A DNA stretch of 41,892 nucleotides, from positions 1 to 41,892 of the forward strand of contig JAFTUS010000185.1 of the NCBI GenBank assembly GCA_017466125.1, in the 5' to 3' direction. The stretch comes from Lentisphaeria bacterium (GTDB lineage Bacteria > Verrucomicrobiota > Lentisphaeria > Victivallales > Victivallaceae). This document shows positions 1-41,892 of the stretch, in pieces. Each line of letters opens with the position of its first letter. The stretch's first letter is position 1. A program made the position numbers and the translations under genes. Under the pieces are notes generated by a model, which saw nothing but the letters and a program-made list of their open reading frames with translations, was not told the DNA's origin and did no database searches.

Positions 1-297
1 GATACAGTCTCCGAGGGTATAGACGGAGGAATTAGGGATCAGATCGAGACCTTTAGCGGCGTTGAGATCCATTTGAAGCGCAGCACTCCGGGCTCCGGCA
101 ACGGAGACCGCCGGAAACGGGCCGATACGGATATACTGCATTTTGCCGCCGACGGAGCGGATATAATAGAAGGACTTGCCTCCGGCAGGAGTCACCTTTA
201 AGGCAAGGTGAGTAACTTGCAGATCATAGATATAACTATTTTTCGCTCCGGGAGCAGCATCCCGGCAATAAGCATCAGAGAGTTTCAATCGGATCAT
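1..297 (-). CDS. Tyrosine integrase, N-terminal part (runs off the left edge)
   Basis: Reading the minus strand from the ATG at 295-297 gives 99 open codons to the window edge. The peptide starts MIRLKLSDAYCRDAAPGAKN and continues with YIYD, LALKVTPAGGKSFYYIRSVG, a QYIRIGPFPAVSVAGAR block and LNAAKGLDL. This is the arm-type DNA-binding (DUF4102-like) pattern of P4/CP4-57-type phage integrases, with a K-x-F-Y-x-x-R core, an x-IGPFP turn and an AR helix. The catalytic recombinase domain (Arg-His-Arg-Tyr) would lie beyond position 1 and cannot be checked. A ribosome site AAGGA lies 9 bases before the ATG. The gene lies just past the 3' end of a tRNA gene on the same strand, the classic arrangement of an integrative element. 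Family assignment is by eye. Confidence 0.8.
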   Translation of the reverse strand, partial: MIRLKLSDAYCRDAAPGAKNSYIYDLQVTHLALKVTPAGGKSFYYIRSVGGKMQYIRIGPFPAVSVAGARSAALQMDLNAAKGLDLIPNSSVYTLGDCI

Positions 298-377
298 GGA
301 AGTTTTCCTTTCTCCCGCTCTGCTGACTATGTTCTGACTATGCGTTGAGGCAACTTTCAGAAACATTGAGCAACAAA

Positions 378-423
378 AAGCGAGTTTTTTTTAACCCCCT
401 TCCGGGCTCTAAAAAACTCGCTT
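378..423 (-). terminator. Rho-independent terminator of the tRNA gene
   Basis: A perfect 13-bp inverted repeat (AAGCGAGTTTTTT at 378-390 and its complement at 411-423) encloses a 20-base loop. In the minus-strand RNA the stem is followed by a short U-run. It lies 12 bases past the tRNA 3' end and before the integrase start, so it should end tRNA transcription. Read on the plus strand it lacks a U-tract. Confidence 0.7.
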
Positions 424-434
424 GACCTCAAAAA

Positions 435-509
435 TGGTAGCGGGGAGTGGAATCGAACCACTGGCCTTCAGGTTATGAGCCTGACGAGCTACCACTGCTC
501 CACCCCGCA
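435..509 (-). tRNA. Initiator tRNA-Met (anticodon CAT)
   Basis: The 75 bases fold as a full cloverleaf. Acceptor TGCGGGG pairs with CCCCGCT, D-stem GAGC with GCTC, anticodon stem TCAGG with CCTGA around loop CTCATAA, and T-stem AGTGG with CCACT around TTCGATT. The variable loop is AGGCC, the discriminator is A, and CCA is encoded. Bases 1 and 72 do not pair (T:T), and the D-stem has A11:T24; both are marks of bacterial initiator rather than elongator tRNA-Met. The usual three G:C pairs above the anticodon loop are reduced to two, with A29:T41. The adjoining integrase suggests that the 3' half serves as an attachment site. Confidence 0.9.
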
Positions 510-520
510 ATGTTTGGTGT

Positions 521-550
521 ATAATATATATGCTTTTTTGAAAAAAGCAA
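521..550 (-). promoter_or_regulatory. Promoter of the initiator tRNA gene
   Basis: On the minus strand TTGCTT (545-550) is followed after 18 bases by TATTAT (521-526), 12 bases before the tRNA 5' end. The spacer and -35 overlap a perfect 8-bp inverted repeat (GCTTTTTT, 1 base, AAAAAAGC; 532-548). Assigned by pattern only. Confidence 0.55.
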
Positions 551-900
551 GCGCATTTTTGTTTTTTTTATGATTTTATTGAATCCTGACGATTGCTGAC
601 GATTGTAAGATAGTGTGTCATAAGCCAAATGAAGTTTGAGAAAATTTCAAAAAATTTTCATCAAACGCTCTGTTGTGGATGACCATTGAGCGCAGCATCA
701 ACAACATTTTCCGCATACACGTACACCTGACCATCATTTTTTTCTTGCCTTTTGTCAGCAATCTCTGTCGAAAATCTTGAAGTACCGGTATTTGGGAAAC
801 TCCTGCCACAGAATCCAGATAAAGAATATGTCGAAGACGTCCTGACGACCTTCTACTCATAAAGGACGAATGAATACTTGAACCGGACTGTCTGATTCGA
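551..900. other. Region with no supported gene
   Basis: The only open frame of note is an 80-codon minus-strand stretch at 618-860 that is rich in Arg, Met and Leu and shows no recognisable motif or convincing ribosome site. CTGACGATTG occurs twice near 587-606. The stretch may be decayed gene material next to the integration site, but nothing identifiable remains. Confidence 0.4.
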
Positions 901-1175
901 GGAGCCCCGCCCCCTCTGGTGGCGGCAGTCCGCGAGACCGACGTTCGGCATCGCCGCCATTATCTGCCTTTTCATTTTATAAGCTCTTCCGTAATTTGCG
1001 TTGGGGGAGTCCAGAGGGGAACCCCGCCCCTCTGGTGGCGGCACACTACCAGCCTTTCATTTTGTAAACTCTTCCGTAATCTGCGTTGGGGGAGTCCAGA
1101 GGGGAGCCCCGCCCCCTCTGGTGGCGGCAGTCCGCGAGACCGACGTTCGGTGTCGCCGCCATTATCTGCCTTTTC
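901..1175. repeat. Compound GC-rich direct repeat block
   Basis: About 73 bases at 901-973 recur at 1103-1175 with about two mismatches. A second module of about 50 bases (970-1019) recurs at 1055-1104. A shortened middle copy starts at 1018. Each junction carries a hairpin in which CCAGAGGGG pairs with CCCCTCTGG. The inner 17 bases CGAGACCGACGTTCGGC (933-949; 16 of 17 again at 1135-1150) are the exact reverse complement of 41783-41799. This links the block to the palindromic repeats elsewhere in the window. Plus-strand open frames across the block are low-complexity and not supported as genes. Confidence 0.85.
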
Positions 1176-1179
1176 TTTG

Positions 1180-1212
1180 CCTACTTTCTTTTCCCGCCGA
1201 AAAGAAAGTAGG
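1180..1212. repeat. Perfect hairpin covering the rmlD stop codon
   Basis: CCTACTTTCTTTT (1180-1192) and its exact complement (1200-1212) flank a 7-base loop. On the minus strand it encodes the last residues of RmlD (YFLFGGKRK) and its TAG stop. There is no U-tract on either side, so a simple intrinsic terminator is unlikely. It may stabilise the 3' end of the rml mRNA or be an inserted palindromic element. Confidence 0.7.
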
Positions 1213-2050
1213 GGGAGGTCAGAAATTCTTTCAGGGCATCTTTCCAGTGCGGCATGGGGGGCAGTCCGGTAAGACGGTACATCATCTTGTCCAGACGGGA
1301 GTTTGCCGGGCGGGGTGCCGGGCGGGGAAATTCTGCTGTTGTACAGGGAACGATTTTCTGTTCGATCCCCAGCAAACGGAAGATTTCTGCCGCGAAATCC
1401 GCCCAGGATGCTTCGCCTTCACAGGTGGTGTGAAACGTTCCGACCAGTTCTCTGTGCTTCAGGATGTGCCGCAACTGTCTTGCGACTGCTGTGGTACTGG
1501 TGGGGTTGCCGATCTGGTCGGCGACTACTTTCAGTTCCGGGCGGGTCCCGTCTGCCAGTTTCAGCATGGAGTGAACGAAACTCGGCCCGCCTTGACCGTA
1601 GAGCCATGAGATACGGCAGATCACATGATCCGGACAGTGACGGCGCACCGCCTCTTCCCCGGCAAATTTGCTTTTGCCGTAAATGGTGTTTCCGCCGTTG
1701 GCAATATCAAATTCGTTGTAAGGACGATCGGAATTGCCCTCAAAAACGTAATCTGTGGAAATGGCGATCAAGCGGATATTGTTCCGGTGACAGGCGGCGG
1801 CGACATTGGCTGTGCCGAAAGCGTTGAGTTTATAAGCCAGGTCGATTTCGGTTTCACATTTATCCACGGCAGTCATGGCGGCGCAATGGATGACAACATC
1901 AGGTTTTTCCCGTTTGAGAAGGGCATCAAATGCTGCCGCATCCGTAATATCGGCTTCGGGCAAGTCGGTGGGGATCACTTCAAAATCAGTCAATTCATTT
2001 ACCAGAGTACGCCCCAGCATTCCTTTGCCGCCGGTCAGGAGAACTTTCAT
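1181..2050 (-). CDS. rmlD: dTDP-4-dehydrorhamnose reductase
   Basis: This 289-residue enzyme makes dTDP-L-rhamnose by NAD(P)H reduction of dTDP-4-keto-L-rhamnose, the last step of the pathway, in the cytoplasm. The N-terminus [16 protein letters not shown] is the Rossmann nucleotide-binding turn. ISTDYVFEG and YGKSKFAGE carry the Ser/Thr-Tyr-Lys catalytic set of the short-chain dehydrogenase family. RISWLYG and the C-terminal HWKDALKEFL are typical of RmlD. The start overlaps the rmlC stop by 4 bases (ATGA), so the two are translationally coupled. The last 12 or so residues (TSPYFLFGGKRK) look unlike the family; most come from the hairpin at 1180-1212, which suggests that a repeat extended or replaced the original C-terminus. 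It is the last gene of the rmlBACD operon. Confidence 0.95.
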   Translation of the reverse strand: MKVLLTGGKGMLGRTLVNELTDFEVIPTDLPEADITDAAAFDALLKREKPDVVIHCAAMTAVDKCETEIDLAYKLNAFGTANVAAACHRNNIRLIAISTDYVFEGNSDRPYNEFDIANGGNTIYGKSKFAGEEAVRRHCPDHVICRISWLYGQGGPSFVHSMLKLADGTRPELKVVADQIGNPTSTTAVARQLRHILKHRELVGTFHTTCEGEASWADFAAEIFRLLGIEQKIVPCTTAEFPRPAPRPANSRLDKMMYRLTGLPPMPHWKDALKEFLTSPYFLFGGKRK

Positions 2051-2619
2051 TGCAAATATTCCTTTGTCGTGTAGTCAAACAGTTCTGCATCAGCAAGAAG
2101 CGGATTTTTTGTATCTTTGTCAGAGAGAATGAAATTATCCACCTTTACCCGCCAGTCGATCCCCAGGGCAGGGTCGTTGAAAGCGACTCCCCGTTCGTGA
2201 GAGGGCATATAGGCGTTGTCGCACTTGTAAGCAAAAATCACCTCTTCTGAAAGCACCACGAACCCATGGGCAAATCCACGGGGGACAAAGAGTTGGCGTT
2301 TGTTTTCCGCAGAAAGTTCCACCGCGATATGTTTGCCGAAAGTCGGGGAGCCTTTGCGGATATCCAGAGCGACATCTAGCACCGCTCCCTGAATGACCCG
2401 CACCAGTTTCGCCTGAGTGTAGGGAGCCGCCTGAAAATGGAGACCGCGCAACACTCCGAAACGGGATTTGGATTCATTGTCCTGCACCCAGTTGCAGTTA
2501 ATTCCGGCATCTTTGTATTTCTGTTCATTCCACGATTCAAAGAAATATCCGCGGGCGTCTCCGAAAATGCGGGGTTCAATGATTTTGACGCCTTCCAGTT
2601 CAGTATCGATCACATTCAT
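2047..2619 (-). CDS. rmlC: dTDP-4-dehydrorhamnose 3,5-epimerase
   Basis: This is a 190-residue cupin enzyme that epimerises dTDP-4-keto-6-deoxy-glucose at C3 and C5, the third step to dTDP-L-rhamnose. Family marks are the opening [20 protein letters not shown], the catalytic-His segment [27 protein letters not shown], the [10 protein letters not shown] segment with the conserved His, and a central YKCDNAY motif. Length matches the usual 180-190 residues. It overlaps rmlA by 4 bases at its start and rmlD by 4 bases at its end, so translation of the three is likely coupled. No oddities seen. Confidence 0.97.
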
Positions 2620-3482
2620 TTTTCAATCATCCTCATCAGATATTGACCATATTCGGTTTTGAGCATATCGGAACAACTTTCCCGCACATCATCGGCGGTC
2701 ATCCAGCCGTTTTCGTAGGCGATCTCCTGGAGACAGGCGATCTGCAATCCCTGCCGGGTGACGATGGTCCGGATAAAGTTTGCCGCATCAAGCATACTGT
2801 CGTGCGTACCGGTATCCAGCCATGCGTATCCCCGCTTGAAAACTTCCACATTGAGTTTCCCCGCCTGCAGATAGGCGTTGTTGACAGCGGTGATTTCCAG
2901 TTCGCCCCGGGCGGAAGGTTTGATATTTTCGGCAATACGGACAACGTCATTGTCGTAGAAATAAAGTCCGGTAACGGCATAGTTCGACTTGGGTTTTGCC
3001 GGTTTTTCTTCGATGCTGACGGCTTTGCCTTTTTCGTCAAACTCCACGACGCCGAACCGTTCCGGGTCGCAGACGTAATAGCCGAAAACAGTCGCACCGG
3101 ACTCCCGCTGTGCGGCGGCGGTGAGCAGTTTTTTCAGATTTGCGCCGTAGAAGATGTTATCGCCGAGAACCAGCGCAACGGACTCTTTGCCGATGAACTC
3201 TTTGCCGATGATGAATGCCTGTGCCAACCCTTCCGGTTTTGGTTGTACGGCGTAAGAAAAGTTCACGCCGAACCGCTTGCCGTCACCGAGAAGACGGATG
3301 AAATTCTCCTGATCCTCCGGAGTTGTGATGATGAGAATATCACGGATGCCCGCCAGCATCAATACACTGATGGGATAGTAGATCATGGGTTTGTCATAAA
3401 CGCCGAGAAGTTGTTTGGAAACTCCGCAGGTAATGGGGTGCAGACGTGTTCCGGCTCCCCCGGCAAGAACGATACCTTTCAT
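2616..3482 (-). CDS. rmlA: Glucose-1-phosphate thymidylyltransferase
   Basis: This 288-residue enzyme joins dTTP and glucose-1-phosphate to dTDP-glucose, the entry step of the rhamnose pathway. The N-terminal [13 protein letters not shown] is the nucleotidyltransferase signature. VLGDNIFYG contains the metal-binding Asp. [19 protein letters not shown] and [15 protein letters not shown] are characteristic of RmlA. Length is typical (about 290). It starts 4 bases after rmlB ends and overlaps rmlC by 4 bases. The rmlA gene opens with the ATG at 3480-3482. Confidence 0.97.
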
Positions 3483-3486
3483 AGAC

Positions 3487-4551
3487 TTATTCTCCTGTTC
3501 CGAGGCGTTCCATTTTGTAAGCTCCGCTCAACACATGGGCGCACCAGTCGTCTTTGTGAGCCAGATACCACTCAACGGTCTTGCGGATGCCGCTTTCAAA
3601 CGTTTCCCGGGGTTTCCACCCCAGTTCACGGGCGATTTTCGACGGGTCGATCGCGTAACGCAGATCGTGACCCGGACGGTCTTTGACGTGAACGATCTGT
3701 TCTTCGTATTTATGTCCGTCTTTGCGGGGGCGCAGTTCATCCAGCAGAGCGCAGATGGTCTTGACAACTTCGATGTTCTTCTTTTCGTTGTGTCCGCCGA
3801 TGTTGTAGGTTTCACCGGGGAGACCGGTCGTCGCCACAAGGTAGAGGGCGCGGGCATGATCTTCCACATAGAGCCAATCACGGATTTGCAACCCTTCGCC
3901 GTAAACCGGCAGTTCCTTGCCGTCGAGGGCGTGGAGGATGACCAGCGGGATCAGTTTTTCCGGAAAGTGGTACGGACCGTAATTGTTGGAACAGTTCGTC
4001 ACCAGCGTCGGCAGACCGAAAGTGCGTTTCCACGCCCGCACCAGATGATCGCTGGAGGCTTTGCTGGCAGAATAAGGCGAACTTGGTGCATAAGGCGTCG
4101 TCTCACGGAAAAAGTCCTCCGGACCTTCCAGATCACCGTAAACTTCATCGGTGGAGATATGGTGGAAACGGAAACTCTTTTTTGCCTCATCACCAAGGGT
4201 ATTGAAGTACTTGCGGGCGGCTTCAAGGAGCGTGTAAGTGCCGACCACATTGGTCTGAATGAATTCGCCGGGACCATCAATGGAGCGGTCAACGTGACTT
4301 TCGGCAGCAAGGTGCATGACATGGGTCGGCTTGAAATTTTCAAAGACCCGGTCGAGTTCTGCTTTATCACAGATGTCCACTTTTTCAAAAGAGAAGCGGG
4401 AATTGTCTGCAATACAGGCGAGATTTTCCGGATTTCCGGCATAGGTCAGTTTATCGACCACACAAACGGCATCCGCCGTATCCTGAATAATATGCCGGGC
4501 GACTGCCGAACCGATAAAACCGGCTCCCCCGGTAACGATGATCCTGTTCAT
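3487..4551 (-). CDS. rmlB: dTDP-glucose 4,6-dehydratase
   Basis: This 354-residue extended short-chain dehydrogenase converts dTDP-glucose to the 4-keto-6-deoxy sugar with bound NAD+. Sequence marks are the N-terminal [11 protein letters not shown] Rossmann turn, [23 protein letters not shown] with the catalytic Thr-Asp-Glu set, and [14 protein letters not shown] carrying the Tyr-x-x-x-Lys pair. [18 protein letters not shown] and [12 protein letters not shown] are RmlB-typical substrate-binding segments. An AGGAGG ribosome site lies 6 bases before the ATG. It is the first gene of the rmlBACD operon, with its promoter in the 300-base gap shared with the divergent MFS gene. Confidence 0.97.
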
Positions 4552-4595
4552 CCGAAACCTCCTGATTATTGTTGTATTTATTTACCTCAATATAT

Positions 4596-4623
4596 AAGAT
4601 AACACACTCCAAGAAAAAAGCAA
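4596..4623 (-). promoter_or_regulatory. Candidate promoter of the rml operon
   Basis: On the minus strand TTGCTT (4618-4623) is followed after 16 bases by TATCTT (4596-4601), about 45 bases before the rmlB ATG. A TATATT alternative lies just downstream. Pattern only. Confidence 0.4.
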
Positions 4624-4737
4624 ATATTTTTGGGGAGAAAGATCGATTTTGCCGATTTTCCTTCCGGCAGCACGGGAACGCTTTGACATAAGAGCGGACT
4701 TTTACGGACTTTGGCTGCGGCAACTGCCGGAACAATC

Positions 4738-4766
4738 TTGTAATTTGAGGGAAAAGGGTGTATATT
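4738..4766 (+). promoter_or_regulatory. Candidate promoter of the MFS gene
   Basis: TTGTAA (4738-4743), a 17-base spacer and TATATT (4761-4766) form a good sigma-70-type promoter about 80 bases before the MFS start. The -10 matches the TATATT boxes seen at several other genes in the window. Confidence 0.6.
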
Positions 4767-4778
4767 ATAGAGAGTTGT

Positions 4779-4807
4779 CTGTACTTTGCGGTACAGCCTC
4801 TTTTTTT
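4779..4807 (+). terminator. Small terminator-like hairpin in the MFS leader
   Basis: CTGTAC (4779-4784) pairs with GTACAG (4791-4796). Four bases later comes a run of seven T. The structure lies between the promoter and the gene and could attenuate transcription. The stem is only 6 bp, so this is weak. Confidence 0.3.
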
Positions 4808-4848
4808 ATCCGTTATTGTTTTATTCAATGTAAGGCTGAAGACATTTT

Positions 4849-6132
4849 ATGATATTCAATCGTCCTCTGACATTTGAAGAGAAAAAAAGTTCGCGGCATA
4901 ACTATTCGCTGTATAATATCGTCAACGGGGCAAGTTATATGTGCCTCGGTGAAACGGTGCTTATTCTGCTGGCGGTACAGTTGAAATGTTCCGACACGGT
5001 CGTTGCCATACTCGGTTCGATGCAGTATGTCGGATTTTTACTGCTGCCGCTGGGGAAAATAATGACCGCACGCACCGGGGCGGCGGGCAGTCAGGCGCAG
5101 TTCTGGGTCTACCGCAATCTTGCTGTACTGATCGTGGCGGCGGCAGTCCCGGCTTCTCTCTGGATCAGTAAGGAACTGGCTGTTATCCTGCTTTTGATCG
5201 GAGCATTTCTTTTCTACGGTTTCCGTGCGGCGGGTGTCGTGATGAGTCAGCCGTTGATCGGGGAGATCTGTGAACCCGCAAACCGCGGGCAGTTCATCTC
5301 TTCGGCGGCCGGGCTGTTTTATCTGACCGGCTCGCTGGCGTTGATCGTCATTACTCTGCTTATGCGGATAAGTTCAAGTATCTGGATCCTTTTTCTGGTG
5401 ATCGTTGCGGGAGCCGCTCTTGGCATCACCAGTTCCCGCTTTATCCGCAATATCCACGAAACCGACCGCATACAGCGTTCTGCGCGGGAGCCGGTCTGGA
5501 ACAAACTCGGAAAGGTTCTGAAACTGCAAGTGATCCGCCGTCAGATCATCGCCGGAATGATCGGTTATCTGGGGTATATGCTCACCATTCCGCTCTCTAT
5601 GCTCGCCTTGAAACGGGGGTTCTGTGTATCGGATACCAATGCTCTGCTTTTTGCATTGATCCAGTTCGGAGCCGCTGCCGGTGCCGGATTTCTTCAGGGA
5701 AAAATCGCAGACCGGTACGGTGCCCGCAAAATGCTGATCGCCGCTTACGGCTGTTTTCTCATCGTTTCTCTGCTGTGGGCTCTGTCGCCGGACAGACTTC
5801 TGCCGTTCTATCATGTTCTGATTTTTCTGATCGGGGCATACGGTTACATCGGTACGGGCAATGCTCTGGCGCAGTATTATCTGGAGACTGTGCCGCTGAA
5901 ACTTCAGATCGTTTCCAGTATCGTTATTTCCATTTCCACCGGCGTTTTTTCCGGTTTGCTCTCCATGGGGATCGCATCGGTTCTGCTGAAACTGGCGGCA
6001 GTTCTGAACAGCGGGGAACAGCCTTTTACTACTTACCGGATCTATTTTCTTATGCTTGTATGTCTTCTGCCGGTGCTGGGACTTCTGGTCTGGCGTCTGC
6101 CGGATGCTTCAAAAAAGCACTCCGGAAAATAA
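4849..6132 (+). CDS. Major facilitator superfamily transporter
   Basis: This 427-residue inner-membrane protein shows about twelve hydrophobic segments in two halves. The N-terminal loop HNYSLYNIVNGASYMCLGE opens the first helix. A conserved-looking loop with QGKIADRYGARKML after the seventh to eighth helices matches the MFS D-R-x-G-R-[KR] loop motif in the second half. The substrate cannot be read from sequence. The gene is transcribed away from the rml operon and is not part of it. Its TAA stop directly abuts the stop of the convergent methyltransferase gene, leaving no room for a terminator. The start is the ATG at 4849; its ribosome site (AAGG, about 15 bases upstream) is weak. Confidence 0.85.
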   Translation: MIFNRPLTFEEKKSSRHNYSLYNIVNGASYMCLGETVLILLAVQLKCSDTVVAILGSMQYVGFLLLPLGKIMTARTGAAGSQAQFWVYRNLAVLIVAAAVPASLWISKELAVILLLIGAFLFYGFRAAGVVMSQPLIGEICEPANRGQFISSAAGLFYLTGSLALIVITLLMRISSSIWILFLVIVAGAALGITSSRFIRNIHETDRIQRSAREPVWNKLGKVLKLQVIRRQIIAGMIGYLGYMLTIPLSMLALKRGFCVSDTNALLFALIQFGAAAGAGFLQGKIADRYGARKMLIAAYGCFLIVSLLWALSPDRLLPFYHVLIFLIGAYGYIGTGNALAQYYLETVPLKLQIVSSIVISISTGVFSGLLSMGIASVLLKLAAVLNSGEQPFTTYRIYFLMLVCLLPVLGLLVWRLPDASKKHSGK

Positions 6133-6903
6133 TTACGCCCTGAAATTCAATCTGACGTAATCAAAAAGAAAAATCGTTGCCGCCTGCGCCGCATTGAGCG
6201 ACTCATAGTCTCCCGGCATGGGGATCATGACGTGACGGCAGTTCGGGAGCATGGTCGCTCCGTTCGCCTCTCCGCCGATAACGATCACGGAGCGTTCGTA
6301 GAGATTTTCGGCAGTGAAACAATTTTCTCCATCGTGCGGATCGGTTACGCAAAAACGGTCGTAGCCCAGAGAAACAGCACAGTCCCTCAGGGCGGCAAGG
6401 TCGGGGAAACTGCGCAGTTTCAGCGCAAACTGTGCGCCCAGCGCGGAACGTATCGCCTTATCCCCGTAAGGGTCGATCGAGCCTTTGGTGTACCAGAGTT
6501 CAGTCAACCCCACCGCGCAGACACTGCGGACGATCGTGCCGAAGTTGCCGGGGTCTCCCAAGCGGTCAAGAGCCAGAATAAACGGATCGGCGGGCTTTTC
6601 TGTGACGGAGGGTTCGGCGGGAACCTCTGCCACGGTCAGGATACCCTGCGGCGTGACGGTTCCGGCAAGTTCATTGAGTTTTGCCTCCGGCACGATGCAG
6701 ACTTCGCCGGAGACGGTGCGCCGTTCCTGCAATGCCGCCAGAGCCTCTGCGGTTGCGACGCTGAAGCGGACCAGTTCCGGGCGGCGGAGCATCAGTTCAT
6801 CCACCGCCCGCACTCCTTCACAGATGCAAAGACCGGACTTCTTCCGCCCGTGACGGGTGTGAAGAGTCCGGATCAGTGCTTCGTTTTTACGGGTCAATTC
6901 CAT
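6133..6903 (-). CDS. TrmH/SpoU-family RNA 2'-O-methyltransferase
   Basis: This 256-residue protein should methylate a ribose 2'-OH in rRNA or tRNA using S-adenosylmethionine. The N-terminal part (about 1-95) resembles the SpoU substrate-binding domain, with LCICEGVRAVDELM and TPQGILTVAEVP. The C-terminal part carries the three trefoil-knot motifs: LDRLGDPGNFGTIVRSVCAVG (motif 1, catalytic Arg), VIVIGGEANGA (motif 2) and IPMPGDYESLNAAQAATIFL (motif 3). It follows the TPR-like gene by 3 bases in a purH-like/TPR/methyltransferase run. The exact RNA target cannot be told. Confidence 0.92.
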   Translation of the reverse strand: MELTRKNEALIRTLHTRHGRKKSGLCICEGVRAVDELMLRRPELVRFSVATAEALAALQERRTVSGEVCIVPEAKLNELAGTVTPQGILTVAEVPAEPSVTEKPADPFILALDRLGDPGNFGTIVRSVCAVGLTELWYTKGSIDPYGDKAIRSALGAQFALKLRSFPDLAALRDCAVSLGYDRFCVTDPHDGENCFTAENLYERSVIVIGGEANGATMLPNCRHVMIPMPGDYESLNAAQAATIFLFDYVRLNFRA

Positions 6904-6906
6904 GAT

Positions 6907-7539
6907 TTATTTGAAATCGCCGTTCTCCAATTGCAGGAGCAGTTGTTTGGAACTTGCCTCCCAGTGCTGTGCGCCGGAAGACTGGGGCAATGTCATTTTG
7001 AGCGTTGCCTTTGCTGCGGCAAGGTCTTTGCTCTGAATATGGAGACGTGCGGCGGCATACCGGGCTTCGGCGCGTGCGGCGGAGTCGGCCTGAACGTTGT
7101 TCAACACGGCATTGAATGCGGCGACAGCCTCCTTATTCTGTTTATTGAGTTCATAGATATAGCCGCTCATCAGTTTGGCGGCAGAACTTTCCACAGCGGC
7201 AAGTTCTTTGAGTGCGTCAGCATATTTTTTCTCTTCGACCAGCATTTTTGCCAGACGGATACGGGCGGAATCCGCTGCGGAATGACCGCTGAATTTTGCC
7301 AGTGCGGCACGGATCTCTTTTTCGCTGCCCGCCATGCCGAAGGCTTCATTGCCTTTGGCGATTTGAGCCTCTTTGTAAGAGGTGATGCCGGTGACGATCA
7401 GAATGACCGCCAGAACTGCAAGGATCACTCCCAACAGTTTTTTCCAGTTTTTGAGAATCCAGATAACGGCTTCGCCGTTTTCGCCCATGAGAGCCTTTGT
7501 GACTTCTGCATCCAATGCTTTTTTATCTTTGTTTTCCAT
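6907..7539 (-). CDS. Membrane-anchored TPR-like protein (YfgM-like)
   Basis: This is a 210-residue protein. Residues 1-30 are charged and cytoplasmic, residues about 33-53 form one transmembrane helix (LLGVILAVLAVILIVTGI), and the remainder is Ala/Lys/Glu-rich helical repeats typical of tetratricopeptide-like domains (KYADALKELAAVE, KEAVAAFNAVLNNVQADSAARAEARYAAARL, KDLAAAKATLKMTL). The layout matches YfgM/TPR_21-type proteins, which in Proteobacteria help periplasmic chaperones at the Sec translocon. Here that role is inference. It lies 18 bases after the AICAR transformylase gene, with a GAGAAAG ribosome site. Confidence 0.7.
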   Translation of the reverse strand: MENKDKKALDAEVTKALMGENGEAVIWILKNWKKLLGVILAVLAVILIVTGITSYKEAQIAKGNEAFGMAGSEKEIRAALAKFSGHSAADSARIRLAKMLVEEKKYADALKELAAVESSAAKLMSGYIYELNKQNKEAVAAFNAVLNNVQADSAARAEARYAAARLHIQSKDLAAAKATLKMTLPQSSGAQHWEASSKQLLLQLENGDFK

Positions 7540-7557
7540 TGTTTCTTTCTCCCTGTA

Positions 7558-8679
7558 TCAATGGTGTGAAAATACGCGTTCCGGAGCGTGGAAAAGAGCC
7601 ACGCCGAGTTCATTTGCCCGCTTGATGACATCGGCATCCCGCAGGGAGCCGGAGGGGGCGATGATAGCGGTGACACCCGCTTTGGCGGCAACTTCCACGC
7701 CGTCTTCAAAGGGGAAGAAACCGTCACTTGCCATAACGGAGTCTTTAAGGGTGCCTTCGCCGGTATATTTTTCGTTGAATTTGACGATCGCCTGTTCAAT
7801 GGCTCCGACACGATCCTGTTCGCCGGTCCCGACGGAGAGGGTCTGACCGTCTTTGACGATGACCACACCGTTGGAACGGACACTCAGATTGATGTACCAT
7901 GCCACGAGCAGATCGTGTTTCTGTGCGTCAGTTGCGGCAACGGTGGAAACCTGATGTCCGCAGCGTTTGTTTTCGCCTTCGGCGGGCTTCAGGTCTGCCA
8001 GAGAACGCAGAGCGGTGGTCAGCGGAGCGGCGATCACCAGAGAACCGTCAGCAAGCACCTTGACGGTGTTGTGTTCAGAGCGGGCTTCACCGGTATATTT
8101 GGGCAGTTTGCTCAAATCTCCGCACTGGATGATGCGGATGTGTTTGTTGAGTTTGTACGTTTCGCCGTCATTGAAGATATCCAGGACGCCGGGGGCGTAG
8201 GAGGGGGCGACCACACATTCGCAGAAGGTACTCATGATCTCACGGGCGGTCTCTTCATCGACTTCGCGGTTGAACGCAATGGAACTGCCGAAAGCGGCAC
8301 GGGCATCGGCGTCACGGGCCTTGACGTAAACGGCTTTGAGTGTTTCGCCGTTGAAGCCTGCCGCCGCCCCGGAGGGGTTGACGTGCTTCATCACGGCGCA
8401 GGCGGGGACGTCGAAGAACTTGACGATGTTGAGTGCATAGGAGATGTCTTCCAGATTGGTCTGGGAGAGACCGCTCTTTCCGTTTTTGAGGATCTTCATA
8501 TCCCCGATGACCAGATCCGCTTCATCTGCGGGTTTGTAGAAGGCGGCGCTCTGGTGCGGGTTGGTGCCGTAGCGCAAGTCATCGACTTTGACATAGCGGC
8601 GACCGTCCATGATGATCTCGGAAGCGAAATCACCGACGTTCTTGGAAAGATAGGTGTCACGGTTCAATTCATTAGCCAT
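7558..8679 (-). CDS. Stand-alone AICAR transformylase (PurH C-terminal type)
   Basis: This 373-residue protein formylates AICAR with 10-formyl-tetrahydrofolate, the ninth step of purine synthesis. Marks are LRYGTNPHQSAAFY (31-48 region), VMKHVNPSG with the catalytic Lys98-His99, ASDGFFPFEDGV, and GVTAIIAPSGSLRDADVIKRANELG near the end. Usual PurH is about 520 residues and has an N-terminal IMP cyclohydrolase (MGS-like) domain. That domain is absent: the protein starts directly at the transformylase. The family's NPCG is NPSG here. The cyclohydrolase step must come from another gene outside the window. The start ATG at 8677-8679 has a GAAAGG ribosome site. Confidence 0.93.
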   Translation of the reverse strand: MANELNRDTYLSKNVGDFASEIIMDGRRYVKVDDLRYGTNPHQSAAFYKPADEADLVIGDMKILKNGKSGLSQTNLEDISYALNIVKFFDVPACAVMKHVNPSGAAAGFNGETLKAVYVKARDADARAAFGSSIAFNREVDEETAREIMSTFCECVVAPSYAPGVLDIFNDGETYKLNKHIRIIQCGDLSKLPKYTGEARSEHNTVKVLADGSLVIAAPLTTALRSLADLKPAEGENKRCGHQVSTVAATDAQKHDLLVAWYINLSVRSNGVVIVKDGQTLSVGTGEQDRVGAIEQAIVKFNEKYTGEGTLKDSVMASDGFFPFEDGVEVAAKAGVTAIIAPSGSLRDADVIKRANELGVALFHAPERVFSHH

Positions 8680-8711
8680 TTTTTCAAACCTTTCAGTTTT
8701 ATTTTAAAAAT

Positions 8712-8740
8712 ATCATAAATGAAATATAACACCATTTGAA
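8712..8740 (-). promoter_or_regulatory. Candidate promoter of the AICAR transformylase gene
   Basis: On the minus strand TTCAAA (8735-8740), 17 bases and TATGAT (8712-8717) lie 33 bases before the ATG. Its -35 overlaps the -35 of the divergent tmk promoter, so the two may compete. Confidence 0.5.
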
Positions 8741-8764
8741 CTTCAGGGCAAATGGCTGTATAGT
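8736..8764 (+). promoter_or_regulatory. Candidate promoter of tmk-holB
   Basis: TTGAAC (8736-8741), 17 bases and TATAGT (8759-8764) lie 30 bases before the tmk ATG. The -35 is shared on the opposite strand with the transformylase promoter. Confidence 0.6.
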
Positions 8765-8793
8765 AAAATATTGGAAAAAAGAGAGATTTTTAT

Positions 8794-9432
8794 ATGAAAT
8801 GCGGAAAATTCATCACTTTTGAAGGCCCGGAAGGGGCGGGAAAGAGCACTCAAGTCAGAATGCTCGGAGCGTTTCTGGAGCGTTCCGGCATCGCTTGTGT
8901 CATCACAAGAGAACCCGGCGGCACTCCACTGGCGGAAGAGCTGCGGAGCATCGTAAAAGGTTTTTCGGGCAGCGAGACCGTCCACCCCGAAACGGAACTG
9001 CTTTTAATAGAAGCCGCCCGCGCCCAGCATGCGGGCGAAGTCATCGCTCCGGCTCTGGCACAGGGGAAATGGGTGCTTTGCGACCGCTTTTTCGACTCCA
9101 CTACCGCCTATCAGGGGGGAGCAAGGGGAATTGACCGCACGATCATTGATACATTGAACCGTTTTGCCGCCAAATCCTGTATCCCCGACTTGACGGTTTT
9201 GATGGATCTTGCCCCCGAAGCCGGGTTCGCCCGCGCCGCCGTCCGGCAGGAAACGCAAGGGGAACATGACCGTTTTGAACTTGAAAAGATCGACTTTCAC
9301 CACAAAGTGCGCAATGCGTTTCTGGCATGTGCCGCCGCCGAACCGCAGCGGTTCCGGGTCGTAAATGCCGACCGTTCCATAGAAGAGATCCACAGGGAGA
9401 TCGTTGAAATTGTCACAAAGTCTTTACAATAA
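8794..9432 (+). CDS. tmk: Thymidylate kinase
   Basis: This 212-residue enzyme phosphorylates dTMP to dTDP for DNA synthesis. FEGPEGAGKST near residues 9-19 is the P-loop. TREPGGTPLAEELR is the dTMP-binding DR[YH]/REPGGT segment. CDRFFDSTTAYQGGARG carries the nucleoside-binding Asp-Arg motif. A LID-like segment RQETQGEHDRFE follows. Length matches bacterial Tmk. The 3' end overlaps holB by 29 bases, and tmk-holB is a common bacterial pair. The dTTP branch also supplies RmlA, but no regulatory link is seen. Confidence 0.96.
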   Translation: MKCGKFITFEGPEGAGKSTQVRMLGAFLERSGIACVITREPGGTPLAEELRSIVKGFSGSETVHPETELLLIEAARAQHAGEVIAPALAQGKWVLCDRFFDSTTAYQGGARGIDRTIIDTLNRFAAKSCIPDLTVLMDLAPEAGFARAAVRQETQGEHDRFELEKIDFHHKVRNAFLACAAAEPQRFRVVNADRSIEEIHREIVEIVTKSLQ

Positions 9433-10465
9433 ATACAAAGAGCGTTTCCCCGCTCTGGTGCAGAGTTTGGAAAATGCCCGCAAACACGGCCGCATGGCAC
9501 ATGCTTTCATGGTCCATGCCGATACGGAGAGTGCGCGGCGGGAATTCTCTGTGGTGACGGCACAAATCGCCGTCTGCCCCAACAGTCGGGAGGGGAAACC
9601 CTGTACTGTCTGCAAGATATGCACCGGTATCGAAAAAGGGGACTATCCCGATCTGCATACCCTTTCGCCTATCGGCAAAATGTATATGATCCAGGTGGGC
9701 GACCGGACAAATCCCGAACCCAATACGCTGCGCTATTTTGAAGAACGTTTTTCGCTGACCAGCAACAGTGAGTTCGCCAAGAAGATCGGCATTATTTACG
9801 ATGCCGACCGCATGAACGACGAGGCGCAGAACGCACTCTTGAAAACGCTGGAAGAGCCTCCGCGCGATACGCTGCTGATCCTTGCGTCGGGCAATCCGGC
9901 GGCTCTGCTGCCGACGACCCTCTCCCGCTGTCAGGAACTGCTTCTGCTGGAAAACCGCTGCGAATTTGATTTTGCCGGAGCGGAGGAGGTCTATTCCGCT
10001 TTGCATCTGCTTTTCTTTGAAGCGCAAAAAGACCTCGCCAAAGCCGAGGCGGGCGCGGCCGCGCTGATAAAAGTTTCCGCAAATTTGAATGCCGCCGCCG
10101 CAGAACGTGTCGGTGAAGAGTGGGCGGAACGGCTGGAGGCCGCCGGCCGCATCGACCCGGCCTTTGCCAAAAAAGTGGAGGCGCAGCAGACTGCCGCCGC
10201 CAACGGGGCATATATGCGTCAGCGGGGACAGTTTCTCACTGCCATACGCACCTATTGCGCCCAACTTTTCATTCTTGCCAGCGGCGGAGCGTTTGAGGAT
10301 CTTGCCAATCCGGAAATGTTCCCGGATGGAGATCCCGGCGCGGTCGATCTCGAAAGAGCCGCCGCCGCCAACAATGAAGCGGAAGAGCTGCTTTTTACTC
10401 TTCTTTTCAACGTCAATGAAGAACTGGCATTGCGGACATTTGCCGTCAATGTCGCTATGAAATAG
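9404..10465 (+). CDS. holB: DNA polymerase III delta-prime subunit
   Basis: This 353-residue clamp-loader subunit belongs to the AAA+ family. It contains Cys58, Cys67, Cys70 and Cys73 in CPNSREGKPCTVCKIC, the zinc-binding module of DnaX/HolB proteins. IIYDADRMNDEAQNALLKTLEEPP is the hallmark sensor/box segment, and LLPTTLSRCQEL holds the SRC motif. The P-loop is not kept, as expected for delta-prime. The start is the TTG at 9404, chosen because AGGGAG lies 5 bases upstream and the frame begins there. It overlaps tmk. The C-terminal half is Ala/Glu-rich and more variable. Confidence 0.92.
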   Translation: MKLSQSLYNKYKERFPALVQSLENARKHGRMAHAFMVHADTESARREFSVVTAQIAVCPNSREGKPCTVCKICTGIEKGDYPDLHTLSPIGKMYMIQVGDRTNPEPNTLRYFEERFSLTSNSEFAKKIGIIYDADRMNDEAQNALLKTLEEPPRDTLLILASGNPAALLPTTLSRCQELLLLENRCEFDFAGAEEVYSALHLLFFEAQKDLAKAEAGAAALIKVSANLNAAAAERVGEEWAERLEAAGRIDPAFAKKVEAQQTAAANGAYMRQRGQFLTAIRTYCAQLFILASGGAFEDLANPEMFPDGDPGAVDLERAAAANNEAEELLFTLLFNVNEELALRTFAVNVAMK

Positions 10466-10475
10466 GGAGTTGTCC

Positions 10476-10907
10476 ATGAAAAAAATCGTTTTGCTTTTTG
10501 CCGCAGTACTGCTTCTCTGCGGCTGTACGTCCACTTCAACCGTAACGCAGTTTCCCGGTAAAAAGGGAGAAATAAGCAGCAGCGGAAAACCCGTTGCGTG
10601 GCATCTGAAAGGCTCCAACCGGGGACTTTATCTGTTTTACTTCATCCCCATTTGGAGCGGCAAACCCAACCGTCCGAACAAGGCGGTTTACGACACGTTT
10701 CAGCATCATCTCACCGATCGGGATATGCTGGAACTGCTTGACCGCCGCCGTGAACGGCTCAAAGGAGATGCGCTGGAAGATATGACGGTTCGTTATTCCA
10801 GTTCCGGCTGGTGGTCTCTCTGGATACTGTGGCACCGCAGTTCCGTCGGTTCCGCTGTTATTACCGGCGGGCGTAAAATTGAAAATAAAGAACGTATCCA
10901 TTATTAA
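10476..10907 (+). CDS. Small predicted lipoprotein, function unknown
   Basis: This is a 143-residue protein. The N-terminus MKKIVLLFAAVLLLCGCTST is a lipoprotein signal with the lipobox LCGC, so the mature protein would start at Cys17. The mature part is basic, with WSGKPNRPNKAVYDTFQHHLTDRDMLELLDRRRE, a Trp-rich stretch SSSGWWSLWILWHRSS and a short tail. The ATG at 10476 is preferred over an upstream in-frame TTG because AGGGAG (10464-10469) is 6 bases from it; the ribosome site overlaps the holB stop. It is probably co-transcribed with tmk-holB. I do not recognise the family. Confidence 0.75.
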   Translation: MKKIVLLFAAVLLLCGCTSTSTVTQFPGKKGEISSSGKPVAWHLKGSNRGLYLFYFIPIWSGKPNRPNKAVYDTFQHHLTDRDMLELLDRRRERLKGDALEDMTVRYSSSGWWSLWILWHRSSVGSAVITGGRKIENKERIHY

Positions 10908-10912
10908 AAGGT

Positions 10913-10941
10913 TTGCAAATCCGGTAAAAACATGATATATT
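10913..10941 (+). promoter_or_regulatory. Promoter of the PCP-like gene
   Basis: TTGCAA (10913-10918), 17 bases and TATATT (10936-10941), with TG one base before the -10 (extended -10), lie 48 bases before the ATG. Confidence 0.65.
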
Positions 10942-10989
10942 ATACGGTCTTTGCAACTATTTGAAAATAAAACAGGAGAGAATTTTGAA

Positions 10990-12483
10990 ATGAATTCCGG
11001 AAATGAAAATTTGGAAGACGGCTTCACGCTGAATATGCTGCTTGATTTTGTCAGAAAAGTTTGGGTCAAAACTGCTGTCAGAGTTGCGGTTTCGCTCTTT
11101 TTTGCACTTGTGGTTTTCGCTCTGCTTTATGTTCTTCTGCCAAGTGAACAGATTTTCACCAGAGACATCGGCCTGAGACTTCAGCAGAAAGCAAATTCCG
11201 CCACCTTTGTTTATCCGAGCGGCAAGAATTATGTGGATTCAGACCTGATTTCACAGGCAGTCCTGCGGAAGGTTTACGAGAAGAATAAACTCAACGGACG
11301 GGTGACTTTTCAGGATTTTGTAGAAAGTTTCTACCTCTCCGACTATACTCTTGAACAGGCACAGGTCGAAGCGGCTTATCGTGCCGGACTCAGCAAAAAG
11401 AATTTGTCTGTGGCTGATATTCAGACATTGAAGATGCGCTATGACGAAGATATGGCAAAAATTCCCCGCAACTGGCGTTCTGTTTCCATGAAGAAACTTT
11501 ATCCGCTGAAACGGTCTGAACAAATCAAAATCGTCAATGAAATTCCCGCCGTCTGGTTTGAGATCTATTCCCAGTTGGAAAAAATCACACTCCCGCAGCT
11601 CCCGTCCGTAAACAGTATCGCTGAATTGCGGGATCGTCGGCAGGGTACTCTTGCAACACTCGAAATTTCCCGCAGTTATATCCAGCGTCTTTTTGCAACG
11701 GTAATGGAACTGAACAAACTGGTCGATGGGCGTGACATCAAATTGAAAACCGGCGAAAGTCTGGGGGAATTGCAGCACCAGATCACACTGCTTCAGAATT
11801 ACCGTCTGCCGCTTTTGTATCAGTATTTTTACAGTTCCAATACGCTGAAAAACCGTTTTGACCTTCTCTATATCCGTGGACGTCTGGATGCTATTGAACG
11901 GGATCTGGTCGCCAATGCCGCACAGCAGACGGCTGCTGAAAAAGCATTGGAAGTCGTCTCTCCCCGCAATACTGCACTTGCCGCTGCTTCCGGAAAAGGA
12001 AAAGACAACTCGGTAAATCTGCAATTAGGCGATTCGTTTCTGCCATATCTGACACAACTGGTTCGTAACGACTATTCCAACTCCATCCGGACTAAAATCG
12101 GCTCCGAACTGCTTGAAAACAAGAAAGAAATCGCCCGTTTGGAAACAGAAAGATTTTTCCACTCCCGTCTGGAAAAAAATTTCCTCACTCAGAAAAGTTC
12201 CACTCAAGCTGAGAATACAAAGGAATTCAACTCTCTTTTTGAGCAGTTCCAGAAAGAGTTGGCTTCCGCTTCTCTCAAACTTTCCAATATGGCTGAACTC
12301 CTGAACAATGAATATATGGCGAACCGTATATTTTACGTTACCGACGGCAGCGTGAAACTCCAGAAGTCCAATCTGGTCTCTCCCGCCAAACTCCTGTTGG
12401 GAATCATCGCACTCTTCGCGCTGTACAATGCCGTTGCGATCCTGTTGGACTTCAACAGGTTTTTTGCCGTTGAGGAAAAATAA
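10990..12483 (+). CDS. Wzz/polysaccharide co-polymerase-like membrane protein
   Basis: This 497-residue protein has one transmembrane helix near each end (about 29-51 and 465-485) and a long, largely helical, coiled-coil-prone periplasmic region between them. That is the layout of Wzz/KpsE-type chain-length regulators, which set O-antigen or capsule length. Sequence identity to known Wzz is not obvious by eye, so the call rests on architecture. There is no kinase domain. The ATG at 10990 is chosen over an upstream TTG because AGGAGAG lies 10 bases before it. It stands alone, with its own promoter, about 6 kb from the rml genes; a shared surface-polysaccharide role is inference. Confidence 0.55.
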   Translation: MNSGNENLEDGFTLNMLLDFVRKVWVKTAVRVAVSLFFALVVFALLYVLLPSEQIFTRDIGLRLQQKANSATFVYPSGKNYVDSDLISQAVLRKVYEKNKLNGRVTFQDFVESFYLSDYTLEQAQVEAAYRAGLSKKNLSVADIQTLKMRYDEDMAKIPRNWRSVSMKKLYPLKRSEQIKIVNEIPAVWFEIYSQLEKITLPQLPSVNSIAELRDRRQGTLATLEISRSYIQRLFATVMELNKLVDGRDIKLKTGESLGELQHQITLLQNYRLPLLYQYFYSSNTLKNRFDLLYIRGRLDAIERDLVANAAQQTAAEKALEVVSPRNTALAAASGKGKDNSVNLQLGDSFLPYLTQLVRNDYSNSIRTKIGSELLENKKEIARLETERFFHSRLEKNFLTQKSSTQAENTKEFNSLFEQFQKELASASLKLSNMAELLNNEYMANRIFYVTDGSVKLQKSNLVSPAKLLLGIIALFALYNAVAILLDFNRFFAVEEK

Positions 12484-12507
12484 GTTCCAATACTGCGGCT
12501 GAAAAAG

Positions 12508-13863
12508 TCAGCGGGTGATGTTTTTGACCCATTTGTATCTGCGGTAGTGGCAGACGACCCAGGGGATTTTGCCCACTTCGTCAAGACAGGTACAGCCGTA
12601 TACGGCAAGTACCGGCAGATGAAAGTAAAATGCCCCCAGAAATGCACAGGGCAGAGCAATGCACCACATGCAGACGATCAAACTGTACATGTCAAAAAGC
12701 GTATCTCCGCCCGAAGAAAAGATACCGTTGATGACCACCGTGCAGACACAGCGGCCGATCATGTAGACCGAAAGAATGAGGAACATTCCGATCATGTATT
12801 CGTGTGCCTGTTCGGTCAGTTTCATATAGCCGGAAACAAGCGGGATGCTGGCGAGGACGACAACTGTTGTTCCAAATCCGATGAGAAACGAAAGGATGAT
12901 CGCACGGTCGCCGTAAAGCCGTCCCCGGCGCAGTTTTCCTGCCCCCAGTTCATTGCCGATCATGATGCCGCAGCTTCCGGCAACGCCGTTGCAGAGACAG
13001 CACATCAGATCACGCACCACTGCGGCAATGGAGTTCGCCGCCGCCGCATCGCGCCCCATGTGACCCATGAGGGCGGTATAGGCGGTAAAACCGATTCCCC
13101 AGAGCAGACAGCTGGCAAGAATAGGCAGAGAGTAACGCCAGAAATCCAGTTCCAGTCTCTTATTGAATGAGAAAAGGCTCCTGAGTTTCAGCGGAATGAA
13201 ACTCTTTTCAAAGGTCGTGACGATGCACCAGACCAGTTCGATGCCCCGTGCGATAAGGGTCGCCAGAGCCGCCCCCCGAACACCCATGGCAGGTGCGCCG
13301 CACAGCCCGAAAATAAAAACGGCATTCAGAATAATATTCAAAATGACCGTTCCCGAACTGATCCATGCGGAGCGGTCGGCATGTTCGCTGACGCGCATGA
13401 TCGCCAGATAACACTGCGATATGCCGGTAAACAGATAGGACCAACTGGCAATTTTCAGGTACTCTGCCCCGATATTGATGAGAATGGAGTCCTTTGCGAA
13501 GAACAGCATCAGTTTTTCGGGAATAAAATAACACCCGGCGAAAAAGACCAGTGAAACCAGAAAGGCTTCCCGCACGCTCAAGCCGAAAATCTCTCCCAGT
13601 ACCTTTTTATCATTTTTGCCCCAATACTGCGCCCCGAGGATGCCGATGCCGCCGACGATCGCCCACAGCTGCATATTCTGAACGAATTGGATCTGCGTAG
13701 CCAGCGATACCGCCGCCATAGCATCCTGATCGACCTTGCCCAGCATGACCGCATCGGCGGCGGCAACCAGCGCGAGCATAAGGCTTTGCAGCGTGATCGG
13801 CAAAGCGAGAGTGAATAATTTTTTGTTGAAAACCTTATCCCGGAAAATGTCAGAAACTGTCAT
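12508..13863 (-). CDS. MATE-family multidrug/toxin exporter
   Basis: This 451-residue inner-membrane antiporter has about twelve helices. The N-terminal KLFTLALPITLQSLMLALVAAADAVMLGKVDQDAMAAVSLATQIQF is the classic MATE opening with the A-D-x-x-M-L-G turn. The start of the second half (LDFWRYSLPILASCLLWGIGFTAYTALMGHMG) repeats the pattern. These pumps use Na+ or H+ gradients to expel cationic drugs or metabolites; the substrate is unknown here. It is convergent with the PCP-like gene, with a 24-base gap. Its promoter sits inside a 12-bp inverted repeat, suggesting dedicated control. Confidence 0.93.
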   Translation of the reverse strand: MTVSDIFRDKVFNKKLFTLALPITLQSLMLALVAAADAVMLGKVDQDAMAAVSLATQIQFVQNMQLWAIVGGIGILGAQYWGKNDKKVLGEIFGLSVREAFLVSLVFFAGCYFIPEKLMLFFAKDSILINIGAEYLKIASWSYLFTGISQCYLAIMRVSEHADRSAWISSGTVILNIILNAVFIFGLCGAPAMGVRGAALATLIARGIELVWCIVTTFEKSFIPLKLRSLFSFNKRLELDFWRYSLPILASCLLWGIGFTAYTALMGHMGRDAAAANSIAAVVRDLMCCLCNGVAGSCGIMIGNELGAGKLRRGRLYGDRAIILSFLIGFGTTVVVLASIPLVSGYMKLTEQAHEYMIGMFLILSVYMIGRCVCTVVINGIFSSGGDTLFDMYSLIVCMWCIALPCAFLGAFYFHLPVLAVYGCTCLDEVGKIPWVVCHYRRYKWVKNITR

Positions 13864-13885
13864 AAAAAATATCCCGATTTATCCC

Positions 13886-13938
13886 ATTACTTGAAAATTT
13901 GCATAAAATATCGCCAATCAACATATTTTTCAAGTAAT
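13886..13938. promoter_or_regulatory. Inverted repeat and promoter upstream of the MATE gene
   Basis: ATTACTTGAAAA (13886-13897) is repeated as its exact complement at 13927-13938, with a 29-base gap. A minus-strand promoter fits between: TTGAAA (13928-13933) inside the distal arm, 17 bases, then TATTTT (13905-13910). The arms are centred 41 bp apart, about four helical turns. This suits a dimeric regulator bound at both arms and blocking the promoter. No regulator gene is adjacent. Confidence 0.6.
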
Positions 13939-13967
13939 AAGAGTTCAAAATCGGCAAATATTCCACA

Positions 13968-15320
13968 TTATTTCAGACACTTCAGAACGATCGAACGGGT
14001 AAATTCCGGAATTTCGATCCGGTTTCCGTTCACGGAAGCCTGCTTGTGACTGTTTTCCCACGGCAGATAAGAGAGACACTCTCTGCACCCTTCTGCGGGG
14101 AGGATTTCGCCGCAAAGCGGCTGCGGAGGAACACAATTATCCAGTTCCAGTTCGCGGGTGTTGTGCTTGTCACGGCACCAGTAGAGGTTCATCGTTTTTC
14201 CGCGCAGACCGTAAACGCGCATCCGGCGGGTGGCAGTACGGAAGGGGACGAACTCCTCTTTTACCGGGTCGATCCCGGCGATTGCTTCAGCAAAACGGCT
14301 GAAATGCCAGTAGAGGTCGTGGCGGGCGATGTAGAGATGATCCCAATGCCAGAATTGGCCGCACCCCGCACTTCCGGCAAAGAAGGGGGCGAAGAGGGCA
14401 TCATGGAGCAGAGTGCCCTGTGTATCGAGGGCGTAGTAGTGCGAATAGAGGGAGTGATTTGCCTCCACCGCACCGGCTTCCGCTAAAATTGCGGGCAGAT
14501 CGGGGCGGCGGTCGTGAAGTTCACGGATCACATCGGCAGAGAGTACATCCAGCGGCCCGCGGCAGACGTCCAGTTCTGCGCCCGGGTCGGCGTAGCGATG
14601 CGCCTGGATATAACCGTTGCCTTTGACTTTGGCGAGATAGTCGTAGAGCAAATAAGCGTCCGTTCCTGAAAAACTGCCGAGGTTCTGAACGATCATCTGC
14701 CGGGGGAAAATCTTTTGCAGTTCGGGGATCATATAGTCGCTCCATGCGCCGTAATGCGCCATGTCGCCGAGACAGTTGATCTCATTCCAGAGTTCCCACG
14801 CGATGACGGCGGGGGAGTCGCCGAACCCCTCCTGTGCCATACGGCGCGCCTTGGCAAGATAAAATTCCCGGCAGACGGGGGAGGAGAGATATTCGTTGAT
14901 GTCGGCGGCGAACGGAGCGTAAAGCGGTTTATTGAAACTGGCGGCACCGGGGTATGCTTCGATGTCGTTTCCGGCGGCATCGACCCGGCGGAAGTGTTCA
15001 AAGGTGAATTTGAGTTTGATATTCAGTTTTTCCGCCAAGTGGATGATAAAGCGGATGTGGGAGATATTTTTTTCGCTGAATTCGCCCGCTTTTTCCGGCA
15101 TGATGTCAAAAAAGGGAACGCCCAGCCATACCCGCATGAAGTTTCCGCCGGCGGCGGCAAAGTCGGTCATCCAGCGTTGGTAAGTGTCAAGAACCGTCTT
15201 TTCCGGATATCTCTCTGAATCTCTGAAAAAACAGATATTCAGCCCGATGGGGATATAGGTCGAACCGTCACTGTTTTCAAAATAGCGGCAATATTTTTTA
15301 CTGACATCAACAAATTTCAT
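13968..15320 (-). CDS. Clan GH-A (GH5-like) glycoside hydrolase
   Basis: This 450-residue protein is a predicted retaining beta-glycosidase of the TIM-barrel clan GH-A. The opening FENSDGSTYIPIGLNICF and GGNFMRVWLGVPFF are typical of beta-strands 1 and 2. IAWELWNEIN places the acid/base at Glu180, and ILAEAGAV places the nucleophile at Glu281. YIQAHRYADP (His241, Tyr243) fits the strand-6 position. No signal peptide is seen, so it likely acts in the cytoplasm on small oligosaccharides. The ATG at 15318-15320 is chosen over a 31-codon extension because GGAGGT lies 6 bases upstream. It is divergent from a LacI-type regulator that probably controls it. The exact GH family and substrate are not determined. 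Confidence 0.82.
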   Translation of the reverse strand: MKFVDVSKKYCRYFENSDGSTYIPIGLNICFFRDSERYPEKTVLDTYQRWMTDFAAAGGNFMRVWLGVPFFDIMPEKAGEFSEKNISHIRFIIHLAEKLNIKLKFTFEHFRRVDAAGNDIEAYPGAASFNKPLYAPFAADINEYLSSPVCREFYLAKARRMAQEGFGDSPAVIAWELWNEINCLGDMAHYGAWSDYMIPELQKIFPRQMIVQNLGSFSGTDAYLLYDYLAKVKGNGYIQAHRYADPGAELDVCRGPLDVLSADVIRELHDRRPDLPAILAEAGAVEANHSLYSHYYALDTQGTLLHDALFAPFFAGSAGCGQFWHWDHLYIARHDLYWHFSRFAEAIAGIDPVKEEFVPFRTATRRMRVYGLRGKTMNLYWCRDKHNTRELELDNCVPPQPLCGEILPAEGCRECLSYLPWENSHKQASVNGNRIEIPEFTRSIVLKCLK

Positions 15321-15345
15321 GGTATACCTCCGAATTGTTTGTTTT

Positions 15346-15374
15346 AAGATAGTGCCGTTTTTCCACAAATTCAA
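15346..15374 (-). promoter_or_regulatory. Promoter of the GH-A hydrolase gene
   Basis: On the minus strand TTGAAT (15369-15374), 17 bases and TATCTT (15346-15351) lie 25 bases before the hydrolase ATG. Confidence 0.5.
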
Positions 15375-15395
15375 ACAACTCACGCCGGAATATTG

Positions 15396-15409
15396 TGCAT
15401 ATTTATGCA
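15396..15409. promoter_or_regulatory. Candidate operator for the LacI-type regulator
   Basis: TGCATATTTATGCA is a 6-bp inverted repeat with a 2-base centre. It lies between the divergent hydrolase and regulator genes, 22 bases upstream of the hydrolase -35. LacI-family proteins bind short palindromes next to their own genes. Confidence 0.5.
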
Positions 15410-15480
15410 TCAAAAACAGTTTCCGCTATGGAAAAATATTGTTTCGGGGATATATTACAATAATTGTTCAGGAGGGTAAA

Positions 15481-16467
15481 ATGAAAGTTGTCAACAGCCG
15501 CGATGTTGCGCAGTATGCCGGGTGTTCGCAGTCAACCGTTTCACGGGTGATGAATTCAGACCCGCGGATCAGCCGCACCACCCGTGCCCGTGTCCTTGAG
15601 GCGGCACGGGCACTGGGGTACGATATGAAACGGAGTTCCGGCTGTTGGAACATCGGTGTCGTTACCGGGTTCGACCCGGAGTGCGCCAGCGGCTATTACG
15701 CCAGTATGCTTGCCGCTGTCTGCCGTGAAATCAAACGGCGGGGACTGCATGTCGAACTGCTTTTTCAGGATGAACTCGGCAACTGTGATTACGGGTGCTG
15801 CCGTGGGATCATCGATCTCTATCAGACGCCGCAGCAATTATTGTGCGATACATTCACAGTGCCGGTCGTCACCGTCAACAACCACTGCCGGAAACTGGAT
15901 AATATCAGGAGCGTGGTCTCCGACAGCAAAGCCGGTATGAAACTTGCCGTACAGTATCTTTTGAGTCTGGGGCATCGTGATATCCGTTTTATTTCAGCGG
16001 AGGGAAAATCCAGCGAAGAGATGAAACCCACCCGCCGCTGGCAGGGCTTTTTAGAGGCGATGAATGATGCCGGGGTCAAAGAACCGGAACGGTACGGCAT
16101 CTTTTTTTCGGAGGGCAAACATACGTCGCAAGAATTGATAAAAACGGCTCTGGCACAGGCTGTTTCGCAAGGGTGTACCGCTTTTATCACAGTCAACGCG
16201 CTCCATACTCCGAAAATCAGCAGTGCTTTTCATGCTTTGCAGATAAAAATTCCGGAAGAGGTCTCTCTGATCGATTGGGAATACGAGGGCGTTTCAGAGT
16301 ATCTCGAACCTCCCCGTACCGCTATCGCAGTGGATTATCCCCGGGTCGCCGCCGAAGCCGTCGATCTTCTCACTGAAATTCTGGAAAAGAAAAATGCGGT
16401 TTTCAACCGGACTGTTCCGCCCAAGCTGATCGTCAGAAAAAGTTGCGCCGCCGTCAGGCAGGAGTGA
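15481..16467 (+). CDS. LacI/GalR-family transcriptional regulator
   Basis: This 328-residue repressor-type regulator has the N-terminal helix-turn-helix VNSRDVAQYAGCSQSTVSRVMNSDPRISRTTRARVLEAARALGYD (about 4-48), including the hinge-region pattern of LacI. A periplasmic-binding-protein-like effector domain follows, with IGVVTGF, a DSKAGMKLAVQYLLSLGHRDIRFIS segment and LEPPRTAIAVDYPRVAAEAVDLL. The ATG at 15481 is preferred to a long upstream extension because AGGAGG lies 6 bases before it and the HTH starts at once. The divergent GH gene and the following oxidoreductase are the likely targets. The inducer is probably a sugar and is unknown. Confidence 0.93.
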   Translation: MKVVNSRDVAQYAGCSQSTVSRVMNSDPRISRTTRARVLEAARALGYDMKRSSGCWNIGVVTGFDPECASGYYASMLAAVCREIKRRGLHVELLFQDELGNCDYGCCRGIIDLYQTPQQLLCDTFTVPVVTVNNHCRKLDNIRSVVSDSKAGMKLAVQYLLSLGHRDIRFISAEGKSSEEMKPTRRWQGFLEAMNDAGVKEPERYGIFFSEGKHTSQELIKTALAQAVSQGCTAFITVNALHTPKISSAFHALQIKIPEEVSLIDWEYEGVSEYLEPPRTAIAVDYPRVAAEAVDLLTEILEKKNAVFNRTVPPKLIVRKSCAAVRQE

Positions 16468-16507
16468 TTTATTCCATAAAATAATAAGGTTTGGTACTTT
16501 TCATCAA

Positions 16508-16535
16508 TTGCAAACTCCGTTTTATGTGATATTTT
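16508..16535 (+). promoter_or_regulatory. Candidate promoter of the oxidoreductase gene
   Basis: TTGCAA (16508-16513), 16 bases and TATTTT (16530-16535), with TG before the -10, lie 35 bases upstream of the ATG. Confidence 0.5.
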
Positions 16536-16569
16536 ATATAAGGTGCATAAAACCGAAGGATTTTTCATT

Positions 16570-17628
16570 ATGAGTAAAAAAATAGTTGGAGCCGTGATCG
16601 GCTATGGCGGCATGGGAAATTTTCATGCCGAAAAAATGCAGTCTGTCTATGGAATAAAACTGGCGGGGGTCTACGATATCGACCCCGCCCGGAATGAACT
16701 TGCCCGTTCCCGCGGGATCAGAGCGTATGCCTCCCGTGAAGAACTGCTTGCCGATCCGTCGATCGATCTGGTGACGATCGCCACTCCCAATGATGTTCAT
16801 AAAGAGATCGCCATTGCCGCACTCAAAGCGGGGAAAAACGTCATCTGCGAAAAGCCCGTGGCAATGAATTCCGCCGAACTGGACGAGATGATCGCCGCCA
16901 GTGAAAAATACGGCAAACTGTTCACGGTGCATCAGAACCGCCGCTGGGACGAAGATTTCCGCACGATCCGCAAGATTTGCGAAAGCGGAGATTTGGGCAG
17001 AGTGTTCCGTATCGAATCGCGTGTTCACGGTTCCCGGGGCATCCCGGAGGGCTGGCGCGAAGAGAAAGAACACGGCGGCGGCATGATCCTTGACTGGGGC
17101 GTGCATCTGATCGATCAGATGCTCACCATGATGCGTGAAGCCGGGGCAAAACCCGTTTCTGTATTCGGAACAGCAACATTTGTTTCCAACGATGAGTGTG
17201 ATGATGGTTTTACTGCGGTCGTCAGATTTGACAAAGGGCCGGAGTGGTTTATCGAAGTCGGCACATGCACATTTGTCCACATGCCCCGCTGGTATGCGCT
17301 GGGCGAAAACGGTTCTGCCGTGATCGATGACTGGGATTGCAGCGGCAAAATCACCCGTGTTTACAACTGGAACGAACGCAATGTAGCCCCGATTTCAGCC
17401 GGAGCCGGCCTCACCCGCACCATGGCACCGCGCAACAGCCGGACTGTACGGGATTACAAGATCCGCAAGGTGCGTTCGGACTGGTCGGAATACTACAAGA
17501 ACGTGATCGCCGTTCTGAACGGCAAAGCGGAACTGGTGGTGAAACCCGCAGAGATCCGTCAATCCATGAAGTTCATCGAAGCACTCTTCAAATCCATCGA
17601 AAAGCAGCAGGTCATTTCTCTGGATTGA
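16570..17628 (+). CDS. Gfo/Idh/MocA-family NAD(P)-dependent oxidoreductase
   Basis: This 352-residue protein has the N-terminal Rossmann turn AVIGYGGMGNFHA (8-20) and the family motif CEKPVAMN (Glu94-Lys95-Pro96), whose Lys is catalytic. A GGGMILDWGVHLIDQM segment holds the conserved Asp and His. Members oxidise or reduce sugars, inositols or sugar acids. The ATG at 16570 is taken over a GTG 27 bases earlier because GAAGGA precedes it by 9 bases. It follows the LacI-type regulator but has its own promoter, and probably processes a sugar released by the neighbouring hydrolase. The substrate is unknown. Confidence 0.92.
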   Translation: MSKKIVGAVIGYGGMGNFHAEKMQSVYGIKLAGVYDIDPARNELARSRGIRAYASREELLADPSIDLVTIATPNDVHKEIAIAALKAGKNVICEKPVAMNSAELDEMIAASEKYGKLFTVHQNRRWDEDFRTIRKICESGDLGRVFRIESRVHGSRGIPEGWREEKEHGGGMILDWGVHLIDQMLTMMREAGAKPVSVFGTATFVSNDECDDGFTAVVRFDKGPEWFIEVGTCTFVHMPRWYALGENGSAVIDDWDCSGKITRVYNWNERNVAPISAGAGLTRTMAPRNSRTVRDYKIRKVRSDWSEYYKNVIAVLNGKAELVVKPAEIRQSMKFIEALFKSIEKQQVISLD

Positions 17629-17682
17629 GGTTGTTTTTCCGCTGTTGTTTGAAGAAAATCTGCGTATCCGGAGGTTTTTCGC

Positions 17683-17710
17683 TTGATTTTTCTGAAAAAA
17701 GCAGTATACT
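17683..17710 (+). promoter_or_regulatory. Promoter of the candidate small RNA
   Basis: TTGATT (17683-17688), a 16-base spacer and TATACT (17705-17710) lie exactly 6 bases before the start of the RNA's closing stem. Confidence 0.65.
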
Positions 17711-17716
17711 AAATAC

Positions 17717-17817
17717 CAGAAAGCAGGTTATTCTCGGAACAATATTTGCATCGGGTCCTCTTTTGGGCTTATTGTCACATCTGTAGCGCGAGATTTCAGC
17801 CCTGCTTTCTTTTTTTT
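17717..17817 (+). ncRNA. Candidate small structured RNA (~100 nt), unassigned
   Basis: The two ends pair perfectly: AGAAAGCAGG (17718-17727) with CCTGCTTTCT (17801-17810), followed at once by a run of T to 17817. Inside, TCTCG pairs with CGAGA and ACAATA with TATTGT, giving a long rod with internal loops. Promoter, closed ends and U-tail together resemble independent small RNAs. I looked for SRP (GGAA tetraloop with AGCA), 6S and common riboswitch cores and found none. The alternative is a uvrC leader with an attenuator, as the U-tract ends 37 bases before that gene. Confidence 0.55.
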
Positions 17818-17854
17818 GATGCCGCCGCGCGTTATGTTGGAAAGAAAACGATAA

Positions 17855-19321
17855 ATGAACAGAACAGAGTTTCAGCCTTCGCAAATTCCTCCGAAACCGG
17901 GCGTTTATGTCTATCGTGACCGCTTCGGCAAAGTCATCTATGTCGGCAAGGCTTCCAATCTGCGGCGGCGCATGAGTTCCTATTTTCAACCATCGCGCAT
18001 TGCGCGTGCCGATGCCAAACTGCGTTCTCTGATCCATTCGATCGAAGAATTCAGTTATGAAGTCGTCCGCACAGAAGATGAAGCGTTGATCCTGGAATCG
18101 CAGTTGATCAAAAGTTATGCCCCCCACTACAATATCCTCATGCGGGATGACAAGCGGTATCTGCTGCTGAAACTGGACCGGAGCGAAAAGTATCCCACGC
18201 TGAAACTGGCACGGATCCGCAAGAGTGACAATGCGGAATATTTCGGCCCGTTCCCCAAAGGCAGTGCCTTGCGCATGACGCTGGAATTTCTGCTGGCGCA
18301 TTTCGGTCTGCGCGCGTGCCGCACTTCCGAACCGGATGAAGAGACACGGAAACGCTGTCTCAAACGTATCGTCCATGACTGCTGCGCCCCCTGCACCGGG
18401 GCAGTAACGCAAGCGGAGTATATGGAACGGGTCGAGCGCACACTTGCCGTCCTCAACGGTGATCTTACGGAAGTCATTGCCGCCGTCAGAGAAAAAATGA
18501 TGCAGTATGCTCTGGAACAGAAATATGAAAAAGCCGCCCACTGCCGGGACGTTATCACCAATCTGGAAGCGGTTTTCGGCAAAAAGAACCGTACCTTTGA
18601 ACGTTCATTTCTGCCGGGGGGCGGTTCCGGAAAAGCCTCTGTTGAGGCGTTGGCAAAAGCATTGTCGCTGGAAAATCCGCCCGTGTCGGTCATCGGGTTT
18701 GATATTTCCAACATCCTCGGCAAGTTGGCAGTCGCCAGTCTGGTCGCCTTCAAAGACGGCAAGCCGGATCGTGACAATTACCGCAGATTTCGCATCAAGA
18801 CAGTTCATCAGAGCAACGACTTTGCGATGATGCACGAAGTCGTCACCCGCCATTTCTCCCGTTTGCTCGCCGAAAAAAAGCCGCTGCCGGATCTGGTCAT
18901 GGTCGATGGCGGCAAAGGGCAGTTGTCCAGTGCCATCGATGCACTGATAAAGGTCGGCTGTCCGCCGCTGCCGATCATCGGTCTGGCGGAACGCAACGAA
19001 GAGATCTATGTGCCGGGGCGCAGTGAACCTGTTGTGCTTGACCGTCACAACCCCGCATTGCAGATGCTTCAGGCATTGCGTGACGAGGCGCACCGTTTTG
19101 CGATCTCCTATCACCGGGATCTGCGCAACAAACGGATCGAACAGTCCGTACTGGATGAGATCCCCGGTATCGGCGGACAGCGCAAGCGGCAGCTGCTGCG
19201 CACATTCGGTTCTCTGCGGGAATTGAAGAAAGCCGATGCCGCATTGATCGCCCGGCGGGTCCCCGGTATCGGCGAGGCTCTGGCACAGCAGATCGTGGAC
19301 AAATTAAAAACTCCGCTTTGA
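17855..19321 (+). CDS. uvrC: UvrC excinuclease subunit, short form
   Basis: This 488-residue nuclease makes the two incisions beside DNA lesions, after UvrA and UvrB. The GIY-YIG domain lies at 1-95 (PGVYVYRDRFGKVIYVGKA; cuts the 3' side). The UVR domain that binds UvrB begins near 223 (KYEKAAHCRDVI). The RNase H-like domain has Asp283 (GFDISN), KDGKPDRDNYRRF, VMVDGGKGQL and DEAHRFAISYHR (cuts the 5' side). Tandem helix-hairpin-helix motifs sit at the end (DEIPGIGGQRKRQLL and RRVPGIGEALAQ). Usual UvrC is near 600 residues. Here only about 40 residues separate UVR from the nuclease core, so the usual linker segment of roughly 100 residues is missing. All catalytic positions remain. Confidence 0.94.
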   Translation: MNRTEFQPSQIPPKPGVYVYRDRFGKVIYVGKASNLRRRMSSYFQPSRIARADAKLRSLIHSIEEFSYEVVRTEDEALILESQLIKSYAPHYNILMRDDKRYLLLKLDRSEKYPTLKLARIRKSDNAEYFGPFPKGSALRMTLEFLLAHFGLRACRTSEPDEETRKRCLKRIVHDCCAPCTGAVTQAEYMERVERTLAVLNGDLTEVIAAVREKMMQYALEQKYEKAAHCRDVITNLEAVFGKKNRTFERSFLPGGGSGKASVEALAKALSLENPPVSVIGFDISNILGKLAVASLVAFKDGKPDRDNYRRFRIKTVHQSNDFAMMHEVVTRHFSRLLAEKKPLPDLVMVDGGKGQLSSAIDALIKVGCPPLPIIGLAERNEEIYVPGRSEPVVLDRHNPALQMLQALRDEAHRFAISYHRDLRNKRIEQSVLDEIPGIGGQRKRQLLRTFGSLRELKKADAALIARRVPGIGEALAQQIVDKLKTPL

Positions 19322-19569
19322 TTGAAAGGCTGTGTACTAAAAAATCCGCGCGAAGCGGCCGAACGTCGGCCTCGGTAGTGGTCGGCTGTCGCCCCGTGCG
19401 GGGCTCTCGAGCCTCCGTCTGTATCAGGTCGTACCCGGACGTGCTCCAGCTCGCCGGGAGCGATGCCCCGATAAAAGAGCGAAGCGTATTTTATCGGGGC
19501 GTTGAGCGAACGGAGCATTCCGAAGCCCCTGTAAAAATCAGTCAACGCTTAGTACAGAGCCGATTGAAA
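19320..19569. mobile_element. MITE-like element (19328-19561) with 8-bp target duplication
   Basis: GGCTGTGTACTAA (19328-19340) and TTAGTACAGAGCC (19549-19561) are 13-bp terminal inverted repeats with one mismatch. They are flanked by GATTGAAA on both sides (19320-19327 and 19562-19569), an 8-bp target duplication that includes the last base of the uvrC stop. The 234-bp interior has no gene. It holds several palindromes, including GCCCCGATAAAA (19465-19476) with its exact complement at 19489-19500. Ends and duplication size recall elements mobilised by ISL3-, IS6- or IS1595-type transposases, but the family cannot be fixed by eye. Confidence 0.85.
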
Positions 19570-19591
19570 AATATTTTTTGTGTGCTATATT
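19564..19591 (+). promoter_or_regulatory. Promoter of the GH36-like gene, abutting the MITE
   Basis: TTGAAA (19564-19569), 16 bases and TATATT (19586-19591) lie 39 bases before the ATG. The -35 box lies within the target duplication at the element's right edge. Confidence 0.6.
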
Positions 19592-19630
19592 ATCTGCGTT
19601 TCAATTATAAACAGCAAAGGATTTTCAGCG

Positions 19631-21238
19631 ATGAACAATGTATTGGGTATGCCGGATTTTGTGACCGTTTTCACCTCCGGAAAAAAGCAGGAGTTCCGTG
19701 CGGATGAAATGCTCTCTCTGGACGATATTTCTGTCAAACTTCTGCCGGATGAAACCGGTTTGAAAGTTCAAGTTACAGCAATGCAGACCCCGGTGGAATA
19801 TATCCGCCTCCGCTGGCTGAAAAAATTCCCCGCTTCCGCCCGCTTCCTCGGGGATGCCTGGGAGCGTTCTTACGGCGATTTGCAATGGAATTCCGCCAAC
19901 GCCTCCCGCCTGATGCCGTGGTATTTTCTGATGAATTGCGGAAATGTGAACGGCGGATACGGCGTGAAAGTCCGCGCCTCTGCCATGGCTCTCTGGAGCG
20001 TGGATGAAAAAGGTGTGACCCTCTGGCTGGATCTGCGCTGCGGCTGCAAAGGGGTCATCCTGAACGGCAGGACTCTCTCTGCGGCGGAAGTCGTTTCCAG
20101 AGAGTATTCCGGAATTTCCGCTTTTGCCGCCGCACAGGATTTCTGCAAAGTCATGTGCAGTGACCCGCTGCTTGCCCCTTCCCCCGTTTACGGCGGAAAC
20201 AACTGGTATTACGCTTACGGCATCAGTTCGCACGAAGAGATCCTCGCGGACAGCCGTTACCTCGCCTCACTCTGCGAAGGACTGGAAAACCGCCCCTTCA
20301 TGGTCATCGACGACGGCTGGGAAATCATGCACCTGAAACCCGGCAACTCCGGCCCGTGGAACTGCGGCAACAGCAAATATCCGGATATGAAGAAACTCGC
20401 CGGTGAGATGCGGCAGTGCGGCGTGCGCCCCGGTATCTGGTTCCGTCCGCTCTGGAACGTCGCTCCGGAAATCCCCCGCGAATGGCTTATGCCCGAAAGA
20501 TACCATACCGGACATCAGGCCCTTGACCCTTCCATCCCCGGCGTGATCGAACTGGTCAAAGAGGACATCCGCCGCATCTGTTCGTGGGGATATGAACTGA
20601 TAAAACATGACTTTTCCACCTGGGATATGTTCGGCATCTGGGGCAGAGAAATGCAGCCGTGGCCGGGCGGCAAAGCATGGGGTGAACCCGATTGGAGTTT
20701 TGCCGACCGCAGCCGGACTTCCGCCGAAATCGTGGTGGACTTCTACAAAGCGATCCGTGAAGCGGCGGGAGACACCCTGATCATCGGCTGCAACACCATC
20801 GGTCACTTGGGAGCAGGGCTGATGCAACTCTCCCGCACCGGAGACGACACCAGCGGGAAAGCATGGGACAGGACCCGCAAAATGGGGATCAATACGCTGG
20901 CGTTCCGCCTCTGTCAGCACAAGGCGTTTTTCGATGTGGATGCGGACTGCGTCGGCGTTACCGGTGCGATCGGCTGGAAATGGAACCGCCAATGGGCAGA
21001 ACTGCTTGCCAAAAGCAGTACCCCCTTGTTTGCCTCGATCAAACCCGGCGTCCTTACGGATGCGGAAAATAATGACATGAAACGCTTTTTCGCCATTGCG
21101 TCACGGCAGGAAATCGCCGCTGAACCGCTGGATTGGCTGGAAAATACAACGCCCTCTTTGTGGCGTTTCGACGGTGAAGAACAGCAGTTCGACTGGTTTG
21201 AAGAGGCGGGAACATCGCCCGATTTTATCACTTTGTAA
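19631..21238 (+). CDS. GH36/GH27-like (clan GH-D) glycoside hydrolase
   Basis: This 535-residue protein is a probable alpha-galactosidase or relative. An N-terminal beta-rich domain (about 1-180) precedes a TIM barrel. Barrel marks are FMVIDDGWE (223-231), RPGIWFRPLW, WGYELIKHDFS with the likely nucleophile Asp327 after Lys325, and SRTGDDTS with the acid/base near Asp405-Asp406. The K-x-D and R-x-x-D pair is typical of clan GH-D, although KHD replaces the common KYD or KWD. There is no signal peptide, so it is probably cytoplasmic. The ATG at 19631 is preferred to a GTG 51 bases earlier because AAAGGA lies 9 bases upstream. EamA follows after 10 bases. Confidence 0.82.
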   Translation: MNNVLGMPDFVTVFTSGKKQEFRADEMLSLDDISVKLLPDETGLKVQVTAMQTPVEYIRLRWLKKFPASARFLGDAWERSYGDLQWNSANASRLMPWYFLMNCGNVNGGYGVKVRASAMALWSVDEKGVTLWLDLRCGCKGVILNGRTLSAAEVVSREYSGISAFAAAQDFCKVMCSDPLLAPSPVYGGNNWYYAYGISSHEEILADSRYLASLCEGLENRPFMVIDDGWEIMHLKPGNSGPWNCGNSKYPDMKKLAGEMRQCGVRPGIWFRPLWNVAPEIPREWLMPERYHTGHQALDPSIPGVIELVKEDIRRICSWGYELIKHDFSTWDMFGIWGREMQPWPGGKAWGEPDWSFADRSRTSAEIVVDFYKAIREAAGDTLIIGCNTIGHLGAGLMQLSRTGDDTSGKAWDRTRKMGINTLAFRLCQHKAFFDVDADCVGVTGAIGWKWNRQWAELLAKSSTPLFASIKPGVLTDAENNDMKRFFAIASRQEIAAEPLDWLENTTPSLWRFDGEEQQFDWFEEAGTSPDFITL

Positions 21239-21248
21239 GAGGAATGAG

Positions 21249-22151
21249 ATGACACCGCTCGCATTTTTACTGATCGTATTTTCCGCCGGACTTCATGCCT
21301 CATGGAATTTGATGGCGAAACGCAGCAGTATGTGCATTGCATTTTACGCTGTACTGGCGTTATTTTCCTGTATGGTATGGCAGCATGTCTGGTTCTGGAC
21401 GCCGGTGCATTATTTCAGTCTGCCGCCGCTTTTCTACCTTTGCATTGCCGGGGTGATCTGCTGTGAGGGGATCTACTGCACCTGGCTGGCAAAGACCTAC
21501 CGGACGATGGAAATTTCCACTGCGTACCCGATGATGAGGGCCTTGCCGCTGATCATCATTCCGGTCATAACGGCATTGACGGGCTGGGGAAAACCGCTGA
21601 GTTTCTGTGCCGTTTCGGGTCTCGTCATCGTCTTTACCGGCTGTCTATTGATGCCGTTGAAAGATTTTTCGGATTTTCATCTCAAAAATTACATCAACAA
21701 GCGTATGCTTTCGATTTTGCTGGTCGCTTGCGGAATTGCGGGCTATACGATCCTTGACAGTCAGGGGCAGGCGGTTTTACGTTCTGCCTACCCGGAGTTG
21801 TCCAAGCTGACGGTCTCCCTCTCCTACTATGTTTTCCGGGGAACACTTCTGACGATCGTCCTTTTTGCCGTTCTTTTCAATAACCGGGAGGAGCGTAAAA
21901 ACCTTGCGGAGTATATCCGCAAACGGAACTGGGTCCCGGCTCTGGCGGGGATCTTCTCTTCGCTGACATACAGTTCGGTACTCGTGGCGATGAATTACGT
22001 GACCAATGTGACCTACGTCCAGATTTTCCGTCAAATGGGGCTGGTCATCGGCGTTGCGGGGGGCATTATTATCCTCAAAGAACGCTGTACGGCAACCAAA
22101 ATCACCGGGGTAACGCTCATTCTGCTCGGCCTTGCCGTCTCTGTTTTGTAA
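21249..22151 (+). CDS. EamA/DMT-family transporter
   Basis: This 300-residue membrane protein shows about ten hydrophobic helices in two repeated halves, the drug/metabolite transporter fold. MTPLAFLLIVFSAGLHASWNLMAKRS is a typical first helix of an EamA repeat, and YVTNVTYVQIFRQMGLVIGVAGGIIILKER matches the conserved stretch near the end of the second. The substrate is unknown. The ATG at 21249 has AGAGGA about 6 bases upstream and lies 10 bases after the GH36-like gene, so the two likely form an operon. Export or import of a sugar or sugar acid is possible but not shown. It converges on parC. Confidence 0.85.
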   Translation: MTPLAFLLIVFSAGLHASWNLMAKRSSMCIAFYAVLALFSCMVWQHVWFWTPVHYFSLPPLFYLCIAGVICCEGIYCTWLAKTYRTMEISTAYPMMRALPLIIIPVITALTGWGKPLSFCAVSGLVIVFTGCLLMPLKDFSDFHLKNYINKRMLSILLVACGIAGYTILDSQGQAVLRSAYPELSKLTVSLSYYVFRGTLLTIVLFAVLFNNREERKNLAEYIRKRNWVPALAGIFSSLTYSSVLVAMNYVTNVTYVQIFRQMGLVIGVAGGIIILKERCTATKITGVTLILLGLAVSVL

Positions 22152-22171
22152 ATTCCGCCGTTATAACTTGC

Positions 22172-24739
22172 TCAGAAGCCGAAATCGGGCTGGATCATGC
22201 CGAATTCATCGGGGGCATCGTCAGCGGGAGCGGGTTTTACCGTTTTTTCCTGTGCCGGTTTACGGGGGCGTTTGCGCAGAGGAGTATCATCCGCATCATC
22301 CAGAGCGAAGGTCTCTTCCTCAACGGCCGGAGTTTCCTCAACGACCGGAGTTTCCTCCTGTTTCGGCTCTTCCGTTACTTTTTCCGCCTCAACTACCGGC
22401 TCTTCTGTTACTTTTTCCGCCTCAACTACCGGCTCTTCCGTTACTTTTGCCGGAGTTTCCGTTATTTCCGGAAGAATGACGGATGGCATTTCAGGGCGTT
22501 CGACAACGGCTTTTTTTGCGAATTCTTTCGCCGCGGCAACGATCGCCATGATCTCTTTGGGAATGGGGATCTTTTTCTCTTCAACGGTGTTTTCTGACGG
22601 CGTTTCCGCTGTTTCATCCGCTGTTTCGGCGGCTTCGTCTTCCGGCTCTTCCGTTTCGGGATCTTCCGGAATGACCAGTGCGGCGATCTCCTCTTCGGTC
22701 AGATAACGGGAGTGGGTGACTTTGGTCATGGTCTTATTGCCGATCAGGAAACCGCGGGCCTTGGGCGCACGGACCGGGAATTCCATCAGATTGATCTCAC
22801 GGGTCGCGGTTTTGCCTTTGGCATCCTCTTCGGTCCAGAGATAAATGGCATCCGCGCGGGGCGTAAGCAGTTCCAATTTACATCCGCTTGGGCAGAGCAT
22901 ATACTCTTTTTCCAGAATAAAACCGCCGATGCTGGTGCGTTTGCCGTAATATTTGCCGCTCTTGGTTTCGCGGTAGATCACGCCGAACTGGGTTTCGGAG
23001 TCGTATTTGCGGAAATCGTAAAGTTTGCCGAGGAAAAGTTTCTCCGGCACCATGGGAATGACCCGGTATTTGCCGCTCTTTTCGATGCACACCAGACGGT
23101 CATATTCATTGCAGACGATGGTATCATCACTTTTGATACCGGTTCCGACATAACCGTTGCGGCGGTCCCAGCCGACTTTGATATTGTTCAATGCGGCGGC
23201 TTTGCGGTCGATCTGTTCGATATTTTCGATTTCGGTGCGGCGGGGGAAGTTTTCGCCGTACTTCTTTTTGATTTCAGTAAGAACATCGATGGTATAGTCG
23301 ATGAGGTGTGAAAGTTTGTGACGGATCTTTTTGATTTTTTCGTCGATTTCCCGCAATTCCTGCTGGTTTTTCTCGATATCGAACCGGGCGATACGGCGGA
23401 CGGGCAATGCGAGCAGTTTATCGATATCTTCATTGGTCACATCACGCAGCAGCAGCGGACGGTACGGAGCAAGTCCGGCGTGGACTTCTCTGTATTCCTC
23501 TTCCTGACTGCGGCACTCTTCGATTTTCTTGTAGATACGGTTCTCAAAGAAAAGCTGCGCCAGCGTTTTGGCATGACGGAGTTCATTCTGACGGTCGAGA
23601 TCGATTTCCAACTCCCGTTTGAGGTAGCCGACGAGTTTTTCCACATTGCGGCGGAGAACCTGACTGACACTCATCTGCACCGGTTTACGGTCGCAGATGA
23701 CCACGATGCGCGAGGAGATGGAAACGGAGCAATCCGTATACATATACAACCCCTGCAAGGTCTGTTCGGGGGTGTAGCCGCGGGTCGGTGTCACCCGGAT
23801 CTCCACATGGTCGGTCGTGAAATCGTCCACGCTGGAAATACGGATCTTATTCTTTTCGGCGGCCTTTTCGATGGAGTTCACCAGGGATTCCGTGGTGCAG
23901 CTGGCGGGAATTTCACGGATGACCAGATCACGTCCCTCGATATCAACTTTGGCACGCAGAACGATCTTGCCATTGCCGTCATCGTACTCCCGCACGTCCA
24001 TCAAGGCTCCCTGCTGGAAGTCCGGATAAAGTTGGAAAGGTCTGCCCTGAAGCACTGCTATTTCGGCGTCGATAAGTTCGTTGAAGTTGTGCGGCAGTAC
24101 GCTTGTGGACATACCCACAGCGATACCGTCGCTGCCGAGCATCAGCAGACTGGGAAGTTTTGCGGGCAGCACTACCGGTTCTTCCTTGCGGCCGTCATAG
24201 TTCGGAACAAATGGCGTAATGTCGTTGTTGAACATGGTCTCGTAAGCAAGTTTGGTCAGACCGCACTCGGTGTAACGGCCTGCGGCGGCAGGACTGCCGG
24301 TCAGAATATTACCGAAGTTCCCCTGTTTCATGATGAAATAGGGAACACTCAGGAATTCCACTTTTTCCGCTCCGGTCTTACGGTCACGGTAGGTATTTTC
24401 GATCACGCCGCCTTTGTTGGCAAGCACGACCAGTGCATCGCCGATGGAAGCATCGCCGTGGGGGTGATAGTGCATGGTATTGCCGACGATATTGGCGACC
24501 TTCTGGGTTCTGCCGTCATAAACCTGATACAATGCCCAGAGAATACGCCGCTGTACCGGTTTCAAGCCGTCATCGACATCGGGAATGGCACGGGAGCCGA
24601 TCACATAACTGGCATAATCCAGAAAGTTCCGGTCGATCATCTTCCGGAAATAGTCATTTGTTCCCCGTTTTTTTTCGGCGGCAACGGCGTTTTCGGGGAT
24701 TTCCTCGATATCCTCGGGTCTTTCGATCTCATCACTCAT
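22172..24739 (-). CDS. parC: DNA topoisomerase IV subunit A
   Basis: This 855-residue type IIA topoisomerase subunit cuts and rejoins DNA during chromosome decatenation. The active tyrosine is Tyr156 in AAAGRYTECGL. DGLKPVQRRILWAL and MHYHPHGDASIGDAL form the winged-helix region. The C-terminal domain is short and lacks the GyrA box (QRRGGKG), so ParC is favoured over GyrA. After about residue 700 comes a low-complexity acidic tail with 33-bp DNA repeats, ending in basic KRPRKPAQEK and DEFGMIQPDFGF. The ATG at 24737-24739 overlaps the parE stop by 8 bases, with GAGG about 10 bases upstream; an earlier start at 24754 is less likely. The residue matching GyrA Ser83 is Ala97. Confidence 0.93.
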   Translation of the reverse strand: MSDEIERPEDIEEIPENAVAAEKKRGTNDYFRKMIDRNFLDYASYVIGSRAIPDVDDGLKPVQRRILWALYQVYDGRTQKVANIVGNTMHYHPHGDASIGDALVVLANKGGVIENTYRDRKTGAEKVEFLSVPYFIMKQGNFGNILTGSPAAAGRYTECGLTKLAYETMFNNDITPFVPNYDGRKEEPVVLPAKLPSLLMLGSDGIAVGMSTSVLPHNFNELIDAEIAVLQGRPFQLYPDFQQGALMDVREYDDGNGKIVLRAKVDIEGRDLVIREIPASCTTESLVNSIEKAAEKNKIRISSVDDFTTDHVEIRVTPTRGYTPEQTLQGLYMYTDCSVSISSRIVVICDRKPVQMSVSQVLRRNVEKLVGYLKRELEIDLDRQNELRHAKTLAQLFFENRIYKKIEECRSQEEEYREVHAGLAPYRPLLLRDVTNEDIDKLLALPVRRIARFDIEKNQQELREIDEKIKKIRHKLSHLIDYTIDVLTEIKKKYGENFPRRTEIENIEQIDRKAAALNNIKVGWDRRNGYVGTGIKSDDTIVCNEYDRLVCIEKSGKYRVIPMVPEKLFLGKLYDFRKYDSETQFGVIYRETKSGKYYGKRTSIGGFILEKEYMLCPSGCKLELLTPRADAIYLWTEEDAKGKTATREINLMEFPVRAPKARGFLIGNKTMTKVTHSRYLTEEEIAALVIPEDPETEEPEDEAAETADETAETPSENTVEEKKIPIPKEIMAIVAAAKEFAKKAVVERPEMPSVILPEITETPAKVTEEPVVEAEKVTEEPVVEAEKVTEEPKQEETPVVEETPAVEEETFALDDADDTPLRKRPRKPAQEKTVKPAPADDAPDEFGMIQPDFGF
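22365..22451. repeat. 33-bp tandem repeat inside parC
   Basis: GGCTCTTCCGTTACTTTTTC begins a 33-base unit at 22365-22397. It repeats at 22398-22430 with one change and partly at 22431-22451. It encodes KVTEEPVVEAE copies in the ParC tail. In-frame copy-number change would alter only tail length. Confidence 0.85.
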
Positions 24740-26558
24740 AATCCACGACCTCAAGGTTGTTCATAATATACTCTTTACGTTCGGGGGTATTTTCCCCCAT
24801 GTAGAATTTCAGCACATCGCTGACACCGTGCATATTATCCAGTGTCACCGGGGAGAGACGCATATTTTCGCCGATGAATTCCCCGAAGTCATCCGGAGAA
24901 ATCTCACCCAGACCTTTGAAGCGGGTGATTTCGCATTTACCCAGTTCAGCGGCGGCTTTGTCCCGTTCCATTTCGTTGTAGCAATAGATGATATCCTTGC
25001 CTTTTTTCACCCGGAAAAGCGGAGTTTCCAGCACATATAAGTGACCGGAAAGCACCAACTGGTCAAAAAATGAGAGGAAAAATGTCAGCAGAAGATTGCG
25101 GATATGAAGTCCGTCCACGTCAGCATCTGTGGCAAGAATAACTTTGTCATAACGGAGATTTTCGGTAGAATCCTCCACGCCCAACGCTTGCATGAGGAAG
25201 GTCAGTTCTTCATTTTTGTAAATCATTTCCATGGTTTCGCCGAAGGCATTTTTCGGCTTGCCGCGGAGGGCGAAGATCGCCTGATTATCGACATCCCGTT
25301 TCTTTTCCAGTGAACCGGCAGCGGAGTCACCCTCGGTCAGAAAAATCATCGTTTCCTTGGGTTCGACCTTGCGGGGCCACTTGTCGCCCACATGGAACTT
25401 GCAGTCCTTGAGTTTCGGAATACGCAAGCGGGTCTTCTGAGTCGCCTCACGGGATTTCTTTTTGACCTCCTGTATCTGCTTGTGCATGGCGGCGTTGCGG
25501 GCGACCTTATCCAGCACGACTTCAGCGACTTCGGCGTGTTTGTGAAGGTAATCGACCACCGCATCGCGCACCGCTGAAACGATCGGTCCGCGGACATCGG
25601 TATTACCCAGTTTGTTCTTGGTCTGGGATTCAAAGATCGGCTCTTTTATCTTGATGGCGATGGCACCGATCATACCGTCACGGATCTCATCGGCTTTGTA
25701 ACTCTTGCCGGAAAATTCATTGATGCCTTTGAGGACACCTTCTTTGAAAGCGGAAAGATGTGTACCGCCGTCATTGGTGTACTGACCGTTGACGAAACTG
25801 TAAGAACTTTCGCCGTAATTGTCGGTATGGGTCAAGGCGAACTCCACAGTCTTGCTGCGGAAGTGGATCACGTCATAGAGCCGTTCCTCGCCGGTTTCGG
25901 TCTCCAGCAGATCCTGCAAGCCGTTGCTGGAATAGTAGCGTTCCCCGTTGAGATAGAGGGATAAACCGCTGTTCAGATAAGCGTACATCCACATCCGTTT
26001 CTGCAAGTAGTCCATGCGGAACGCATAATTGGCGGGAAAACTTTCGGCATCGGGGATGAACTCCACAAAAGTACCGTTGCGTTCATCGGTATCGCCGCTG
26101 TTTTCGGTCAGAAGTTTGCCGCGTGAAAAAACCGCTTCATGGAATTTGCCGTCACGGGTGGAACGGGCGCGGAAGTGTTCACTCAAAGCATTTACCGCCT
26201 TGGTACCCACGCCGTTGAGACCGATGGAGTATTGAAAAACATCATCGTTGTACTTGCCGCCGGTATTCATCATGGAAACGCAGTCCACGAGTTTATCCAG
26301 CGGAATGCCGCGCCCGTAGTCACGGATGGTCACGGTGCGGTCAACGACTGTGACTTCCACCTTGCGCCCTGCGCCCATGATAAATTCATCGATGGCGTTA
26401 TCCACGATCTCTTTGAGCAGAATGTAGATGCCGTCATCGGGATGGCTGCCGTCGCCCATGCGTCCGATATACATACCGGGGCGCAGCCGGATATGCTCCA
26501 GCGGCGACAACGTTTTAATGGCATCACTGCCGTAATTGTTTTGCGGGGTTTCTCCCAT
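24732..26558 (-). CDS. parE: DNA topoisomerase IV subunit B
   Basis: This 608-residue ATPase subunit is the partner of ParC. The GHKL ATP site is seen in LKEIVDNAIDEFIMGAG, RDYGRGIPLD and YSIGLNGVGTKAVNALS. The TOPRIM region has FLTEGDSAAGSLEKKRD and KVILATDADVDGLHIRNLL, with the metal-binding Glu and Asp residues. The C-terminal segment EITRFKGLGEISPDDFGEF is standard for GyrB/ParE. The ATG at 26556-26558 is used, as AGGAG lies 5 bases upstream; a 20-codon upstream extension has no ribosome site. It overlaps parC by 8 bases. Length is short of E. coli GyrB (804), as for ParE. Confidence 0.95.
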   Translation of the reverse strand: MGETPQNNYGSDAIKTLSPLEHIRLRPGMYIGRMGDGSHPDDGIYILLKEIVDNAIDEFIMGAGRKVEVTVVDRTVTIRDYGRGIPLDKLVDCVSMMNTGGKYNDDVFQYSIGLNGVGTKAVNALSEHFRARSTRDGKFHEAVFSRGKLLTENSGDTDERNGTFVEFIPDAESFPANYAFRMDYLQKRMWMYAYLNSGLSLYLNGERYYSSNGLQDLLETETGEERLYDVIHFRSKTVEFALTHTDNYGESSYSFVNGQYTNDGGTHLSAFKEGVLKGINEFSGKSYKADEIRDGMIGAIAIKIKEPIFESQTKNKLGNTDVRGPIVSAVRDAVVDYLHKHAEVAEVVLDKVARNAAMHKQIQEVKKKSREATQKTRLRIPKLKDCKFHVGDKWPRKVEPKETMIFLTEGDSAAGSLEKKRDVDNQAIFALRGKPKNAFGETMEMIYKNEELTFLMQALGVEDSTENLRYDKVILATDADVDGLHIRNLLLTFFLSFFDQLVLSGHLYVLETPLFRVKKGKDIIYCYNEMERDKAAAELGKCEITRFKGLGEISPDDFGEFIGENMRLSPVTLDNMHGVSDVLKFYMGENTPERKEYIMNNLEVVDYE

Positions 26559-26589
26559 GATACTCCTGTGTATTACTATAAAACAAATT

Positions 26590-26618
26590 AATATATCATG
26601 GTTTTGGCAAAAATGCAA
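26590..26618 (-). promoter_or_regulatory. Promoter of parE-parC
   Basis: On the minus strand TTGCAT (26613-26618), 17 bases and TATATT (26590-26595), with TGA before the -10, lie 31 bases before the parE ATG. The parEC pair therefore has its own promoter, although lolD lies just upstream on the same strand. Confidence 0.65.
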
Positions 26619-26687
26619 ATTTTTTGTGATAATAAGTTGCTTTAAGTAAAGTAAGAGGAGATGCGATGCAGCCCCGATGCCCCCGTA

Positions 26688-27371
26688 TCATCCGGCGAAT
26701 ACGCCGTCTTTCAACTGAACGACCGGGTCACAGAGTTTGGCGATTTCGCTGTTGTGGGTGATCATTACGATCGAACGGTCGGGACGGTCCGTCCGGAGCC
26801 GGGCGAAAAGTTCGAGGATGCCTTCGCCGGTGCGGGTATCCAGATTGCCGGTCGGTTCGTCCGCCAGCAGCAGTTCCGGATCGTTTATCAGCGCACGGGC
26901 GATCGCCGCACGCTGCTGTTCGCCGCCTGACAACTCATTCGGGCGGTGGTGCATACGCTCTTTCAGACCGACCGTTTCCAGCAGATTTTCCGCCCGTTGG
27001 CGGCTCTCTTTGCGGCTCTGTCCGGCAAGCATTCCGGGGAGCATCACGTTTTCCCGGATATTCAGTTCCGGCAGAAGATGATACGCCTGAAAGACGAAAC
27101 CGAGACGCCGGTTGCGGAACTCCGCCGCCGCAGAACGGGAGAGTTTATTCAAATTCACGCCCGCAACTTCGATGGTTCCTTCATCGGGTTTTTCCAGTGC
27201 GCCGATCAGGTGCAGCAGGGTCGTCTTGCCGCTGCCGGAAGCCCCCAGCAGACACGCCCAGCACCCGCGTTTCAGTTCCCAGTTGACGCCCCGCAGGACT
27301 TCCACAACTCCGCTGCCGACTTTGTAGGAACGGCGGACATTTTCCAATCGCAAAATCAGATCATCATTCAT
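26688..27371 (-). CDS. lolD: LolD-type lipoprotein-release ABC ATPase
   Basis: This 227-residue ATPase powers release of lipoproteins from the inner membrane. LLGASGSGKTTLLHLIG is the Walker A motif, NELSGGEQQRAAIARAL the ABC signature, and LLLADEPTGNLD the Walker B with catalytic Glu. The D-loop is followed by IVMITHNSEIA with the switch His. RLGFVFQAYHLLPELNIRENVMLP is typical of the MacB/LolD group. The ATG at 27369-27371 overlaps the stop of the permease gene by 8 bases, so the pair is coupled; a longer upstream frame is only a shadow of the permease gene. MacB-type export is the alternative, but the partner favours Lol. Confidence 0.92.
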   Translation of the reverse strand: MNDDLILRLENVRRSYKVGSGVVEVLRGVNWELKRGCWACLLGASGSGKTTLLHLIGALEKPDEGTIEVAGVNLNKLSRSAAAEFRNRRLGFVFQAYHLLPELNIRENVMLPGMLAGQSRKESRQRAENLLETVGLKERMHHRPNELSGGEQQRAAIARALINDPELLLADEPTGNLDTRTGEGILELFARLRTDRPDRSIVMITHNSEIAKLCDPVVQLKDGVFAG

Positions 27372-28629
27372 AACGCAACGCCTTTGCCGGATCGAGGAAC
27401 GCCGCACGCAGTGCCGGGAGAAGCGCACCCAGTGTACACAATAAAATCGAGGGCAGCACGATAAACAGCACATCGGTCCCAACGATGTGTGCGGGCAGCC
27501 CGTTGAAAAAGTAGAACTCTTTGGGGAAGAGATCCACACCGAAACATTTTGAGGTGAAATCCAATATTTCATTGCGGAACGTGATGATCAGAAAACCGAG
27601 TGCCGTACCGCAGACACTGCCGATGACCCCGATAAATGTTCCCTGTAAAACGAAAATCATCATCACGGTACGGTCCGATGCTCCGAGTGCTTTCAGAACG
27701 CCGATCTCACGGGTTTTCTGGTAAACCGAGGTTATCAGCGTGTTGGCAATGCTGAACGCCGCGACCAGAACGATGAAAATAAGCAGAAAATACATCATAT
27801 TTTTTTCGGTGGCAAGCACGCCGAGCAGCTGGCGGTTTTTCTCCTGCCATGAAGTCACTTTCAACAGCGGGAGTTCTTTGCGGATCTCCGCAAGCAGTTT
27901 GTCCTGGGCAAATGCGTCCGCCCCCCAGCCGTAGACGGCAGTCGCCGCTCCCCAGGGCAGTCCGATGAGTTCGGCGGCATCATCCGTTCCGACGAAAAGC
28001 ACACTTTTGTCAAAGTCGTATTTTCCCATGGAGTAAAGCCCGACCACCTTGAATTCGGCGGGCAGACAGTGTTCCGCATCGGGGTTCATGCCGATCGAAC
28101 CGTCCTCGCCGACCTTTACCAGATTGGTGAGTTTCTGTGCGGAATGGAGCAGTATTTTGCTGCCGATGCCGACGCTCCAGCGGTACGCCATGTAGACGCT
28201 GATGATCGCTTCGTTCGGTCCGAGACGGAGTTCGCCCGCCTGAAGTGCCTTCTCAAAATTCAGATGTTTTTTGAGTGCTTCTGCTGAAGTTCCGAACATC
28301 ACCACCTGCGGGTCGAGGTTCTGACCGTTTTGCGCCAGCACCTGCGACATGACCACCGGAGCGGCACTGCCGCCGGCTTTCTTCACCACTGAAATCACGT
28401 TTTCAGGAGTCCGCAGGGCACGGCCGCTCTGCGTGGATATCTGAAAATGCGCCTGTGTTTCGATGAGTTTCTCTTTCATCAGATCGGTAAATCCGGTCAT
28501 GACCGCCACGACCACCATGAGAACAGCAACGCCCAGCGTGACACCGAGAATACTCAGCACCGTGATCAGTGATACGGCACTGCGTTTCGGCCGCAGGTAT
28601 CTGCCGGTCAGAAAAAGTTCGGTACGCAT
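27364..28629 (-). CDS. LolC/LolE-family lipoprotein-release permease
   Basis: This 421-residue inner-membrane protein has one N-terminal helix (about 19-45), a periplasmic domain of roughly 220 residues and three C-terminal helices, the type VII ABC permease layout. The opening ELFLTGRYLRPKRSAVSLITVLSILGVTLGVAVLM is close to LolC/E. TREIGVLKALGASDRTVMMIFVLQG is the coupling-helix region, and the C-terminus ends LRAAFLDPAKALRYE. Only one permease gene is present, so the complex may be a homodimer (LolF-like) or use a second copy elsewhere. It lies between mraY (18 bases upstream) and lolD (overlapping). Confidence 0.93.
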   Translation of the reverse strand: MRTELFLTGRYLRPKRSAVSLITVLSILGVTLGVAVLMVVVAVMTGFTDLMKEKLIETQAHFQISTQSGRALRTPENVISVVKKAGGSAAPVVMSQVLAQNGQNLDPQVVMFGTSAEALKKHLNFEKALQAGELRLGPNEAIISVYMAYRWSVGIGSKILLHSAQKLTNLVKVGEDGSIGMNPDAEHCLPAEFKVVGLYSMGKYDFDKSVLFVGTDDAAELIGLPWGAATAVYGWGADAFAQDKLLAEIRKELPLLKVTSWQEKNRQLLGVLATEKNMMYFLLIFIVLVAAFSIANTLITSVYQKTREIGVLKALGASDRTVMMIFVLQGTFIGVIGSVCGTALGFLIITFRNEILDFTSKCFGVDLFPKEFYFFNGLPAHIVGTDVLFIVLPSILLCTLGALLPALRAAFLDPAKALRYE

Positions 28630-28647
28630 AAGATAAAATCTCCCTGA

Positions 28648-29757
28648 TTAACGCAGTTTCAATGTGGCAAGAGCCAACAGTGTACAAATTCCGGCGATGA
28701 TCCAGAAACGGACGACGATCTGTGTCTCCGTCCAGCCCAGCCGCTCAAAATGGTGATGGATGGGCGAACAGAGAAAAACCCGTTTCCCCGTAAGTTTGAA
28801 CGATGTCACCTGTATCATCACCGAGAGAGCCTCCATGACAAAGACCCAGCCCACCAGCACCAGCAGCACCTCCTGCCGCACCAGTACAGCAAGCATCCCG
28901 ATGATGCCGCCCAGAGCCAGACTGCCGGTATCCCCCATGAACATCGATGCCGGGTGGCAGTTGTGCCAGAGAAAACCGATGCACGCACCGCAGACCGCCG
29001 CCGAAAAAACCATGGCTTCGCCCGCACCTGAAATAAAAGGGATATTCAGATATTCGGCGAAAACCTTATGCCCCATAAGATAGGCAAATCCGGCGTATGC
29101 CAGCGTGCAGAAAATCGTACATCCGCTGGCAAGCCCGTCCTTCCCGTCCGTCAGATTTACGGCGTTGCTCGCCCCGACGATGACCACGACTGCAAGCGGA
29201 ACGGTGAAATAAAGCGAACTCAAATTGCACCAGGTGACGGGTGTTTTGAGGAAAGGAACCATAAAGCAGTCCATATAATCTTTCAGCGCAGGCGTCCGGG
29301 TCATGCCCCAGACGGCACATGCCGCAACGATGATTTGCAGCAGAAGTTTCAACTTGCCGGGGATGCCGTCCCGCCGTTTGTAAACGACTTTCATGAAGTC
29401 ATCGTAAAAGCCGATAAGCGAAAACGCCAGAGCCGCTCCCCAGAGGATCAGGGCGATCGGATTGGTGATCTCCGTCCACAGCAGAGCGGAAATGAGGATC
29501 GCCCCGATAATGAGAATTCCCCCCATGCAGGGCGTCTTATCCTTTTCGCGGTCGATCATCTCCTGCGGCAGACCGAGTCCTTCCAGACGGGTCGCCGCCT
29601 GTGCGTTGAGCGATTTCAGTTTCCGCGCCGTCCAGCCGCCGAGCAGAAGAACGATCAGAAATGAAGTCAGTGCGGCACCGCCGGTGCGGAACGTAACATA
29701 ATCAAACAGACGCAGCGGCGACCAGAATTTGGCAAAATCACTCAGCAGATACAACAT
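28648..29757 (-). CDS. mraY: Phospho-N-acetylmuramoyl-pentapeptide transferase
   Basis: This 369-residue, roughly ten-helix membrane enzyme makes lipid I by moving phospho-MurNAc-pentapeptide to undecaprenyl phosphate, the first membrane step of cell-wall synthesis. Family motifs are KDKTPCMGGILI, the metal-binding Asp pair in LIGFYDDFMKVV, SNAVNLTDGKDGLASG with the conserved Asp, SMFMGDTGSLALGG, and the His motif SPIHHHFERLGW. Length is typical (about 360). In most bacteria mraY lies in the dcw division/cell-wall cluster. Here it leads a minus-strand run with Lol genes and topoisomerase IV. No other mur gene is in view. Confidence 0.97.
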   Translation of the reverse strand: MLYLLSDFAKFWSPLRLFDYVTFRTGGAALTSFLIVLLLGGWTARKLKSLNAQAATRLEGLGLPQEMIDREKDKTPCMGGILIIGAILISALLWTEITNPIALILWGAALAFSLIGFYDDFMKVVYKRRDGIPGKLKLLLQIIVAACAVWGMTRTPALKDYMDCFMVPFLKTPVTWCNLSSLYFTVPLAVVVIVGASNAVNLTDGKDGLASGCTIFCTLAYAGFAYLMGHKVFAEYLNIPFISGAGEAMVFSAAVCGACIGFLWHNCHPASMFMGDTGSLALGGIIGMLAVLVRQEVLLVLVGWVFVMEALSVMIQVTSFKLTGKRVFLCSPIHHHFERLGWTETQIVVRFWIIAGICTLLALATLKLR

Positions 29758-29794
29758 TTTTCAATAAACTTCCTTTTTTTGATTGCACGGACAT

Positions 29795-29823
29795 ACTATA
29801 GCACACTTTTTCAATTCCCCAAA
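29795..29823 (-). promoter_or_regulatory. Candidate promoter of mraY-lol
   Basis: On the minus strand TTTGGG (29818-29823), 17 bases and TATAGT (29795-29800) lie 37 bases before the mraY start. The -10 is good and the -35 poor. Confidence 0.4.
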
Positions 29824-29863
29824 TCAAAAAGCGTAAAAAAACAGTAAAAAAATAATAATTGCC

Positions 29864-29892
29864 TTGAAAAATTTTTGTTTCGGTGCTACATT
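29864..29892 (+). promoter_or_regulatory. Promoter of tpiA
   Basis: TTGAAA (29864-29869), 17 bases and TACATT (29887-29892) precede the tpiA ATG by 63 bases. Confidence 0.6.
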
Positions 29893-29955
29893 TCCAAATG
29901 GCAAAGAATGTTTGCAGGCTTTCACTTGATTTTACAAATAAAGAAAGGTATAAAA

Positions 29956-30720
29956 ATGAGTCGTAAAGTTATTATCGCCGGAAACTGGAAAATGAACAAG
30001 ACCGCCGCCGAAGGCAAAGCCCTGGTCGAAGCCCTGAAACCCCTCGTGGCTGATGTGACCGATGCCGACGTGGTCGTCTGCCCCCCGTTCACCACGATCT
30101 CCGCTGTTGTCGAAGCCGCCAAAGGCTCCAACATCAAAGTCGGTGCCCAGAACATCCATTGGGCGGAAAGCGGTGCTTTCACCGGTGAAATCTCTGCCGC
30201 CATGCTCAAAGAAACCGGCATTGATTACGTCATCATCGGTCACAGCGAACGCCGTCAGTATTTCGGCGAAACCGATGAAACCGTCAACAAACGCATCAAA
30301 GCCGCTCTCGCCGCTGACCTCATTCCGATCGTCTGCATCGGCGAACTGCTGGAAGAACGCGAAGGCGGCAAGACGGAAGCCGTTCTCGATACTCAGCTCA
30401 AAGGCGGTCTGGCTGACCTGACCGGCGACGATATGAAGAAGATCGCTCTCGCCTACGAACCCGTCTGGGCGATCGGTACCGGCAAAACTGCCACCCCCGA
30501 AATGGCTGAAGAGACCCACGCTTTCATCCGCAAGACTCTGAACGATATGTTCGGCAAAGAGATCGGCGAAGGCGTCCGTATCCAGTACGGCGGCAGCATG
30601 AAATCTGAAAATGCCCAACAGTTGGTTGCCCAGCCCAACATCGACGGCGGTCTGATCGGCGGCGCAGCCCTCAAGGCTGACAGCTTCTCCGCTCTGGTGC
30701 ATAACGCATTGACCGAGTGA
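29956..30720 (+). CDS. tpiA: Triosephosphate isomerase
   Basis: This 254-residue TIM-barrel enzyme interconverts dihydroxyacetone phosphate and glyceraldehyde-3-phosphate in glycolysis. Catalytic residues are Asn10 and Lys12 (GNWKMNK), His96 (IIGHSERRQYF) and Glu168 (ALAYEPVWAIGTGKTA). The phosphate loop appears as IQYGGSMKSENA and GLIGGAALK. The start is the ATG at 29956, with AAAGG 8 bases before it, rather than an upstream in-frame start at 29875 that lies ahead of the promoter's -10 box. Codon use is strongly biased toward C-ending codons, as in highly expressed genes. A strong terminator follows. Confidence 0.97.
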   Translation: MSRKVIIAGNWKMNKTAAEGKALVEALKPLVADVTDADVVVCPPFTTISAVVEAAKGSNIKVGAQNIHWAESGAFTGEISAAMLKETGIDYVIIGHSERRQYFGETDETVNKRIKAALAADLIPIVCIGELLEEREGGKTEAVLDTQLKGGLADLTGDDMKKIALAYEPVWAIGTGKTATPEMAEETHAFIRKTLNDMFGKEIGEGVRIQYGGSMKSENAQQLVAQPNIDGGLIGGAALKADSFSALVHNALTE

Positions 30721-30726
30721 TCCGTT

Positions 30727-30777
30727 CCGGAACAGGCGCAGTCCTCCCTGTGAGGAGTCTGCGCCGTTTCCGGTTTT
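30727..30777 (+). terminator. Rho-independent terminator after tpiA
   Basis: CCGGAAC then GGCGCAG (30727-30741) pair with CTGCGCC then GTTTCCGG (30759-30773), with an inner CCTC/GAGG pairing, followed by TTTT. It lies 6 bases past the tpiA stop. Some read-through into secG is possible. Confidence 0.8.
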
Positions 30778-30816
30778 ACTGAATTCAACAAAATCAACAG
30801 AAAAAGAGGCGCTTAT

Positions 30817-31119
30817 ATGTTGGTATTTCTCTATGCGCTGGTCGTGATAATCTCCGTTTTGCTGATCGGAATTATCCTGATACAGCCCTCCAAGTCCGGA
30901 GGAATGGGAGCCGCTTTCGGCGGTGTCGGTGAATCCGTTTTCGGTGCGCAGGCCGGCAGTCATCTCACCAAGGCGACTGTGGTCATGACAGCCGTTTTTC
31001 TCGCTCTCTCTCTGATTTTGGCCGCTCTGATCGGTCATGGTTGGGACAACGAAGAGTCCAAAGGCGTGGACGCTCTGGTCGAAGCCAGCGCAAAAACCGC
31101 TCCGGCTGCACAGAAGTAA
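30817..31119 (+). CDS. secG: Preprotein translocase subunit SecG
   Basis: This 100-residue protein belongs to the SecYEG protein-export channel. The first helix, MLVFLYALVVIISVLLIGIILIQPSKSGGMGAAFGG, carries the hallmark Q-x-[SG]-K-x-[GS]-G-M-G-x-x-F-G segment. The second helix is VVMTAVFLALSLILAALIG (about 54-73), and an Ala/Lys tail follows. Size and layout match SecG exactly. The tpiA-secG order is seen in many bacteria. The secG gene lies 96 bases after tpiA beyond a terminator and 19 bases before the next gene, so it may be read together with the pilus-like cluster. Confidence 0.93.
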   Translation: MLVFLYALVVIISVLLIGIILIQPSKSGGMGAAFGGVGESVFGAQAGSHLTKATVVMTAVFLALSLILAALIGHGWDNEESKGVDALVEASAKTAPAAQK

Positions 31120-31138
31120 AAACGGAAAGGTTCGGCAA

Positions 31139-31813
31139 ATGAAGGCAGGTAAATTACTGAAAATCGCTATGCTCGGGGCTGTACTCATGCTCCCCTGTCT
31201 CCTTTTTGCCGCGCCCGTTTCCCAGACAAAAGAAAAAGGCCGGCTGTTCCAGCGGGTCGGTATCCGGATCGAAATCGCAGCCAAATCGCCGGTTCCAAGC
31301 ACCTTGAACGGCAAGATCCGCACGTTCCGTCTGACAAATTCATGGCTGCTGATTTTTATTGATTATACCCCGCAGGGAAAAAATCAGTGGCTTGATGATG
31401 TCGAACTGGATATGGAAGTCCTGATCCCGGACGATGCGAAGAAAGCCAAAAGCAGTTACGTGGTTTTCAGCGGAAAAATCCCTTTCCGGTTCGTCTTGAT
31501 GGATGGAAGGACAAGAACTGCCGTAATGGCGATCCCGCCCCACTTTCTGGAGCGTTATCTGCCGCGGATGCGCAAACTTACTGCCGCTGCTGTCAATATA
31601 AGAGCCGTATTCAGAGACAGCAAAGGCAGAGAACTCGGGATCGGATATTATCCCTCCCGCAGTGAAAAAGATTCAAAAGAATTTTTTGAAAAAATATTGA
31701 AAAAACCAACCACTTATACCGTGGAAGACAGTGTACTGCCCAGAGAGGAAACTCCGTGGCAGTTTATGAATTATGACCAGAGCGATCTGGTTCGGACCAG
31801 GCAGAATAAATAG
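31139..31813 (+). CDS. Exported protein, first gene of the pilus-like cluster (Amuc_1102-position)
   Basis: This 224-residue protein has a signal peptide, MKAGKLLKIAMLGAVLMLPCLLFA, with likely cleavage before AP, so it is periplasmic or surface-bound. The mature part is beta-rich (VGIRIEIAAK, RTFRLTNSWLLIFIDYTP, LDDVELDMEVLI, SYVVFSGKIPFRFVLMDG) and suits an immunoglobulin-like fold. The C-terminus is charged. I recognise no catalytic motif. It holds the place of Akkermansia Amuc_1102 relative to the PilM-like gene, and the call rests on that synteny. The ATG at 31139 has GGAAAGG 7 bases upstream. It probably forms one operon with the next genes (31-base gap). Confidence 0.7.
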   Translation: MKAGKLLKIAMLGAVLMLPCLLFAAPVSQTKEKGRLFQRVGIRIEIAAKSPVPSTLNGKIRTFRLTNSWLLIFIDYTPQGKNQWLDDVELDMEVLIPDDAKKAKSSYVVFSGKIPFRFVLMDGRTRTAVMAIPPHFLERYLPRMRKLTAAAVNIRAVFRDSKGRELGIGYYPSRSEKDSKEFFEKILKKPTTYTVEDSVLPREETPWQFMNYDQSDLVRTRQNK

Positions 31814-31844
31814 AAATATTATAACATAAGAAAAAAGGTGACTC

Positions 31845-33725
31845 ATGGCAGCGAAAGAAACAAAAGTGCTGGCGATCGATATCGGCAGTGACAGTTTGAA
31901 GATTGCTGAATTTGATTATCCGGCAGGCGGCGGAATCGTCCTGAACGACTTTGCATTCCGCAGATTCGATGGCGAGGACGATGAGCAGGGGATCGCTTTT
32001 TACCAACTCTACCATGAGATCCTTAAAGAGAAGAAATTTACAGCAACTCAGGTAACACTGACCATTTCCGGTCAGGCCTCCTTCTCCCGTCTCAGCAAAC
32101 TCCCGCCGCTTCTGGGAAACAAAGGGGCGATCCAGCGCATCGTTGAATACGAAGCACGGCAGACCGTTCCGTATGCCATGAACGAAGTCGTCTGGGACTA
32201 TCAGCTCATCAGCCACTCGTGGGAGGAAAAACACGAGGAGGAACAGGAAGACGGCACTGTCGTTGAAGTCGCCGATGCGCAGGAAGAGTTTGAAGCCCTC
32301 TTCGTTGCAATCAAAAATGACCTCGTGACCCGTTATACCAACATCATCGAAGATTCCGGCAAAGAGATCGTTTCCGTTGAAATCGCCCCCGTTGCTCTCT
32401 ATAACGCCGCCAAAGGCGGTCTGCAGTGCGGCGAAGATGAGTGCGTACTGCTTCTGAATATCGGCGGAAAAGGGTCGAACCTAATGATCGCCGACCACAA
32501 CCGCGTCTTTATGCGCAGTATCCCGATCGCCGGAGATGCCATTACCAATCAGGTCGCCAAAGAGTACGCCATCAGTTTCAATGAAGCCGAAGAACTGAAA
32601 ATGCGTCACGGTTTTGTCGCCCTCGGCGGTGCTTACGAAGAGCCGGAATCCATCGTGGCGGCAACGATTTCCAAAATCGCCCGCAACGTGATGACCCGTC
32701 TGCACGGCGAAGTCAGCCGTTCGATCAACGCATGGCGCGCCCAGCACGGCGGCAATGTCCCCACCCGGGTACTGCTCTCCGGCGGCGGCTCTGTCATGAC
32801 CTACATCACAGACTTCTTCCAGGAAAAACTCCGGGTCCCCGTGGATTACCTCAATACGTTCGGTTTGATCACGTTCTCAAACCGGGTGGACAAAAATGCC
32901 CTTCAGGAAGTCGCCCCCATGTTTCAGGAGTTGATCGGTATGAGTCTGCATCAGATTGCAGAGTGTCCCATCGCTATTTCGCTGATCCCCCGCAGTATTC
33001 TCAAACAGCGGGAACTGGACTCCAAAAAGCCCTACTTCTACATCGCAGCGGCGTTTCTGGTCATCTGTCTGTCGGTGTTCAGTTTCGGTGTGAACCGCCG
33101 TTTCATCTTCGACAAGGAACAGGTCGATAAAGTTCAGGCAAGCGTCGATGCCACCAACCGTCAGGCGGCAACGATCCGGCAGTTGAACGACCAGTTCAAC
33201 GCCGCCAAAGGACGCTATGACGAAATGGTCAACATCCTCAATGAACGTTCAAAATGGAACGATGTCATAATGCACCTGCAATCGATCATGCCTGATACCG
33301 TGTGGCTGACTGCCGTGGAAGGCGTCGGGCCGGTCGCGGCTCCGCAGACGACAGCAACCGACGGTTTCGGCGGTTTCGGCGGCGGCCCCGCTGAACCGGC
33401 GGGCGGCTTCGGCGGCTTCGGCGGGTTCGACGGCGGGGCAGCTCCCGCCAACGTGGTTCAGGTCGTAAAGAAGGAATTCAAGCCCATCGACTCTATCAAT
33501 ATGACGGAAATCACCGGTTTGCGACTGATCGGGTACTGGCTGAAAGTCGGCTCGGAACAGGCGCCGCTGCAGAGGTTTATCGACAGCATCGGCAAATCAG
33601 AATTCTTTGAACTTCCGCAGGGCGATCAGGAGTGGAAGCTGGTTGACAACCAGACCTCTCACGAATATTCCAACTTGGGGTCTTTCGAATTGACCATTAA
33701 ACTCAAAACCCCGCTTAAAAAGTGA
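31845..33725 (+). CDS. PilM-PilN fusion: actin-like ATPase joined to a membrane-anchored domain
   Basis: This is a 626-residue protein. Residues 1 to about 385 are PilM/FtsA-like: VLAIDIGSDSLKIAEF (phosphate 1), VEYEARQTVPYAMNEVVWDYQ, LLLNIGGKGSNLMIAD (phosphate 2) and RVLLSGGGSVM (adenosine). A transmembrane helix lies at about 396-415 (YFYIAAAFLVICLSVFSF). A coiled coil (DKEQVDKVQASVDATNRQAA) and a PilN-like periplasmic part follow, with a Gly/Phe-rich insert at about 507-535. In type IV pili PilM and PilN are separate proteins; PilM caps PilN's tail in the cytoplasm. Akkermansia Amuc_1101 sits at this place. The ATG has an AAGGTGA ribosome site. Confidence 0.88.
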   Translation: MAAKETKVLAIDIGSDSLKIAEFDYPAGGGIVLNDFAFRRFDGEDDEQGIAFYQLYHEILKEKKFTATQVTLTISGQASFSRLSKLPPLLGNKGAIQRIVEYEARQTVPYAMNEVVWDYQLISHSWEEKHEEEQEDGTVVEVADAQEEFEALFVAIKNDLVTRYTNIIEDSGKEIVSVEIAPVALYNAAKGGLQCGEDECVLLLNIGGKGSNLMIADHNRVFMRSIPIAGDAITNQVAKEYAISFNEAEELKMRHGFVALGGAYEEPESIVAATISKIARNVMTRLHGEVSRSINAWRAQHGGNVPTRVLLSGGGSVMTYITDFFQEKLRVPVDYLNTFGLITFSNRVDKNALQEVAPMFQELIGMSLHQIAECPIAISLIPRSILKQRELDSKKPYFYIAAAFLVICLSVFSFGVNRRFIFDKEQVDKVQASVDATNRQAATIRQLNDQFNAAKGRYDEMVNILNERSKWNDVIMHLQSIMPDTVWLTAVEGVGPVAAPQTTATDGFGGFGGGPAEPAGGFGGFGGFDGGAAPANVVQVVKKEFKPIDSINMTEITGLRLIGYWLKVGSEQAPLQRFIDSIGKSEFFELPQGDQEWKLVDNQTSHEYSNLGSFELTIKLKTPLKK

Positions 33726-33738
33726 TAGGAGGCGAAAA

Positions 33739-35073
33739 GTGAACCGCTTTGTCAAGAAAAATATAATGTTGGTACTGGTGTTTTGTGTGGCATTGGTGCT
33801 GGTCGCTTTCCTGCTGGGTTTGGCAGCTGTGCAGCACGCCCGCATGGCAAAATACATCAAAAAGACCGAAGAACTCCGCGATCAAATCAAGACACTGCAC
33901 CAGCAGAAACCGGTGCCGGTCAAAGAGAATGAACGGCCGCTCAAAGTCAATACAGAACTTTATAACAAGGCAGCCGATGAAATCGAAATCTATTTCGGTC
34001 AGCCCTTCAAACCGGCAGTGGAGGCCTTTATTGCTGAACTCAACAAGAAGCGTCTGCCCCAGTTCAAAGAACCGTGGACACTTGAACGGCTGCGCGAAGC
34101 CTTCCGTGACGGCGTTCCGGATAAAGACGGCAACCAGAAAGGCTGGAAGGATATTCCGGCTGACAGTTTCCCGGAACAGCAGATGTATTTTGAAAACTTC
34201 CGTCTCCACAATTTCAGCAACTGGAATGCCGCCATCCATGTGTTCAGGGAAAATCTGGAAAAGTTGACCACCGAACCGCTTAACAGTGATACCACAGTCA
34301 ATGAGATCCTGCTGGCTCAGTTGGGCGTTCCCCGTGTCATGGGGTTCAATCCGTTGCGCATGAACCGTTTCCTTGATGATTACCGGTTGAAACTGCTGGA
34401 TCTGAATAATAAACTGGGCGTGGAAGCTGCGGCTTCCGATTTTACATTTCCCGGTGAAAAAGATAAAAGACTCTTCACCAAAGAACAGTTCCCGCTCATC
34501 CCGTTCCACATGGACGTGATCGGTGACCTCTTCAGTAAAATCTGCAAAACTGAACTGCGCCAGTTGGAAAACATCAAGAAACGCTCCTTTGAAGGCACTC
34601 AGGAAGGAAGTTTCATGCGGTACGATTATTCGCTCGAAGTCATCGGCACAATCGGCGAAGTCCGCAAACTGGTCAAGCTGATCGAAGGTGCTTATGCTGA
34701 ACGGCGGCTCTATGTGGTGCGCAGTGTCTTCCTCTATCAGTTGAAAGACGAAGCCGCAGAATACATTTCTCCTGAAGATGTCGAGGATGATAAGAACGCC
34801 AACAACGATACGCCTTCTCCCGTTGAAACGACCGGCCGCCGCGGCCTCCGCGGTGCCCGGGCAAAACAGCAGGAAAATACGCAGGAACCCACGATGTCAG
34901 AGACACTCAAAAAGCGTCTGGAAGCCAATCGTCTCGCTGAACTTGAACGGGAAAAAAGTCTTAAACCCACTGAACGGAGCAGTTACGGCCGTCTGCTGGT
35001 CGGCGAAGAAAAAGAGTGCCGTGCAGTGATCGATGTCAGTTATATCGTAAAACCCATTCCGGCGATTCAATAA
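33739..35073 (+). CDS. Inner-membrane pilus-like protein (Amuc_1100-position, PilO-like)
   Basis: This 444-residue protein has a short cytoplasmic start, one transmembrane helix (about 10-32), a coiled coil (AKYIKKTEELRDQIKTLHQQK) and a large periplasmic part. That part includes an alpha/beta segment near 270-340 (SLEVIGTIGEVRKLVKLIEGAYAERRLYVVRSVFLYQL) which resembles the ferredoxin-like fold of PilO/PilN. Order, size and layout match Akkermansia Amuc_1100, the pilus-associated outer-surface protein; identity by sequence cannot be measured here. A linker at about 355-400 is rich in Arg, Gly and Gln. The GTG start at 33739 has AGGAGG 6 bases upstream. It lies 13 bases after the PilM-like gene. 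Confidence 0.75.
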   Translation: MNRFVKKNIMLVLVFCVALVLVAFLLGLAAVQHARMAKYIKKTEELRDQIKTLHQQKPVPVKENERPLKVNTELYNKAADEIEIYFGQPFKPAVEAFIAELNKKRLPQFKEPWTLERLREAFRDGVPDKDGNQKGWKDIPADSFPEQQMYFENFRLHNFSNWNAAIHVFRENLEKLTTEPLNSDTTVNEILLAQLGVPRVMGFNPLRMNRFLDDYRLKLLDLNNKLGVEAAASDFTFPGEKDKRLFTKEQFPLIPFHMDVIGDLFSKICKTELRQLENIKKRSFEGTQEGSFMRYDYSLEVIGTIGEVRKLVKLIEGAYAERRLYVVRSVFLYQLKDEAAEYISPEDVEDDKNANNDTPSPVETTGRRGLRGARAKQQENTQEPTMSETLKKRLEANRLAELEREKSLKPTERSSYGRLLVGEEKECRAVIDVSYIVKPIPAIQ

Positions 35074-35086
35074 GCGGAGGTCTATT

Positions 35087-36352
35087 GTGGAATTTATCAA
35101 AAAACATTATGAAAAGTTGGTGTTGATCGTTTTGCTGTTTGCATTCATCGGCTCTATGTTTTACGTGTTGAACATTATCCGTGAAACTGCCGAAAACAAA
35201 GGTCTGGCGATCTCCACCGGTAAAGCAGACCAAATTGCCCTTAATGGTAAAGATAAAATTTTCAACAGCGATTTTCTGGTGAAAGACAATTTGGGCAAGT
35301 GGAACCAGAGTGCGCAGCGGAATAGTAACTTTGCCAATATGACCTCCGATCTGGTGATCCCGCTGGAACTTTCATTCTGTCCGTTTGAAGACTGCGGAAA
35401 TATGATCCCTTTCGGTTATATGAGCGGCAAGAACTGTCCCTTCTGCGGAAAACTTCTGCCCAAACCGCCGAAACGTAGAGTTTCCCGTTTCCGCAGAACC
35501 GAAGAGGACCTTGACGGTGACGGTATTCCGAACCGGGAAGAGGAAAATCAGAAACTTGATCCTCAAGATCCGTACGATGCCCTCTATGACCGTGACCGTG
35601 ACGGTTTCTCCAACGTCTATGAGTATATGAATGGTTACAAGATGCACCTTGCCAAGAGCCATCCGCCCATGTGGCATCGTCTGGTGCTGAAAGAGTTGGG
35701 CCGTCAGAAACTCCCCGTTATCTTCAAAGCGGTGAATACCAATAATTCCCCCGATCAGAAGAGATGGGATATTCAGATCAACCACATGAATCCGCGCGAC
35801 ATGACCGTTTTGAGAACGACTGACGTGACCTCCCTCGGCGGACTGCTCACCATCGATAACCGCGAATATCAAATCGCCCGCATCGAACTGCGGCAGACCA
35901 AACTGCCCACCAAAGAGGGCGAAAGTCAGCGCATGAAAGATGAATCCATTATCTATCTGGAAGAGACCGGCGGCAAAGACCGGATCTCCATGCAGATCGG
36001 CAAGGACGTATTCTCCTCGGACGTCAAGGCTGTGTTCATTGATCACGGCATGATCGACAAGGAAGGCAAACCGGCCCAGTTCATTGTCGGTTTGAAGCAG
36101 AAACTTACCGTAGGAAACCGGCGGAATGCCCGGGAGACTTATCTGCTGCACACGATCGACACCAAGCGGAACATGGCTCTGCTGGTCGATGCCAAGACGG
36201 AGAAAATTCCGGAAAAAGTTGAAGAACAGATGTGGGTAACGCAAAAAGGACATATCCCCGAAGATATGCGTATCAGACCTGTTCAGAAAATTACAGAGAC
36301 TGTCGAGGGCGAAAATATGCCGGAAAATATACCCGGCGGCAGACGCCGTTGA
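35087..36352 (+). CDS. Membrane-anchored zinc-ribbon and calcium-motif protein (Amuc_1099-position)
   Basis: This is a 421-residue protein. An N-terminal helix (about 10-30, LVLIVLLFAFIGSMFYVL) anchors it. Near residues 96-122, CPFEDCG and CPFCGK form a zinc-ribbon-like four-Cys site, unusual for a periplasmic protein. DLDGDGIPNREEE and DRDRDGFSNVYEY follow; these are two Asp-rich calcium-binding loops like thrombospondin type 3 repeats. The rest is beta-rich. Lipids, DNA or protein binding cannot be told. It holds the place of Amuc_1099 between the PilO-like gene and the secretin. The GTG at 35087 has GGAGG 7 bases upstream and lies 13 bases after the previous gene. Confidence 0.72.
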   Translation: MEFIKKHYEKLVLIVLLFAFIGSMFYVLNIIRETAENKGLAISTGKADQIALNGKDKIFNSDFLVKDNLGKWNQSAQRNSNFANMTSDLVIPLELSFCPFEDCGNMIPFGYMSGKNCPFCGKLLPKPPKRRVSRFRRTEEDLDGDGIPNREEENQKLDPQDPYDALYDRDRDGFSNVYEYMNGYKMHLAKSHPPMWHRLVLKELGRQKLPVIFKAVNTNNSPDQKRWDIQINHMNPRDMTVLRTTDVTSLGGLLTIDNREYQIARIELRQTKLPTKEGESQRMKDESIIYLEETGGKDRISMQIGKDVFSSDVKAVFIDHGMIDKEGKPAQFIVGLKQKLTVGNRRNARETYLLHTIDTKRNMALLVDAKTEKIPEKVEEQMWVTQKGHIPEDMRIRPVQKITETVEGENMPENIPGGRRR

Positions 36353-36538
36353 TTTTCAGGGAGAGAAAAGCGGAAAAAAACGGTTTTTTATTGAAAAATT
36401 TAAATATTTTAACAAGAAAACTGTCAATGACGGCAAGTTTTACTTGCTATTTGTGGAAATTGGGTGTAAGTTATCGTATTGACTGTAAAATTGTGATTTT
36501 TTTATGAATAATATAAATTCAATAAGGGATATTAGAGA
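36353..36538. other. Intergenic gap before the first secretin, possible promoter
   Basis: This 186-base AT-rich gap is the only sizeable break in the cluster. AAAAAACGGTTTTTT near 36377-36391 is a weak hairpin. TTGTGA (36491-36496), 17 bases and TAAATT (36514-36519) make a fair promoter about 20 bases before the secretin ATG. The two secretins may therefore be expressed separately from the upstream genes. Confidence 0.4.
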
Positions 36539-39094
36539 ATGAGTTTGATGAACCGCCGATTTGCTGTATGCGGCATGGCTGTTTTTGCAGTTGTCGCGAT
36601 CGCCGCTGACATCCAAGGGGCTCCCGTCGGGGATTTGGTCTTCGTCGATGAAGAACAATATCAGAAAAGTGCCGACAAAGAAATTGCCGCCCGCAATGAG
36701 GTGTTTGCAAGACAGGATGCCGCCATCAAAAAAGCAAAAGGACTGGCAGCCAAAGAGAAATTTGCCGAAAGTGTCTCTCTGTACGATTCCGTAAAATTTG
36801 AACTTGAACGGATGATAAAAGAGTCCTCATCCTCCATCGCCCGCAAAAGATTGCAGCAGTTTGAAGAAGAGATTTCAGAGATCCGCAGCCGCTGGGCAAA
36901 ACAGGTGTTGAAAAAAGCAAACGATGCCGTCGCCAACGGACTTTATAATAAGGCTATTGTGGAAGCATCGCAGATCCAGCATATCGATCGCCGCTTCTCT
37001 GCCGAAGCAAAAAAACTCATTGATGACGCATCCAAAAAACTGAAAGCCTCTGAATTCAAAAAAAGCACCTCCCTCGAAACGATCGATCCGAAATATCAGG
37101 AGCGGCGTGACAATGTGGAACGTCTGCTCAAACAGGCCAAAACCTATTTCCTGAATAAGAAATATACAGAAGCACGTAATTGCATCGAAGAAGCATATTT
37201 GCTCGACCCCACCAACTATAATGCGATGGAAATGATGCAGATGATCTATGCCAAACTGTATACTTACGGTATCCGTCGTCACAAGGTCGATGCTTCCGGG
37301 ATTGCGGCAGAAGCGCAATGGAGTTGGGTCGAACCGGTCTTCCCCATCCACCAGAACGAAACAAACGACTCCGGGGAACGCATCGATCCCGGTACGGACT
37401 CTGTGCTTGCGCACATGGAGCGCATCATCTTCCCGACGTTCTCATTCAAAGACATTCCGATCACCAAATTGATCGACCAGCTCAACCGCCGCAACAAAGA
37501 CTTTGACCCCGATCCGGCAAAAGAGGGCGTGAATATCGCCTTCAAGAGCAGTGCCGGAACGAAAATCCCGACCGTCAGTATCGACCTGACCAATATCCCG
37601 CTGAGTGAGATCATCCGTTATGTCTGTGCCGATACCGGCTTGAAATACCGTGTCGAATCCGATGGCGTCGTGATCGGTCCCCAGGTCGACCCGATGCAGG
37701 AACGCCATTTCCCCGTGCGCCGCACGCTGATCGAAGGCATTGCCGCATCCGTTTCCGGCGGTGATGCTGCCGGCGGCGAAGGCGAAGGCGGTGAAGGCGG
37801 CCCCGGCCCGGAGGCAGGTCCTGCACCCGCTCCCCGTGCTGCTGACGAAGGCGGTGGCGGCGGTGACACTGAGGGCGAATTGGGCAAACTCGGTGAAGGT
37901 GCCGACACCAAGGAGTTTTTCAGCAACGTGGTACACTCAAAGGTCGCACCCGTTTCCAGTGCCTCTCTGCAGAATTATTTCTCCGCCCGCGGTATTGAGT
38001 TCAAGGAAGGCTCCTCCATCCTTTACGATCATGGCCGCAGCCGTCTGACCGTGCGCAACACGATCGACAATCTGCGGAAAATGGAAAAACTGATTTTACA
38101 GCTTGACGGCATCAAAACCCCCATGATCCTGGTCGAGATCCGCTGCATCGAAGTTTCTGAAAACGACTTTCAGGAACTCGGCTTTGACTGGTCGATCAAC
38201 TCCGACAACCGCAGGATCGGCGGTCATTCCGGCAGCAAACGCGAATGGGCTTTGGATCAGGTCGATGATAAAAGCATGAATCAGCTGATCCGTCCTCTGG
38301 AACAGGCGATCGCCAATGTCGCAAGCGGAACTCTCATCAATCAACTTGATATCTTCCCCGCCCTTTTCGGAACTTCCTATCCGTTCGGCAAGGATTTCAA
38401 CTTCAACCTCTCTCTGACGGTGAACGCCATCTGTCAGAATACCCGTACGGAGACGCTCTCCGCTCCCAAACTGCTGACCGAAAGCGGCTCCAAGGATGCC
38501 GCCATGATCAAGCTGGTCAAAACCCACTACTTCCCCGATGAATGGGAAGAGATCGAAGTAGATGAAGAGAACGGCGGCGTCGATATTACTCCGCCCCGCC
38601 CGACCTTCGATGAACCCACGGACGTCGGTATTATTTTCAGCGTCCGCGCCAGAGCGAACCCGGATAACCGCACGATCAACTTGCAGCTTGATCCGCAGAT
38701 CGTCAACTATATCGGCAATGACTCGTACGACATCACGATTTACGGTAATGAAATCTCCGCCGACGGCCCCAATGCCTACAAAGAGACCAAGCGCGATTTC
38801 CATTATCAGATCTGGATGCCCGTCTTTACAGAACGTGCTTTGAGTGTGAAAGTCAACGTTGTTGACGGCTGCACACTGGTTCTGGGCGGTATCACTCAAA
38901 ACCAGATGTCCACCCGCGTGGATAAGTGGCCCCTGCTCGGCGATTTGCCGTTTATCGGCCGTTTCTTCCAGTCCCGTGCGGAGGTCGGCACCAGAAACAA
39001 TATGATGATGTTCGTTACTGCCCGTCTGATCAACACCAGGGGCGTCCCCGTGGAACAGAATGTCGAAAAAGGCATTCCCGATTTCTTGCGTTAA
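36539..39094 (+). CDS. Secretin, outer-membrane pore of the pilus-like system (first copy)
   Basis: This is an 851-residue protein with a signal peptide (about 1-28, ending IQGAP). Residues about 40-240 form helical TPR-like repeats (KKAKGLAAKEKFAESVSLYDS, ARNCIEEAYLLDPTNYNAMEMMQ). Secretin N-type domains follow, interrupted at about 405-455 by a Gly/Glu/Pro/Ala linker. The C-terminal secretin core has LVEIRCIEVSENDFQELGFDW, ETLSAPKLLTESG, VNVVDGCTLVLGGITQNQ and LLGDLPFIGRFFQSR, the last two being secretin signatures. It matches Akkermansia Amuc_1098 in position. It should form the outer-membrane ring. The start is the ATG at 36539; an ATG nine bases later is possible. It ends 21 bases before a second secretin. 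Confidence 0.93.
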   Translation: MSLMNRRFAVCGMAVFAVVAIAADIQGAPVGDLVFVDEEQYQKSADKEIAARNEVFARQDAAIKKAKGLAAKEKFAESVSLYDSVKFELERMIKESSSSIARKRLQQFEEEISEIRSRWAKQVLKKANDAVANGLYNKAIVEASQIQHIDRRFSAEAKKLIDDASKKLKASEFKKSTSLETIDPKYQERRDNVERLLKQAKTYFLNKKYTEARNCIEEAYLLDPTNYNAMEMMQMIYAKLYTYGIRRHKVDASGIAAEAQWSWVEPVFPIHQNETNDSGERIDPGTDSVLAHMERIIFPTFSFKDIPITKLIDQLNRRNKDFDPDPAKEGVNIAFKSSAGTKIPTVSIDLTNIPLSEIIRYVCADTGLKYRVESDGVVIGPQVDPMQERHFPVRRTLIEGIAASVSGGDAAGGEGEGGEGGPGPEAGPAPAPRAADEGGGGGDTEGELGKLGEGADTKEFFSNVVHSKVAPVSSASLQNYFSARGIEFKEGSSILYDHGRSRLTVRNTIDNLRKMEKLILQLDGIKTPMILVEIRCIEVSENDFQELGFDWSINSDNRRIGGHSGSKREWALDQVDDKSMNQLIRPLEQAIANVASGTLINQLDIFPALFGTSYPFGKDFNFNLSLTVNAICQNTRTETLSAPKLLTESGSKDAAMIKLVKTHYFPDEWEEIEVDEENGGVDITPPRPTFDEPTDVGIIFSVRARANPDNRTINLQLDPQIVNYIGNDSYDITIYGNEISADGPNAYKETKRDFHYQIWMPVFTERALSVKVNVVDGCTLVLGGITQNQMSTRVDKWPLLGDLPFIGRFFQSRAEVGTRNNMMMFVTARLINTRGVPVEQNVEKGIPDFLR

Positions 39095-39115
39095 CCAAGC
39101 CGGAGGCTATAAAAT

Positions 39116-41653
39116 ATGATGAATATGAAACAAACATGGTTGCTCTCAGCGGTGCTTTGCGCCGGAGTCTTGTCTGCGGCTGAACCCGCCAAGAATGCAC
39201 CGAAAGTCGATATCCCTGACTCTGTACGCAACACGCTGAACAGAACCCAGATGGGATATCAGGAGTTGGAACGGGTCGCCAATGCTGCCGTTGCCGAAGG
39301 AAACAGACTCTTTCTGGAAAAAGAGTATCTCAAAGCCGTGGACCAGTATTTGAAAGCCGCGACTTCCTACCGTTCCTTTGCAAGTAAGAAGTTTGTACAG
39401 CAAACTCAGTATTGCCGTAATCAGATTTTGAAATGCTATACCGCACAGGCAGAAGCCGCCATCGAAACCGCCGAACAACGGGCAAGCGTCCGGGACTTTG
39501 AGGAAGCCATCAAGATTTGCCGGGAGGCAATCTCCTACTGCCCCGAATACAAAGAACGGCTCAACGCACGTATTGCGTTCTATGAAAAAAGATTGAACGC
39601 CGCCGCAAAACGGCAGGAGTTGTCGGAAGAACAACTTCTCCCCAACAAGAAAAATCAGGAGTATCAAATCCAACTTCTGCTCGAACAGGGCCGCAAATTT
39701 GTCTCTACCCGCCAGTATGCCAAGGCGATCGGCCGTTTTCAGGAAGTGCTGTTGATCGATCCGTTCAATGATACTGCATTGCAGAATATTGAGGCCGTTT
39801 ACAACCGCTTGGGCAAAAGCGGTGCAGAACGCTACAAAGATACACACCGCAAGATGATCGCTGAAGCGGAATGGGAATTCGCTCTGCCCTATCTGCCTGC
39901 TGTTGCCGCCTCCAACGCCGATAATATGGTCGCTCAGACTGTCGCCCCCGGCGGAGAAACAAAAGTCAAAAAGACCCAGCGGCAGCTCAGCGAACTGGAA
40001 CAGAAACTGAACAGCATTGTTCTCAAACACATCTATTTTGAAGAAGTTCCGCTCTCTTCTGCGATCAAGTATCTGCGGGATCAGAGTAAACTTTATTCCC
40101 CCGACCGTATCGGCGTGAATATCATCGTTCGCAAACCGACAGAAGCCGAACTCGCTGCGGAAAAGGCCGCCGCCGGTCAGGATGGTCAGGCGGCTCCTGA
40201 AAACCCCGCTCCCCAAAATCAAAATCCGGATGAAGAGTCCGACGAAGATGACGAAGAGGAGGACGAAGAGGAAAGTGAGGAAAATCAGGAACCGAAAGTC
40301 TCCATGATCCGCCGCAACGTGACATTGATGACTGCTTTACGCGACCTTTGCGAAAGTTTGGGCTGGCGTTCCCCGAAAATCGACCGCTACGCCGTTGTTC
40401 TCGCTCCGAAGAACGTGGCTCTCGAAGATATGGAACACCGCATTTTCCCCGTTGACCGCGATGCACTGGAACAGGCGGTTGCCGCCGAAGGTCCCATCGA
40501 CGGTCCGGACGGCTCCAAGAACCTCCGTTCTTTCTTCAGCAAACAGGGGGTCAAGTTCCCGCTGAAATCGACGATCGTTTACGATGAAAAGATCAGCCGC
40601 CTTATCGTTAATAACGTGAATGACGAACTTGATCGTATCGAACAGAAAATTCAGGAGATCGTGCAGATCCAAAATCCCCAGGTCCAGATTTTGGTCAAAT
40701 TTGTTGAAGTTGCCCAGAATGACCTGAAACAACTTGCTTTCAACTATAACCTTGCCATCAACAAGGACAACGCCGATGGCCGTATCCGGATGCAGGACAG
40801 CGGAAATTCGCTTCTGCGTTATTACAGTGCAGAAAACAAAGGTCCTGCGACTACGACCGTTGATGAATTCGGCAAAGATGCCCAGTTGACTTACAGTTTC
40901 AGCAACTCCAAAGGAACCTCCTTTATGGCAAGTCTCTTTGCGCTGAACTGGGCCGACAGTTCGGACGTGCTGTCCGCTCCCCGTGTGACAACGCTTCCCG
41001 GACAGACCGCAACGATCAAGATGTTGGAAAAACATTACTACCCGGATGAATGGGAAACCATTGATGCCCCGGAAACTCCTGAAATGCCGGAAGGCGATAC
41101 CTTTACCAAGGTCTGGTATGCAACCAAGGACCCTGATCCGCAGCCGACCTTCGATGAAATGGATGAACTGGGTATTTCATTCTCCATCACTCCCCGTGTT
41201 GACGGAGATCTGATCCGTTTGGACGTCTCTTTCCCGATCAAGACGTTTGACGGCTGGGATGTGTATGACCCCCGCGATCCTGAACCCAAACCGGCTCCCG
41301 ACCCGAACAACCCCGATGCGGATACCGACAGTGACGATGACGATGCTGAATACTTCAAAAAGCCCCGTTTCAACGTCCGTCAGATCACGACTTCTGCGCT
41401 CGTTGCTGATGGTGAAACCATCGTGCTGGGCGGTGTGACCATGGATACAACGGAACGTTTGCAGGATAAAATTCCGATCCTCGGTGATCTTCCGCTGATC
41501 GGCCGTCTTTTCCAGTCCAAGTACACCAAGGCGGAGAAGCGCAATCTGCTGATCTTTGTGACCTGTCGTCTGGTCAAGCCTGACGGTACGGCTTTCAACC
41601 CCTCCAATACCCGTACTCAGGGAACAGAGAGGATAAGCAACTTCTACCATTGA
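39116..41653 (+). CDS. Secretin, second tandem copy with acidic insert
   Basis: This 845-residue protein has the same plan as its neighbour: signal peptide (MKQTWLLSAVLCAGVLSAA), helical TPR-like repeats at about 45-250, N-type domains and the secretin core. Core marks are VQILVKFVEVAQNDLKQLAFNYN, VLSAPRVTTLPGQTATIKMLEKHYYPDEWE, LVADGETIVLGGVTMDT and ILGDLPLIGRLFQSKYTK. The first copy has a Gly-rich linker; this one has an acidic run at about 372-395 (EESDEDDEEEDEEESEE), and an Asp/Pro-rich insert near 720-745. Both copies carry HY[FY]PDEWE and PTFDE, so they are true paralogues. The ATG at 39116 has GGAGG 10 bases upstream. The copies may form mixed rings or serve separate machines. Confidence 0.92.
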   Translation: MMNMKQTWLLSAVLCAGVLSAAEPAKNAPKVDIPDSVRNTLNRTQMGYQELERVANAAVAEGNRLFLEKEYLKAVDQYLKAATSYRSFASKKFVQQTQYCRNQILKCYTAQAEAAIETAEQRASVRDFEEAIKICREAISYCPEYKERLNARIAFYEKRLNAAAKRQELSEEQLLPNKKNQEYQIQLLLEQGRKFVSTRQYAKAIGRFQEVLLIDPFNDTALQNIEAVYNRLGKSGAERYKDTHRKMIAEAEWEFALPYLPAVAASNADNMVAQTVAPGGETKVKKTQRQLSELEQKLNSIVLKHIYFEEVPLSSAIKYLRDQSKLYSPDRIGVNIIVRKPTEAELAAEKAAAGQDGQAAPENPAPQNQNPDEESDEDDEEEDEEESEENQEPKVSMIRRNVTLMTALRDLCESLGWRSPKIDRYAVVLAPKNVALEDMEHRIFPVDRDALEQAVAAEGPIDGPDGSKNLRSFFSKQGVKFPLKSTIVYDEKISRLIVNNVNDELDRIEQKIQEIVQIQNPQVQILVKFVEVAQNDLKQLAFNYNLAINKDNADGRIRMQDSGNSLLRYYSAENKGPATTTVDEFGKDAQLTYSFSNSKGTSFMASLFALNWADSSDVLSAPRVTTLPGQTATIKMLEKHYYPDEWETIDAPETPEMPEGDTFTKVWYATKDPDPQPTFDEMDELGISFSITPRVDGDLIRLDVSFPIKTFDGWDVYDPRDPEPKPAPDPNNPDADTDSDDDDAEYFKKPRFNVRQITTSALVADGETIVLGGVTMDTTERLQDKIPILGDLPLIGRLFQSKYTKAEKRNLLIFVTCRLVKPDGTAFNPSNTRTQGTERISNFYH

Positions 41654-41671
41654 TGAGATGAAGTAAATTAA

Positions 41672-41892
41672 ATTAAAAAATCCGCGCGAAGCGCGTACTC
41701 GCCAGCGGGTGCTACCCGCACGTGGTCCAGCGGCGGAACGCTGGTCGCCGCCTTAAAAGGCGGCGAAAGTACAAGCGCAGCGGCCGAACGTCGGTCTCGG
41801 TAGTGGTCGGCTGTCGCCCCTCCGGGGCTCTCGAGCCTCCGGAGCTTTAAGTAAAATTCCGCGCGCAGCGCGTACTCGCCAGCGGGTGCTAC
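41672..41892. repeat. Palindrome-rich tandem repeat array (cut by the window edge)
   Basis: A 34-base segment at 41682-41715 recurs at 41859-41892 with one change, giving a 177-bp period; the second unit is cut off. The unit is a chain of short hairpins, for example CGCCGCCTT/AAGGCGGCG (41746-41765), CCAGCG/CGCTGG, GCGGGT/ACCCGC and GCCCC/GGGGC. The 42 bases at 41779-41820 match 19354-19395 of the MITE-like element with one change, and 41824-41840 equals 19400-19416. It starts 18 bases past the second secretin stop and may also act as a terminator. Confidence 0.88.

Follow-up and report, generated by a model that had tools for sequence, protein, structure and literature searches.

The window analysed here comprises an entire 41,892-bp contig (G000:C173) of the 3.83-Mb genome of a Lentisphaeria bacterium, G000. 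Positions 31139 to 41653 hold six consecutive forward-strand ORFs, separated by gaps of 31, 13, 13, 186, and 21 nt, which follow the Akkermansia gene order Amuc_1102-1101-1100-1099-1098 and then add a second full-length secretin gene. The six-gene Akkermansia-type order with two tandem full-length secretins, as proposed in the initial annotation, is borne out by the ORFs themselves, by their domains, and by loci across the order Victivallales; in line with the same annotation, no pilin, motor ATPase, PilC, or prepilin peptidase gene adjoins the cluster. Immediately upstream lie tpiA and secG (29950..31119, +), which constitute genomic context outside the machine. They occupy this position in nearly all Victivallaceae-type loci, mostly <1 kb away, and their conservation within the family fits with long vertical inheritance. 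As the contig ends 239 bp past the second secretin gene, the downstream side could be judged from relatives alone; the closest named relatives belong to Victivallis, including V. vadensis DSM 14823 (L170), in which more than 2 kb follow the secretin genes without a third secretin.

The first gene of the cluster (31139..31813, +) encodes a secreted Amuc_1102-like (MUL2A-like) protein of 224 aa, bearing a signal peptide and assigned on its position and a conserved C-terminal TPW...YD motif. It is followed by an Amuc_1101-like PilM protein of 626 aa (31845..33725, +; PF11104, 89 bits), matched by NF045709 over residues 3 to 609 (418 bits vs. a cut-off of 650), with an actin-like PilM domain (residues 11 to 369), one transmembrane segment by hydropathy (residues 398 to 416), and a periplasmic C-terminal part that would be PilN-like. 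Two proteins with N-terminal transmembrane segments come next: (i) a periplasmic Amuc_1100-like protein of 444 aa (33739..35073, +, GTG start), the N-terminus of which is covered by NF038287 (27 bits vs. a cut-off of 180) and which is probably PilO-like, and (ii) an Amuc_1099-like protein of 421 aa (35087..36352, +, GTG start; NF042425, 42 bits, cut-off 50), a putative PilP-like linker. The latter displays two stretches that together suggest metal binding: one is Cys4 zinc-ribbon-like, and the other, DxDxDG, is calcium-binding-like and strongly conserved, with D168 and D172 invariant in the alignment with the Akkermansia orthologue. For the 1102- and 1100-like proteins, profiles built from sequences of the order, with Akkermansia excluded, were searched against the PDB and recovered the proposed relationships, with Amuc_1102 (7DSZ; E 0.0034, 177,635 sequences) as the top match of the former and the Amuc_1100 structures 6LAD and 6KNY (E about 0.01; 0.0095 for 6LAD) as the best matches of the latter. 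The 7DSZ and 6LAD matches would each be weak alone, yet they are top-ranked and agree with gene position.

The cluster closes with two secretins, S1 (851 aa; 36539..39094, +) and S2 (845 aa; 39116..41653, +), which score 89 and 98 bits against PF00263 (cut-off 27.5 bits) and 299 and 263 bits against NF042912 (equivalog cut-off 750 bits), and are 25% identical over 750 positions. Each comprises a TPR region, an N0 domain, an N1-type domain, and a secretin β domain. In S1, N0 has a short loop and is joined to N1 by a long Gly-rich linker (about residues 401 to 473; 37739..37957, +) that is disordered in the model; in S2, N0 bears a long acidic loop missing in S1 (about residues 339 to 395; 40130..40300, +) and the linker is short. 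AlphaFold2 models of S2 and S1 (pLDDT of 75 and 72, respectively) contain all four domains in each protein; confidence is low for the S1 linker and for the loop of S2, as disorder would give. PilQ of V. cholerae (6w6m) is the best PDB fold match of both models, although uncertainty in how the domains are oriented (pTM of 0.38 and 0.37) keeps the TM-scores low, and PilQ is also the best match of both secretins by sequence.

The Akkermansia homology originally suggested is upheld by the NCBIfam models for Amuc_1098, Amuc_1099, Amuc_1100, and Amuc_1101, which match all five expected proteins; since every NCBIfam score given above lies below its equivalog cut-off, these proteins are homologues of the Akkermansia cluster, not NCBI equivalogs. 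Likeness to Amuc_1098-1102 (MUL2) resides in gene order, in a PilM with a C-terminal extension, in a TPR-headed secretin, and in the recognisability of all five families, whereas the Victivallis locus differs by having two secretins vs. one and longer 1100 and 1099 proteins. With the PilMNOPQ system of type IVa pili it shares PilM, a PilQ-like secretin, and the presence of PilB, PilC, PilT, and PilD in the genome, but here the motors are unlinked, the secretins number two, and a TPR head replaces AMIN; neither AMIN nor PilP Pfam domains were matched in the cluster, and the PilQ model TIGR02515 (cut-off 284) gives 100 and 121 bits for the two secretins. The GspD of type II secretion systems (T2SSs) has in common with them the secretin fold and N0/N1 architecture; however, S1 and S2 score 98 and 113 bits against TIGR02517 (cut-off 351), well below the cut-off, no linked gspE-F-G genes stand beside them, and the genome, which encodes many other secretins, has its own separate T2SS-like locus on C157. 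Proteins of the Akkermansia cluster have been reported to take part in mucin use and host signalling, with true pili not proven (PMC13174399, PMC5332112), and the MUL2 secretin has been reported as the most abundant outer-membrane protein of A. muciniphila (PMC4960237).

Matches to the 1101 model occur in 277 of the 289 genomes of the phylum, a count that includes general PilM/FtsA-like matches seen in control genomes too, and gene maps of 59 loci place the cluster in most families sampled. Within Victivallales (f1 to f7), all 25 loci that reach beyond the secretins contain two; seven class-mates outside the order contain one, and family f10 has three secretins in two genomes. Elsewhere, 21 contain one secretin and two (f33 and f43) contain two. 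Three tandem secretins, every one with a long N0 loop, were seen in the cluster in G238 and G252 (L099 and L100). Among named loci, 51 of 80 have two full-length copies. S1 and S2 lie side by side in all 25 order loci and in 62 pairs, mostly within about 70 nt of each other. Recurrence of the same layout in 25/25 order loci and 51 named loci puts it far from chance, and in all relatives examined the second secretin is tied to the cluster locus.

In a tree of 88 secretins, the order's S1 proteins group together, as do its S2 proteins, and the two groups are sisters. Support in a careful 58-secretin tree is 100/100 for S1 and 90/74 for S2, the S2 group appearing a little less certain. The two groups largely mirror one another's branching, and their branch lengths are similar, with neither copy looking degenerate. 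The simplest reading is that a single tandem duplication preceded the diversification of Victivallales, with both copies retained since. The extra secretins of f10, f33, and f43 each fall with their own lineage in the tree, indicating independent increases in secretin number in three further lineages. Gene conversion was considered and left no sign, with S1-S2 identities of 0.290 within a locus, 0.275 overall, and 0.28 to 0.29 between close relatives. In a mirror-tree analysis, the partial correlation of S1 and S2 distances (0.60 to 0.64) was the largest among cluster proteins; as the tandem PilB1-PilB2 control reached 0.65, this correlation is not specific and was set aside as evidence of S1-S2 partnership.

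Comparison of 62 distinct Victivallales S1-S2 pairs shows that ancestral features have been divided, the long N0 loop being retained by one copy and the long N0-N1 linker by its partner. The median N0 loop is 16 residues in S1 and 60 in S2; exactly one copy has a long loop in 61/62 pairs (the exception, L088, has none), and the linker is longer in S1 than in S2 in all 62. Both elements are long in the single-copy class-mates, and 27 of 28 single-copy secretins have a long N0 loop (37 aa or more). In five pairs, all from one clade that is recovered with either copy, the long loop lies on S1 instead, the gain in S1 coinciding with loss in S2; because the flanking N0 there is still S1-like by eye, this looks like gain and loss, not a domain swap. 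The f33 and f43 pairs each have one long copy (40 and 36) and one short (14 and 16), and in the three-copy f10 lineage all copies have long N0 loops. The view of the copies as specialised partners has good support; as loop and linker events amount to only a handful, they are strong evidence that the copies differ in role but no more than suggestive of a ring containing both.

Although the initial annotation could be read as describing a motor-less system, the motors are encoded elsewhere in the genome: C200 (L155) carries PilB1-PilB2-PilC, C142 a pair of PilT proteins, and C168 a double-PilT protein (exceeding the cut-off of TIGR01420); a single prepilin peptidase (PilD) is also present. Neighbouring PilB-type ATPases, two to a single PilC, were observed from Victivallales through to Akkermansia, which has a like PilB pair with PilC, plus a PilT-type pair, and one cluster secretin. 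Prepilin-type N-terminal motif (N_methyl) matches number about 140 in G000, none linked to the cluster or assignable as its pilin, and as few as 5 to 7 in relatives with the same cluster; a tie between the secretin pair and prepilin expansion was rejected, as relatives with only 6 or 7 N_methyl proteins keep two secretins. The small relatives G060, G029, G059, and G107 all have two cluster secretins and one PilC each (split across two contig ends in G107), and G059 and G107 have no secretins beyond the cluster pair; these are draft genomes of 94 to 97% completeness, for which gene absence is likely, not certain. With one PilC, and no other secretin in two relatives, one machine with two secretins is the simplest account, which disfavours the "two machines" alternative raised initially.

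Elsewhere in G000, shorter secretin-like genes (about 450 to 510 aa, then 535 to 750 aa) form five more tandem pairs, on C5, C47, C83, C88, and C11 (L162, L163, L164, L165, and L166). The C5 pair adjoins an apparent pst phosphate-transport operon, the PstS of which scores above the cut-off of its model, while an apparent ABC importer borders the pair on C47; the relatives G060, G087, and G137 have similar pairs. Importers may use these shorter pairs as paired channels in the outer membrane. On C12 (L161, 7431-12488), a single GspD-like secretin lies by genes that are, by eye, membrane-fusion-protein-like and ABC-permease-like.

We propose that the locus belongs to a single type IV pilus-like machine, of the same kind as Amuc_1098-1102 (MUL2), and supplies its trans-envelope part. 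The 1101-like, 1100-like, 1099-like, and secreted 1102-like proteins would form its inner-membrane and periplasmic platform. The outer-membrane channel would be built from the two products of one tandem duplication, between which ancestral features were divided, with S1 and S2 subunits joining one hetero-oligomeric ring docked on the single platform. Assembly and retraction of the pilus would be driven by PilB1, PilB2, PilC, PilT, and PilD from other loci. The pilus function, the platform roles, and the mixed ring are what we infer for this locus. That S1 and S2 are subfunctionalised partners in one such machine, most likely as a mixed ring, has in our judgement an even chance of being correct; that they share one ring is our best guess, coming close to even at best; and the fuller proposition of one ring of two paralogues (long N0 loops vs. 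long linkers) throughout Victivallales, independently approached by two or more further lineages of Verrucomicrobiota, falls somewhat short of even. The mixed ring is favoured by the presence of one long N0 loop per pair, maintained even in the clade with coupled gain and loss, and by the rise of the long/short pattern in f33 and f43 as well; it is weakened by the uniformly long f10 copies and by the L088 pair without a long loop. The proposal as a whole also draws on the PilQ matches of both full-length secretins, on their constant adjacency and largely mirrored branching, and on the small relatives with a single PilC or with no secretin beyond the pair.

Should S1 and S2 instead form separate homo-rings that dock alternately on the same platform, they would serve different fibres, substrates, or conditions. 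This is possible though distinctly less probable: each copy keeps a complete secretin architecture including N0, the periplasmic loop and linker differ consistently between copies, and two assembly ATPases share one PilC, but the constant adjacency of the copies in an operon-like array leaves little room for separate control, and the PilB pair does not track secretin duplication, Akkermansia having two PilB proteins with one cluster secretin. A division in which one copy is the pore, and the other an auxiliary ring, chaperone, or stabiliser no longer conducting the pilus, would agree with one copy being without the long N0 loop typical of single-copy secretins; retention of the β domain in both copies, together with their similar branch lengths and non-degenerate appearance, makes it quite improbable. 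The many other secretins of this genome and its separate T2SS-like locus could hint that S2 belongs to another secretion system and happens to be located here, with two separate machines involved. That reading is largely refuted and now very remote, given that the pair is the sole secretin complement of two relatives, that four relatives have a single PilC, and that S2 stays at the locus in the relatives examined and groups with S1 in the cluster-secretin tree. Compatible with any of these secretin readings, the cluster might be a secretion or attachment complex with borrowed pilus parts, consistent with the absence of a cluster-linked pilin, with the reported involvement of Akkermansia cluster proteins in mucin use and host signalling, and with the unproven state of true pili in reports on that cluster; the co-occurrence of PilB, PilC, PilT, and PilD, and the fact that the small genomes hold little else of pilus kind, render this unlikely.

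To our knowledge, secretin rings of known structure contain one chain type each, and our search of the open-access literature turned up no description of two secretins in this cluster. The locus is a genuine variant of the Akkermansia-type pilus cluster, with two secretins throughout the order, and the finding bears on the poorly understood MUL2 complex of Akkermansia. An order-wide pair with divided features and a single platform allows both mixed secretin rings and the role of the N0 loop to be tested, with the pair being carried by the type strain Victivallis vadensis DSM 14823.
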